A DNA stretch of 57,675 nt from Bdellovibrionales bacterium (lineage in GTDB: Bacteria; Bdellovibrionota; Bdellovibrionia; Bdellovibrionales; UBA1609), in contig JAAOIH010000008.1 in assembly GCA_015163875.1 (NCBI GenBank), positions 1 through 57,675 of the forward strand, given 5' to 3'. The notes under the pieces are model-generated. The model was not told the origin of the DNA and did not search any database. It was given only the letters and a program-made list of their open reading frames with translations. Positions within the stretch are counted from its first letter, which is position 1. Each line of letters starts with the position of its first letter. Below are positions 1 to 57,675 of this stretch, in pieces. Made by a program: the position numbers and the translations under genes.

Positions 1-1
1 T

Positions 2-130
2 TATGGTAGAAAATTTTCTCAAGTAAGAATTAAACAAACTAAAGTAAAACTACCAACAAAAAACAACCAGCCCGACTGGCAATTTATGGAAGACTACATT
101 AAGTCACTGCCATATTCAAAATCACTATAA
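2..130 (+). CDS. 3' end of a gene truncated by the window edge; probable restriction-modification specificity subunit / DNA methylase C-terminus
   Basis: Open frame 2 from the window edge to TAA at 128-130: YGRKFSQVRIKQTKVKLPTKNNQPDWQFMEDYIKSLPYSKSL*. The LPxxxxxPDWxFMEDYIKSLPYS ending resembles Type I/IIG (BcgI-like) R-M C-termini. Confidence 0.45.
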   Translation, partial: YGRKFSQVRIKQTKVKLPTKNNQPDWQFMEDYIKSLPYSKSL

Positions 131-133
131 AGC

Positions 134-159
134 GGCCTAGATATCAAGCTTATACTTAT
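134..159. repeat. IS left terminal inverted repeat
   Basis: Imperfect match, with small gaps, to the reverse complement of 1011-1037. Confidence 0.6.
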
Positions 160-973
160 TTTGACAAGCAATAAAAATATCAAGGTGCATTTGTAGTCTT
201 TCAAGTTTTTGAGTATTAGCCCAAGTCTTTCTATGAAGTCTTGAAATTCTATGTCTAAACTTAGCACAGATATGATTGATAGCCCATAGACGGCTGTCTT
301 TAGCAGATAAACAACTTTCTGATTGAATATCTTTGTCTTTAAATATTTGTCTAACTGTCCTAGGTATTGAGCCGTCACCTAATATAGTACCTTTAGATTT
401 TAAAACCTTATCTATTTCAAAACACATTTCATTTTGAATATTTTCACGATTAGATTTTTCTTTGGCTTCAAACTTTACTTGTGGGCTTACTGTTTGAGCC
501 TTAACTGGTATTCTACAAACTCGAGCAGATATAACTTCTAAAGTTTTAGGCCTAATTGCTAATTCAATCCCTAATGGGTTTTCAAGTGATTTTTCAAAAG
601 TCTCCATTTCATCAATCTGAACAAAAGTAGTTTCAAAAGTCCCTTGCTTTAATGCTTTTAAATGCTCAACACGGGCAATATGAGCGATAAACTTAAACTT
701 AGATACAACAGTATTATATTCACAACCTAAAAGCCTTGCCATACCTCTTAAGGTGTTTCCCTCGCAATATAAGGCATAAATCTTTTTATTTAATTCTGGC
801 CGTCTTTGGCGTTTTGTACTTTTTCTTGAATTAGCTGTAAACCGAGCCTTACAATCAAAACAATAATATTGCCTAATCGGAACTTGATTTTTTTTAGGCT
901 TAATAAAGCCCTTTTTCCTTAATTCTTTTGAATTACACTTTGGGCAATGTAGCTTAATATTTCCAGTTTTCAT
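137..973 (-). CDS. IS1-like transposase (N-terminal zinc finger, HTH, DDE-type core)
   Basis: CPKC...YYCFDC zinc finger, then HTH, then QIDEMETF / GDGS / RISRLHRKT...KLERLQMHLDIFIA, a pattern typical of IS1-type transposases. The stop codon lies inside the left inverted repeat. Confidence 0.8.
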   Translation of the reverse strand: MKTGNIKLHCPKCNSKELRKKGFIKPKKNQVPIRQYYCFDCKARFTANSRKSTKRQRRPELNKKIYALYCEGNTLRGMARLLGCEYNTVVSKFKFIAHIARVEHLKALKQGTFETTFVQIDEMETFEKSLENPLGIELAIRPKTLEVISARVCRIPVKAQTVSPQVKFEAKEKSNRENIQNEMCFEIDKVLKSKGTILGDGSIPRTVRQIFKDKDIQSESCLSAKDSRLWAINHICAKFRHRISRLHRKTWANTQKLERLQMHLDIFIACQNKYKLDI

Positions 974-1010
974 TTTGACCTCTTTTTATACAGTTTGTAT
1001 TTAGCAGTAT

Positions 1011-1037
1011 ATAAGTATAGTAAGCAATTCTCAGGCC
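1011..1037. repeat. IS right terminal inverted repeat
   Basis: Imperfect match to 134-159; shared blocks GGCCT and TATACTTAT. Confidence 0.6.
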
Positions 1038-1211
1038 AAGTGTTGTCTAGTGATTACAGTAACTTACAAGATATAATGTGTATATACTTGTCGCATTAGG
1101 TCATTTTAGTTAAGCCTAGTAGAACTTTTTTAATTTATCTTTAAGTGCTTGCTTTTAAGAACTCCAAGATGATAAAGCTATCTTTAATAATTAAAACTTT
1201 GGAGGTAAATT

Positions 1212-1697
1212 ATGAAAAATATTATTATTTCAGTATCACTATTTCTTAGTACATTTAATTTCAGTTTTGCAAACCCGCAGCTAGATAATGGAATATATTT
1301 AGTTTTATGGTCTTGTGAAATTCACCAATCAGGGAGTCACAAAAATATTCCATTAAAAATAACTTTTCCAAAACCTATTTATTCAAAAATTATTAAATCT
1401 AAATTTGGAGGCAAAGTAAATACTCCAATGATGTTCAGTTACGGTGAGGGTCATTTTTTAACATCAATTTTTAAAAAAAAATCTCTCGTAAAGTTAGCAC
1501 AAAATAGCTCAATAAGTATTGAATTAAATGGAAAAGAAAAAATACCTGGGCATATAGGAAAAATAGTTGGTCTGCAAATTACTACTTCTAAAAAATTCAC
1601 AACATATCTGACTATAATAATGAACAAAAGTGGGTCAGAAGCTAACTTTAAAGCTAGCTGTCAAATAAACCCTTATGCACACGAGCTAGGTAAATAG
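1212..1697 (+). CDS. hypothetical secreted/periplasmic protein
   Basis: 161 aa ORF preceded by GGAGG; signal peptide MKNIIISVSLFLSTFNFSFA. Confidence 0.7.
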   Translation: MKNIIISVSLFLSTFNFSFANPQLDNGIYLVLWSCEIHQSGSHKNIPLKITFPKPIYSKIIKSKFGGKVNTPMMFSYGEGHFLTSIFKKKSLVKLAQNSSISIELNGKEKIPGHIGKIVGLQITTSKKFTTYLTIIMNKSGSEANFKASCQINPYAHELGK

Positions 1698-1752
1698 CAG
1701 TAATCTATTTAGCGCAATGGCGGAATAATTTTTACAAATTTAAAATACGCGA

Positions 1753-2889
1753 CTAACTTAAAAACTTATCAACAAACCATGGTAATAACTGTTCTGCGTC
1801 TTCAGGGCCGGGGTGGTGTTCGGGGTGAAACTGGACTGCTAGTAGTTTTTTTTCTTTAGAAAAAATTCCTGCTACACTTTTGTCGTTTAAATTAATGTGA
1901 CTAAGTTCAATATCTTTTGGTAATGATTTTTCGTCAATAGCGTAGCCATGATTTTGGCTGCTCATGTAAATTTTTTTTTGTAAAAAATCTTCTATTGGAT
2001 GGTTGCTTCCTCTGTGCCCAAATTTTAATTTATAAGTTTTTGCTCCTAAAGCTAAAGCTAAAATTTGGCATCCCATACAAATACCAAAAATAGGAATATT
2101 AGAATTTAAAAAATTTTTTACAATTTCAATAGATTCTTTTTGTTGTTCTGGATCACCAGGTCCATTAGATATCAAAATCATATCTGGTTTATTTTTTAAA
2201 ATTTTTTCTACATTATAATTATATGGATAAACAACTACATCTTTAAATAAAGTTTTTAAAATATTTAAAATATTTGTTTTGCAACCCATGTCTAAAACAG
2301 CAACTTTGTTAAATTTTTTTTTATTTATATCTTTAGGCTTAAAAAATGATTCTTTTTTATTAAAAGAGTGCTCAAAATTATAAACCTCCTTACAAGAAAC
2401 TGCTTTAGTATAGTCAACAGTGTTTAATATTTTATTACTAGCAATTTGATCTTTTGCAAAATCTGCTAAACTTTTTTTACTTTTTAAGTATTGTGATTCA
2501 CTAAAAACACATGCCCACTGAACTCCAGATTCTCTTAAGTGCAAAACTAATTTTCTAGTATCTACTTCAGAAATTACTGAAATATTATTTTGTAATAAAT
2601 GATCAAGCCAAGAAGAGTCTCTTTTGGAATTTTGAATTTCTAAACACACAAAAGCTTTAATCCATATTTTATCTGACTGCCGCCTTTGTGTTGTTAACGA
2701 ATAATTGCCTTGCATTGGGGCCGTGTTAATTAAAATTTGACCAGCATAAGATGGATCTGTTGACATTTCTTCATAGCCTGAATGAGAAGTATTAAAAACA
2801 ATTTCGCCAACAGAAGTATTAACTGCATCGCCGTGCCAAGTTGCCTCTAAATTAAAACCGTCTTCTAAAAACAAATATGCTTTTTTCAA
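1753..2889 (-). CDS. carA: carbamoyl-phosphate synthase small subunit
   Basis: LEDGFNLEATWHGDA...GEIVFNTSHSGYEEMSTDPSYAGQI; class I GATase motifs FGICMGCQILALALGAKTYKLKFGHRGSNHP and VQFHPEHHPGPED. Confidence 0.95.
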   Translation of the reverse strand: MKKAYLFLEDGFNLEATWHGDAVNTSVGEIVFNTSHSGYEEMSTDPSYAGQILINTAPMQGNYSLTTQRRQSDKIWIKAFVCLEIQNSKRDSSWLDHLLQNNISVISEVDTRKLVLHLRESGVQWACVFSESQYLKSKKSLADFAKDQIASNKILNTVDYTKAVSCKEVYNFEHSFNKKESFFKPKDINKKKFNKVAVLDMGCKTNILNILKTLFKDVVVYPYNYNVEKILKNKPDMILISNGPGDPEQQKESIEIVKNFLNSNIPIFGICMGCQILALALGAKTYKLKFGHRGSNHPIEDFLQKKIYMSSQNHGYAIDEKSLPKDIELSHINLNDKSVAGIFSKEKKLLAVQFHPEHHPGPEDAEQLLPWFVDKFLS

Positions 2890-3825
2890 TTAATCACCTT
2901 GTAATAAACTTTGTATAATTGCAGCCCTAACTGGTACAGAGTTTTTAACTTGTTTATATATAAAGCTATGTTCATAATTAGTAACTGATTTTTCTAAGTC
3001 TAAGCCTTCAACATAAGGGCCAGGATGCATAACTTTTAAACAGTCTGATTTTTTTAAATTTGCTGTTTCAATATCTTTTAAAGTAAGTTGATATTTTTGT
3101 TTATAGTCTTCTAAAAAATCTGAAGAAAAATTTTTTCTTTCACTTTGTAATCTTAAAACCATAACAATATCTGCCCACGCCAAAGCTTCTTTTTTATTTT
3201 TAAAATATTTTAATTCTTTGGAGGTGTCTTTTAAACAAAGTTCTTTTGGATAAGAGTATCCTATTTCAAAGCCCCAGTCTTTTAATAAATTTTTATGAGA
3301 ATTTGCAACTCTGTTAAGTGATATGTCGCCTAAAAATAATAGTTTTTTATTTTTATTAACCATGCCTTCTTTATGCAAAGTAAATAAATCAAGCAATGCT
3401 TGTGTTGGGTGCGAAATGCTTTCGCTGCCTGCACTAATAATTGGAATATTTAATTTATATAATTCAGAAATATTTAATTGATCGCCGTGTCTTATTATTA
3501 ATAAATCAGCTCCCATAGCTTCAATATTTCGCAAAGTTTCTATTAAGCTTTCTCCTTTATTTGTACTAGATAAACTTGTGTTAAAATGCACAACTTTAAC
3601 TCCAAGTTTATTGCAAGCCATTTCAAAACTAATTTTTGTGCGTGTGCTGTTTTCTAAAAATACAAATACTGCTGTTTTATTTTTTAAAATTTTAGTTTTA
3701 CCAACGGAGAAAAAAATTTTTTCAACAATAGATTTGTTGATATCAGAAACAAGAATTAATTTATTTTTTTTCAATCCTGCCCTTGTCAGCAAAGTTATTT
3801 TATCATATGAAAAAATCTTTTCCAT
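2890..3825 (-). CDS. pyrB: aspartate carbamoyltransferase catalytic subunit
   Basis: LENSTRTKISFEMA, SKGES-like STNKGESLIETLRNIEAMGADLLIIRH, HPTQALLDLFT, MHPGPYVEGLDL. Confidence 0.93.
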   Translation of the reverse strand: MEKIFSYDKITLLTRAGLKKNKLILVSDINKSIVEKIFFSVGKTKILKNKTAVFVFLENSTRTKISFEMACNKLGVKVVHFNTSLSSTNKGESLIETLRNIEAMGADLLIIRHGDQLNISELYKLNIPIISAGSESISHPTQALLDLFTLHKEGMVNKNKKLLFLGDISLNRVANSHKNLLKDWGFEIGYSYPKELCLKDTSKELKYFKNKKEALAWADIVMVLRLQSERKNFSSDFLEDYKQKYQLTLKDIETANLKKSDCLKVMHPGPYVEGLDLEKSVTNYEHSFIYKQVKNSVPVRAAIIQSLLQGD

Positions 3826-4565
3826 CTAAGCTCTAATGGGTCACATAAAAAAGAAATTAGTGGCAAAGTTTTTTTACAACTTAGCCAAACAGTTAATGCT
3901 CTTCCTATTAAGTTTTCTTCTGGAACAAATCTTTTTTCTTCTCTCCAAAATCTAGAATCTTGTGAGTTGTCTCTATTGTCTCCCATCATAAAGTAATGTC
4001 CCTTTGGAACTTCGTATGGTCCATAAGAAAAATTTCTTTGTTGATTTTTTAATAAAATACTGTGCGGTCTTCCGTCAATGTTTTCTTCCCAATGAGTAAA
4101 AAAACTAAAATCTTGTCCAGAAGAATTAGAAGAATTTTTATTTAACCAATCAAACTCTGCCTTTACTCTGCCTTTTGGAATTGTTTTAGAAGCTAAAATA
4201 TCATTAATATATAAATCGCCTTTTTCATAAAAAATACGATCACCTGGAATTCCTACCACTCTTTTTATATAATATTCTGATGGATTTTCTGGATAACGAA
4301 AAACTATTACCTCTCCTCTTTTTGGTCTAGAAAATTTTGTAATCCATTTTTTTGTAAAAGGCCATCTAACTCCATAAATAATTTTATTTACAAAAATATG
4401 ATCATGCACTAACAAAGTTGGCAGCATACTTTCTGAAGGAATAACAAAAGCCTCTAACAAAGACCATCTCAATGTTAGTGCAACTAAAACTGCAATTAAT
4501 ATAGAACCAAAACCTTCTGTCCAAAAAGTATTTTTATTTTTTTCACTAGCCATTGATGTCTCCAT
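3795..4565 (-). CDS. lepB: signal peptidase I
   Basis: PSESMLPTLLVHDHIFVNK (Ser), YYIKRVVGIPGDR (Lys), GHYFMMGDNRDNSQDSRFW; N-terminal TM. Confidence 0.95.
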   Translation of the reverse strand: METSMASEKNKNTFWTEGFGSILIAVLVALTLRWSLLEAFVIPSESMLPTLLVHDHIFVNKIIYGVRWPFTKKWITKFSRPKRGEVIVFRYPENPSEYYIKRVVGIPGDRIFYEKGDLYINDILASKTIPKGRVKAEFDWLNKNSSNSSGQDFSFFTHWEENIDGRPHSILLKNQQRNFSYGPYEVPKGHYFMMGDNRDNSQDSRFWREEKRFVPEENLIGRALTVWLSCKKTLPLISFLCDPLELRWKRFFHMIK

Positions 4566-4568
4566 TAA

Positions 4569-6386
4569 TTATTTATTATCTGTTGTTTTTAAAATAGCTA
4601 AAAATGCCTCTTGTGGAACGCTAACCTTTCCTACTTGCTTCATTCTTTTTTTACCTGCTTTTTGCTTTTCAAGCAACTTTCTTTTTCTGCTAATGTCGCC
4701 GCCGTAACATTTAGCAGTTACATCTTTTCTTAAAGCTCCCAAGCTTTCTCTTGCTAAAATTTTTGCACCAACTGCTGCCTGAATAGCAATTTGATATTGC
4801 TGTCTTGGTATTAATTCTTTTAATTTTTTTGCCAAAAATCTGCCTTTTGTGTCAGCCTGACTTTTATGAACAATTGCAGATAATGCGTCTACAGATTCAT
4901 TATTTAATAAAATATCTAATTTTACTAGCTCTGCTTGTTCGTATTCTAAAAATTCATACTCTAAAGAGGCATAGCCTTTAGATAAAGATTTTAACTGGTC
5001 ATAAAAATCTAAAATCATTTCATTTAATGGTAATTTATAATCAATAACAACTCTATTTCCGGCAATGTATTCCATATTAATTTGAGTTCCTCTTTTTCTT
5101 TCGCATAATTTTAAAATAGTACCAACAAAATCTGCAGGAGTATGAATACTAACTTTTACAAATGGCTCTTCCATATATTCAATTTTAGAGGTGTCTGGCA
5201 TGTCTGCAGGGTTTTCTAATTCAAAAGCCTCTCCCTTAGTTGGATACAATTTGTAAACTACTGATGGCGCTGTTGAAATTAAACTTAAATTAAATTCTCT
5301 TTCAAGTCTTTCTCTAACAATTTCCATATGCAGTAAGCCTAAAAATCCACAACGAAAACCAAAGCCCAATGCTCCAGAATTTTCTACTTCGTATGTAAAA
5401 CTTGAATCATTTAAAGATAGTTTTTCTAGGGCCACTTTTAATTCTTCATAATCGGGAGCCTCTACTGGAAAAAGTCCCGAAAAAACCATTGGCTTTACTT
5501 GTTTAAATCCGTCTAAAGATTTTTTTGCTTGGTCTAAATTTGCAGATTGTTTATGAGTAACTGTGTCACCAACTTGCACATCTTTAATAGTTTTAATTCC
5601 GCAAGTTAAAAATCCAACCTCTCCTGGATTTAATTGCAAAGTATCTTTTGGAAATGGAGAAAAAAATCCTAATTTTAAAACTTCATACTCTTGATTAGTA
5701 TTCATAAATAAAATTCGATCACCTTTTTTTAAATTTCCATCAACTAATCTGCAAAGAACAATAACCCCTTGGTAAATATCAAACCAAGAGTCAAACACCA
5801 AGGCTCTTAATGCTTGCAAAGAACTTATTTTTGGAGGGGGAATTTTAATAACAATTCTTTCTAAAACTTCTTCTATCCCAATTAAATTTTTTGCACTAAC
5901 TAACAAAGCATCACTCGTGTCTAAACCAATTGCTTCTTCGATTTGAGATTTTACTCCCTCAACATCTGCTGCTGGCAGATCAACTTTATTAAGCGCTACA
6001 ATAATTTCTAAATTATGTTCGATGGCCATATAAACATTTGCTAATGTTTGCGCCTCTACACCTTGTGCGGCATCGACTACTAAAATTACACCCTCGCAAG
6101 CTTTTAATGATCTAGAAACTTCATAGGCAAAATCAACATGTCCAGGAGTATCAATTAAATTTAACTGATAAGTTTTACCATCTTTTGCTTTATGGTTTAG
6201 CCTAACAGTTTGGGCTTTAATAGTAATTCCCCTTTCTCGCTCGATATCCATTTGATCTAAAAATTGTTCTTTTTTATTTCTGTCAGACACCGCGCCAGTT
6301 ACCTGCATTAACGCATCTGCAAGCGTAGACTTTCCGTGATCAATGTGTGCAATAATAGAAAAGTTACGAATTAAAACTTCACTCAT
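4569..6386 (-). CDS. lepA: elongation factor 4 (LepA)
   Basis: [46 protein letters not shown]; full LepA architecture. Confidence 0.97.
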
Positions 6387-6404
6387 ATATTTTTTGGTAA
6401 AAAA

Positions 6405-6605
6405 TTAATGTCCAAAATCTGATTTTTGAGGCAATAAATTTAATTCTAGTTGTCCTGGGAGGTGTTCTTTGTACTGAACTAAAACCTTATCAACGCCTTG
6501 CCTAATATACTCAGCCACCGGAACTTTGGTTCTAAAATTTAATTCTTTTAATTGTTTTAACTGCTGCTCTGTTAGATATACTGTTGTTGCAATTTTTTTA
6601 GACAT
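6405..6605 (-). CDS. ribbon-helix-helix DNA-binding protein
   Basis: 66 aa: ATTVYLTEQQLKQLKELNFRTKVPVAEYIRQGVDKVL, typical of the RHH fold. Confidence 0.7.
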   Translation of the reverse strand: MSKKIATTVYLTEQQLKQLKELNFRTKVPVAEYIRQGVDKVLVQYKEHLPGQLELNLLPQKSDFGH

Positions 6606-6630
6606 TAATCCTCCTGTTTAATTGTATTAT

Positions 6631-7809
6631 TTAATTTTTTTTATTTAGTTGTATTACCATGTCTTTTAATTCTTCTACTTTGTTTAACTTTTCCCAAGAA
6701 AATTCTGGCTCTTGTCTTCCAAAATGTCCATAAGATGCAGTTTTTAAATATCTAGGTTTTAATAAATCAAAAAATGAAATAATTCCAGATGGTTTTAAAT
6801 CCCAAACTTCACCAACTGCTTTAGCTAAAATATTTTCATCTACTGTAGAGCTGCCATAAGTTTGCAACATTAAACTAACTGGTTCAGAAACTCCAATTGC
6901 GTAAGATAATTGTATTAAACATTTTTTAGCTAATCCTGCTGCTAAAATATTTTTAGCAATATGTCTAGCGGCATAAGATGCAGACCTGTCTACTTTAGTT
7001 AAATCTTTACCAGAAAAAGCTCCGCCTCCGTGAGACCCGTGTCCTCCATAAGTATCTACAATAATTTTTCTGCCAGTTAATCCGCAATCACCTTTTGGTC
7101 CACCAACAACAAACCTTCCTGTTGGGTTAATAAAAAATTTAGTTTTGTTGTCTATTAAATTTTTTGGAACTACAGATGGTATTAATTGGTCTCTGATTAA
7201 ATCATAAATTTGTTTTTGCGAAACTTGTTCGTTATGTTGTGTAGATAAAACAATACTTTGTATGCGTTTTATTTTTCCGTCATTATATTCTACAGAAACT
7301 TGGCTTTTGCTATCTGGTCGTAAAAAATCAACTGCTTTTGATTTTCTTAATAAAGATAATTCTTTAACTAATTTATGAGACACAGAAATACTTAGCGGCA
7401 TATATTCTGGAGTTTCAGAACTTGCGTAACCAAACATTAATCCTTGATCACCTGCACCTTGTTGACCATTGTTTTGTGTTTTTGAATCCACTCCCAATGC
7501 AATGTCTGGACTTTGCGAACTTAAAGAAACAATTACATTGCAAGAGTTAACATCAAAACCTTGCTCCTCACTTGTGTAGCCAATATCTTTAATAACTTTT
7601 TTTGCAACTTCTTTGATATTTACTTTGGCCTTTGATGTAACTTCGCCTCCAATTACTAATAAATCTTTAGTAATCATTGTTTCGCAAGCAACTCTACTTA
7701 GTGGGTCTTGTGATAAAAATGTGTCTAAAATTCCATCACTAACTTGGTCTGCAACTTTGTCTGGGTGACCTTCTGACACAGATTCGCTGGTAAATATATA
7801 ATTTGACAT
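6631..7809 (-). CDS. metK: S-adenosylmethionine synthetase (probable start at internal Met, MSNYIFTSESV)
   Basis: FTSESVSEGHPDKVADQVSD, GAGDQGLMFGYA, GGHGSHGGGAFSGKDLTKVDRSA. The ORF track extends upstream to 7860. Confidence 0.97.
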   Translation of the reverse strand: MSNYIFTSESVSEGHPDKVADQVSDGILDTFLSQDPLSRVACETMITKDLLVIGGEVTSKAKVNIKEVAKKVIKDIGYTSEEQGFDVNSCNVIVSLSSQSPDIALGVDSKTQNNGQQGAGDQGLMFGYASSETPEYMPLSISVSHKLVKELSLLRKSKAVDFLRPDSKSQVSVEYNDGKIKRIQSIVLSTQHNEQVSQKQIYDLIRDQLIPSVVPKNLIDNKTKFFINPTGRFVVGGPKGDCGLTGRKIIVDTYGGHGSHGGGAFSGKDLTKVDRSASYAARHIAKNILAAGLAKKCLIQLSYAIGVSEPVSLMLQTYGSSTVDENILAKAVGEVWDLKPSGIISFFDLLKPRYLKTASYGHFGRQEPEFSWEKLNKVEELKDMVIQLNKKN

Positions 7810-7892
7810 AGCTTGCCATATATCAAATTTTTGCATATTTGTTGAGGTGTTTTTATGCAAAATATTTTTTTGTGGATTGCGTTATCATCTAT

Positions 7893-8861
7893 CTACAAAA
7901 ATTTTATTTCAGGGTTTTGTCTTATAAATTCTTTGGCTTTAATTTTTGGTCTAGATGGCAATTGAAGCTCTAGTATTTTTAAATATGTTAAATTATTTTT
8001 ATCTGGTCCACAGGCTACCGAAAATGACTCTTTATCTATATTTGTCACACAGCCCTGTAAAATATTTTTATCTACATTTGTAGGCATACTACATATTTCT
8101 GTTTTATGAATTTTGCATACCAAGACTTCTTTGTTATTTTTAAAATCACAACTTGAACCTTTGTTTAAGGCAAGGCCTCTGATAAAATTATGAATATCTT
8201 GTGCTGATAAATTCCAGTTTATTTTTTGTTCTGATTTTTCAATTTTATTAGCATAGGTCACTAATTTTTGGTTTTGTTTTATTAAGTTTATTGTTTCTGT
8301 GGAGTTTAAGTAATTTTTTAAATCTTCTAGCAATAATTTAGGTGCTAAATATTTTAATTTTTCGTGAAGCTCGATAGAATTTAAATTATTTTCTATTTCT
8401 ATTTTTTTTTCTCCAATAATATCGCCTGCATCTAATTGTTTAACCATTACTTGCAGGCTTACTCCAGTTATTTTATCGCCAGCCATAATTGCTCTTTGTA
8501 TTGGGGCGGCACCCCTCCACCTAGGTAATAAACTTGCGTGTAAATTTACTACTTTTTTTGGATACAAATCTAAAAAATCTTGAGATAAAATTTGTCCATA
8601 AGCTACAACTACTGCGGCCTGTGCATTTAAATTTTTAATTTCATTTAATGCAAGGTTCATTTTTTCTGGAGTTATAATATGTAAATTATTTTTTATAGCA
8701 TATTGTTTTACACTGCTTTGCTTAAGCTTCATGTCTCTGCCAGCTTTTCTGTCTGGCTGGCTTACAACCATTACAACTTCATAATCTTTTGATTGATGCA
8801 TTGCCTGAAGTTGATGGGCTGCAAAATCTGTTGTGCCTAAAAAAATTATTTTTGTTTTCAT
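7893..8861 (-). CDS. fmt: methionyl-tRNA formyltransferase
   Basis: IIFLGTTDFAAHQLQAM, NLHASLLPRWRGAAPIQRAIMAGDKITGVS. Confidence 0.95.
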   Translation of the reverse strand: MKTKIIFLGTTDFAAHQLQAMHQSKDYEVVMVVSQPDRKAGRDMKLKQSSVKQYAIKNNLHIITPEKMNLALNEIKNLNAQAAVVVAYGQILSQDFLDLYPKKVVNLHASLLPRWRGAAPIQRAIMAGDKITGVSLQVMVKQLDAGDIIGEKKIEIENNLNSIELHEKLKYLAPKLLLEDLKNYLNSTETINLIKQNQKLVTYANKIEKSEQKINWNLSAQDIHNFIRGLALNKGSSCDFKNNKEVLVCKIHKTEICSMPTNVDKNILQGCVTNIDKESFSVACGPDKNNLTYLKILELQLPSRPKIKAKEFIRQNPEIKFL

Positions 8862-9484
8862 TCTTCTGATTTTGTATCTTCTTTTAAGTCGTATCCGTGT
8901 TTTTTAATTTCAGTTTTTAGTCTTTTAGATTTTACAAAACTTAGTCTGTCTAAAAATAATTTTCCATCTAAATGGTCAATTTCGTGCTGAATACAAATAG
9001 ACAGTAATCCGTCGGATTGAAGTTCGCAAAATTCTTTTTTTTCATTTTGATATTTTACTTTAACCCATTTTTTTCTTTGAACAGTTTCGTAATAACCTGG
9101 AATGCTTAAGCATCCTTCGTCAAAAGTAGTTGTTGATTTACTTTCTATAATTTCTGGATTAAATAAAACCAGTGGCATAGAAATTTTTTTTTCTAAATCT
9201 GTTAATTGGTATGAGCTTGGCTCTTTGTTGTCAGATTCTTTGTTGTCAGATTCTTTATTGTCAGATTTTTGCAAATCATCGTAGCGCGAAGATCTAATAT
9301 CAATAACTATTAATCTTTTTAATTGACCAACTTGAGGTGCGGCAAGTCCAATGCCTCTAAATTTATACATTGTCTCTAACATGTTTAAAGACAAAGCTAT
9401 GTCGCTTTCTAAAATATTGTTTAATTTTTTAGAAAGTTTTTTTAGTCTTGAATCCGGAAACTTTAATACCTCTAAAATAGCCAT
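8858..9484 (-). CDS. def: peptide deformylase (probable start MAILEVLKFPD; ORF track start 9499)
   Basis: GIGLAAPQVGQ, EGCLSIPG and QHEIDHLDGKLF motifs; contains an SDNKE x3 insert. Confidence 0.95.
   Translation of the reverse strand: MAILEVLKFPDSRLKKLSKKLNNILESDIALSLNMLETMYKFRGIGLAAPQVGQLKRLIVIDIRSSRYDDLQKSDNKESDNKESDNKEPSSYQLTDLEKKISMPLVLFNPEIIESKSTTTFDEGCLSIPGYYETVQRKKWVKVKYQNEKKEFCELQSDGLLSICIQHEIDHLDGKLFLDRLSFVKSKRLKTEIKKHGYDLKEDTKSEE
9222..9266. repeat. 3 x 15-bp in-frame tandem repeat in def
   Basis: TCTTTGTTGTCAGAT x2 plus TCTTTATTGTCAGAT, encoding SDNKE x3. Confidence 0.95.
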
Positions 9485-9503
9485 ATATTTAAATAACATA
9501 GAG

Positions 9504-9544
9504 TTTATTTAGAGTCAAAAATGCATGCTTTGACTCTAAATAAA
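9504..9544. promoter_or_regulatory. perfect 16-bp inverted repeat between divergent def and prlC; each arm carries a TTGACT hexamer
   Basis: TTTATTTAGAGTCAAA (9504-9519) / TTTGACTCTAAATAAA (9529-9544), 9-nt centre. Confidence 0.6.
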
Positions 9545-9596
9545 TACCAATATAGTATTCACGCTACAGCAAAAGCATCAATAAAAGGAGGCCTTA

Positions 9597-11603
9597 ATGC
9601 CCAAGTTTCAATTAGTTAATTTTAAAGATTTTGAAATAAAAAATTTTATAAACCAATTACAAATTATTTTAAAAAATAATAGAGAAAAAGTAGAAGCAGC
9701 TTTAAAACAAGATTCTTTTACCTATGATAATTTTGTAAGAGTTTTGTCAGACACAGACGAAGAGTTAGAATTATTTTATTCGCCATTAAATTTACACAGC
9801 GGAGTTTTAGACTCTCCAGAAGTTCGTGATGTTGTAAAAAAAGCAAGGCCATTGCTTATTGAATATTCTTTAGAGAGGTCTCAAAACAAAAATATTTTTA
9901 ATGCTTTTAACAGTATTAAAAACTCTGATGAATTTTTAAAATTAACTTTTGTTAAACAAAGAGTAATTACAGAGGCAATAAAAGGTTTTAAATTATCTGG
10001 AGTAAATTTAAAAGATAAAGATAAAGAAGAATTAAATAAAGTTATTCAAAAATTATCAAAACTACAAACTCAATTTTCTAATAATGCATTAGATTCTAGA
10101 CAGTCGTGGTCTAAAACTATTACAAATTTAAAAGACTTAGAAGGCGTTCCACAAAACACATTAAATTTAATGAAGCAAAAAGCTGAAGAAAAAAAAATTG
10201 ACGGGTGGCTTATAACTTTAGACTACCCTATTATGTTGCCGTTTATGCAATACTGTAAAAATTCTGAGTTAAAAAAACAAGTTTTTAAAAAAAGTTCTTG
10301 CATTGCTTCGGAGCTAGAGGGTTTTGAAAAATGGGATAATCTTCCTATAATAAAAGAAATTTTAGATTTAAGACAAAAAAAAGCACATTTTTTAGGTTTT
10401 GAAAGTTTTGTTGAGTTATCACTTGCTAGTAAAATGGCCTCTAACTTTAACGAAGTAAATGATTTTTTATCTGGCCTGTCTACAAAAACTAAATCACTAG
10501 CAAAAAAAGAATACGAAGAATTAAAAAACTTTGCAAAAACAAAAGATAATATAGATATGCAAGAGTGGGACAAAGCTTATTATTCAGAGCTATTAAAAAA
10601 AGAAAAACACAATGTTGATAGCGAAGAAATTAAACAATATTTTGGAGACTCTCATATTATAAAAACTTTATTTAATATAACTGAAAAGTTATACAATATA
10701 AAAATTAAAGAAAAAACAACAGGCAAAAATATTTGGCATCCAGATGTAACAGAGTATGAAATTTTTTCTTCATCTGGAGACTATATAGCAAGATTTTATT
10801 TTGATCTTTATGCCCGTACTGGAAAAAATTCTGGCGCATGGATGTCATCTTTTAGTAGCTATTCTAAAAATCAAAAAGCTATTGCTTATATGGTTTGTAA
10901 TTTTCCTCCAAGAGTAAATAACAAACAGTCTTTGCTAGATCATAACGATGTTGTAACTTTGTTTCATGAATTTGGACACGGAATTCATCATTTATTAAGT
11001 GTTATTTCAGAATTTGATTTATCTGGCGGAGGTGGAGTTGAGTGGGATGCAATCGAGGCACCTAGTCAATTTATGGAAAACTTTTGCTGGGATCCAGAAA
11101 TGTTAAAAATGCTTTCTGAACATCAACAAACAAAAGAAAGTTTATCTGATAATTTAATTGATTCGTTAATTGCATCTAAAAATTATAATGTAGGTTTATT
11201 TTTTGCAAGACAAATGGAACTTGGATTATTTGATCTTCGTTTGCATAAATATAATTCTGATATTTATGAAACTTTAAATAAAGTTAGGCAAGAAGTTGCA
11301 GTTAGCAAAGCTCCAGATTACAACCGCTTTCCAAATAATTTTGGACATATTTTTGCTGGAGGTTATGCCTCTGGTTATTATAGTTATATGTGGGCCGATG
11401 TATTGTCTGCAGATATTTTTATGGCATTTAAGGAAGAAAGTTTAAGTAGTAAAACTAATTTACTTTCTGTTAATGCTGGAAGTAAATTTTTAAAAACTTA
11501 TTTAAGCCAAGGCGGATCCAAACCTGCAATGGAGTTATTTAAAGATTTTAGAGGAAGAAAGCCAAATATTGATGCCTTGCTAAGCATGAATGGAATTAAA
11601 TAA
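9597..11603 (+). CDS. prlC: M3-family zinc oligopeptidase (oligopeptidase A-like)
   Basis: LFHEFGHGIHHLL zinc motif, VEWDAIEAPSQFMENFCW; SD AGGAGG upstream. Confidence 0.85.
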   Translation: MPKFQLVNFKDFEIKNFINQLQIILKNNREKVEAALKQDSFTYDNFVRVLSDTDEELELFYSPLNLHSGVLDSPEVRDVVKKARPLLIEYSLERSQNKNIFNAFNSIKNSDEFLKLTFVKQRVITEAIKGFKLSGVNLKDKDKEELNKVIQKLSKLQTQFSNNALDSRQSWSKTITNLKDLEGVPQNTLNLMKQKAEEKKIDGWLITLDYPIMLPFMQYCKNSELKKQVFKKSSCIASELEGFEKWDNLPIIKEILDLRQKKAHFLGFESFVELSLASKMASNFNEVNDFLSGLSTKTKSLAKKEYEELKNFAKTKDNIDMQEWDKAYYSELLKKEKHNVDSEEIKQYFGDSHIIKTLFNITEKLYNIKIKEKTTGKNIWHPDVTEYEIFSSSGDYIARFYFDLYARTGKNSGAWMSSFSSYSKNQKAIAYMVCNFPPRVNNKQSLLDHNDVVTLFHEFGHGIHHLLSVISEFDLSGGGGVEWDAIEAPSQFMENFCWDPEMLKMLSEHQQTKESLSDNLIDSLIASKNYNVGLFFARQMELGLFDLRLHKYNSDIYETLNKVRQEVAVSKAPDYNRFPNNFGHIFAGGYASGYYSYMWADVLSADIFMAFKEESLSSKTNLLSVNAGSKFLKTYLSQGGSKPAMELFKDFRGRKPNIDALLSMNGIK

Positions 11604-11609
11604 GTTTAT

Positions 11610-12338
11610 TTAATCAATGCTAGAGTAAACTCTGCGACTATCTTCAAAATCATCTAACTGCTCAAGCAAGTTATATACTTCTTGTTTTTGACTATCTGTT
11701 AAATCTGGGATTTGTTTTGCTTTATACGAAGGCTCTGCTTTTAAAATTTCCCACTCTCTTTTAACTAAATCTTTTCGCATAGTTTCTAAATTTTCTAAAT
11801 CAGTATAAAAAATATAAGATGTAATTTTAGTAATATCTTGTTCGTCTACTTCGCCAGTGTCTACAGAAGATGCATCAACTTCTATTGCTTCTTCTTCTAT
11901 GTCTTTAAAATTTTTTGCAGTACTTGCCTCTACCATTCCTATTTTATCAAAATTCCAAGAAACACTTCCGCTTTCTGCCCACAAACCAGAATTTTTTCTT
12001 AATAATATTTTTAAATCAGAAACACTGCGATTTTTATTATCAGTTTGGCATTCAATAATAATTCCTACTTGGTGAGGCCCAAAAGCTTCATAAATTTTTT
12101 CTTCAATAACAGAGTCGCCAGTATCTCCACTTGCTTTTTTTAATGCGCGGTCAATAGTATCATTGGGGCATGATAAAGATTTGGCTTCAGAAATAGCAGC
12201 TTTTAGCCTGGCGTTTCCCTCTGGGTCTATGCCTCCAAGTTTTGCTGATACTAATATTTCTCTGGCAAGTTTGTTAAAAATTTTACCTTTTTTTTCTGCC
12301 TTTACTGCTTTACCTGCGTTCTTCCAAGCTTTTCCCAT
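11610..12338 (-). CDS. yebC: YebC/PmpR family protein
   Basis: MGKAWKNAGKAVKAEKKGKIFNKLAREILVSAKLGG, typical of the family. Confidence 0.93.
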   Translation of the reverse strand: MGKAWKNAGKAVKAEKKGKIFNKLAREILVSAKLGGIDPEGNARLKAAISEAKSLSCPNDTIDRALKKASGDTGDSVIEEKIYEAFGPHQVGIIIECQTDNKNRSVSDLKILLRKNSGLWAESGSVSWNFDKIGMVEASTAKNFKDIEEEAIEVDASSVDTGEVDEQDITKITSYIFYTDLENLETMRKDLVKREWEILKAEPSYKAKQIPDLTDSQKQEVYNLLEQLDDFEDSRRVYSSID

Positions 12339-12360
12339 TTTTTAAAACCTTTTTTAGTAT

Positions 12361-13362
12361 TTAAAAAGTGTGGTCAAAACCAACATCACCACTTACGCCA
12401 ACTTGGTATGCAGAAACTTTTCTTTCAAAAAAGTTAGCTAGCTCTTGTGTATTTTGTAATTCCATAAAGCCAAATGGGTTTTTTGAATTATATACTTTTT
12501 TCATTCCTAGTCTTACAAAATGCTGATCTGCTACAAATTGTAAATAAGATCTCATGTCTTTTTGACTTAAGCCTACAATTCCTTTGCTTAAAAATTCTGT
12601 TGCAAAATTCATTTCACACTCAATTGCTTCATCTAACATTTTACAAATAATACCTTCAAATTCTGGTTGCCATAATTCTGGCTCTTCTTTTCTAACTGTT
12701 TCTACAACCTTAAATGCAAAATTCATATGACAGCTTTCGTCTCTAAACACCCAATTAGTTCCCGTAGCTAATCCATTTAATAAACCCTTTGATCTTAAAA
12801 AATAAACATAGGCAAAAGATCCAAAAAAGAATAATCCTTCGATACAAGTTGCAAAACAAATAATATTTAATAAAAATTTTCTACGATCTTCTAAAGTATT
12901 TAATTCGTCTACTTTTTGAACAAAACTAATCCATTTAAAAGCAAAGTCTCCCTTAGCTTTTATAGTTTCTATATTATGAATAGCTGAAAAAGCTTCGTTT
13001 CTTTCTTTTTCATCTGGAAGATATGTATCTAGCAAAGTTAAATAAAATTGAACATGAAGGGCTTCTTCATAAAGTTGGCGAGATAAATAAAGTCTAGCCT
13101 CTGGAGAATTAAGATGTTTGTAGTAATTTAAAACTAAATTATTACTAACAATGGAATCTCCTGTTGCAAAAAAAGCCACTAATCGTTGAATTAAAAATCG
13201 TTCTGCTTCTGTAATTTTATTTGAATTTAAATCTACTAAGTCTGAGCTAAAATCTACTTCTTCTACAGTCCATGTATTTTTAATTGCATCTTTATACATT
13301 TCAAAAAATTCTGGATACTTCATTGGTCTTAAAGTTAATTCATAACCTGGGTCTAATAACAT
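12361..13362 (-). CDS. nrdB: class I ribonucleotide reductase beta subunit
   Basis: EAERFLIQRLVAFFATGDSIV; EEALHVQFY (E-x2-H-x3-Y spacing, as for the radical Tyr); C-terminus DVGFDHTF. Confidence 0.93.
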   Translation of the reverse strand: MLLDPGYELTLRPMKYPEFFEMYKDAIKNTWTVEEVDFSSDLVDLNSNKITEAERFLIQRLVAFFATGDSIVSNNLVLNYYKHLNSPEARLYLSRQLYEEALHVQFYLTLLDTYLPDEKERNEAFSAIHNIETIKAKGDFAFKWISFVQKVDELNTLEDRRKFLLNIICFATCIEGLFFFGSFAYVYFLRSKGLLNGLATGTNWVFRDESCHMNFAFKVVETVRKEEPELWQPEFEGIICKMLDEAIECEMNFATEFLSKGIVGLSQKDMRSYLQFVADQHFVRLGMKKVYNSKNPFGFMELQNTQELANFFERKVSAYQVGVSGDVGFDHTF

Positions 13363-13408
13363 AATTTGTTTCTCCTTATATTTTTTATATAAAATTTTAT
13401 CTAAAGTC

Positions 13409-15991
13409 TTACTGACAAGATTCGCAAATTTCTGGGTTTTCTAAAGAACATGCAAGCGCTTCTTTGTCAGTATAAGTTTTGTTATCACCAGAGGTGTTAT
13501 TTTCTGTAAATGTTTTTCTAATTTTTGTTGCTGGGCGAGATCTTAAATAATAAGTTGTTTTTAAGCCTTGCTTCCAAGCATACATATACATGCTAGACAA
13601 AACTCCAACACTTGGGTTTTCTATAAATAAATTTAAAGATTGGCTTTGGTCAATAAAAGAACCCCTTCCTGCTGCTAAATTAATTAATACTTTTTGAGGT
13701 AGCTCCCATACTGTTTTAAATCTTTGTTTTAAATTATCAGGTATTTCTACAATTGATTGGATAGATCCTTCGTTAAATTTAATTTGGTTTTTTATATTTT
13801 CTGTCCATAAAGAATTATCTTTTAATTCCTTAGCCAAATATTTATTTACCTGTAAAAATTCACCAGACAAAGTTTCTCTTTTAAAAAAATTAGAAAGTTG
13901 AGGCTCTGTGGCTTCGTAAACTCCTGCCAAAGTTGCAATAGTGGCAGTCGGTGCAATTGCAATCATTAAAGAATTTCGCAAACCATGTTTTTTTATTTTT
14001 GTTTTTAATTTATCCCACATTTTTGTATCTTCTGGCACAACTCCCCATAAATCAAATTGCAAAATACCTTCTGAGGCTTTTGTTTCTTTAAAACCTGGGT
14101 GGCTTCCAAATTGTTTGGCCAATTCGCAAGAGGTTTCGAGAGCTGAAAAATAAATCATTTCTGAAATTTTATTAGATAATTTTAAAGCTTCTGGGCTATC
14201 AAAATTATAACCTAATTTAAAAAATGCGTCTTGTAAGCCCATTAGTCCTAGGCCAACTGGTCTCCATTTTTTATTAGAGTTTTCTGCTGTATCAATAGGA
14301 TAAAAATTAATATCAATAACTCTGTCTAAATATTTCATAGCCACAGATACTGTATTTTTTAATTTATCAAAATCAAATTTAGAGTTTACCACATGTTGGG
14401 CGATATTTATTGATCCTAAATTACACACTGCTGTTTCTGGGTCAGATGTTACTTCAATAATTTCTGTACATAGGTTAGACAGGTGAACAGTTGGTGCTTT
14501 TTTCATAGCTTCGCGACTGCTTTCTGCAGAAGATAAAATTTGATTACATTTTTTATTAGAGGAGTCTTTAAAAGTCATCCACCCGTTGCCTGTTTGTGCT
14601 AAAGTTTTAATCATTCTAGAATATAAAGTTCTTGCAGGTATTTGTTTAACAAACTTTTTATTTTTTTCTCCCTCTAAATAAATTTCTTCAAAAATTTTGC
14701 CATAACTATCTACCAGCTCTGGCATATCATTTGGATTAAATAATGACCAAGTTCCGTCTGCTTCTACTCTTTTCATAAACAAATCTGGAACCCAGTTAGA
14801 TAAATTTAAATTATGCGTTCGTTGGTACTCGTCACCAGTGTTGTCTCGTAGTTGTAAAAATTCTTCTATGTCGGCGTGCCAAGTTTCAAGGTACACACAA
14901 GCTGCACCTTTTCGTCTGCCACCCTGATTAACTGCAACAACAGATGAGTCTAAAGTTTTAAGCCAAGGCACAACTCCATTTGAAAAACCATTAGTTCCTT
15001 TAATTAAAGAGCCTCTTGATCTAACTCTTGAAAAAGATAAACCAATGCCTCCTGCAAATTTTGATAATAATGCTACATCCATATATTTTTTATAAATTCC
15101 CTTTAAGCTATCTTTTGGAGAATCTAATAAATAGCAAGAAGATAATTGCGTTCGCTTAGATGCTGAATTAAATAAAGTTGGGGAGCTTGGCATATAATCT
15201 AGCTTAGAAATTAATTCATAAAACTCAGAAGCTTCTTCAAAAGTTTTTGCAAGTCCGCAAGCCACTCTTAAAAAAAAGAATTGAGGTGTTTCTGTAACTT
15301 TTCTTGTAACTGGGTCTTTATATAAATATCTATCATACAAAGTTTTTAAACCAAAATATTCAAAATAATGGGTTCTTCTTTTATTAATAATAACATTTAA
15401 AGCTTCTTTGTTTGTTTTTACAAAATTAAAGCTGTCTTTAGAAATTAATCCAGCTTCATAGCTGGTTTTTACTGATTGATAAAAATTATGAATAGACTGA
15501 CTTGTAACTTCTTCGTCAATGTATCTAGATAATAATCTTGAAGCTAATTTTGAATATTCTGGATCCTCTGATATTAAAAAAGATGCAGTTTGAATACAAA
15601 TTTTATCTAAGTCCGCAGTGCTTGCTCCATCATACAAGCCGCTAATTGCTTTTGTTGCAACCTTCATTGGGTCCACTTCTTGAAGGCCGATAGAGCATGC
15701 CATAACAACATTAACAATTTTATTAATATCAACTGGCTCTAAGCTTCCATCTCTTTTTTGCACTCGCATAATTTTTGGGCCGTTTTGAGAATGTGGTTGG
15801 TTAGAAAATTCAGCATCTGTAATAGTATTTTTATCATCAATGTGGCTGTTATTTATTGTGGGTGCGTTTACAACTTTGTCTTCTTTTAAAGTAGATGTTT
15901 TTTCTTTATCTGATGTATGAGAATCAGAATTTGAATTAACTAAATTATTAAAATCAGTATTTGTATTATGTAATTTATTTTCTGTGCTCAT
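13409..15991 (-). CDS. nrdA: class I ribonucleotide reductase alpha subunit
   Basis: ATP-cone (VQKRDGSLEPVDINKI), FAGGIGLSFSRVR, NLCTEI, APTATIATLAGVYEATEP, C-terminal CESCQ. Confidence 0.95.
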   Translation of the reverse strand: MSTENKLHNTNTDFNNLVNSNSDSHTSDKEKTSTLKEDKVVNAPTINNSHIDDKNTITDAEFSNQPHSQNGPKIMRVQKRDGSLEPVDINKIVNVVMACSIGLQEVDPMKVATKAISGLYDGASTADLDKICIQTASFLISEDPEYSKLASRLLSRYIDEEVTSQSIHNFYQSVKTSYEAGLISKDSFNFVKTNKEALNVIINKRRTHYFEYFGLKTLYDRYLYKDPVTRKVTETPQFFFLRVACGLAKTFEEASEFYELISKLDYMPSSPTLFNSASKRTQLSSCYLLDSPKDSLKGIYKKYMDVALLSKFAGGIGLSFSRVRSRGSLIKGTNGFSNGVVPWLKTLDSSVVAVNQGGRRKGAACVYLETWHADIEEFLQLRDNTGDEYQRTHNLNLSNWVPDLFMKRVEADGTWSLFNPNDMPELVDSYGKIFEEIYLEGEKNKKFVKQIPARTLYSRMIKTLAQTGNGWMTFKDSSNKKCNQILSSAESSREAMKKAPTVHLSNLCTEIIEVTSDPETAVCNLGSINIAQHVVNSKFDFDKLKNTVSVAMKYLDRVIDINFYPIDTAENSNKKWRPVGLGLMGLQDAFFKLGYNFDSPEALKLSNKISEMIYFSALETSCELAKQFGSHPGFKETKASEGILQFDLWGVVPEDTKMWDKLKTKIKKHGLRNSLMIAIAPTATIATLAGVYEATEPQLSNFFKRETLSGEFLQVNKYLAKELKDNSLWTENIKNQIKFNEGSIQSIVEIPDNLKQRFKTVWELPQKVLINLAAGRGSFIDQSQSLNLFIENPSVGVLSSMYMYAWKQGLKTTYYLRSRPATKIRKTFTENNTSGDNKTYTDKEALACSLENPEICESCQ

Positions 15992-16175
15992 AAAAAGTCC
16001 CCAGTTATTATTGAGAGATTAAGGAAAAAAACCTTGTCTATAGAATAAAAAAAACTAGGGATTTTTCAAGTACTGTTAATTATTTGACACGCCCTTATAT
16101 ATAAATTTCTTCTCTACCTAGAACAGGTTTGAAATGAGCATTTTTAGCCAAAAAAATTATTTGTTTTTGACAGAT

Positions 16176-16205
16176 AAAAAGGCTTCCTTTTTGGAAGCCT
16201 TTTTT
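16176..16205. terminator. bidirectional intrinsic terminator-like hairpin
   Basis: AAAAAGGCTTCC TTTTT GGAAGCCTTTTTT; T-tract on both strands. Lies 3' of the minus-strand 16242-16883 gene. Confidence 0.75.
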
Positions 16206-16241
16206 AGTCTTATAAGTCCTATAAAATGTTAAGTGGTAAAT

Positions 16242-16883
16242 TTAGTAAAAATATACGAAGCTTAAGCTTGGATTAATTTCTTTTGTTTTTTCATTTTTTA
16301 TCTCTGTGCCATTTATTGTGTTGGTAATTACTTTCTTTCCAACAATGTAGGATAAATCAAATGTTGCAGCTAAATTTTTTGTCATAAAGCAACGAGTACC
16401 TACAGACAATATGTAACCAGGCTCTTCTAATTTTAAAGAACTAGCTTTAGTAGCTCCAAATGGTGAAACTCTTATCCATCTATATGCTGCTCCAACATAA
16501 GGGGTCATCCATGTTTTGTGATAGTGCTTTACTAAACTTGGGCGTTTTTTAAATATATATTTTACAGCTAATTTTGCGCCGTAAGCTTTTGGCTCAAGAC
16601 CAAGATTTTTATATTCAGCTAATCTTTTATACTGAACACCTAAAGATACATCCCATTTTTTGTTAAAAATATATCCTTTTGCAGCTCTTAAAGTAATATT
16701 GTTTTCTTTGTCAGAGGTAACTGTCCCTGCTGTGTTAGTTTCTTTGCTGATATCTATACTTGTTCCTATTTCAAAATATTTATCAACTTGATTTTTTACC
16801 ACTCTGTGTTTTCTTGCTTTTCGCTTAGCAAATGTAGGCATAGCTATTGATGATACAAATAATAATGCGATTAGTAATTTCAT
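16242..16883 (-). CDS. predicted outer-membrane beta-barrel protein
   Basis: Signal peptide MKLLIALLFVSSIAMPTFA, basic KRKARKHR segment, amphipathic strands, C-terminal SFVYFY. Confidence 0.65.
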   Translation of the reverse strand: MKLLIALLFVSSIAMPTFAKRKARKHRVVKNQVDKYFEIGTSIDISKETNTAGTVTSDKENNITLRAAKGYIFNKKWDVSLGVQYKRLAEYKNLGLEPKAYGAKLAVKYIFKKRPSLVKHYHKTWMTPYVGAAYRWIRVSPFGATKASSLKLEEPGYILSVGTRCFMTKNLAATFDLSYIVGKKVITNTINGTEIKNEKTKEINPSLSFVYFY

Positions 16884-16918
16884 ATTTTCTCCTTGTAGTT
16901 TTTATTTAGTTTTTAAAA

Positions 16919-17524
16919 TTAATAAAAATAATTCCAGTCCATAGTAACTCTAGAACCTTTTGTTTTGTTTTCTACATCTGCTTTAGTAAATTTTCTAACA
17001 TAATTTGTGTACTCTAGCCCCATCATCATATTTTTACTTATTGAAAAGCGTTTTCCTACAGCATATTTTAATGTTTTAGTATCTTGCTCTGACTTGTCTA
17101 TGCCAAATCCTAAGCCAACATAAAAATTGTTATAAGTATTTTTATATTTAGATAGCTTTCCTTTAAAAATACGCATTGTACTTATGTTAAATAAATATTT
17201 TGTCCCTACTTCTAGCCCATAAGATTTATCTTCGCCATCTTTGTTATAGTTTAACAAAAAAGATACATCATATTTTTTTTTAAAAATAACACCTTTTCCT
17301 AATTTAATTTGGTACGAAGTTGTTTTTTCTGTACCTACTTCTTTTTTAGAAAAATTTAGTGCAGTACCAACTGTTAAATAATGTTGGTTATTATGATGAA
17401 ACCTGTGGTGCCAAGATTTTTTGTGACTTTTAGATCTGTATCTATGATTTTTCTTTTTTCCCTTGTAGTGTCCTGCCTGTACAGAAAGTGGCAAAACAAA
17501 TAGCAATGCAATTAATAGTTTCAT
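16919..17524 (-). CDS. predicted outer-membrane beta-barrel protein, His/Lys-rich N-terminus
   Basis: MKLLIALLFVLPLSVQA signal, GHYKGKKKNHRYRSKSHKKSWHHRFHHNNQHY, C-terminal WNYFY. Confidence 0.65.
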   Translation of the reverse strand: MKLLIALLFVLPLSVQAGHYKGKKKNHRYRSKSHKKSWHHRFHHNNQHYLTVGTALNFSKKEVGTEKTTSYQIKLGKGVIFKKKYDVSFLLNYNKDGEDKSYGLEVGTKYLFNISTMRIFKGKLSKYKNTYNNFYVGLGFGIDKSEQDTKTLKYAVGKRFSISKNMMMGLEYTNYVRKFTKADVENKTKGSRVTMDWNYFY

Positions 17525-17616
17525 AAAAAGCCTCCTATAGCTTTGTTTATTTTCAAGTAAAGTGTCTATAAATTGGATAAATAGGTCAATACCTTTGTAT
17601 TAACTAATTGCGTTAT

Positions 17617-18261
17617 TTATATCTTAAAAATTTGTCTAATTCCGCCTCCAACTTCTTTTAAAATAAATTGTTGTTGAGATATTTTTGAATCTTCTTTGTC
17701 ATGGCTTATCATAAGAACTGGAATATTCCACTCTTTGCTACAGATTTTAATTAAGTCTCTAGACTCTTGCCTTAATTCTGAATCTAAGGAAGAAAATGCT
17801 TCGTCTAAAAAAAGAATTTTTGGCCTAGTTATTAAAGCTCTTGCTAGTGCAATTCTTTGAGCTTCACCTCCAGATAATAAGCCTACTTTTTTTAAAAAAA
17901 ATTTATCTAAATGAAAAGTTTTATTTAAAAAATCAAAATTTTTTCCTTTTAAAGAAGCTCCCCTAGCTTGTGCTGCAAATTTAATATTTTCCAAACCACT
18001 CATGTGAGGAAACAAACATAGGTTTTGAAAAACTACTCCTATGTGCCTGTTAGCTGTGCTTTGTTTAGCTAAATCTTTTTTTTTAAATAACCATTGAAAA
18101 CTAGATAATGGCTCTAGTCCTAATAATATATTTAATAAAGTTGTTTTGCCAGATCCAGAAACACCTTTAATCAAGCTAATTCCTGTGTCTGGAAGTTCCC
18201 AGTAAGGAATATCTAATGAAAATTGGTCTCTAGAAAAAAGTAAATTTTTTATTACAGACAA
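17617..18261 (-). CDS. ABC transporter ATP-binding protein (no adjacent permease)
   Basis: Walker A GVSGSGKTTLL, Q-loop VVFQNLCLFPHM, signature LLSGGEAQRIALARAL, Walker B ILFLDEAFSSLD. Confidence 0.9.
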   Translation of the reverse strand: MSVIKNLLFSRDQFSLDIPYWELPDTGISLIKGVSGSGKTTLLNILLGLEPLSSFQWLFKKKDLAKQSTANRHIGVVFQNLCLFPHMSGLENIKFAAQARGASLKGKNFDFLNKTFHLDKFFLKKVGLLSGGEAQRIALARALITRPKILFLDEAFSSLDSELRQESRDLIKICSKEWNIPVLMISHDKEDSKISQQQFILKEVGGGIRQIFKI

Positions 18262-18281
18262 TTTATTACAACTAATTGTAT

Positions 18282-18806
18282 TTAAAAATAGTAGCGAAAA
18301 TGAAAGTTTGTTTTAATTGAATATTTTTTAGGTGAGTTTTTTGGTTTAATAGCTATATGACTATAAAATATTTCTGGATTGATTGCTAAGCGACTAGTTA
18401 AAAAATATTTAAATCCAGACCCAGCATTAACTATAAAAAATGTTTTTTTATTTTCTGGCAAAGAATATGATCCGCCGGCTAAAATATAAGGAATAAATCT
18501 TTTTCCTCGTCTATTTTCTATAATATTAAGGTGAATATTTAATCCTAACAACAAATCTTTTAGCTTTAATTTTTTAGATTCTTGCAGGGCTTTAAATGAT
18601 ATATGTGGCTGAACTTCAAAGTTTCCCATATTATAAGCATAGGCAATTCCAAAAGACCCCTCTATATCTGCTTTACTGTAATTAAAAGATTGAGTATTTA
18701 AAACAACTGCATGTCTTCTTTTAAAGTTAGATGTTCTTCTTCGTTTTGCAAAAGATAAGCTTGGAGCTAAAAAAATTAATATTAATAATGCACTTAAAAT
18801 TTTCAT
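18282..18806 (-). CDS. predicted outer-membrane beta-barrel protein with basic N-terminus
   Basis: Signal MKILSALLILIFLAPSLSFA, then KRRRTSNFKRRH; C-terminal FHFRYYF. Confidence 0.6.
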   Translation of the reverse strand: MKILSALLILIFLAPSLSFAKRRRTSNFKRRHAVVLNTQSFNYSKADIEGSFGIAYAYNMGNFEVQPHISFKALQESKKLKLKDLLLGLNIHLNIIENRRGKRFIPYILAGGSYSLPENKKTFFIVNAGSGFKYFLTSRLAINPEIFYSHIAIKPKNSPKKYSIKTNFHFRYYF

Positions 18807-18884
18807 AAAACACCTCTTTAAAATTAAATTTTATCTATACTGTTAATAATACAAACACATAAAACAAAGTCAATTTTTTAAATA

Positions 18885-20717
18885 TTAAAATAAACCGTAA
18901 TCATAGGCCTTATTTTTAAAAAAAAGTCTTATTTTATTTGCCTCTTTTTTTAAGCCCCTGTTTTGATATAATTTCATTCTATGAAACAGGGCAAACAATG
19001 AATATTTATTAATATTTAACAAATCCATTACCCTGTTTTTTATGCATTTTTTATTTTGCTTTTCTATGCAGTATCGCAACTCTAAATTTAAAAGTAGTAA
19101 AGATTTTCTGGCATTTGGACTTTCTGTTAAATGTGCTAATTTTATTATATATTTATCCATTAACTTTTCTTGTTTATAAATATAGGCTAAAACAGATCCA
19201 ACAATTATATCTTTAGATCTGTCTAAAGATTTTATCAAAACTCTCCAGTTTTTCTTTTTTTGGTTTCCGCTAGATAGACAAAAAACTTTTAGCGCACTAG
19301 AAATTAATTTATCAGAAGATGCAAGTGTGATTTTTTCACAATAAGAATTTAAATTATCCCAAGACCACAGGTGTGAATAAATAAATAAATTTACTTTTAC
19401 ATGCTGCTCTAAATAAGGGTCTTGATCTAAAATATATGCTATGTCTTTTTTGCTAGGTTTGTACCCAGATAAATGCTTAATGTAAACTTTAATCATGCTT
19501 AGTTTTTGTTTGTAATAAAAACTATTTTTAAAAATATCTATTGTCTGGTTTGCTTTATCTAGCCAATTTGATTCTAATGTTTTTTTATACATTTTTATAT
19601 AAATAATAATGCTTAACATTTTAGCTTCTTTTGATCTTAATTGATTTAAAATATTTAAAGATGTTTTGTATTGGCCTGCTTGATAATGTGCACTAGCTGT
19701 ATTTAGCCAATCTTTAGTATTTTTATTAGTTATAGACTTTAAAATACTTAAAGCTTTTTTATTATTACCTGATGACAAATAACTTAAAATCAAAAATTGT
19801 TTTTTATTGGCCGAATTTTTTAAATAAGTGTTTGTAAGTTCTTTTACCTCAAAGCTGTCTTGGTCTACTAGTAATAATAATAAAGCGTAATTTTCATAGG
19901 CATTGCTAGAAATACTAAGCTTGTTGGCCTCGCTTAATGATATTGTTTGTTTGTACAAATTTAAGGATTCTTGAAACTGATTTGTGTTTAATAACTTTTG
20001 CGCTAATGCTAGGTTTAATTTTTGATTATTTTTTATTTGAAAATTTTTTCTTTGCCATAATAAAGCCAAAATAATAAAGAAAAAAACACAAATACCTATC
20101 CACCAAGGTTTGCTAAGTTTAAAAATTGCTAATTTTATTTTTTTATTTTTTTCAATATTGTAAAAAGATTGATTTTTAGTTTTTGTGTTATTTTTTGAGC
20201 TAGTTTTTGCGTTAATTTTTGTGTTAGCTTTTGTGCTAGTTTTTTCGTTAGCTTTTGTGCTGTGAAAAGAGTTTTTTTGTTTTTTTACATTTGTTTTTGT
20301 AGTTTTTTCTTCATCTTCTGGAAAAAAAATAACAGTCCCCTCTTCTTCTTCGTCTGAGTCGGTGGATTTAACTATTTTAGTTTGCTCCATTACTACATTT
20401 GGAACTGTGAGAGTGTTACTATCAAATTCTAAGGATGTGCCTGTGTTGTCGCCTTCGTTTATATATGTCGAGGTTACAAAAGATGCAGTTAAGCTATGGG
20501 TAAGGTCTTCAATATTATTATCGTCAATATTTAAATCGGTAATTTTACTGCATATTTCTAAAAAATTAGGGTGGGCGCTAATGCGAGTCCATCTTTGACT
20601 GTGTACTAAAATTTCGTGTATAGGTAAAAATCGTTTTTCTAACAAATTTCTTACTACTTCTTCGGCAGTATATGGACCTAAAATTCTACCAGATGTATTT
20701 ACTAAAATATTTTTCAT
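18885..20717 (-). CDS. GYF_2-like N-terminal domain, single TM, TPR-like repeat protein
   Basis: GRILGPYTAEEVVRNLLEKRFLPIHEILVHSQRWTRIS; TM PWWIGICVFFFIILALLW; helical repeats (ALAQKLLNTNQFQESLNLYKQ). Confidence 0.65.
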   Translation of the reverse strand: MKNILVNTSGRILGPYTAEEVVRNLLEKRFLPIHEILVHSQRWTRISAHPNFLEICSKITDLNIDDNNIEDLTHSLTASFVTSTYINEGDNTGTSLEFDSNTLTVPNVVMEQTKIVKSTDSDEEEEGTVIFFPEDEEKTTKTNVKKQKNSFHSTKANEKTSTKANTKINAKTSSKNNTKTKNQSFYNIEKNKKIKLAIFKLSKPWWIGICVFFFIILALLWQRKNFQIKNNQKLNLALAQKLLNTNQFQESLNLYKQTISLSEANKLSISSNAYENYALLLLLVDQDSFEVKELTNTYLKNSANKKQFLILSYLSSGNNKKALSILKSITNKNTKDWLNTASAHYQAGQYKTSLNILNQLRSKEAKMLSIIIYIKMYKKTLESNWLDKANQTIDIFKNSFYYKQKLSMIKVYIKHLSGYKPSKKDIAYILDQDPYLEQHVKVNLFIYSHLWSWDNLNSYCEKITLASSDKLISSALKVFCLSSGNQKKKNWRVLIKSLDRSKDIIVGSVLAYIYKQEKLMDKYIIKLAHLTESPNARKSLLLLNLELRYCIEKQNKKCIKNRVMDLLNINKYSLFALFHRMKLYQNRGLKKEANKIRLFFKNKAYDYGLF

Positions 20718-20748
20718 GCTTGCCTAATTATTAACTGTATAAATATTT

Positions 20749-22116
20749 TTATCTTAAAAATCTTAATAAGCTTAAATCGTTGCTATCAATAAATATGCCT
20801 AATCCCATAAAATAATTAGATTCTTGGCCTGTTTGTTTAAATGCATTTTCTCGCCCTCCATAAATATACAAACTTTTTAATGGAGTATATTTAAGAGTTG
20901 TTTTTAAATTTAATTCTTTAAAATTAAAAGCCTGAACAGAAAGTTTAAAAGATTCAACAGGGTGATAATCAATTGCAAATCCTCCTGCGCTTTCTATTAA
21001 TCCACCTCTAAAAGTAAAATCAGAATAAGTTTTAGCAAGCAGGGCATTAAATTTTAAACTGTCTAATGTTTTATATTCTGTTTGTGTAGAAGACTTGTCG
21101 TCTTCTTCTATCCTTGTAGTAGTTTTTTTTGTTGTGCCAAATGGGCTATTTACTACTGCCAATTCGTAATATCTGCTTGCACCTGGCTGTAGCTTAACTC
21201 CAATAAAAGATTTAAAAGCCTTGTGCCCAGATAAATATTCTGAATGAAAGTCTACTTCTGTTTTTAGCTCTCCAACCCCTCCTAATAAACTACTTACTTT
21301 TTCTAATGCAGAATTAACTTTATTAATAGTTTCGTCGTCGTTTAATAATTTTCCAATAGTCCCCTCGCCTCTGTCTACTTTTTCTACTATGTTATTAATA
21401 GATTCTAAAGAATTAGAAAATTTTAACAATCCATCTTTTAGTTGACCCCAGTCTCCACCATCTTTTTCGGTTTCAAAAAATTTTCTAAGTTGTTCAGATA
21501 TATAATGAAGATTATTAACGGTGCTTCCAATTTTGCCTTGATTTGTTTCTGTAACTGTTAATAAAGTTTTTGTTAATAAGTTAATATTTTGTATGATTTG
21601 TTTAATTAAAGGATTTGAGTAATCGTCTCCTATAATTGCTTTTTCAAAACTAGTGGCTAATTTTTGTATTGATTGCGAAACATCTCCGACTTTATTTAAA
21701 AAATCAGAAATAGATCCTCTAACTTTAACTCTTTTTATTTCAGAGCCTGGTTTAAGAAAGTTTTTTTTATCTTTTCCTAAAATTAAACCTACATACTTAG
21801 CACCTAAAATTCCTTTTGCTCTAATTTCTACATAACTATCTATTGGAATTTTTGTTTCGCCCTGAATTAATAAATTTAACTTTGCCTTTCCGCCACTTAA
21901 GCCTATCGAAGAAACATGACCAACTGGAACTCCAGAAATTTTTACATAACTATTGCCAATAATTCCTGTTGCATCTTCAATTAAAAACCAGTGTGCATTT
22001 CCAGACGAAGTAGAATATCCACCTCCCGCAATTTTAATAGAAAATAATGCGAGTATAGATAAAAAAATAATAATGCTAGCGCCGACTTTAAATTCTTTTG
22101 ATTTAATTTTTTCCAT
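20749..22116 (-). CDS. mlaD: MCE/MlaD-family lipid transport protein with C-terminal beta-rich extension
   Basis: N-terminal TM; MCE domain (WFLIEDATGIIGNSYVKISGVPVGHVSSIGL); helical region; beta-strand-rich C-terminus. Confidence 0.85.
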   Translation of the reverse strand: MEKIKSKEFKVGASIIIFLSILALFSIKIAGGGYSTSSGNAHWFLIEDATGIIGNSYVKISGVPVGHVSSIGLSGGKAKLNLLIQGETKIPIDSYVEIRAKGILGAKYVGLILGKDKKNFLKPGSEIKRVKVRGSISDFLNKVGDVSQSIQKLATSFEKAIIGDDYSNPLIKQIIQNINLLTKTLLTVTETNQGKIGSTVNNLHYISEQLRKFFETEKDGGDWGQLKDGLLKFSNSLESINNIVEKVDRGEGTIGKLLNDDETINKVNSALEKVSSLLGGVGELKTEVDFHSEYLSGHKAFKSFIGVKLQPGASRYYELAVVNSPFGTTKKTTTRIEEDDKSSTQTEYKTLDSLKFNALLAKTYSDFTFRGGLIESAGGFAIDYHPVESFKLSVQAFNFKELNLKTTLKYTPLKSLYIYGGRENAFKQTGQESNYFMGLGIFIDSNDLSLLRFLR

Positions 22117-22873
22117 ATTTGTTTAACCCCTGCTCTCTAAAAGTTGCAACTAAATTATCTGATGATTTTAAAAATTCAGAAACAGACCCCTCAAATAACA
22201 CTGCGCCTGCATTTAACATTACAATATGATCAGCAAAATGCAAAGCCGATGGTAGGTCATGGGTTACGACCAAAGTAGAGGAAGACCTTCTTTTGTGAGT
22301 TGTCAAAATTAATTCGTCTACTTTTTGCTTTAACACTGGGTCTAATCCAGTTGTTGGTTCGTCATAAATTAAAATTTTTGGCTCTAAAACCAAGGCTCTT
22401 GCAAGTGCTACTCTTCTTTTCATTCCTCCGCTTAATGCTTCTGGAAATTTATTAAAATGCTCTTCGTTTAAGCCAGATAATTTTAATTTTTCAGAACCAA
22501 TTGCTTTTCTTTTATCTTCTGACATAGATCTTTTATGTTCTTTTAAAGGAAAGCAAACATTTTCTAAAACTGTTTGATCGTCAAACAAAGCGGAGTCTTG
22601 AAACACAACTCCTAGATTTTTTCTAAATGCATTTAGCTCGGCAGGCTCCATATTGTGTAACTCTTTTCCTAAAACTCTAACTATTCCAGATGTTGCCCTG
22701 TCTAAGCCTAGAACTTGCCTTAAAAATACACTTTTACCAGTTCCGCTATATCCAATAATTGCTGTAAATTTATTTTTTGGAATACTTAAGCTTAAAGAAT
22801 TTAAAACAAAATCTCCATCTTTTGTAAATTGTTTTGATAACTTAATAGCTTCTATAATTGGTGTATTTGACAT
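22103..22873 (-). CDS. mlaF: MlaF-like ABC ATPase
   Basis: GYSGTGKSVFLRQVLGLDRATSG, LSGGMKRRVALARALVLEPKILIYDEPTTGLDP. Confidence 0.93.
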   Translation of the reverse strand: MSNTPIIEAIKLSKQFTKDGDFVLNSLSLSIPKNKFTAIIGYSGTGKSVFLRQVLGLDRATSGIVRVLGKELHNMEPAELNAFRKNLGVVFQDSALFDDQTVLENVCFPLKEHKRSMSEDKRKAIGSEKLKLSGLNEEHFNKFPEALSGGMKRRVALARALVLEPKILIYDEPTTGLDPVLKQKVDELILTTHKRRSSSTLVVTHDLPSALHFADHIVMLNAGAVLFEGSVSEFLKSSDNLVATFREQGLNKYGKN

Positions 22874-22875
22874 AG

Positions 22876-23631
22876 TTACCTTACAAGCTTAATTAAATTA
22901 GACAAAAAGAAATCCATAATAATAATAGTTACCATGCTATAAACAATTCCTAAATTAGTGCTGTCTCCAACTCCCTTTGCTCCGCCTTTTGCAAAGTATC
23001 CTTTGTAACAACAGATTAAAGAAAATGTTCCTCCAAAAATAAAAGATTTAAATAAGCCTTCATAAACATCGGACATTTTAAATATGTTTTGAATTTGTTG
23101 CCAAAATACTGCTGGGTCTAAAGAAAGTAATCCAATACAAATTACATAAGCTCCCATGATTGCAATTAAATCAAACACTGCACACAAAATAGGTAGTCCT
23201 AAAAAACCTGCAAGTACTCTTGGTGAAACTAAAAAATGTAATGGCCTAACTCCCATAACTTCTAAAGCGTCAATTTGTGTTGTTACTCTCATAGAGCCAA
23301 GCCTTGCGGCCATTGCCCCTCCCGCTCTTGCTGAAACTATTAAACCAGTAAGAACTGGGCCAAGTTCTCTGGCAACTCCAACTGCTACAAGAGGTCCGAC
23401 TAAATCTGCTGCATTAAAACGAATAAAACCTAAATACATTTGATGTGCTAAGGCCATTCCTGTAAAAATTCCGGTTAAAAGAATAATAGATAAAGATTGA
23501 TTTGCTACAAATTCAAAATGTTCAAAATAATTTTCTAAGCGAAAAGGTTTTACAAAAATATTAAGTATCGATTTTTTACAAAATTTAAAAAAAACACCCA
23601 TTTTAAAAACAAAATAAAATAAAGCAGACAT
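22876..23631 (-). CDS. mlaE: MlaE-like ABC permease
   Basis: GPLVAVGVARELGPVLTGLIVSARAGGAMAARLGSMRVTTQIDALEVMGV. Confidence 0.95.
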   Translation of the reverse strand: MSALFYFVFKMGVFFKFCKKSILNIFVKPFRLENYFEHFEFVANQSLSIILLTGIFTGMALAHQMYLGFIRFNAADLVGPLVAVGVARELGPVLTGLIVSARAGGAMAARLGSMRVTTQIDALEVMGVRPLHFLVSPRVLAGFLGLPILCAVFDLIAIMGAYVICIGLLSLDPAVFWQQIQNIFKMSDVYEGLFKSFIFGGTFSLICCYKGYFAKGGAKGVGDSTNLGIVYSMVTIIIMDFFLSNLIKLVR

Positions 23632-23634
23632 AGC

Positions 23635-24819
23635 TTATAGCTCCTGCTCTTTTTTTGCAGTTAGGTGATTTTGATTTGAGTCAACACTGCTTAAAGGTTT
23701 TTTGTCTAGGTCGTCAATTAAATTTTTTAAATCTTTAATGATAGATGAGTGTGCAGGTAGCTCTTGTAAAGAAATTAATTCTTCTTGGTCGTTTAATAAT
23801 GAAGTTTCTTTTTTTTGTTGTGACAAATTGCTTTTTGATGCTGATAAATTTTGATAAGAATTTTTTAGATTGTCTTTTGATGCTGGTAAATTTTGATGTG
23901 GGCTTTTTATATTGTCTTTTTTACTTTGTTTTTCTTCGTAAAAATCTTTAACTTTTAATTTATTTTTTTTATTTAAAAATAACTTAGGCAAAAGTACAAA
24001 AATACATGTAAATACAAAAAGTAGTTTAAAAAACATTGGCCAAAAATACATTTTAAAATTAGAGCTTAATAATAAAGAGCTTTTTTCTATTTTAGAAAAC
24101 ATTTGAATATTAAAATCAAAATTTTTGTAATTAAAATTTTGAGATTCTAGTAATCCTAATTGATTTTGTCTTGCAGCCCAAGATGACTTATTTTTTTTAG
24201 CTACATAAGAGTAATTAGAATGACTTATAATATCTGACGAAGAGTTTAATATGCTAAATGGCTCTGTAGATTTATTAATTGGCAGCCAAGAAATAAAGCT
24301 TAACTTTGGCAACACTGCCAAGGCCCACAAAAAAGAATTGCCCTCTTTGTATGGAGCAGCTAAAATAAAATACTGCTGGTTTAAAATTTTTATAGGAAAA
24401 ACACTAGCGGCTGCTGTTGTAGATTTTTTTATACTTTTTGATAAATATAAATTAGATTTTTTTAAAACTTTTTTTATAACTTTTTGATTAGAAAATTTAT
24501 AAGAGTTAGCAGTAAACCAAGAAAATTTGTTAAAGTTTTTTAAATTTAATACTGCTAAAAATTTAATGCTACTTTGTGACAAATCAGTAAAATTATTTTT
24601 TTTACTAACATTTTGTAATCCGGTTTTCATTTTTGCAAATCTTAACACCTGCCGTGTTAATATATAAAATTTTAAATTTATAGATGATTGCAAAGTTCTA
24701 GAAGAAAGCCTTCCAAAATTTTGTAGAGTATTTTTTTTAAATTGAAAGACAACAAAAATGCTAATCAAAAAACTTAGCAATCCTGCAAAAAAAAGCGTAT
24801 TTCTTAATTTTTTATTCAA
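23635..24819 (-). CDS. hypothetical membrane protein (two TM segments, disordered repetitive tail)
   Basis: TM TLFFAGLLSFLISIFVVFQF and FKLLFVFTCIFVLLPKLF; repeated KDNIKSPHQNLPAS/KDNLKNSYQNLSAS. Confidence 0.6.
   Translation of the reverse strand: MNKKLRNTLFFAGLLSFLISIFVVFQFKKNTLQNFGRLSSRTLQSSINLKFYILTRQVLRFAKMKTGLQNVSKKNNFTDLSQSSIKFLAVLNLKNFNKFSWFTANSYKFSNQKVIKKVLKKSNLYLSKSIKKSTTAAASVFPIKILNQQYFILAAPYKEGNSFLWALAVLPKLSFISWLPINKSTEPFSILNSSSDIISHSNYSYVAKKNKSSWAARQNQLGLLESQNFNYKNFDFNIQMFSKIEKSSLLLSSNFKMYFWPMFFKLLFVFTCIFVLLPKLFLNKKNKLKVKDFYEEKQSKKDNIKSPHQNLPASKDNLKNSYQNLSASKSNLSQQKKETSLLNDQEELISLQELPAHSSIIKDLKNLIDDLDKKPLSSVDSNQNHLTAKKEQEL
23831..23915. repeat. about 42-bp in-frame direct repeat x2
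   Basis: CTTTTTGATGCTGATAAATTTTGAT... / CTTTTGATGCTGGTAAATTTTGAT...; encodes KDNxKxxxQNLxAS. Confidence 0.75.
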
Positions 24820-24970
24820 TTAAAAACCTCTAGACTTATGTTTTAGTTTATTATCAAATTGCTATTTCTTCCTTAATAGTAGAAGCTTTGAAAAGGGAAA
24901 ACAAATATTGAAAATATGTGTTGCGGTGAGTTAACCATAGGTTTAAACTAAAAATAAAAAGGAAAGCTGA

Positions 24971-25822
24971 ATGCAAGTTTTAGAGTCTACTTTATTAAAC
25001 AAACAACATAGTATTTTTTATCAAATTTGGAATCCCGCAACACCTCCAAAGGGACATATTTTAATAACTCATGGGTGGAACGAATACTCTTCGTGTTATC
25101 AAGATTTTGCTAAATTTTTAGTATCTAAATCTTGGAAAGTTTGGGCTTATGATTTGCGTGGACATGGAAAAAGCTCTGGAGACAGAGGCAGCATTGATTT
25201 TTTATCAAGTTATAGCTCTGACCTTAACGAAATGGTTGATTTAATAAATAGCGAAAAAATAAATTCAGATCCATTAATTCTTTTTGCGCATTCATTTGGG
25301 GCTTGCATTAATGTATTGTCGTGGGAGGAAAATATAAATAAAAAAGTAGATGCCTTAGGCTTAAGCTCGCCTGCTATTGGATTAAAAGATTCTGGTTCAA
25401 AGTGGCAACAAATTTTAGCTCATATAGGTTTGAGATATTTTCCAGAGCTATCTATAAAACACAGTATTGATGTAAATAAACTTACTTCTGATAAAAAAAT
25501 ACAAAAAAATAATTACAATGACCCATATAGGCACAATAAAATTTCTCCAAGTTTATTTAATATAATGGACACAGCCTATGACAAAGCCAAGAAAAGTATA
25601 TTAAAGCTTAAAAAGCCAGTTTTTATACAGGCCTCTGGAATAGATAAGATTGTAGATTTAGAAAAAACAACAAAAATATTTGAAAAAATACCAGCTAAGT
25701 CTAAGCACTTAAAAATTTACCAAAACAGCGAGCACGAAGTTTTAAATGACATAGAAAAAGAACAAGTATATACAGATTTTATAGAGTTTGCAGAAAATTT
25801 ACCACAACAAATAAAAAACTAA
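24971..25822 (+). CDS. alpha/beta hydrolase (monoacylglycerol lipase/lysophospholipase-like)
   Basis: HGWNEYSSCYQDFAKFLVSKSWKVWAYDLRGHGKSSGDRG, nucleophile elbow AHSFGA, catalytic His in NSEHEVLND. Confidence 0.85.
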   Translation: MQVLESTLLNKQHSIFYQIWNPATPPKGHILITHGWNEYSSCYQDFAKFLVSKSWKVWAYDLRGHGKSSGDRGSIDFLSSYSSDLNEMVDLINSEKINSDPLILFAHSFGACINVLSWEENINKKVDALGLSSPAIGLKDSGSKWQQILAHIGLRYFPELSIKHSIDVNKLTSDKKIQKNNYNDPYRHNKISPSLFNIMDTAYDKAKKSILKLKKPVFIQASGIDKIVDLEKTTKIFEKIPAKSKHLKIYQNSEHEVLNDIEKEQVYTDFIEFAENLPQQIKN

Positions 25823-25829
25823 GGGCAAT

Positions 25830-26384
25830 ATGAAGTTAATTTTTATTTTATTTTTATTTTTAAATTCTTGTCAATTTTTTCCATTTTTACAACTAAAAGA
25901 TAACTATTATTCTAATATAATAAATAACAAGCTACACACTAAAAATGTTTATAATGCTTTTAATAATATTTATACTATTAAATCTTTATTTTTAAACCAA
26001 GAAAAAATACAAAAAGCTTTAAAGGCTAGGTTAAAAACTTCTGGGTCTTCTTCAACAACAAATACTAAGCAGCTATTATTAACTAAAGACTATGTAATTT
26101 TTTTTGTTAGCTTGTACACCTCTAGGTTTAGTTATAAAGATTTACGAAATAGAAAAATTTGGAATCTTGTTTTAACAACTAACAACAAAACATATAGTCC
26201 AAGAATTTTGGCATCACCTTTTATTCACGAACAAGGACATTTTTTATTTCCATTTCATAATAGTTTTTCTAAAGGTTTTTTTGTAAAGTTTGATATTCAC
26301 CCAAGCAAAATAAATAAATTTTCTAAATTAACTTTTTATAGTTTTTTAGGAAACAAAACTATTACTAAGTTTACTAACAATTAA
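25830..26384 (+). CDS. predicted lipoprotein, unknown function
   Basis: MKLIFILFLFLNSC lipobox-like N-terminus. Confidence 0.6.
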   Translation: MKLIFILFLFLNSCQFFPFLQLKDNYYSNIINNKLHTKNVYNAFNNIYTIKSLFLNQEKIQKALKARLKTSGSSSTTNTKQLLLTKDYVIFFVSLYTSRFSYKDLRNRKIWNLVLTTNNKTYSPRILASPFIHEQGHFLFPFHNSFSKGFFVKFDIHPSKINKFSKLTFYSFLGNKTITKFTNN

Positions 26385-26385
26385 T

Positions 26386-28263
26386 ATGTGGAATTCCAAA
26401 GACAGTGAAAAACTGTACTCACTTAATCAATGGGGAAAAGATTTTTTTTATATTAATAAAAAAGGATCTTTAGAAGTAAAATTAAAAAACTCAAACATAG
26501 ACCTTTATAAACTTACTCAAGACTTAAAACTAAGAGATGTTCAATCCCCACTTCTTATTAGATTTCCAGAAATTTTAGAAGCAAGGTTGGGCCTGATAAA
26601 CAAATGTTTTAATAAGGCCATAAAAGAATACAAGTACAATGGCAACTATCATTATATTTACCCTATTAAAGTTAACCAAGAAAAACACCTTGTAAGAGAT
26701 ATTGCAAAATTTAGTAAACAATTTTCCAGTGGAGTTGAATGTGGAAGTAAACCAGAGCTGTTAATTGCATTAGCGCTTAACTTTCATAACAATCCTGTTA
26801 TTTGCAATGGATTTAAAGATAATGATTATATAAAAACTGCTTTGCTATCATTAAAATTAGAAAAAAAAATCTATATTGTAATTGATAGAAAAGAGGAGCT
26901 AGATATTATTTTAAAACTTAGCAAAGAGTTAAACATTGTTCCTTTAATTGGTTTGCGAATAAAATTAACTTCATCTAGTACAAGTCGTTGGGACGAAGCC
27001 TCTAGTAAATCTAAATTTGGGCTTAATGCTACAGAAATTATTGAAAGTATAGAAAAACTTAAAAAAAATAATTTATTAAAATCTTTAAAATTAATTCATT
27101 TTCATATGGGGTCACAAGTTTCTAGTATATTTTCTATTAAAAGTGTTTTAAAAGAGGGTGCTAGGTTTTTTGCAGAAATTTATAAATTAGGAGCAAGGCC
27201 AGAAATTATTGATGTTGGAGGAGGTCTTGGAATTCATTACGGATGCAAAGATACAGATTTAGGTGCAACTAATTATACAGAGCAAGAGTATGCAAATGAT
27301 GTTGTTTTTACAATTCAATCAATATGTGACGAAAATAATATTCCTCATCCTAATATTATTACAGAATCAGGAAGAGCTTTAACTGCTCATAGCTCAGTTT
27401 TAATTTTTAATATTTTAGGAACAAGCTCTGCAGATGATAAAAAAAAATTAGAATTAAGTAAGCCAAAAGACATAGCATTAATTAAAGAGTTATATGAAAT
27501 TTATACCAATGTTAATATAACTAACATTAATGAATACTTTCACGACTTAACAGAAAAACAAAAAGATATTAATCAGCTTTTTAATTACGGACATTTAAAT
27601 TTAAAACAAAAATCACAAGCCGAAGAGCTTTTTATTAAAAGTTGCAAAAAAATGCACAAGCTATCAGATGAAAATAAATCTTTAAAAGATATTAACAGTC
27701 AATTAAGTGACAAGCTTACTAGTATTTATTTTGGAAATTTTTCTTTATTTCAATCAATACCTGACGCGTGGGCAATTAAACAAGTGTTTCCAATTATGCC
27801 AATTCATCAACTAGATACAGAGCCTACAAAAAGAGCCGTGATTGCAGATTTAACTTGTGACTCTGATGGAAAAATTAATAATTTTATATCTCAAGATCCA
27901 GAAAAATCTACAAAAGCTTACTTGCCTGTTCATAGTTATAAAAAAAATCAAAATTATTACTTGGGAGTTTTTTTAATAGGCGCATATCAAGAAATTTTGG
28001 GTGACTTGCATAATTTATTTGGCGACACTCATGCTATTCATATAGAAAGCACTAAAAAATCTTACGAAATAAAACATTTAGTTTACGGAAACTCTATTGC
28101 AGAAGTATTAAAGTATGTAGAGTATAATGAACACAGCTTAATAGAGTCTATCAGAAAGGTCTGCGAAAAAGGACTGCAAAATAAAACTATTACTCATTTA
28201 GAGGCCAGACAATTTATGAAAAATTACCAAAGTATGATTAAGTCTTACACATATTTAAACTAA
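26386..28263 (+). CDS. speA: biosynthetic arginine decarboxylase
   Basis: YPIKVNQEKHLVRDIAKF (PLP Lys), SGVECGSKPELL, GARPEIIDVGGGLGIHY, ESGRALTAHSSVLIFN, VFLIGAYQEILGDLHNLFGD. Confidence 0.95.
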   Translation: MWNSKDSEKLYSLNQWGKDFFYINKKGSLEVKLKNSNIDLYKLTQDLKLRDVQSPLLIRFPEILEARLGLINKCFNKAIKEYKYNGNYHYIYPIKVNQEKHLVRDIAKFSKQFSSGVECGSKPELLIALALNFHNNPVICNGFKDNDYIKTALLSLKLEKKIYIVIDRKEELDIILKLSKELNIVPLIGLRIKLTSSSTSRWDEASSKSKFGLNATEIIESIEKLKKNNLLKSLKLIHFHMGSQVSSIFSIKSVLKEGARFFAEIYKLGARPEIIDVGGGLGIHYGCKDTDLGATNYTEQEYANDVVFTIQSICDENNIPHPNIITESGRALTAHSSVLIFNILGTSSADDKKKLELSKPKDIALIKELYEIYTNVNITNINEYFHDLTEKQKDINQLFNYGHLNLKQKSQAEELFIKSCKKMHKLSDENKSLKDINSQLSDKLTSIYFGNFSLFQSIPDAWAIKQVFPIMPIHQLDTEPTKRAVIADLTCDSDGKINNFISQDPEKSTKAYLPVHSYKKNQNYYLGVFLIGAYQEILGDLHNLFGDTHAIHIESTKKSYEIKHLVYGNSIAEVLKYVEYNEHSLIESIRKVCEKGLQNKTITHLEARQFMKNYQSMIKSYTYLN

Positions 28264-28280
28264 AACCTTAGAGAAAATTT

Positions 28281-29843
28281 ATGACAAAAAATAAAACTAT
28301 TTTATTAACAGGAACTGGCATTACAGCACAACTTTTATGGGAGGTTTCTACCAATGAAAATATTAAAGTCCAACTTTCTGAATCAGCAATTACTAAAATA
28401 AAAGAATCTAGAGAATTTATAAAAAATAAACAAGAAAAAGAAACCATTTATGGCGTAAACACAGGCTTTGGTGCTTTTAGTAAAATAAAAATACCTCAAA
28501 AAGATATTCAACAATTACAAAAAAATCTTATTCGATCACACTCCACAGGTGTTGGATCTTATTTTTCAATTGCAGAAGTAAGAGCTATAATTTTTTTACG
28601 CGCCAATGCTCTTGCAAGGGGTAAAAGTGGAATCAGGCTAGAAGTTGTCCAAGCTTTATTAAATTTTTTAAATAATAAAATTTATCCAGCAATACCGGAG
28701 CAAGGCAGTGTTGGGGCAAGTGGTGACTTAGCTCCTTTGTCTCATTTAGCATTATCATTAATTGGAGAGGGAAATGTATTGCAAAACCCTACTGGTGAAA
28801 CAGAATATTACTTTCAGACAATAACAAAAACTCAAAAAACTATTGTTAAATTAAAAGAGCAAAATATTAATCCATTAATTTTGCAATTTAAAGAAGGCCT
28901 GTCATTAATTAATGGCTGCCAAGTAATGACCGCAGTTGGCTTACTTAGTATTTACAAAGCTTGCCAACTAATAAAAGTTATTGATTTATCTGGGGCAATG
29001 TCTTTAGAGGCTCTTCGTGGAAGTCGAAGTGCTTTTGACCCTATTATTTTTAAAGAAAGACCACATTATGGCGAAGCAGAAACTGCAAATAATATTTTAA
29101 ATTTGCTGGGAAAGTCATCTACACTTTCAGAAAGCCACAAAGATTGCAACAAAGTGCAAGATGCATATTCAATTAGATGTTTGCCTGCCGTTCATGGAGC
29201 TTTTAAACAAAGTTTAGATTACGCAAAAAAAACTTTAGAAATTGAAGCTAACTCTAGCACTGATAATCCATTGGTGTTTGTAAAAGAAAATAAAATTTTA
29301 TCTTGTGGAAATTTTCATGGCGAGCCTGTTGCAATGGCTTTAGATTTTTTAACAATTGCAACAACATCTTTATCAAATATTTCTGAAAGAAGAATTGCAC
29401 AAATGATTAATCCAAATATGAGCGAGCTACCTGCTTTTTTAACTAAGCAAGGAGGCCTAAATAGCGGAATGATGATTGTGCAAGTTGCAGCAGCATCTTT
29501 AGTTAGTGAAAATAAAACTCAATCATTTCCAGCATCTGTAGATAGCATTCCAACTTCTGTAGATAAAGAAGATCATGTTAGTATGGGAAGTATTTCTAGC
29601 AGAAAGTTAAGAACTGTTATAAAAAATACACAGCAGGTAGCGGCAATGGAATTACTTTGTGCCTGCCAAGCTTTTGATTTATTAAAACCACTAACTCCAT
29701 CGTCTACAGTATTAAAAGTTTATAATTTTATTAGAACTATCGTGCCATACGCAGAGCAAGATAGAAGTTTTTTTGAAGATATACAAAGTATTAATAAAAA
29801 TATTAAAAATGGTGAAATTTTAAATTTGATTACAAAAATTTAG
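28281..29843 (+). CDS. hutH: histidine ammonia-lyase
   Basis: YGVNTGFGAFSK, MIO motif GASGDLAPLSHLALSLIGEG, DAYSIRCLPAVHGA, NSSTDNPLVF. Confidence 0.93.
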   Translation: MTKNKTILLTGTGITAQLLWEVSTNENIKVQLSESAITKIKESREFIKNKQEKETIYGVNTGFGAFSKIKIPQKDIQQLQKNLIRSHSTGVGSYFSIAEVRAIIFLRANALARGKSGIRLEVVQALLNFLNNKIYPAIPEQGSVGASGDLAPLSHLALSLIGEGNVLQNPTGETEYYFQTITKTQKTIVKLKEQNINPLILQFKEGLSLINGCQVMTAVGLLSIYKACQLIKVIDLSGAMSLEALRGSRSAFDPIIFKERPHYGEAETANNILNLLGKSSTLSESHKDCNKVQDAYSIRCLPAVHGAFKQSLDYAKKTLEIEANSSTDNPLVFVKENKILSCGNFHGEPVAMALDFLTIATTSLSNISERRIAQMINPNMSELPAFLTKQGGLNSGMMIVQVAAASLVSENKTQSFPASVDSIPTSVDKEDHVSMGSISSRKLRTVIKNTQQVAAMELLCACQAFDLLKPLTPSSTVLKVYNFIRTIVPYAEQDRSFFEDIQSINKNIKNGEILNLITKI

Positions 29844-29858
29844 ATAAAATTTTTAAAC

Positions 29859-30497
29859 TTATCGTAAAGATTGAATTTGTGTTTTATAATTTTTGGAAAA
29901 AATATAGCTTCCGGCAACTAGTATGTCGGCATCAGTGCATAGTTTTGCTGTTTCTTGATTAATTCCACCGTCGACTGAAATCTCTATTTTTAAATTTTTT
30001 TCTGTAATATATTTTTTTAGAGATTTAATTTTGCTAATCTGCTCTGTTAAAAAACTTTGTCCCCCAAAGCCTGGCTCTACAGTCATAATTAATACTAAAT
30101 CAACTAAATGCAAATATGGAATTATTTCATCAAGCTTTGTATTTGGCTTAATTGATATTCCTGCTTTAACCTTAGATGATTTAATTATTTTTAAGCAATT
30201 TTCTACTTTTTTAGTGGCCTCTACATGAATAGTTAAATAATCAGCGCCAGCATTTATAAAATCTTTTAATAAATTTTCTGGGTTTGTTATCATTAAATGT
30301 ACATCAAATTTTAATTTAGTTAGTTTTTTAATATCTTTTAATACTGGTGCACCAAAAGTTAAATTTGGAACAAAAACTCCATCCATAACATCAATATGTA
30401 AAAGATCTGCGCCTGCCTTTTCTAATAAAATAATTTCTTCGCCAAGTTTGGCAAAGTTAGCAGATAATATACTTGGAGCTATTTTTTTATTTTTCAT
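29859..30497 (-). CDS. rpe: ribulose-phosphate 3-epimerase
   Basis: IAPSILSANFAKLGEEI, LHIDVMDGVFVPNLTFG, MTVEPGFGGQSF, ISVDGGIN. Confidence 0.95.
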   Translation of the reverse strand: MKNKKIAPSILSANFAKLGEEIILLEKAGADLLHIDVMDGVFVPNLTFGAPVLKDIKKLTKLKFDVHLMITNPENLLKDFINAGADYLTIHVEATKKVENCLKIIKSSKVKAGISIKPNTKLDEIIPYLHLVDLVLIMTVEPGFGGQSFLTEQISKIKSLKKYITEKNLKIEISVDGGINQETAKLCTDADILVAGSYIFSKNYKTQIQSLR

Positions 30498-31486
30498 AAG
30501 TAAGATAGCTGTGTTTTAAATTTTTTATTGTTTAAATTAATAGTTAAATTAATTGGTGTCATAAAAGCTAGTGGTTGATTTGTTTTTCCATGCCCAACTT
30601 TTAGTCCACTTACAACTGGAATTTGCAAAGTATGTGAAAATTCTTTAAATATTTTATTTATTTTTTTATTTTCTAATGTTGAGCAGTCAAAATTACCTAA
30701 AATTATGGCTTTTATATTTTTAAAGTAGCCTGATTCTTTTAATTGATTTAGCATTCTGTCTATTTTATATGCAGGCTCATTTAAATCTTCTAAAAACAAA
30801 ATACTTTTAAAAGATGGAATGCTTATTTTATTTAATTTTAAGTTTGTAGATCCAAGCAAAGAGGTTAATGTGCACAAATTACCTCCCACAACAACTGAAT
30901 TTAAGCTATAAATATTTTTTTTTATATTATTTTTAAATGTCGCCTTTGTTAAGATTGAGTCGGGATTTAATAAATTTAAATTTTTGTAGTCTAATTTTTT
31001 TGATTTTGTTAAATCTAAAAATTGTGAATACCCTGGTTTTTGTTTTTTATTTTTTAAAAAAAAAGTACTTAGCTCCTCTATTCCTGAAAAATGTAAACTT
31101 GGCCACTTCCACTTTTGATTAAAAAAATAATGTAAAGCTGTTATATCGCTATAGCCTATTAATAATTTTTTGTTTGTTGGTTTTTTTATTTTAGATAAAA
31201 ATGCTAATAATTTAAAAGACCCATAGCCTCCCCTTAAGCACCAAATAATATTAGAATCTTTTGACAATAGGGCATTTTTTATCTCTTGTTTTTTTTGTAA
31301 TAAAGATTGTGAACATAAAACTTTTGTTGATTTAGTTAATAAATTTTTATTAAATCTAGGTTGAAACCCTAAATGTTTTGCATATTCAATACTTTTTTTA
31401 ATTTCTGAAACTTGGCATAGTGAGGCCGGAGCAATAATATCTATGATATTACTTTTATTAAAATATGATTTTAAATAACTAGGCAT
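30494..31486 (-). CDS. ldcA: S66-family LD-carboxypeptidase
   Basis: IIAPASLCQV, WCLRGGYGSFKLLAFL, GYSDITALHYFF, LFLEDLNEPAYKIDRML. Confidence 0.85.
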   Translation of the reverse strand: MPSYLKSYFNKSNIIDIIAPASLCQVSEIKKSIEYAKHLGFQPRFNKNLLTKSTKVLCSQSLLQKKQEIKNALLSKDSNIIWCLRGGYGSFKLLAFLSKIKKPTNKKLLIGYSDITALHYFFNQKWKWPSLHFSGIEELSTFFLKNKKQKPGYSQFLDLTKSKKLDYKNLNLLNPDSILTKATFKNNIKKNIYSLNSVVVGGNLCTLTSLLGSTNLKLNKISIPSFKSILFLEDLNEPAYKIDRMLNQLKESGYFKNIKAIILGNFDCSTLENKKINKIFKEFSHTLQIPVVSGLKVGHGKTNQPLAFMTPINLTINLNNKKFKTQLSYL

Positions 31487-31495
31487 AAAATATTT

Positions 31496-32179
31496 TTAAA
31501 AATTTAATCCCATAATTACAGAAGTTTTAATAAAGTCTCCTGTTTTATTACCAAAGCCATCTTCTTGCCCGTAACTTGAAGAAAAATTATATACAACTTG
31601 CGTGCTTATAAAAAACTTTTTTCCCGGAAGTGGTAGCTCAAAGCCTAATCCAAAATTATAAGCTGAATGTGATACCTCTGACAAATCTTCGACACCAGGG
31701 AGGCTTCGCAACTCTGTTATAAGGCTAACTGATGTTATAATATATGGATTAAATCTAGATAAAGAGTATACAATTTTGTCTGGATTAACATAATATTTTA
31801 TACCTATTCCTAAATTTTTAAATTTTGCACTACTTTTTATACTTCCATCAGCACTTTGATATTTATGATCCTGCTCGCCTATATTTACTTGCAAGGCAAA
31901 GCGTAAATCAAAAAAATAAGTAGCAAAAATATTTACGCCAAATGACCCTCCATAAATTTCTGATAAATCTCCAATTGGCACTGACCTTTCTAGTGCAAGT
32001 CCTAGAGATAAAAATCTGCCGTCGTTAAAAAAATTAACATCTTGTTCTTCTTCTTTTACAATATCAAATTCACCGTAGTCTGAAAATGTGTAGTATGAGT
32101 CTTCTGCCAAGCTATAATTGTAACTAAAAAAAATTAAGGAGGTTGTAAAAAAGATTAGAATTTTTTTAATATGTGACAT
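31496..32179 (-). CDS. predicted outer-membrane beta-barrel protein
   Basis: Signal peptide; GGSFGVNIFATYFFDLRFALQVNIG; C-terminal VIMGLNF. Confidence 0.65.
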   Translation of the reverse strand: MSHIKKILIFFTTSLIFFSYNYSLAEDSYYTFSDYGEFDIVKEEEQDVNFFNDGRFLSLGLALERSVPIGDLSEIYGGSFGVNIFATYFFDLRFALQVNIGEQDHKYQSADGSIKSSAKFKNLGIGIKYYVNPDKIVYSLSRFNPYIITSVSLITELRSLPGVEDLSEVSHSAYNFGLGFELPLPGKKFFISTQVVYNFSSSYGQEDGFGNKTGDFIKTSVIMGLNF

Positions 32180-32258
32180 AGTTTTAATTTACGATTTTTC
32201 CTAAGCTACATCAACTCTTTCCTAGCCTTTTGAGTGTAGTTTTGCTACATATAAGTCT

Positions 32259-33500
32259 ATGTCTGGCAAACCTCACATATTTGTTGTTTCTTTATATGGC
32301 AAAGGGCATTATATTGCTAGCTTATTAAGCCAAGAAGGATGCTCTGTAAGTCTTCTTAACTTACAAAATCCACAGCCTAACCAGTGTTTAAATATAGAAA
32401 ATTTAGTAGGCCCGTTTGATTTTTTTGAAGACACATCAGACAGTTTGCAAAAAGATTTTTTAAATTCTTTTATTAATTTTCAAAACACCTCATCTGGCTT
32501 TACTATATGGCCTAAATCTGGGCCTATTGATTTTCAAAGTTTTATTAAAAATTATGCTTTAGATAGCTGCGGTTTAAATGAAGAAAATATAGAATACTTA
32601 AGCAATGTAAATTTATTAAGCTTTGAAGAAAAAAATCATCTAAAAAAAAATCTTAATCATCTTGATCATTCAGAAAATTGGCTAAGCAAGCTGTCACATC
32701 AATTGTCTGCGTCTTTATTTAAACTTCAAGATTATAATTTAGAAGAAACTATAACAGAGGCCATGCCTTTGTTTAATAAAAAAAAAATTGCTATATGCTC
32801 TCATAATAATTTACAAAATTCTTTAGACTGGTGCGTTTCTAATAATGTTAATGTAATTAATATAGATAAAGATTTATCTATTACTAAAAATAAAAACAGC
32901 ATACAAAGCATTAGCTATACTAATGCAGAAACAAAACAAAAAGAAAGCATTGCGGCAGATAAAGTTGTGTGGACATTAAATTCGCAAGAGACTAAAAATA
33001 TTTTTCCAAAAATATTTCCTTTATTATATAAAAAAGCATTAACACCTTTGTGGCAGTGGCAAAAAATTACAACCTATATTGATGAAGAATATATACCTGA
33101 GTTTTCTAATCAATCGTTTTTAATGATAAACGATAAAAGGCTTTCTTTTTATGGAGACAACTTATGTATAGTAAAAAAAACAAGCCTTTCTAATATTTGG
33201 AATCTTTGGATGTGTCTTCCTCAACAAATACCAAGTGAAAAAATAATTAAAGATTCTATTTTAAATTTTTTTAAAGACAGAATACCTAAGTTAAAAATAA
33301 AAAAAATAGATGTACCTAAAAACAGCAACACTCCACTGTTCCCTGTGTTTGATAATTTTAATAATTTATACACAAAAACAATAAATAATTTTTATTTCTG
33401 TAATTTTGAAGCTTGCTCTAATTTAGATTGGCCCAGCTTTTTAAACTTTCAAAAAAATATAAATAATAAAATTCAAAAACAAATAAATGGGAGCCAGTAA
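32259..33500 (+). CDS. hypothetical protein, possibly a degenerate FAD/NAD-binding oxidoreductase
   Basis: N-terminal Rossmann-like IFVVSLYGKGHYIASLLSQEGCSVSLLNL; overlaps the purB start by 1 nt. Confidence 0.55.
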   Translation: MSGKPHIFVVSLYGKGHYIASLLSQEGCSVSLLNLQNPQPNQCLNIENLVGPFDFFEDTSDSLQKDFLNSFINFQNTSSGFTIWPKSGPIDFQSFIKNYALDSCGLNEENIEYLSNVNLLSFEEKNHLKKNLNHLDHSENWLSKLSHQLSASLFKLQDYNLEETITEAMPLFNKKKIAICSHNNLQNSLDWCVSNNVNVINIDKDLSITKNKNSIQSISYTNAETKQKESIAADKVVWTLNSQETKNIFPKIFPLLYKKALTPLWQWQKITTYIDEEYIPEFSNQSFLMINDKRLSFYGDNLCIVKKTSLSNIWNLWMCLPQQIPSEKIIKDSILNFFKDRIPKLKIKKIDVPKNSNTPLFPVFDNFNNLYTKTINNFYFCNFEACSNLDWPSFLNFQKNINNKIQKQINGSQ

Positions 33501-34795
33501 TGATTAGCAGATACACAAAGCCAGAGATGGAAAAAATTTGGTCAGAGAATAATAAATTTAACAAAATGAAAGATGTTGAAGTTTGTGTTGCAGGTGTTCA
33601 GGCTAAAATGGGAATCATACCCGTAAAGGCTGCTTTGCAAATTAAAAAAAAGGCATCTTTTAATATTTTAGAAATTAAAAAAATTGAAGAAAAAACAAAA
33701 CATGATGTTATTGCTTTTGTGCAAAGTTTAGCTAAAAGTGTTGGTAGCGATGGGCAATTTATTCATTACGGCTTAACCTCTTCTGATGTTCTTGATACGG
33801 CATTAAATTTACAAATTAAAGAGGCTGGAAAATTATTAGAATCTCAATTAAAAATTTTTAAAAAAACTTTATTAAAAAAAATTAAAGAAAATAAATCTAG
33901 CCTTTGCGTTGGCAGAACTCATGGGGTGCATGCAGAGCTTACTAGCTTTTCATACAAATTATTAAGTCATTATTATGAACTACAAAGAGCTCAAGAAGAC
34001 ATTAATAGATCTTTAAAACAATTAGAGGTTGGTCAAATCAGTGGCCCTGTTGGAAACTATTCTTTTTTGCCAAAATTATTAGAAAAAAAAGTATGTGCAC
34101 AACTTAATCTAAAGCCAGAAGATGCTTCGACACAAATTATCCCTAGAGATAGATACGCAAGACTTTTGCAATCAATTTCTATGCTTTCATCATGCATGGA
34201 TCGCCTGTCTGTGGAGTTGCGGCACCTTCAAAGAAGCGAAGTTGCAGAAGTTGCAGAGGGGTTTGCAAAAGATCAAAAAGGTTCGAGTGCTATGCCTCAT
34301 AAAAAAAATCCTATTTCTGCAGAAAATATATCTGGCCTAAATCGTTTGTTAAAATCTTACGGGCAAGCATCAATGGATAATATTAGTTTGTGGCATGAAA
34401 GAGACATAAGTCATTCATCTATTGAAAGAGTTATTATTCCAGATGCTTTTATACTTAGTCATTATATGCTTTGCAGGATAACTAGTTTGGTAGATAATTT
34501 ACAAGTAGATAAGCAAAAAATGTTAGATAATATAAAAATTTCTAAGGGAAAAATATTTTCTGCAAGTTTGCTATCTGCTTTAATTAATAAAAAATGGAAC
34601 AGAGACAAAGCCTACGAATTAATACAAAAATTAAGCTTGGGCTTAAAAAAAGATGAATATTTAGAACAAAAAGTATTAAATAATAAAGATATTATTAAAA
34701 GTTTGTCTAAAACAGAAGTTAAAAATATTTTTAATGGAAAAAAATCAAAAGATAAATTAATAAAATTAGTAACCGAACATTTAAAAAAATTATAA
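33500..34795 (+). CDS. purB: adenylosuccinate lyase
   Basis: HYGLTSSDVLDTAL, GRTHGVHAELTSF, signature GSSAMPHKKNPISAENISGL. Confidence 0.96.
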   Translation: MISRYTKPEMEKIWSENNKFNKMKDVEVCVAGVQAKMGIIPVKAALQIKKKASFNILEIKKIEEKTKHDVIAFVQSLAKSVGSDGQFIHYGLTSSDVLDTALNLQIKEAGKLLESQLKIFKKTLLKKIKENKSSLCVGRTHGVHAELTSFSYKLLSHYYELQRAQEDINRSLKQLEVGQISGPVGNYSFLPKLLEKKVCAQLNLKPEDASTQIIPRDRYARLLQSISMLSSCMDRLSVELRHLQRSEVAEVAEGFAKDQKGSSAMPHKKNPISAENISGLNRLLKSYGQASMDNISLWHERDISHSSIERVIIPDAFILSHYMLCRITSLVDNLQVDKQKMLDNIKISKGKIFSASLLSALINKKWNRDKAYELIQKLSLGLKKDEYLEQKVLNNKDIIKSLSKTEVKNIFNGKKSKDKLIKLVTEHLKKL

Positions 34796-34801
34796 TTAAT
34801 T

Positions 34802-36103
34802 TTATTTTTTCATAACAAAAATACGCATAGGCACGCCATACCAGTCCCACTTGGCTTTAATTTTTTTAATTAAAAACCTTCTGTAAGATGGGCTAACTCC
34901 ATCTGGAAAATTAGCAAAAGCAATAAAACTTGGTGGTTTTTGGTTGGTTTGTGTTAAGTAATAAAATTTAACATCGCGCTGCCTGTAAACAGGAGACGGT
35001 GCCTGCCTAATTGCTTCGTAAAAAAATTTATTTAATTTTGCTGTTGGAATTTTTTTATTAAGCTGCTTCCATGTATCAGAAATAGTATTAAATAAATCTA
35101 TTTTTCCAGCACCTGTTACCGCACTTGTAAATACAATTGGAATATCTGGATAAAATCTAAAAACTTCTGATACTTGTTCTCTAAATTTTTTTCTAAAAGC
35201 TGGGACATCAGTCTTTGCTTGGTCAGATTTATTGGCTATTAAAATTGGCGTTTTATGTTCGGATAAAATTTTTTCTAAAATTCTAGCGTCTTGAACCGTT
35301 GGACCCTCTATTGCTGACACTAAAAGCAATACTATATCTGCAGCGGCTATGCTGTGCTCTGATTTATAAACAGATAAAACTTCTAGATGATCTTTTTTTG
35401 TATTTCGCCTTAATCCAGCGGTGTCTACAATAACATATTTATTGCCATCATGTTCAAATGAATCCTCTACGCTATCAATTGTTGTACCTGCTTTTTCTGA
35501 AACTAAAACTCTACTATGACCAATTAAATTATTATACAAAGAGCTTTTACCAACATTTGGTTTGCCAACTAAACATAGTTTTGTAAAGCCTGATAAGTCT
35601 TTAGCTTCTTCGTCACCTTTAACATGGCTAATAATCCACTCTATAACTTCGTCAACTTGAATATATTTTTCAAAAGACACTGGCATTAAATCAACGCCTA
35701 ATTTATAAAATTCTCCCAATGCCTCATCTTTTTTATGAAATTGATCAATTTTATTTACTAAAACTAAAAATGGAACACCGCTTTCTTTAGCTAGTTGCAC
35801 AACTTGTTTATCTTCTGGAATTAAACCAGCTCTTCCGTCTAAAATAACAATTAAAAAATCAAAAATAGGCAAATAGTTAACTACTTGTTCTTTTATTAAT
35901 TTAGAAAATAAATCTTGTGAATCTGTTAAGCCTCCAGTGTCTACAACTTCAAAATCATGTCCCCACCATTTTGCTTCTTCAATTAATAAATCACGAGTAA
36001 CGCCAGATAAATTTTTAACCACAGCTTTTCTTGTGCGAGTTAAAATATTAAATAATGTAGACTTTCCTACATTTGGTCTTCCTAAAATTCCTAACTTCTT
36101 CAC
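34802..36103 (-). CDS. der: GTPase Der (EngA), two GTPase domains
   Basis: GRPNVGKSTLFN and GKPNVGKSSLYN G1 motifs; NKID and NKSD; C-terminal KH-like. Confidence 0.97.
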   Translation of the reverse strand: MKKLGILGRPNVGKSTLFNILTRTRKAVVKNLSGVTRDLLIEEAKWWGHDFEVVDTGGLTDSQDLFSKLIKEQVVNYLPIFDFLIVILDGRAGLIPEDKQVVQLAKESGVPFLVLVNKIDQFHKKDEALGEFYKLGVDLMPVSFEKYIQVDEVIEWIISHVKGDEEAKDLSGFTKLCLVGKPNVGKSSLYNNLIGHSRVLVSEKAGTTIDSVEDSFEHDGNKYVIVDTAGLRRNTKKDHLEVLSVYKSEHSIAAADIVLLLVSAIEGPTVQDARILEKILSEHKTPILIANKSDQAKTDVPAFRKKFREQVSEVFRFYPDIPIVFTSAVTGAGKIDLFNTISDTWKQLNKKIPTAKLNKFFYEAIRQAPSPVYRQRDVKFYYLTQTNQKPPSFIAFANFPDGVSPSYRRFLIKKIKAKWDWYGVPMRIFVMKK

Positions 36104-36118
36104 TATAGCTTACCTTTT

Positions 36119-37054
36119 TTATTTTGTTTGAGTGTATTTATATTCTTTTAAAAAACTGTCTTGGTCTTCCCAATCTTCTCTTACTTTAACAAATAATTTT
36201 AAAAAAATTTTTTCATCTAACATTTTTTCAATTAAAGCTCTAGAGTTTTGGCCAATTTTTTTAATCATTGATCCATTTTTTCCTACAACAATGCCTTTGT
36301 GACTTTCGCGAGACACAATTAAGTCTGCATAAATATGATAGATAGATTTTACTTTTTGCCATTTTCTAATTTGAACTACCAATGAGTATGGAAGCTCTTG
36401 AGAAAGTAAATTAAAACAAGATTCTCTAATATACTCTTGACCTAAATCTCTCATAGATTGGGAGGTGTAAATTTCTTTGTCATAAAATGCTGGCGATTCT
36501 GGAAGAATATTTGTAATATTTTTAAGTAGCTCTTCTCTAAAGCTATCATTATCTTTTGATAAAGAAACAAACCATGTTTTAATATCTTTGTTATCTGTTT
36601 TTTTTTCTTTGATTTTTTTTATAAATAAATCAGACATACTTTGAATTTCTAATATTTTATCTTTGTCTTTAACAAGGTCCATTTTATTTATAATAAGAAG
36701 ACATGGTTGTTTAGAATAAATTAAAAAATTTTCAATATAATCTAAATCTTTTTTAATATGATTAGCTCTTGCTAAAAATACCAAACAGTCTGCATCTTTT
36801 AATGCCCCTTCCCACTCACTTTGTAAAAAACTATTTAAGCCTTTTTTTGCATAAATAAACCCTGGTGCATCTACAAAAACTAATTGTGAATTTTTATCAT
36901 TATAAATTCCCTTAACTCTTTGGCGAGTACTTTGAACTTTTGTGCTTACTATAGATACTTTTTCTTGTATTAAAAAATTACACAGAGTGCTTTTGCCTGC
37001 ATTACTTGGGCCAACCAAGCTAACAAATCCAGACTTATGTTTTTTTTCTTTCAC
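36119..37054 (-). CDS. era: GTPase Era
   Basis: VGPSNAGKSTLCNFL, DAPGFIYAK, NKMD, KH motif ESHKGIVVGKNGSMIKKIGQNSR. Confidence 0.96.
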   Translation of the reverse strand: MKEKKHKSGFVSLVGPSNAGKSTLCNFLIQEKVSIVSTKVQSTRQRVKGIYNDKNSQLVFVDAPGFIYAKKGLNSFLQSEWEGALKDADCLVFLARANHIKKDLDYIENFLIYSKQPCLLIINKMDLVKDKDKILEIQSMSDLFIKKIKEKKTDNKDIKTWFVSLSKDNDSFREELLKNITNILPESPAFYDKEIYTSQSMRDLGQEYIRESCFNLLSQELPYSLVVQIRKWQKVKSIYHIYADLIVSRESHKGIVVGKNGSMIKKIGQNSRALIEKMLDEKIFLKLFVKVREDWEDQDSFLKEYKYTQTK

Positions 37055-37099
37055 CTAAGTCTCCAGATTTATACATTTTTAAATAAAATTATAAAAAAT

Positions 37100-37792
37100 T
37101 TATTTTTTAAATTTATCACTTTCTAAAAGTGCTTTTTGTGCAGCCATCTGCTCTGCTATTTTTTTATTACGCCCACTGCCTTCTGCTAAAACTATTCCAT
37201 CTAATAAAACCTTGGCTATAAATAGGCGCTCTTCTTTGTCAGTTTTTTTTTCTATAACTTCATATGATGGAGTTTTTTTAAATAGTGATTGTAGTTTTTC
37301 TTGCAAATTAGTTTTGTAATCTAGCTCTAATAATTTATCAACATTAGTAAGATCTTCTTTAAAAATAATTTCAATCCAGGCTATAAGATTTTCTAAACCA
37401 GCCTCTAAAAAATACACAGCACAGACAGACTCAAAAACTGATGCCAATAATCTTGCGTTGGTATTTAAATTTTTTTTTTTTCCATTATCGGATAATAAAA
37501 TTTTATCATCCAAAGACAACAGTAAAGCTTTTTTGTGTAAAAATGCTTCACTAACTAATACTGATCGAGCTTTAGACAACTGCCCCTCTGATAATTTATT
37601 ATATTTAGAATATAATAAATTAGTAACGCTTAAATTTAAAACAGAGTCTCCTAAAAATTCTAATTTTTCATTAGATTCGCTACATGTGTCTAGGTTTTCT
37701 TGATAAAAACTTTTATGCGTTAAAGCCTGTGTTAAAAAAGCTTTATTTTTAATGGGAGGTAATTTAAGTTTTGATTCTATTGTTTTGCTCAT
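37100..37792 (-). CDS. rnc: ribonuclease III
   Basis: NEKLEFLGDSVLNLSVTNLLY; C-terminal dsRBD (EGSGRNKKIAEQMAAQKAL). Confidence 0.95.
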   Translation of the reverse strand: MSKTIESKLKLPPIKNKAFLTQALTHKSFYQENLDTCSESNEKLEFLGDSVLNLSVTNLLYSKYNKLSEGQLSKARSVLVSEAFLHKKALLLSLDDKILLSDNGKKKNLNTNARLLASVFESVCAVYFLEAGLENLIAWIEIIFKEDLTNVDKLLELDYKTNLQEKLQSLFKKTPSYEVIEKKTDKEERLFIAKVLLDGIVLAEGSGRNKKIAEQMAAQKALLESDKFKK

Positions 37793-37793
37793 T

Positions 37794-38231
37794 TTATCTA
37801 ATCCATATTAGTGGCTTGTATATCCAATATTTTTTTTTATCTTTTACCTGCACCCAATTATTTTTTTGAGATATATATTTAAAAGTTACATATTTTTCTG
37901 CATGAGGGTATATTTTACTTTTTGAAAATTGCTTTCCTGGGCCAGTTCTTAAATTAGCAAAAAGAGTTTTTACAACTACACATTTATATTTATTAGTTAC
38001 TAAATGTTTTGCAACCCAGTGATAATCCCCCTCAAAATCTTTAACTTTATACCATAAATTAGTTTCTGATACTTTTTCTAGTGGCATATACTTTGAAACA
38101 GACCATGTTTTTTTATATTTAGTCCCTGCCCCACTTCTAAAATTAGCTTTTTTATGCTTAGTACACAAAGCCCAAGCAAAACTAGATGCAGTAAACACAA
38201 AAAGAAAAGAAAAGTTTTTTATTAATTTCAT
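37794..38231 (-). CDS. secreted protein with two SH3b-like domains
   Basis: Signal peptide; ANFRSGAGTKYKKTWSV...VAKHLV and ANLRTGPGKQFSKSKIY...KPLIWIR. Confidence 0.75.
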   Translation of the reverse strand: MKLIKNFSFLFVFTASSFAWALCTKHKKANFRSGAGTKYKKTWSVSKYMPLEKVSETNLWYKVKDFEGDYHWVAKHLVTNKYKCVVVKTLFANLRTGPGKQFSKSKIYPHAEKYVTFKYISQKNNWVQVKDKKKYWIYKPLIWIR

Positions 38232-38246
38232 ATCTATTTTAACCTT

Positions 38247-39104
38247 TTATCCAAAGTTTTTTATGCTAATTAAAAATACACCTATAATCATTATAATAAC
38301 AGAAATAATTTTTTTTTTATTAATATTTTCTTGTAAAAATATTTTTGCAAATATTAAAGTTAAAAATAAAGTAACTGCTAGCTTAAATGCCTCAAATATA
38401 CCAACAAACAAGCCCTCTATAGACCAAAATTGAAAAAATATTGCAAACATAGAGGCAACAACTGATAGCAGCAATAAATATACTTTTTGCTTAGTCCATT
38501 TAACTATTAGCTCTTTTGGCGATGAAATTAAAAAATAAGTTATCAATACGCAGGCAATAACTAATTGTTGTTGAAAGGAATACGCAAATTTAGATATTTC
38601 TTTTAACACCATTTTGTCTGCAATGGGTGCAAATGCCCAGCACAAAGAAGATAAAATCATATACAAAGCTCCCTTGCTTAAATTAATCTTGCCTTTATCT
38701 GAGGATTGTATAAAAAAACTAGCAATTACAATAATAGATGCTCCTATAATTTGACTTAAACTAAGCCACTCATTTAGGACAACAGAGGATAATATAATAG
38801 AAAATATTGGGGTAAAAGAAAGTATCGGCAACACAGATGAAATTTCTGATAGTTTAATTGATTTTAAAAAAGTAATGTTTCCTAAAAAAATTGAAACAAT
38901 ACTTATGACATATGCTTTAAAATTATCTTGAGGAATAAATATTTCGTCGCCTCTAATAACAATAAGTACATAAAAAAATAATGATTGAGTTGAGCTTAAA
39001 AATAATAAAAGAGCTGGTGCAGAAAAATGCTCTACTAATTTTTTTCTAGATAAATTTAAAACAGCCCAAGAAAAACTAGAAACAATAGCTAATATAAATG
39101 ACAT
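38247..39104 (-). CDS. EamA/DMT-superfamily transporter
   Basis: About ten hydrophobic segments in two repeats; SLCWAFAPIADKMVLK. Confidence 0.75.
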   Translation of the reverse strand: MSFILAIVSSFSWAVLNLSRKKLVEHFSAPALLLFLSSTQSLFFYVLIVIRGDEIFIPQDNFKAYVISIVSIFLGNITFLKSIKLSEISSVLPILSFTPIFSIILSSVVLNEWLSLSQIIGASIIVIASFFIQSSDKGKINLSKGALYMILSSLCWAFAPIADKMVLKEISKFAYSFQQQLVIACVLITYFLISSPKELIVKWTKQKVYLLLLSVVASMFAIFFQFWSIEGLFVGIFEAFKLAVTLFLTLIFAKIFLQENINKKKIISVIIMIIGVFLISIKNFG

Positions 39105-39126
39105 AATTACAACCCTGCCTGATTAC

Positions 39127-39903
39127 TTATATAGATTTAGTATCAACATGTATACACCTGGCATATTCTTCCTGCATCAATGTTTTTACTTTATTTTTAA
39201 ATATGCCTAAATCTTCTTCTAAATACTGGGTAACGGGCTGGCTTGGCAATATGCTAATTTTAATATTACTTTTCCACCTCCCCCAATTACAAAATATTGA
39301 AGATTTGTTAAGTACTTGATGTGCTCCCGTGATTACTATTGGCACAACTGGAATTTGAGAAAAAAAAGAAAGCAAAAACGGGCCTTTTTTAAAATCAGCA
39401 AGCTTGCCATGCTCGTAATGTCTTCCGCCTTCTGGAGCTAAGGCAAAAGAGTCTCCATTTTGAGCTCTTTTGCTGGCTTCTTTTTTATACATATCAATAG
39501 TTTGTGAGCTTCTGCCTCTGTAAATTTTTAAAGCCCCGTATAGCTTCATTGCCAATCCAAAAATTGGAATTTTAAATAAAGATGATTTTGCTCCAAAATA
39601 AATATGTGGGACTACTAGCAACACTAAAGGGATATCTAGCAAGCTACTGTGGTTAAATAAATAGAGTGTTGATTGAGATTTTTTTGGTAAATTTTCTTCT
39701 CCAGTTATAATAATATTTACATTTAATATCTTTAACAGTGGTGTTGCCCAAAAATATTTAAACACTGTGTGAATAAAAATTTTTGGAAAAGAAAAAATAG
39801 AGAAAATTAAGCTAAGCACACAAATTAATAAAAACTGAATTAAAGCCAGTGGAAGTACTAAAATTGCTCTAAAATAAGAAAATAAAACTAATAAATATCT
39901 CAT
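39127..39903 (-). CDS. plsC: 1-acyl-sn-glycerol-3-phosphate acyltransferase-like
   Basis: NHSSLLD (HX4D), GALKIYRGRS, APEGGRHYEHG, VVPIVITGAHQVL. Confidence 0.85.
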   Translation of the reverse strand: MRYLLVLFSYFRAILVLPLALIQFLLICVLSLIFSIFSFPKIFIHTVFKYFWATPLLKILNVNIIITGEENLPKKSQSTLYLFNHSSLLDIPLVLLVVPHIYFGAKSSLFKIPIFGLAMKLYGALKIYRGRSSQTIDMYKKEASKRAQNGDSFALAPEGGRHYEHGKLADFKKGPFLLSFFSQIPVVPIVITGAHQVLNKSSIFCNWGRWKSNIKISILPSQPVTQYLEEDLGIFKNKVKTLMQEEYARCIHVDTKSI

Positions 39904-39960
39904 AGGTAACTTTATACACTCAAACCTTGCCTTTATACAATATTTTAGTAAGTTTCATTT

Positions 39961-40890
39961 ATGAGCAATAATACAAAGTTTAAAAGTTTATCTGGAAGAA
40001 GTTTTCCAAGATTTTCATCTCTTAAAAGTTTTTTTAGACTGCCATGGGTTAGCAATGATGATGATTTTGATATAGGCATTTTGGGGGTTCCGTTTGACGG
40101 TGGTACAAGTTACAGGCCTGGCGCTAGAATGGCCCCTACAAAAATTAGAGAAATGTCTTCGCTGGCTCGTAATTTTAATTGGGAAATAAATAAAGATTAT
40201 TCTAAAAAATGGAAAGTTGCAGATATTGGCGACTGTCCAACCACTCCAGTAAGTTTAGAAAAAACATACAATCAAATAGAAAAATTTTTTACTAGCTTAG
40301 ACTTAAAACAAAAGAGATTTATTTCTGTTGGAGGTGATCACTCTATTACATTGCCAATTTTACGATCTTTAGCAAAGCAACATGGTCCTTTAAATTTAAT
40401 TCACTTTGACGCGCATATAGATACTTATCCCGCAGCTTGGGATTGCGAATATCATCATGGAAGTTTTTTAAGACATGCATTAGATGAGGGGCTAGTTAAC
40501 GGGCCAGAAAGTTTACAAATTGGATGCAGAAATCCGCTGACCTCCAAAAATGATTTAGAATATATTGAAAAATATAAAATTAAAAGTTTTACTATGGATG
40601 ATATACGAAAAAATAACTTTCAAGATTTTCTTAAAAAATTACCAAAAGTAAGCGGTAACAGTTATATAACATTTGATATAGACAGCATTGATCCAGCTTA
40701 TGCACCAGGAACCGGCACTCCAGTTCCGGCAGGTTTAACATCATATGAGGCTATTAAAATTTTACAAAATTTAAAACTAGAAAATTTAGTTGGAGCAGAT
40801 CTTGTAGAGGTGGCTCCTGCCTATGATCATAGTGATATTACTTCTATTTTGGGTGTTAGTATATTGTTTGAGTTTTTAAATTTAATGTAA
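39961..40890 (+). CDS. speB: agmatinase/ureohydrolase family protein
   Basis: GVPFDGGTSYRPGARMAP, SVGGDHSIT, HFDAHIDTYPAAWDCEYHHGS, TFDIDSIDPAYAPGTGTPVPAG. Confidence 0.9.
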   Translation: MSNNTKFKSLSGRSFPRFSSLKSFFRLPWVSNDDDFDIGILGVPFDGGTSYRPGARMAPTKIREMSSLARNFNWEINKDYSKKWKVADIGDCPTTPVSLEKTYNQIEKFFTSLDLKQKRFISVGGDHSITLPILRSLAKQHGPLNLIHFDAHIDTYPAAWDCEYHHGSFLRHALDEGLVNGPESLQIGCRNPLTSKNDLEYIEKYKIKSFTMDDIRKNNFQDFLKKLPKVSGNSYITFDIDSIDPAYAPGTGTPVPAGLTSYEAIKILQNLKLENLVGADLVEVAPAYDHSDITSILGVSILFEFLNLM

Positions 40891-41053
40891 ATAATAATTT
40901 TATTTATAATAATTTTATTGGCCTGTAATATATCTATAAATTTAAATACATAGCAATGTTGTATTAAATTAGAACACAATATTAAAAAAAATTATTAAAT
41001 AAAAAAATTATTATGGCGATAAGAAACAGTAATTAAAACAAATGGAGAATTTT

Positions 41054-41362
41054 ATGCAAAAATGGAATGATAAAAATATTCAAATAAGCCCTGCTTATTT
41101 AGATTCTGATGGGCTATCAAGTACGGCTAAAAAAATATATAAAAAACTTAGTATTTTTTATGCAGATACTAAGCTTTTAATTAATTTTCAAAAACAAGGT
41201 TCTCATAGTGTAGAGTGCTCTATACATATAGTTGATACTAAATTTACCTCTTCTAACAAGGCGCCAAATTTTCAACAAGCTTTGTATTATTGTGGTAAAA
41301 GACTTTTAACTCAAGTTAAAAAACAAAACAGCAAAGATGTAAATTACAAACAGGCTGCTTAA
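41054..41362 (+). CDS. small protein with possible HPF/S30AE (ribosome hibernation) resemblance
   Basis: GGAG precedes ATG 41054 (the ORF-track ATG at 41042 overlaps the SD). NIQISPAYL...AKKIYKKLSIFYAD...KQGSHSVECSIHI...FQQALYYCGKRLLTQVKK follows the S30AE length and pattern. Confidence 0.4.
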   Translation: MQKWNDKNIQISPAYLDSDGLSSTAKKIYKKLSIFYADTKLLINFQKQGSHSVECSIHIVDTKFTSSNKAPNFQQALYYCGKRLLTQVKKQNSKDVNYKQAA

Positions 41363-41623
41363 TATTATATTTGTTTTTAAATTTATAAAATCCAATTGAC
41401 TTGCAATTATAAGTGGCTATTTATTTAATTAATAATGCCTGATAAAAATAATAAGTTTAAAGAAAATGTTTTAGGAAAATTTTATGTAGACACAGACTGT
41501 ATTGCCTGTGATGCATGCTGCCTAGCTGCGCCAGATAATTTTGAAATTCACGAAGATGACGGACATGCATTTGTTAAGAAACAGCCTATAACAAAAAAAG
41601 AAATAGAAGATTGCCAAGAAGCT

Positions 41624-45097
<3,474 letters not shown>

Positions 45098-47908
45098 TTA
45101 TCACATATTTTATTATTATCATTTTTATCTTTTGGGAGGGGTGCAAAGCTTCCATTTAATATATTTTCAATTATCATCTCTAAGCTTTTGTCTAATTCTA
45201 AAAACAATTTTGTTATATCTTTTTTTTCAAGCACTGACTGTGGTGGAAAACCTTTAAGCCATGATTTTTTATCTTCGCTTATTAACACTCCTTTTGATTT
45301 TAAATTTTTTATTCCTAAGTAAAATGCTCCTAAAAAATCTTTTTTACCACCACAGGCTTGCCATAATTTATAATACAAAAAAAGAGATATATCTTGTTTA
45401 TTTTTCCACTGATTAACGCTTGCAAGACTTTCAACACTTGTTTTGTAGTCTCTAATTACAACTCCGTTATCGCTGATATCTATTCTATCAGCCTTTCCCT
45501 TGATTAATAATCCATCTTTATTTTTATGATCTTCTTTATTAAAATCACTTGTGTCAAAATCATTTAGTAAAAAACTTTTTTTATCTTTGCTCCAAAAAGC
45601 CTGTAGTGAGTTCTCTGTAGAGTCTATTTTTAATTTTGGAAAAGATAATTTTTGATTTTTTTCTAATTCTATAAAATTTTTTGCAATACTTGTTAGCTGT
45701 TTTTGTAAAATAGCCCAGGTGTTGTCGTCTATTTTTAATTCATTTTTTCTGTAAATATTTAATTTAAAAAATAATAATTTTATATCGTCGTTTTCTACAA
45801 TATTTTCTGTAATAATTAATTCTAATAATTTATGAAACAGACTTCCTTTTTCAAGGCTACTTATATCTAGATCCCAATCTGGAATGTCTTGAAGTTTTAA
45901 AATTTTTTCTGAGAAAAAAATAAATGGGCAGCTTATATAGCGAGTAATTCCAGTAACAGAGGTTGAATTTATTTTGCTATGAATACTTTTCATTGAAAAT
46001 TCACCTTTGTCATATAATACTCTTGATAAAGATATATTTGGAGTTTTAGAATTAAAATTTTCTATATTTTTTTTATAATCTATTTGCGTTAAATCAGATT
46101 TATTAAATTGATCTGGCTGTATATTAGTTGTCTCTAAATTTTTATCATTTCGGGCAAAATACTCTTCTAAAAAAAATGTCGAAGCAGTTTGACCTTTTGA
46201 CTCTAAATTAGCAGCAGACCAAGAACACATAATTACTTTGTTTTTTAATTGAAACATGTATTTTAATATAGATTCTAAACTAGAGCCTAAGTTTTGCTCT
46301 AAAGAAATACCTAAATCTTCTGACAAAGACAGTGCCTGCAAAAAAGAAACTGTCGAAGAATTTTTATTTTTTAAAGAATTAAAAGATAAATCTGATAATA
46401 TAATATATTTTTCTTTTAGGTTATCGCTGTTAGAAATATTATAACAAGAAATTGAATCATAAGATTCTTTAGCTAAAGAATATGTTTTTTTAGAAAGAAT
46501 ATCTTCTGCATATAGCATCCAGCTTTCAACAGAAAGTTTTACAGATATGCTGCCTGACTCTCTTAATGTGTGATATACCTGCTGCCATGCTGTGTCTGTA
46601 ATTTTTTGTTTTGTGTTAATTTTATCATCGTCTAAATCTATTAATAAATTTTTATTTAAATTGTCTGGCCCCCAAAAAGAAAATGCCCAATCTAAAAATT
46701 CTAATAAATTTATTTCGTTATTTTTATTTACAGGTTTTTTTAATAATTTGTTAGACCAAGGTGTTTTTTTATAACTGTCAACAGAGTAGGTGTTAAAAAA
46801 ATTATATTTTAAATCTTTATAAGAAATATCATCATTGTCATTACAGGCAAAAGACATTTCTATGTCAGGATAATTGGTGCCGCCTAATGCTACCCTTAGT
46901 TTTGCCAACCAAAGCATGACTGATTTATCAGAGTGCAGACTAGAAACAACTGGCTTGTTAACTAAAATTTTTTCTTTGCTTAATTGCAAAGATAAAATTG
47001 GCCATAAATATTCTATATCTGCCGAAACTATTGCAATATCATTTAAACTTACCCCTAAGTTTAACAATTTTTTAATCTCTAAAATAATCCCTCTAATTTC
47101 TGCTAATTGATTGCTGTATTTAAAAAAAGAAATCTTATTATTATTTTTTAATTTAGAATTTAAACAATTATTGTCATTATTGCTACTTTGGTTTAAATGT
47201 GTTTGATAAAGGCTTACTCCCTCTAATAATTTATAAGTCCATAGGCTGTCTTTTATATTTGGATTATAAAAACTTGGTTTTAAAATTTTTATATCAGAAA
47301 TTTTAGATAAATTTTTAATACATTCTGCTTCTAAGGCTTGCATTTGAAATCCTAAGTCAAAAATTATTTTTTTTTCTTTTAAAAAAAAAAATAAATCTGA
47401 TTGGTCAGAAGACAAAATACCTGTCAAAAATGAAATAGAAACAATTTTTTTACTTAGTAAGTACTTCCATGCATCAAAAGATAATTTAAAGCATTTTTCT
47501 AAATGATGATCTGGGTTTTTTTTTAGCCATTCTAAAAAATGATCTACAGAATCTACAGAGGTAAAAATTGGCAAAAAAGATTTAATATATAAAAATAAAT
47601 TTTTAATATAGTTTTCATTTTCAAATCCACTTAAATTATTTTTATATAAAAAATGTTTTAATAATGCTATGATTAAAGAATCTTCTTTAATCATAAATTC
47701 TGGATATAATCTTTTAAATAAAAATTGCCAAAACTCTTGAGCCCTAATTACAGACCCAGAGTGAGTGCAAAGATTATCTTTTAACAGTATATTTTTTATT
47801 CTTTTTTTTAAGACTAAGTCTGGCACAACCCATATATCAGTATCTGAATTAAAATCTTTTAAATATTTTAATCTATCATCAAAAGAAAAAACTGGAATAT
47901 GTTTTATT

Positions 47909-48493
47909 TTACTCATACTTTTGTTTTAAAAATTTTAAAAATAATTTAGTTTTATCTTTTAAGTCTAATAAGTTTGAATTATTAAAAATAACATAATCTG
48001 CTAGCTCTTCTTTTTTTTGAATTGGAATTTGCATATTATATATTTTATCAAACTTTTGTTTTGACATATTTTTTTTTAACAGCCTAGATTCACAATGTTC
48101 TTTATTTGCACTTACAACAAGAACACAATCGTAATCTGTTGTTTCTTTTTTTTCAAAAAAAACTGGTGCTTCGTAAAAAAAATATAAAGATTTTTTTTGT
48201 TTGCAAAGCTCTTTATGCTGTTTAACTCTTTTGTTTAGCTCTGGATATAAAAGTTTTTCTAATTTTTTAAGTTTTGCCTGATCTTTAAACGCAATATCTG
48301 ATATAGATTTTTTACTAACTTGTTTTTCGGTTAAAGAAAAAATATTTGCCATCTCTTTTTTAAAAATACCGTCTTCGTAAATATTGTTAATTATAATATC
48401 TGCACTAAAAACAGAATAAGATTTATGTTTTAAAATACTAGCAACGCTGCTTTTTCCACTACCCAAACTTCCTGTTATTATAATATTGTACAT
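47909..48493 (-). CDS. coaE: dephospho-CoA kinase
   Basis: IIITGSLGSGKSSVASILK...SADIIINNIY; FFYEAPVFFEKK. Confidence 0.9.
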   Translation of the reverse strand: MYNIIITGSLGSGKSSVASILKHKSYSVFSADIIINNIYEDGIFKKEMANIFSLTEKQVSKKSISDIAFKDQAKLKKLEKLLYPELNKRVKQHKELCKQKKSLYFFYEAPVFFEKKETTDYDCVLVVSANKEHCESRLLKKNMSKQKFDKIYNMQIPIQKKEELADYVIFNNSNLLDLKDKTKLFLKFLKQKYE

Positions 48494-48695
48494 TTAGCTT
48501 CTCTTTTTATAAGCACGCCCTAGACTTTATTCCTTGTTATTGCCTATTTTTTAATACGACTAAAGTATAAATTAAATAAAAAGTTAAATCTACCTCTTAA
48601 ATTAATGTAAAATTTAAGCATATATATGACAAAATACTTTAGATTTATAATATAGCTACCGATTACTTAATGAACACACAGAGTTAAAGATTATT

Positions 48696-50555
48696 ATGAA
48701 ATATCAAAAAATTGGACCATATATTTTATTACAAAAAATTGCCGCTGGTGGCATGGCAGATATTTTTTTAGCCAAAAAATCTGGGCCTAATAATTTAAAT
48801 AGCTTTTATGCTGTAAAAAAAATTCTAGAAAAATATGCAGAAATGCCTAAATTTCATAAAATGTTTCATGAAGAGGCTAAAATAACCAATGCATTAAGCC
48901 TAGATATTCATAAAAATGTAATGACTTCGGCCACTTATGAAAAGGTTGGATCTTCTTATATTTTTGTAATGGAGTATATTAAGGGTCTAAATTTAAAGCA
49001 TTTTTTAAAACTTGCGGATAAAAAAAATAGTCCAATTGGCTTAGAGGCGGCTTTATATATAACTGCAGAAATAGCCTCTGGGTTAGATCATCTTCATAAT
49101 TTAGTAAATCTAAAAACTGGACAGCCTCTAAATCTAATACATCGTGATATTAGTCCTCAAAATGTGATGATAAGTCATAATGGTCAAATTAAAATTATCG
49201 ACTTTGGTATAGCGAAAGCTTCTATTTTGGAAGAAACTCAAGCCGATTCTGGAATAAAAGGAAAAATGGCATACATGAGTCCGGAGCAGGCGACTGGAAA
49301 TAGTCTAGATAACAGAAGTGATATTTTTTCTTTAGGAATTATGCTTTGGGAGTTGCTTGCAAAAAAGCGTTTGTTTTTAGCAGACTCTAGCATGGAGACA
49401 TTAAGAAATGTTAGGAATTGTGAAGTTCCAAATATTAAAACTTTTAATCCTAATATATCTCCAGAAGTTGAACAAATTTTAAAAAGAAGTTTGGCAAAAA
49501 ATAAAGAAGACAGATATGCTCGTGCTACAGATTTTGCTCAAGATTTATATAAAGCATTGCAGGGAAAAGAAAATTTTTCTTCTTATAACTTTGAAAAATT
49601 AGCAAAAAATATTTACACAAATGATATTATAAAAAATAGAAGACTTTTAGCAAAGTACATTAATCTTTCTTTAGATGGAAAAAATTCAGCTGTAGATATT
49701 ACTAATATAGGTGTGGATTTTGACAAAATAGGAAAAGAAGAAACAGAGGATCTAAGCTTGGTAAAAAGTGAAATGCCCAGTAGCCCTGTTGTAAATACAT
49801 TAATTGATAAATTTGAACCTGCCCATGCGCACAATCAGACTGGTAAAAATAAACACAAAAAAAATATAGATTTTAATTTAAATACCGTTGTTGAGCATCA
49901 AATAAAATCAAAACAAAGAAATTTATTAGCAGCACAAGCTAAACTTAAAAAATCTGCATTAAACTATAAAATCTCTAGCAATACTCATACAGGATATACT
50001 AATACTAAAACATTTAGAAAAAAAACTAAAAACTCTCCTTTTTTTGGAATAGCATTTAGTGCGTCTTTGGCAATTGCTGGATTTTTTTTATTTTCTAGTC
50101 CAAATCAGCAAAATTCTTTAATACAAAAAATTGTAAAATTAAAAAATAATATTGCAAAACAGCCAAAAAATAATATTGTAAATATTGTGTCCCCTGTAAC
50201 AAAAAATATTATATCAGACTACGCTAATAAAAAAATTAATGTCCGTGATGCTGTAGCAGCTGCAACTATCTTAACTTATTTTCATACTAAACCAGCAGGA
50301 GTAGAAATCTTTGTTGATGGAAGGCCTGTAAATATTTCTCCAAATAATATTGAGCTTCCAAAAAATAAAATAGTAGAAATAACTTTAAAAAAATATAAAT
50401 ATAAAACAGAAAAATTTAAAATAAACACAAATTTACTTTTGAAAAAAAGAAGAAGTCCTGCATCTATAAAAAATAATATAATTATCAACAGTCAGGAAAT
50501 ACTAATAACTTTAAAAAAGTTAAAAATCTTTAATAAAAGCGGAACTTCTGAATAG
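48696..50555 (+). CDS. Hanks-type Ser/Thr protein kinase with TM and PEGA domain
   Basis: IAAGGMADIFLAKK, NLIHRDISPQNVMI, KIIDFGIAKA, GKMAYMSPEQATG; C-terminal TM then THTKPAGVEIFVDGRPV (PEGA). Confidence 0.93.
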   Translation: MKYQKIGPYILLQKIAAGGMADIFLAKKSGPNNLNSFYAVKKILEKYAEMPKFHKMFHEEAKITNALSLDIHKNVMTSATYEKVGSSYIFVMEYIKGLNLKHFLKLADKKNSPIGLEAALYITAEIASGLDHLHNLVNLKTGQPLNLIHRDISPQNVMISHNGQIKIIDFGIAKASILEETQADSGIKGKMAYMSPEQATGNSLDNRSDIFSLGIMLWELLAKKRLFLADSSMETLRNVRNCEVPNIKTFNPNISPEVEQILKRSLAKNKEDRYARATDFAQDLYKALQGKENFSSYNFEKLAKNIYTNDIIKNRRLLAKYINLSLDGKNSAVDITNIGVDFDKIGKEETEDLSLVKSEMPSSPVVNTLIDKFEPAHAHNQTGKNKHKKNIDFNLNTVVEHQIKSKQRNLLAAQAKLKKSALNYKISSNTHTGYTNTKTFRKKTKNSPFFGIAFSASLAIAGFFLFSSPNQQNSLIQKIVKLKNNIAKQPKNNIVNIVSPVTKNIISDYANKKINVRDAVAAATILTYFHTKPAGVEIFVDGRPVNISPNNIELPKNKIVEITLKKYKYKTEKFKINTNLLLKKRRSPASIKNNIIINSQEILITLKKLKIFNKSGTSE

Positions 50556-50581
50556 CTAAGGTTATTTAATAAGGAAATTTT

Positions 50582-51421
50582 ATCTATACACATTCAATTA
50601 AAAATATTTTAATTTTTTACAAGAATGATTGTAAAAAATCAAAAGATACTGCAAAAAAATTATCTGCATGGTTTAAAGAAAAAAAAAAGAATGCGTCTAT
50701 TGTTTCTAGCTCAAAAAAGATTAAAATAAACAGCAATTGCGACCTTGTAACTACAATTGGTGGCGACGGAACATACTTAAAGGTTGCTAAATTATTTAAA
50801 ACCAAGTCAATACCAAGTGTAGGCATCAACACTGGGTCTTTGGGTTTTTTGACACATGTTTCTGAAAAAAAAATGAAAAGTTTTTTTAATAAAGTTTTTT
50901 CTAAAAAAGCTATTTTACATAAACATAATTTAATAAAAATAAAAATAAAAAATAAAATTTTTTATGCTCTTAATGATGTGTCTATAGAGCGTAATAGTTT
51001 AAGCAATTTACTTTCTTTAAAAGTTTGCTTATTTAAAAAAAAAATTTACACTATAAAATCTGATGGAATTATTTTATCTACGGCCCTTGGGTCAACGGCA
51101 TATAATTTAGCAGCAGGTGGCCCAATACTGCACCCCTCTTTACAAAATATATCTATTACTCCAATTGCTCCGCATAGTTTAACTGTTAGGCCAATTGTTT
51201 TAAACGATAATTATCAAATTAATATTCAAATAAAAAAAACAAAACATAAAAATAAAAATAAATCCACACTAAGTGTTGATGGCAAAAGATATATTATGCT
51301 TAATCAGGGCGATGATATACATATTAGTAAGTCGCCTTATCAGCATTATATATTAAGAGAAAGTAATTTTAATTATTTTTCTATACTAAAAGAAAAATTT
51401 AATTTTGGAGAAAGAGGTTAA
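50582..51421 (+). CDS. nadK: NAD kinase; start inferred to be a non-canonical ATC (50582) or ATT (50597)
   Basis: In-frame translation upstream of the listed TTG (50840): IYTHSIKNILIFYKNDCKKSKDTAKKLSAWFKEKKKNASIVSSSKKIKINSNCDLVTTIGGDGTYLKVAKLFKTKSIPSVGINTGSLGFL. GGDGT and NTGSLGFL are hallmark motifs. In-frame TAA at 50570-50572; SD-like AAGGA at 50571-50575. Confidence 0.9.
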   Translation: MYTHSIKNILIFYKNDCKKSKDTAKKLSAWFKEKKKNASIVSSSKKIKINSNCDLVTTIGGDGTYLKVAKLFKTKSIPSVGINTGSLGFLTHVSEKKMKSFFNKVFSKKAILHKHNLIKIKIKNKIFYALNDVSIERNSLSNLLSLKVCLFKKKIYTIKSDGIILSTALGSTAYNLAAGGPILHPSLQNISITPIAPHSLTVRPIVLNDNYQINIQIKKTKHKNKNKSTLSVDGKRYIMLNQGDDIHISKSPYQHYILRESNFNYFSILKEKFNFGERG

Positions 51422-51429
51422 TTAATTTT

Positions 51430-51531
51430 ACTAACTTAAAAAATTGTCTAATCTATTTTAATTAAAACTTAATAAAAAATTATTTAAGCTAATTAATTTT
51501 ACTAACTTAATAAAAAATTATCTAGGCTATC
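51430..51531. repeat. degenerate tandem repeat of about 35 bp x3 overlapping the lpxH 3' end
   Basis: Copies near 51430, 51466 and 51501 of ACTAACTTAATAAAAAATTATCTAxGCTAT. Confidence 0.65.
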
Positions 51532-52287
51532 TAGTTTAATTTTTTTATCAATAATAGATAAAACATGAGGTGATTTTTTCCACTCCCCCAAGTTAATTGC
51601 ATATTTTTCTTTTTCAATACATTTATATTTATACATATCGGCTACATGAACATGTCCGTTAATAAAAACATCTACAGATTCGTTTTTGCATCTAACTTCT
51701 GCATAATCATGCAACATTTTGCGAATATTTTTTTCATACTCAGTTTTTTTAATATGTGTTTTATTTAAAAAAAATATTTTTCTTTTAAGCGAGCTAAGAA
51801 ATCCTAAAAAAAATCCCAAATAAAATATAAAAAAACCTGGAGATATATTAACAACATGCTTAAAGATTTTAGTATTAATAAGTTTTTTCCATTTAAAATA
51901 CCAGTGGTCATTTTGATTAATTAAATCTCCATGTTCTACTTTTAAATTTAGTCCATCAAGGCAAAAATTTTTAGGCGAATTATAAGTTTTGATTCCATCT
52001 TTATCTTTATCTTTAAAAAATTTATCTAAATACAGATCGTGATTGCCCTCAAAATAATGTATTTGTGTTCCGTTTTTAGAAATATCTTGTAATAAAATTA
52101 CAACATCAGAGAAATGATTAAAAAAAATAGGTTTATCAGAAATCCACAGGTCAAAAATATCACCTACTAAAAATAAATGGTCTGTGTTTTTTGATTTTAA
52201 AACAAATTTTAAAAATTTTAAAAAATTAATATACTCTAAGCCCTGATGTTCTTTTAAATGAACATCAGATACAAATAATAGTTTCAT
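51502..52287 (-). CDS. lpxH: UDP-2,3-diacylglucosamine pyrophosphatase-like metallophosphoesterase
   Basis: FVSDVHLKE, LVGDIFDLWISD, FEGNHDLYL, VEHGDLIN, NGHVHVAD. Confidence 0.85.
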   Translation of the reverse strand: MKLLFVSDVHLKEHQGLEYINFLKFLKFVLKSKNTDHLFLVGDIFDLWISDKPIFFNHFSDVVILLQDISKNGTQIHYFEGNHDLYLDKFFKDKDKDGIKTYNSPKNFCLDGLNLKVEHGDLINQNDHWYFKWKKLINTKIFKHVVNISPGFFIFYLGFFLGFLSSLKRKIFFLNKTHIKKTEYEKNIRKMLHDYAEVRCKNESVDVFINGHVHVADMYKYKCIEKEKYAINLGEWKKSPHVLSIIDKKIKLDSLDNFLLS

Positions 52288-52301
52288 ATAAATTTAAAAA
52301 T

Positions 52302-53768
52302 TTATTTATCTAAGTCCATCCACTTTTTTTTAAAAGAGGCCCAATCTAATCCTGCCTTAAAAGGAGATGATACAACTTTTTTTGCTATATCTTTAACTGT
52401 ATCAATTGGATTATTTTCTACATCGTCTTCTAAATTCATGCTAAGTTGTTCTTTGTTAGTATTACTAGTAGTTTCTGATTCTAAATCAAAAACTTTTGCT
52501 TTTTCTAATAATAATTTACGAGAATCTTCTTTTTTTGTTATTTTTTCTTCTAAAGCATTATTTTTTACAAAATCTTGTTCAACAAAAGCTTCTTCTTTTG
52601 TATTAGCTTCGGTCTCTTTAGTTAAAGCAGTTTCTTTTGTATTAAAACTTTTTTCTGTTGTGCTTATTGGCGTGCTTGCAATATTAGTTTTAGTAAAATT
52701 TTGCGCCATGCCTTCTATATGCATATTATTTTGATTAGTCTGTGCTGGTGGATAAGAGTGTGCTCTAGAATTATGTGAATTATATAAATGACTTTCTTTT
52801 TCTTTAAATCCTGTTGCAACAACAGTTACAAAAATTTCGTCATCTTTAATTTTTTCATCAATCACTGATCCAAATATAATTTCTGCATCTTCGTCGGCTG
52901 CATTAGAAATTAAAGAAGCTGCTTCGTTAACTTCCCATAAAGTTAAATTTGAATTTCCGGTAATATTAATAATTACTCCAGTAGCTCCGTCAATTGATAC
53001 ATTTTCTAATAATGGTGACTTAATAGCGGCTTGAGCAGCTTCGACAGCTCTTGATTCTCCAGAGCCAGTTCCACTTCCCATTAATGCAACACCTTGTGAA
53101 TGCATTACTGTTTTAATGTCTGCAAAGTCTAAGTTAATTAAACCTTCAACATTAATTAAATCAGAAATACTTTTAACAGCTTGTAAAAGTATAGAGTCTG
53201 CTTTTCTAAAAGTTTCTATTAAAGGTGTTTTTTCGTTAGAAATAGCTAATAGTTTTTGATTAGGTATAACAATTAAGGTATCAACATTTGATTTTAATAA
53301 CTCTATTCCTTTTTCTGCATTCTTTGCTCTTTTTTTACCTTCAAAAAGAAATGGCTTGGTTACAACACCAACTGTTAAAATTCCTAATTCTCTTGCAATG
53401 CGAGCAATGATTGGCACGGCCCCAGTTCCAGTTCCGCCTCCCATTCCTGCGGTAATAAATAACATGTCGTGGCCTGTTAGCATGTCTTTAATTTCATCTT
53501 CTGATTCTAGTGCAGATTGTTCGCCGATTTCTGGATTAGCGCCAGCCCCTAGGCCTTTGGTCATGGACTTTCCTAAATAAATTTTTGAATCTGATGGGTT
53601 GTTGTCTAAAGCTTGTCTGTCTGTGTTTGCGGCTATAAATTCTACGCCTTTTAAATTATTATCCAGCATAGTTTTAATAACATTTCCGCCTCCGCCACCT
53701 ACTCCTATAACGCAAATTTTAGCTCCTGGAGTATCTATAGTACTTTGTGCAATTTCAAACATAGGCAT
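52302..53768 (-). CDS. ftsZ: cell division protein FtsZ
   Basis: IGVGGGGGNVIKTML, tubulin signature GGGTGTGAVPIIA, NLDFADIKTVM. Confidence 0.98.
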   Translation of the reverse strand: MPMFEIAQSTIDTPGAKICVIGVGGGGGNVIKTMLDNNLKGVEFIAANTDRQALDNNPSDSKIYLGKSMTKGLGAGANPEIGEQSALESEDEIKDMLTGHDMLFITAGMGGGTGTGAVPIIARIARELGILTVGVVTKPFLFEGKKRAKNAEKGIELLKSNVDTLIVIPNQKLLAISNEKTPLIETFRKADSILLQAVKSISDLINVEGLINLDFADIKTVMHSQGVALMGSGTGSGESRAVEAAQAAIKSPLLENVSIDGATGVIINITGNSNLTLWEVNEAASLISNAADEDAEIIFGSVIDEKIKDDEIFVTVVATGFKEKESHLYNSHNSRAHSYPPAQTNQNNMHIEGMAQNFTKTNIASTPISTTEKSFNTKETALTKETEANTKEEAFVEQDFVKNNALEEKITKKEDSRKLLLEKAKVFDLESETTSNTNKEQLSMNLEDDVENNPIDTVKDIAKKVVSSPFKAGLDWASFKKKWMDLDK

Positions 53769-53844
53769 TGTCCTTAGTAAAAGTTTTAAAGCTTATTAGG
53801 CTCACACTCTATTAAATGATGACGCACTTATTAAGAACAATCAA

Positions 53845-53862
53845 GCCCTCTAAACAAAGGGC
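53845..53862 (-). terminator. weak hairpin between ftsQ and ftsZ
   Basis: GCCCT-(8 nt)-AGGGC. Confidence 0.3.
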
Positions 53863-53870
53863 CAGCTTGC

Positions 53871-54638
53871 TTAGTTGTAAGAAACAAAAATTTTATTAAT
53901 AAATCTGGCGTCTATTGTTAGCGCCTTGTATGAATTTTTATCTAAATAGTTTAAAACTTTTGTAAATTTTTTTATAATTTTTTTTAAATTATTTTTTTTG
54001 TCTAAAGATAAATTTTTCCAATTAAGTTTTATTTTTACATAAGGTTTTTGTAAAAACAGATGGGCTTCTTTTTTTGAAACATAGTGCATGGTTGAAATTT
54101 TGTTTGCAAATAATTTAAATTCTAATAGCTTAAAAATAAAATCTAAAAACTCTTGTTTTTGTTTTTTATTTTTTGGCAATTTCCCCTCTAAAACAGGAGA
54201 TATATATCTTGTTTTTGTATTTACACTTAGAGTTTTGCCATTGCTTAGCATTTTGTACAATTTTCCATTATTGCTTAAATATAAAAAAAATTTAGGGTTT
54301 AAACTAAATTTTATTTTTAATGTATTTGGAAATTTTTTATAAAAAGACAAATTTAAAAAAATATTTTCTTTTTTTAAAATTTTAAATATGTTTTTAAAAT
54401 CTAATAATAATAAAGATTTGCCTATATATGGATTTAATAATTTTTTAACTTTATTTTTATATTCTTGTTTGCTGTAAACAGACTCAATGTATGAATTTGT
54501 CTGATTTTGTTGCTGTAAAATATTTATTTCAATAGTTTTTAATCTAAAAAAATAAAATGTTGCACTTAAAGTAATGCAAAAAGCTAAAAGCAAAAAAAAT
54601 AACTTCCATTTTTTTTTAATCAAGTTCATAATTTGCAC
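53871..54638 (-). CDS. ftsQ: FtsQ/DivIB-like cell-division protein
   Basis: Short cytoplasmic N-terminus plus one TM, POTRA-like region (IGKSLLLLDFKNIFKILKKENIFLNLSFYKKFPNTLKIKF), C-terminus ALTIDARFINKIFVSY; position upstream of ftsZ. Confidence 0.75.
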   Translation of the reverse strand: MQIMNLIKKKWKLFFLLLAFCITLSATFYFFRLKTIEINILQQQNQTNSYIESVYSKQEYKNKVKKLLNPYIGKSLLLLDFKNIFKILKKENIFLNLSFYKKFPNTLKIKFSLNPKFFLYLSNNGKLYKMLSNGKTLSVNTKTRYISPVLEGKLPKNKKQKQEFLDFIFKLLEFKLFANKISTMHYVSKKEAHLFLQKPYVKIKLNWKNLSLDKKNNLKKIIKKFTKVLNYLDKNSYKALTIDARFINKIFVSYN

Positions 54639-54682
54639 TATACTATGTTTTTTGCATATAAAACTAGCATTTTTATACTTTT

Positions 54683-55258
54683 ATGATGAATAAAATTTAC
54701 ATACTACTTGTTAGCTTAATTTTGGTTTTTTTATTTAGCCTTAGGGATACAAATAAAATGCTAATTTATAATTTTTTAATTAGCACAATAAATGAGACAA
54801 AAAAATTAAGCATAGATAGCAAAGATAAAAATACAGTTAAGGATAAAGATAAATTTAAATATGCAGCAAAAGATATAGCTAAATACATAAACAAGTATAT
54901 ATATAAGTACAGAGATATACTAAATAACAAAAAACAACTTTTAGTAAAAAAAATATTTTATAAAAAAATCAATTTTTTGTGGAAAAAAGATTTACATAAC
55001 TTAATTAAAAAAAATATACCTCCAAAAGAATGGTATAAAATAAAAAGCATAGAGTGGAATAATAAAGAGATATCTAAGAATTTAAAGTCTCCAGTAATAT
55101 TAAAAAAAAATGGAAGTTACCATTTAAACATTTACGCATATTTATTAAATGAAGATTACTCTGCATTAGTTATTCAATACAATCTTACAAATATTAAAAA
55201 CAAAAATCTAATTTGGGAATTTTCTAGAACTTTTAAAACAAAAAGTTTTACAAATTAA
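54683..55258 (+). CDS. hypothetical single-pass membrane protein
   Basis: N-terminal TM IYILLVSLILVFLFSL; Lys-rich soluble region. Confidence 0.55.
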   Translation: MMNKIYILLVSLILVFLFSLRDTNKMLIYNFLISTINETKKLSIDSKDKNTVKDKDKFKYAAKDIAKYINKYIYKYRDILNNKKQLLVKKIFYKKINFLWKKDLHNLIKKNIPPKEWYKIKSIEWNNKEISKNLKSPVILKKNGSYHLNIYAYLLNEDYSALVIQYNLTNIKNKNLIWEFSRTFKTKSFTN

Positions 55259-56606
55259 AATCTTAGGCGAAAGCTTTCAATAATAATTTCTGCAATAAAA
55301 AAAGCTATTTTTTTACTAATAAGCTGAGATTCTTCTAAAGATTGAGAGCTTAACTTGTTTACAATAGTAGTTAGTTGATCTAATTTTTTCAAAATTTTTT
55401 CTTTTTCTTTGTTCTTATTTTTTACAAAATTCAAAATATTATGAACTTCTTTTACAAAAGCTTGGAAAGACTGATCTTTATTCAAAGCTTTTAAAGTATC
55501 TAAGCTCAAAATATTAGCTGTTCCCTCCCAAATGCTTAAAACTTGAGAGTCTCTAAAAATACGAGGAATTCCTGTATCTTCAATATAACCAAAACCTCCA
55601 AAACTTTCTAAAAGCTCACTGGCAACTAACATATTTTTTTTGGCAGTGTACAATTTACATACTGGAGTTAAAAGGCGCAAAATCTGACTTTGTTCTTTTG
55701 TTGATCTTTTATTTTCTTCTAGGCCAAGAAGATAAACCGCATACATGGTTAGATAAAAATTATTTTCATTATTTAAAGCCGCCTCATCTAAACTTTGTTT
55801 GTGCAAAGGGTGGTCTATGAGTTTTTTTCCAAAAGATAATCGTTGTTGCGCAAAAGATTTGCTCAAAGAATGCAAATGTTTTCCCAAAGAACAGGCAGTA
55901 ATAGAATTATGTAAACGGGTAATATTAAGAAGTGGTGTTATTTTTTTAATACCATTTCCGTATTCACCAATTACATGAGCTATGCTTCCTTTTAATTTTA
56001 TCTCTGCTGTTGGAAGAGCGTTTGTACCTAGTTTATTTTTTAATCGACATATTTCCAAATTGTTCCATTTGCCATTTTTGTTTTTTGTTTCTAAAAAAAA
56101 TAAAGAAAGCCCATCTTTTCCCTCTATACGAGCTAAAGTAAATGCTACAGAGGCAGTAATTGCAGAGGTAAACCACTTTTCTCCATACAGCCTCCATGTT
56201 GCATTTTCTTTTTTAGCAATGGTTTCAGTAGATGCCCTAACATCACTTCCTCCTTTTTTTTCTGTCATCCATTGTGCAGAAGAAATAAATTTTTTGGAAT
56301 CTCTAGAAGTAAACTTTTTAAAATAAGCCGCCAGTGGTTTGTTATAAATTTGAGACAGCTTTGCCGCTCCATCTGTCATAGCCAGTGGACAAGTGTAAAA
56401 AGCCGATGCAGGGTTAAACAAATACAATTTTAAAAACTGAAAACAGCCCATGGTTTTGCTTGGTTTTCAAGATGGTTTCCAAATTGTGTTAGTTCTTCTA
56501 TAATTTCTTTTTGCATTTCTACAGGAAAAAATTTTTTAATGTAATTGTGCAACATTTTGTCATCAACAAAAGGGTTTTTAAAAGAAATGTTAGGATAAGA
56601 TGACAT
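55255..56606 (-). pseudogene. acyl-CoA dehydrogenase (AidB-like), internally deleted and frameshifted
   Basis: N-terminal fragment (MSSYPNISFKNPFVDD...LTQFGNHLENQAKPWAVFSF*) and the remainder (...FLKLYLFNPASAFYTCPLAMTDGAA...QWMTEKKGGSDVRAS...IWEGTANILSL) lie in different frames, with the expected intervening segment missing. Confidence 0.7.
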
Positions 56607-56693
56607 TTTATTTATAATGAATTGTGTCTTTTTTTTGTCAAATGGAATATTAAAGTAGCCTAATTGTTTGAAACACAATTATATAGGTATTTT

Positions 56694-56724
56694 AAAAAAA
56701 GCCAATTGTTTTAAAACAACTGGC
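56694..56724 (-). terminator. intrinsic terminator of the lipoprotein gene
   Basis: Minus strand GCCAGTTGTTTT/AAAACAATTGGC followed by TTTTTTT. Confidence 0.8.
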
Positions 56725-56750
56725 AAGAGAAAAATATTTATATCCGGATT

Positions 56751-57626
56751 TTAATACTGACTACTAGGAATAAAAACAAGCGAGCCAATAGGGCATCTGT
56801 CTACAATAATCTCGTTGTTAAGTTCTCTACTAATAGAGTAATGACTTAAAACCTTTGCAATAATCATTATTTTTTTGTCTTTGTTAGAATATGTATAGAC
56901 AATCTTAACTTGGGATTTAGTGCCTGCAACACTACAGGTGTCAGAGATACGAACATTAATACCACTGCGTCGAAGATATGGATTTAAAAAATAGTCCGAC
57001 CTTCCTTTTAAGCTTTTGTTTGCCAATTCAATTGTCAGAAATTTGTACATCTCTTTATAATTTTTTACAACTTGATTTGGTGTAAAATAAAATATTTTGT
57101 TTTTTAAATGTTCATAATCTGCTGTTATTTTATAAGGCTTTGAGGAAATTAGTTTTTCTATAATTCTTATAGGTTCTAAGTTTTCTTTTACATTAGTTTT
57201 AGAAAATTCACTATTAAAAGCAGAAGCATCAACTTTCAATATTTCTCCATCTCTGCAAGAGAACGCAGCGGTTTCTTTAAGTTTTTTTGAAAACTGAGAG
57301 CTATATTCAACAACATATTTGTTATCTTTGGTTGGGCCCTTTTTAACTATAAGTTTGTCTCCAAAAAACGGCATACATTTTTCAAAATCCATATGACTCT
57401 TGGTGATATCATCTACATAGCTTAATAGGTAATTATTGTGTATATAAAATTCACCATCATTAGCCTTTTTCCAATTTTTTTTTACAGAAGATAATCCTCT
57501 TTTAGTTTTATTTTTTACATTTAAAAAATTAAGTGGATTTATTTTTTTCGCTTTTGTAGATTTCCAGCTTGCAGAATTGCAGGCTATTAAACCCAAACTC
57601 AATAATACAATAAAAACAGATTTCAT
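56751..57626 (-). CDS. predicted lipoprotein, unknown function
   Basis: MKSVFIVLLSLGLIAC lipobox; 291 aa. Confidence 0.7.
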   Translation of the reverse strand: MKSVFIVLLSLGLIACNSASWKSTKAKKINPLNFLNVKNKTKRGLSSVKKNWKKANDGEFYIHNNYLLSYVDDITKSHMDFEKCMPFFGDKLIVKKGPTKDNKYVVEYSSQFSKKLKETAAFSCRDGEILKVDASAFNSEFSKTNVKENLEPIRIIEKLISSKPYKITADYEHLKNKIFYFTPNQVVKNYKEMYKFLTIELANKSLKGRSDYFLNPYLRRSGINVRISDTCSVAGTKSQVKIVYTYSNKDKKIMIIAKVLSHYSISRELNNEIIVDRCPIGSLVFIPSSQY

Positions 57627-57675
57627 ACTTACTCCTTTTTGTTTTTAATTTACAAATTATTTTTATTAATAATTC

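Follow-up and report, generated by a model that had tools for sequence, protein, structure and literature searches.

The window (the whole stretch of 57,675 nucleotides that was analysed) contains a single open frame of 282 codons on the forward strand, at positions 50573–51421, which opens after the TAA at 50570–50572 and carries nadK. The gene upstream, on the same strand (48696–50555), encodes a Ser/Thr protein kinase (PF00069, E 9.8e-39), and its stop lies 26 nt before an ATC codon at 50582–50584; judging by its similar C-terminus, the ORF preceding nadK in the sister species described below also encodes this kinase. The earliest ATG, GTG or TTG in the nadK frame was the TTG at 50840–50842 (codon index 89), and the GGDGT motif was found at codon index 62, i.e., upstream of this TTG. 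On re-reading, all of the coordinates given in the original prediction (TAA, AAGGA, ATC, ATT and TTG 50840) were correct, as was its observation that no ATG, GTG or TTG precedes a TTG that itself lies past GGDGT. The truncation that it ascribed to ORF callers was also reproduced, since a caller restricted to ATG, GTG and TTG returned only 50840–51421 (193 aa), a false start. A protein begun at this TTG would be without the catalytic motif as well as strand 1 and helix 1.

The product of the frame, read from the ATC (50582–51421, forward strand, 279 aa plus TAA), was compared with domain models, sequence relatives and solved structures. Matches were obtained with PF01513 (59.2 bits, cut-off 25.5) and PF20143 (103.4 bits, cut-off 23.7). 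The NCBIfam NAD kinase models were also matched with a best E value of 1.6e-57, yet below their equivalog cut-offs, and the sequence relatives in the PDB supported the same identity. The invariant alignment columns, i.e., the GGDG motif and the ALND, SDG and GSTAYNLAAGGP blocks, were all present. The AlphaFold2 model of the AUC-started protein (pLDDT 91.2) showed the full NAD kinase fold including strand 1 (residues 8–13, counted from the AUC) and helix 1 (residues 18–33), with a pLDDT of 96–98 across residues 11–40, and Foldseek matched it to solved NAD kinases along its length, the top match being the Pseudomonas NAD kinase 7mh7 (E 6e-30, TM 0.88). By domain content, sequence relatives and predicted fold, the gene is thus predicted to encode an ordinary NAD kinase.

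The source genome (G000; 1.29 Mb in 50 contigs) was compared with that of a sister species (G001), the only congener among the genomes compared; both are draft assemblies, and each gave one nadK match. The NAD kinase of the congener was 79% identical to that of the window, and its gene likewise had no standard start for a full-length protein. The first ATG, GTG or TTG in its frame was a TTG within helix 1 (codon index 30), from which a shorter protein could keep GGDGT without strand 1. The 5' end reads TAA GGA AAT TTT ATC TAT ACA CAT TCA ATT AAA AAT ATT in the window and TAA AAG GAC CTT ACA ATT TAC ACT ACT TTC ATT AAA AAT ATT in the congener. An alignment of the upstream region with a close relative, as the original prediction had proposed, gave an ATT at the position of the ATC with the Shine-Dalgarno sequence (SD) kept: the codon position and the 6-nt spacing are the same in AAGGA-n6-ATC (AAGGA at 50571–50575) and AAAAGGA-n6-ATT. 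From this codon on, the aligned pairs ATC/ATT, TAT/TAC and ACA/ACT are three successive synonymous third-position changes, and the pairs upstream of it are non-conservative. A log-odds coding change-point, trained on this genome pair, fell exactly on the ATC/ATT codon. The shared lack of a standard start exceeds chance, and the comparison of the two sequences indicates that nadK almost certainly starts at a non-standard AUH codon (AUU, AUC or AUA).

The original prediction had left two candidate codons, the ATC at 50582 and an in-frame ATT at 50597–50599. The second immediately precedes the KNILIFYK strand, does not differ between the two genomes, and would give a compact N-terminus. Nevertheless, its SD pairing energy was only −0.6 kcal/mol in the source genome and +1.3 kcal/mol in the congener, against −5.1 kcal/mol for the ATC and −6.6 kcal/mol for the ATT of the congener (AAAAGGA), calculated with the anti-SD sequence (...CACCTCCTTT) read in the congener's 16S tail. 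Furthermore, the three synonymous changes sit upstream of ATT 50597, and codons 50582–50590 consequently look coding. Of the two candidates, the ATC was favored by its SD, the change-point and the ATT of the congener, and ATT 50597, lacking an SD, was not retained; initiation there is improbable. On the basis of the SD pairing and the position of strand 1 in the model, the start was placed at 50582, and initiation at this AUC, with AUU as its counterpart in the sister species, is very probable from the two sequences. The pairing at the ATC was stronger than that of 62% of the ATG-first genes of the source genome (the medians for ATG-first genes were −3.8 and −4.0 kcal/mol in the two genomes). 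The SD of nadK is average, unlike the extended SD reported for other AUH starts. The N-terminal peptide expected from the AUC start is MYTHSIK or MYTHSIKNILIFYK, and that expected from ATT 50597 is MKNILIFYK.

Entry into the nadK frame by slippage from an upstream or overlapping frame, which the original prediction had raised for the A-run, or by read-through of the stop codon, was also considered. The window does hold an out-of-frame ATG 52 nt past the opening of the frame, whose reading runs through a run of 10 A, and the congener has an in-frame ATG 30 nt upstream, opening a 9-aa ORF terminated by the TAA. However, the out-of-frame ATG of the window comes after strand 1 begins and cannot supply the conserved N-terminus, and no in-frame start exists upstream of the window's TAA, so read-through is not common to both species. 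The 5' region of nadK in the congener has no out-of-frame ORF of sufficient length; slippage is excluded there because no start in the other frames leads into nadK and no A-run of at least 7 is present. Entry by either route is hardly credible, and it would not predict the N-terminal stretch IYTHSIKNILIF (or its fMet form). An assembly or base-call error that removed a normal start, or a decaying gene, might likewise be suspected from two draft assemblies. Nonetheless, the same lack recurs in a second species amid many neutral differences, which makes the sequencing error envisaged in the original prediction unlikely as the cause, and the motifs of the enzyme are all intact in the single nadK match of each genome; this explanation is extremely improbable.

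In total, 118 nadK loci were examined for a standard start located 48 or more codons before GGDG, 116 of them scored automatically and two read by eye (L006, ATG; L181, GTG). Only the window, the congener and one locus truncated by its contig end (L244) had no such start; hence, among about 115 loci outside the two congeners, no full-length nadK without a standard start was found. An alignment scan of the genome contigs yielded no nadK loci other than distant ones, and these were used as controls; a direct protein scan of the contigs gave no matches. An ATG, GTG or TTG at this place in relatives, foreseen in the original prediction as a possible counter-finding, was absent in the congener; more distant relatives do have such starts. 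Since the relatives use ATG, GTG or TTG, these sequences indicate that an AUH start is probably a derived state of nadK in this genus. Many nadK genes of the same family seem to use GTG or TTG, judging by the first in-frame start, and the AUH start perhaps arose from an already weak one.

Other AUH starts were sought by comparing 1.147 Mb of the source genome with 1.150 Mb of the congener, which yielded 738 ortholog pairs with a minimum length of 110 codons. Simple protein alignment of all ORF pairs gave mostly false leads (similar upstream DNA and antisense shadows), and a synonymous/non-synonymous change-point was used instead; scoring the SD of the best start column of each pair was too noisy and was discarded. 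In 9 of the 738 pairs, all standard starts of both genomes were located over 10 codons downstream of the change-point. In six of these nine, inspection by eye showed an ATG where a homologous N-terminus is plausible; the rest are nadK, truA and a large uncharacterised protein overlapping greA.

The truA gene (G000 C46:35177–36101; G001 C7:41297–42197) lacks a standard start in both genomes and would begin at an ATA in each; in the congener, only AGA GAT AAA ATA lies between the stop and KVLL. Position 2 of TIGR00071 aligns to the residue after this ATA, which places the ATA at model position 1. This ATA shares bases with the rpmG stop in the sequence ATAA, equivalent to an ATGA overlap with AUA in place of AUG; alternatively, a −1 slip at A AAA TAA may occur there. 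Three other genes, a membrane orphan, gspJ and rnpA, matched more loosely. The membrane-anchored orphan without Pfam match (G000 C33:40413–41070; G001 C38:10816–11491) showed GAGG followed by ATT TTT AAA in both genomes, its first standard start lying at codon 137 in G000, and constitutes a weaker case. In a gspJ-like gene, the ATG of G000 (C46:63035–63869) is replaced in G001 (C7:70935–71766) by an ATT directly after AGGAGGcttctg (AGGAGG), with the next standard start at codon 62, past the prepilin motif.

Three further loci were observed. The rnpA gene of G000 (C11:17068–17446) has no standard start and an ATA overlapping the rpmH stop; that of G001 has a standard start. A gene of the CysZ/EI24 family in G000 (C47:15700–16435) is without the standard start present in G001, and abuts a short upstream ORF ending in MDRDIMRDHI. 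A large uncharacterised membrane protein is encoded directly downstream of greA (G000 C48, minus strand, 923–2531; G001 C35:27061–28684), and neither genome offers a standard start for it within 35 codons; it looked AUU-started, and its N-terminal signal overlaps greA.

These cases raised the possibility that start selection has loosened throughout the genus, through a changed IF3, initiator tRNA or genetic code, and that nadK is one symptom of it: truA, the membrane orphan and gspJ also appear AUH-started, and infC no longer belongs to the AUH class. The rate of about 3 in 738 pairs is nevertheless close to that of conserved AUH starts in Listeria, 6 of 2265 genes (PMC13068326). The initiator tRNA (tRNA-fMet) is normal. 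A reading of AUA as Met was rejected, as AUA exchanged with ATT 509 times versus 69 with ATG and still behaves as Ile. A special IF3 residue (M at the position of E. coli R131) was rejected as well, this position varying across the family with R, M, V, H, S or Q in relatives. Moreover, a placebo test of SD-positioned AUH sites showed no general enrichment, with 11 ATT observed versus 9.6 expected, 2 ATC versus 1.0 and 3 ATA versus 5.2. A genus-wide loosening is therefore very improbable. AUH starts are a handful here, not a genome-wide habit, and the genus is not unusual in their number, because the rate resembles the published baselines for Listeria and for E. coli, in which infC and pcnB are AUH-started (PMC4245954). 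Switches to AUU are rarer still when counted from annotation (2 of about 69,000; PMC5622118), but annotated genomes hide starts of this kind.

In both congeners, infC appears to start at TTG (UUG) after a very strong SD (G000 C33:21574–22318; G001 C31). Seven related infC loci (among L031–L038), only three of them from the same family and the rest from the same order, had no usable ATG, GTG or TTG at the start; inspection by eye gave ATT, ATC or ATA downstream of an SD instead. These sequences suggest that the classic AUH-based feedback of IF3 may have been lost in this genus.

In the proposed mechanism, the 30S would be placed by the AAGGA upstream of the AUC, and the initiator tRNA would read AUC or AUU with a third-position mismatch, the protein still beginning with Met. 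By analogy with other systems, IF3 would discriminate against such a start, giving a low output of NAD kinase and a yield that follows the IF3 level. Reporters of AUH starts reach about 10% of AUG elsewhere (PMC13009471), and in Listeria ATA lies above ATT (PMC13068326); by this analogy, a reduced output is likely. The gene may be regulated through IF3 in the way demonstrated for sigR (PMC5472188); a purposeful IF3 switch on nadK, drawn from the same analogy, is unlikely. The nadK leader showed no special structure (fold z −0.17) and no Rfam match.

The known AUH-started genes include infC and pcnB (PMC4245954), ccpN, cvfC1 and infC (PMC13009471), and infC and rnhC (PMC13068326). The infC gene, with its AUU, AUC or AUA start autoregulated by IF3, resembles nadK in being a chromosomal housekeeping gene with an AUH codon after an SD, conserved between species; in contrast, nadK is metabolic and no IF3 feedback is implied, and infC itself reads UUG in this genus. 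In E. coli pcnB (AUU), Listeria rnhC (ATC), and S. aureus ccpN (AUA) and cvfC1 (AUU), a conserved AUH start limits one enzyme or regulator, as proposed for nadK (PMC4245954, PMC13068326, PMC13009471). Unlike that of nadK, these starts were proven experimentally, and those of S. aureus lie behind extended SDs. The GTC start of Streptomyces sigR, repressed by IF3 (PMC5472188), is also a conserved non-standard start of a redox-linked gene, although it is GUC and not AUH and its role was shown by mutation, whereas the redox link of nadK is an analogy. Finally, the NAD kinase gene ppnKB of Bacillus subtilis is repressed at initiation by the RoxS sRNA (PMC4409812) and so resembles nadK in the limitation at translation initiation that is proposed for the latter, but there an sRNA acts on an ordinary AUG, and the Rfam comparison gave no sign of an sRNA at nadK. 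No AUH-started NAD kinase was found in the open-access literature, most subscription journals lying outside this scope, and such a start is apparently unreported so far.

Only a small number of genes have a proven AUH start, and the presence of such a codon, in two species, in the gene for a near-universal metabolic enzyme adds a clean new example. Callers limited to standard start codons cut this core gene back to a point beyond its catalytic motif. A natural contrast is available within the genus between infC, which reads UUG, and nadK and truA, which carry AUH. It might be that the IF3-sensitive class of starts was re-dealt here, with infC leaving it through its UUG start, and thereby losing the AUU-type feedback, and nadK, truA and a few others entering, in which case the level of IF3, freed from this self-limitation, would set NADP supply and tRNA modification; this is a quite unlikely reading. 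With its AUH start, nadK allows a link between the discrimination of start codons and the supply of NADP to be tested.
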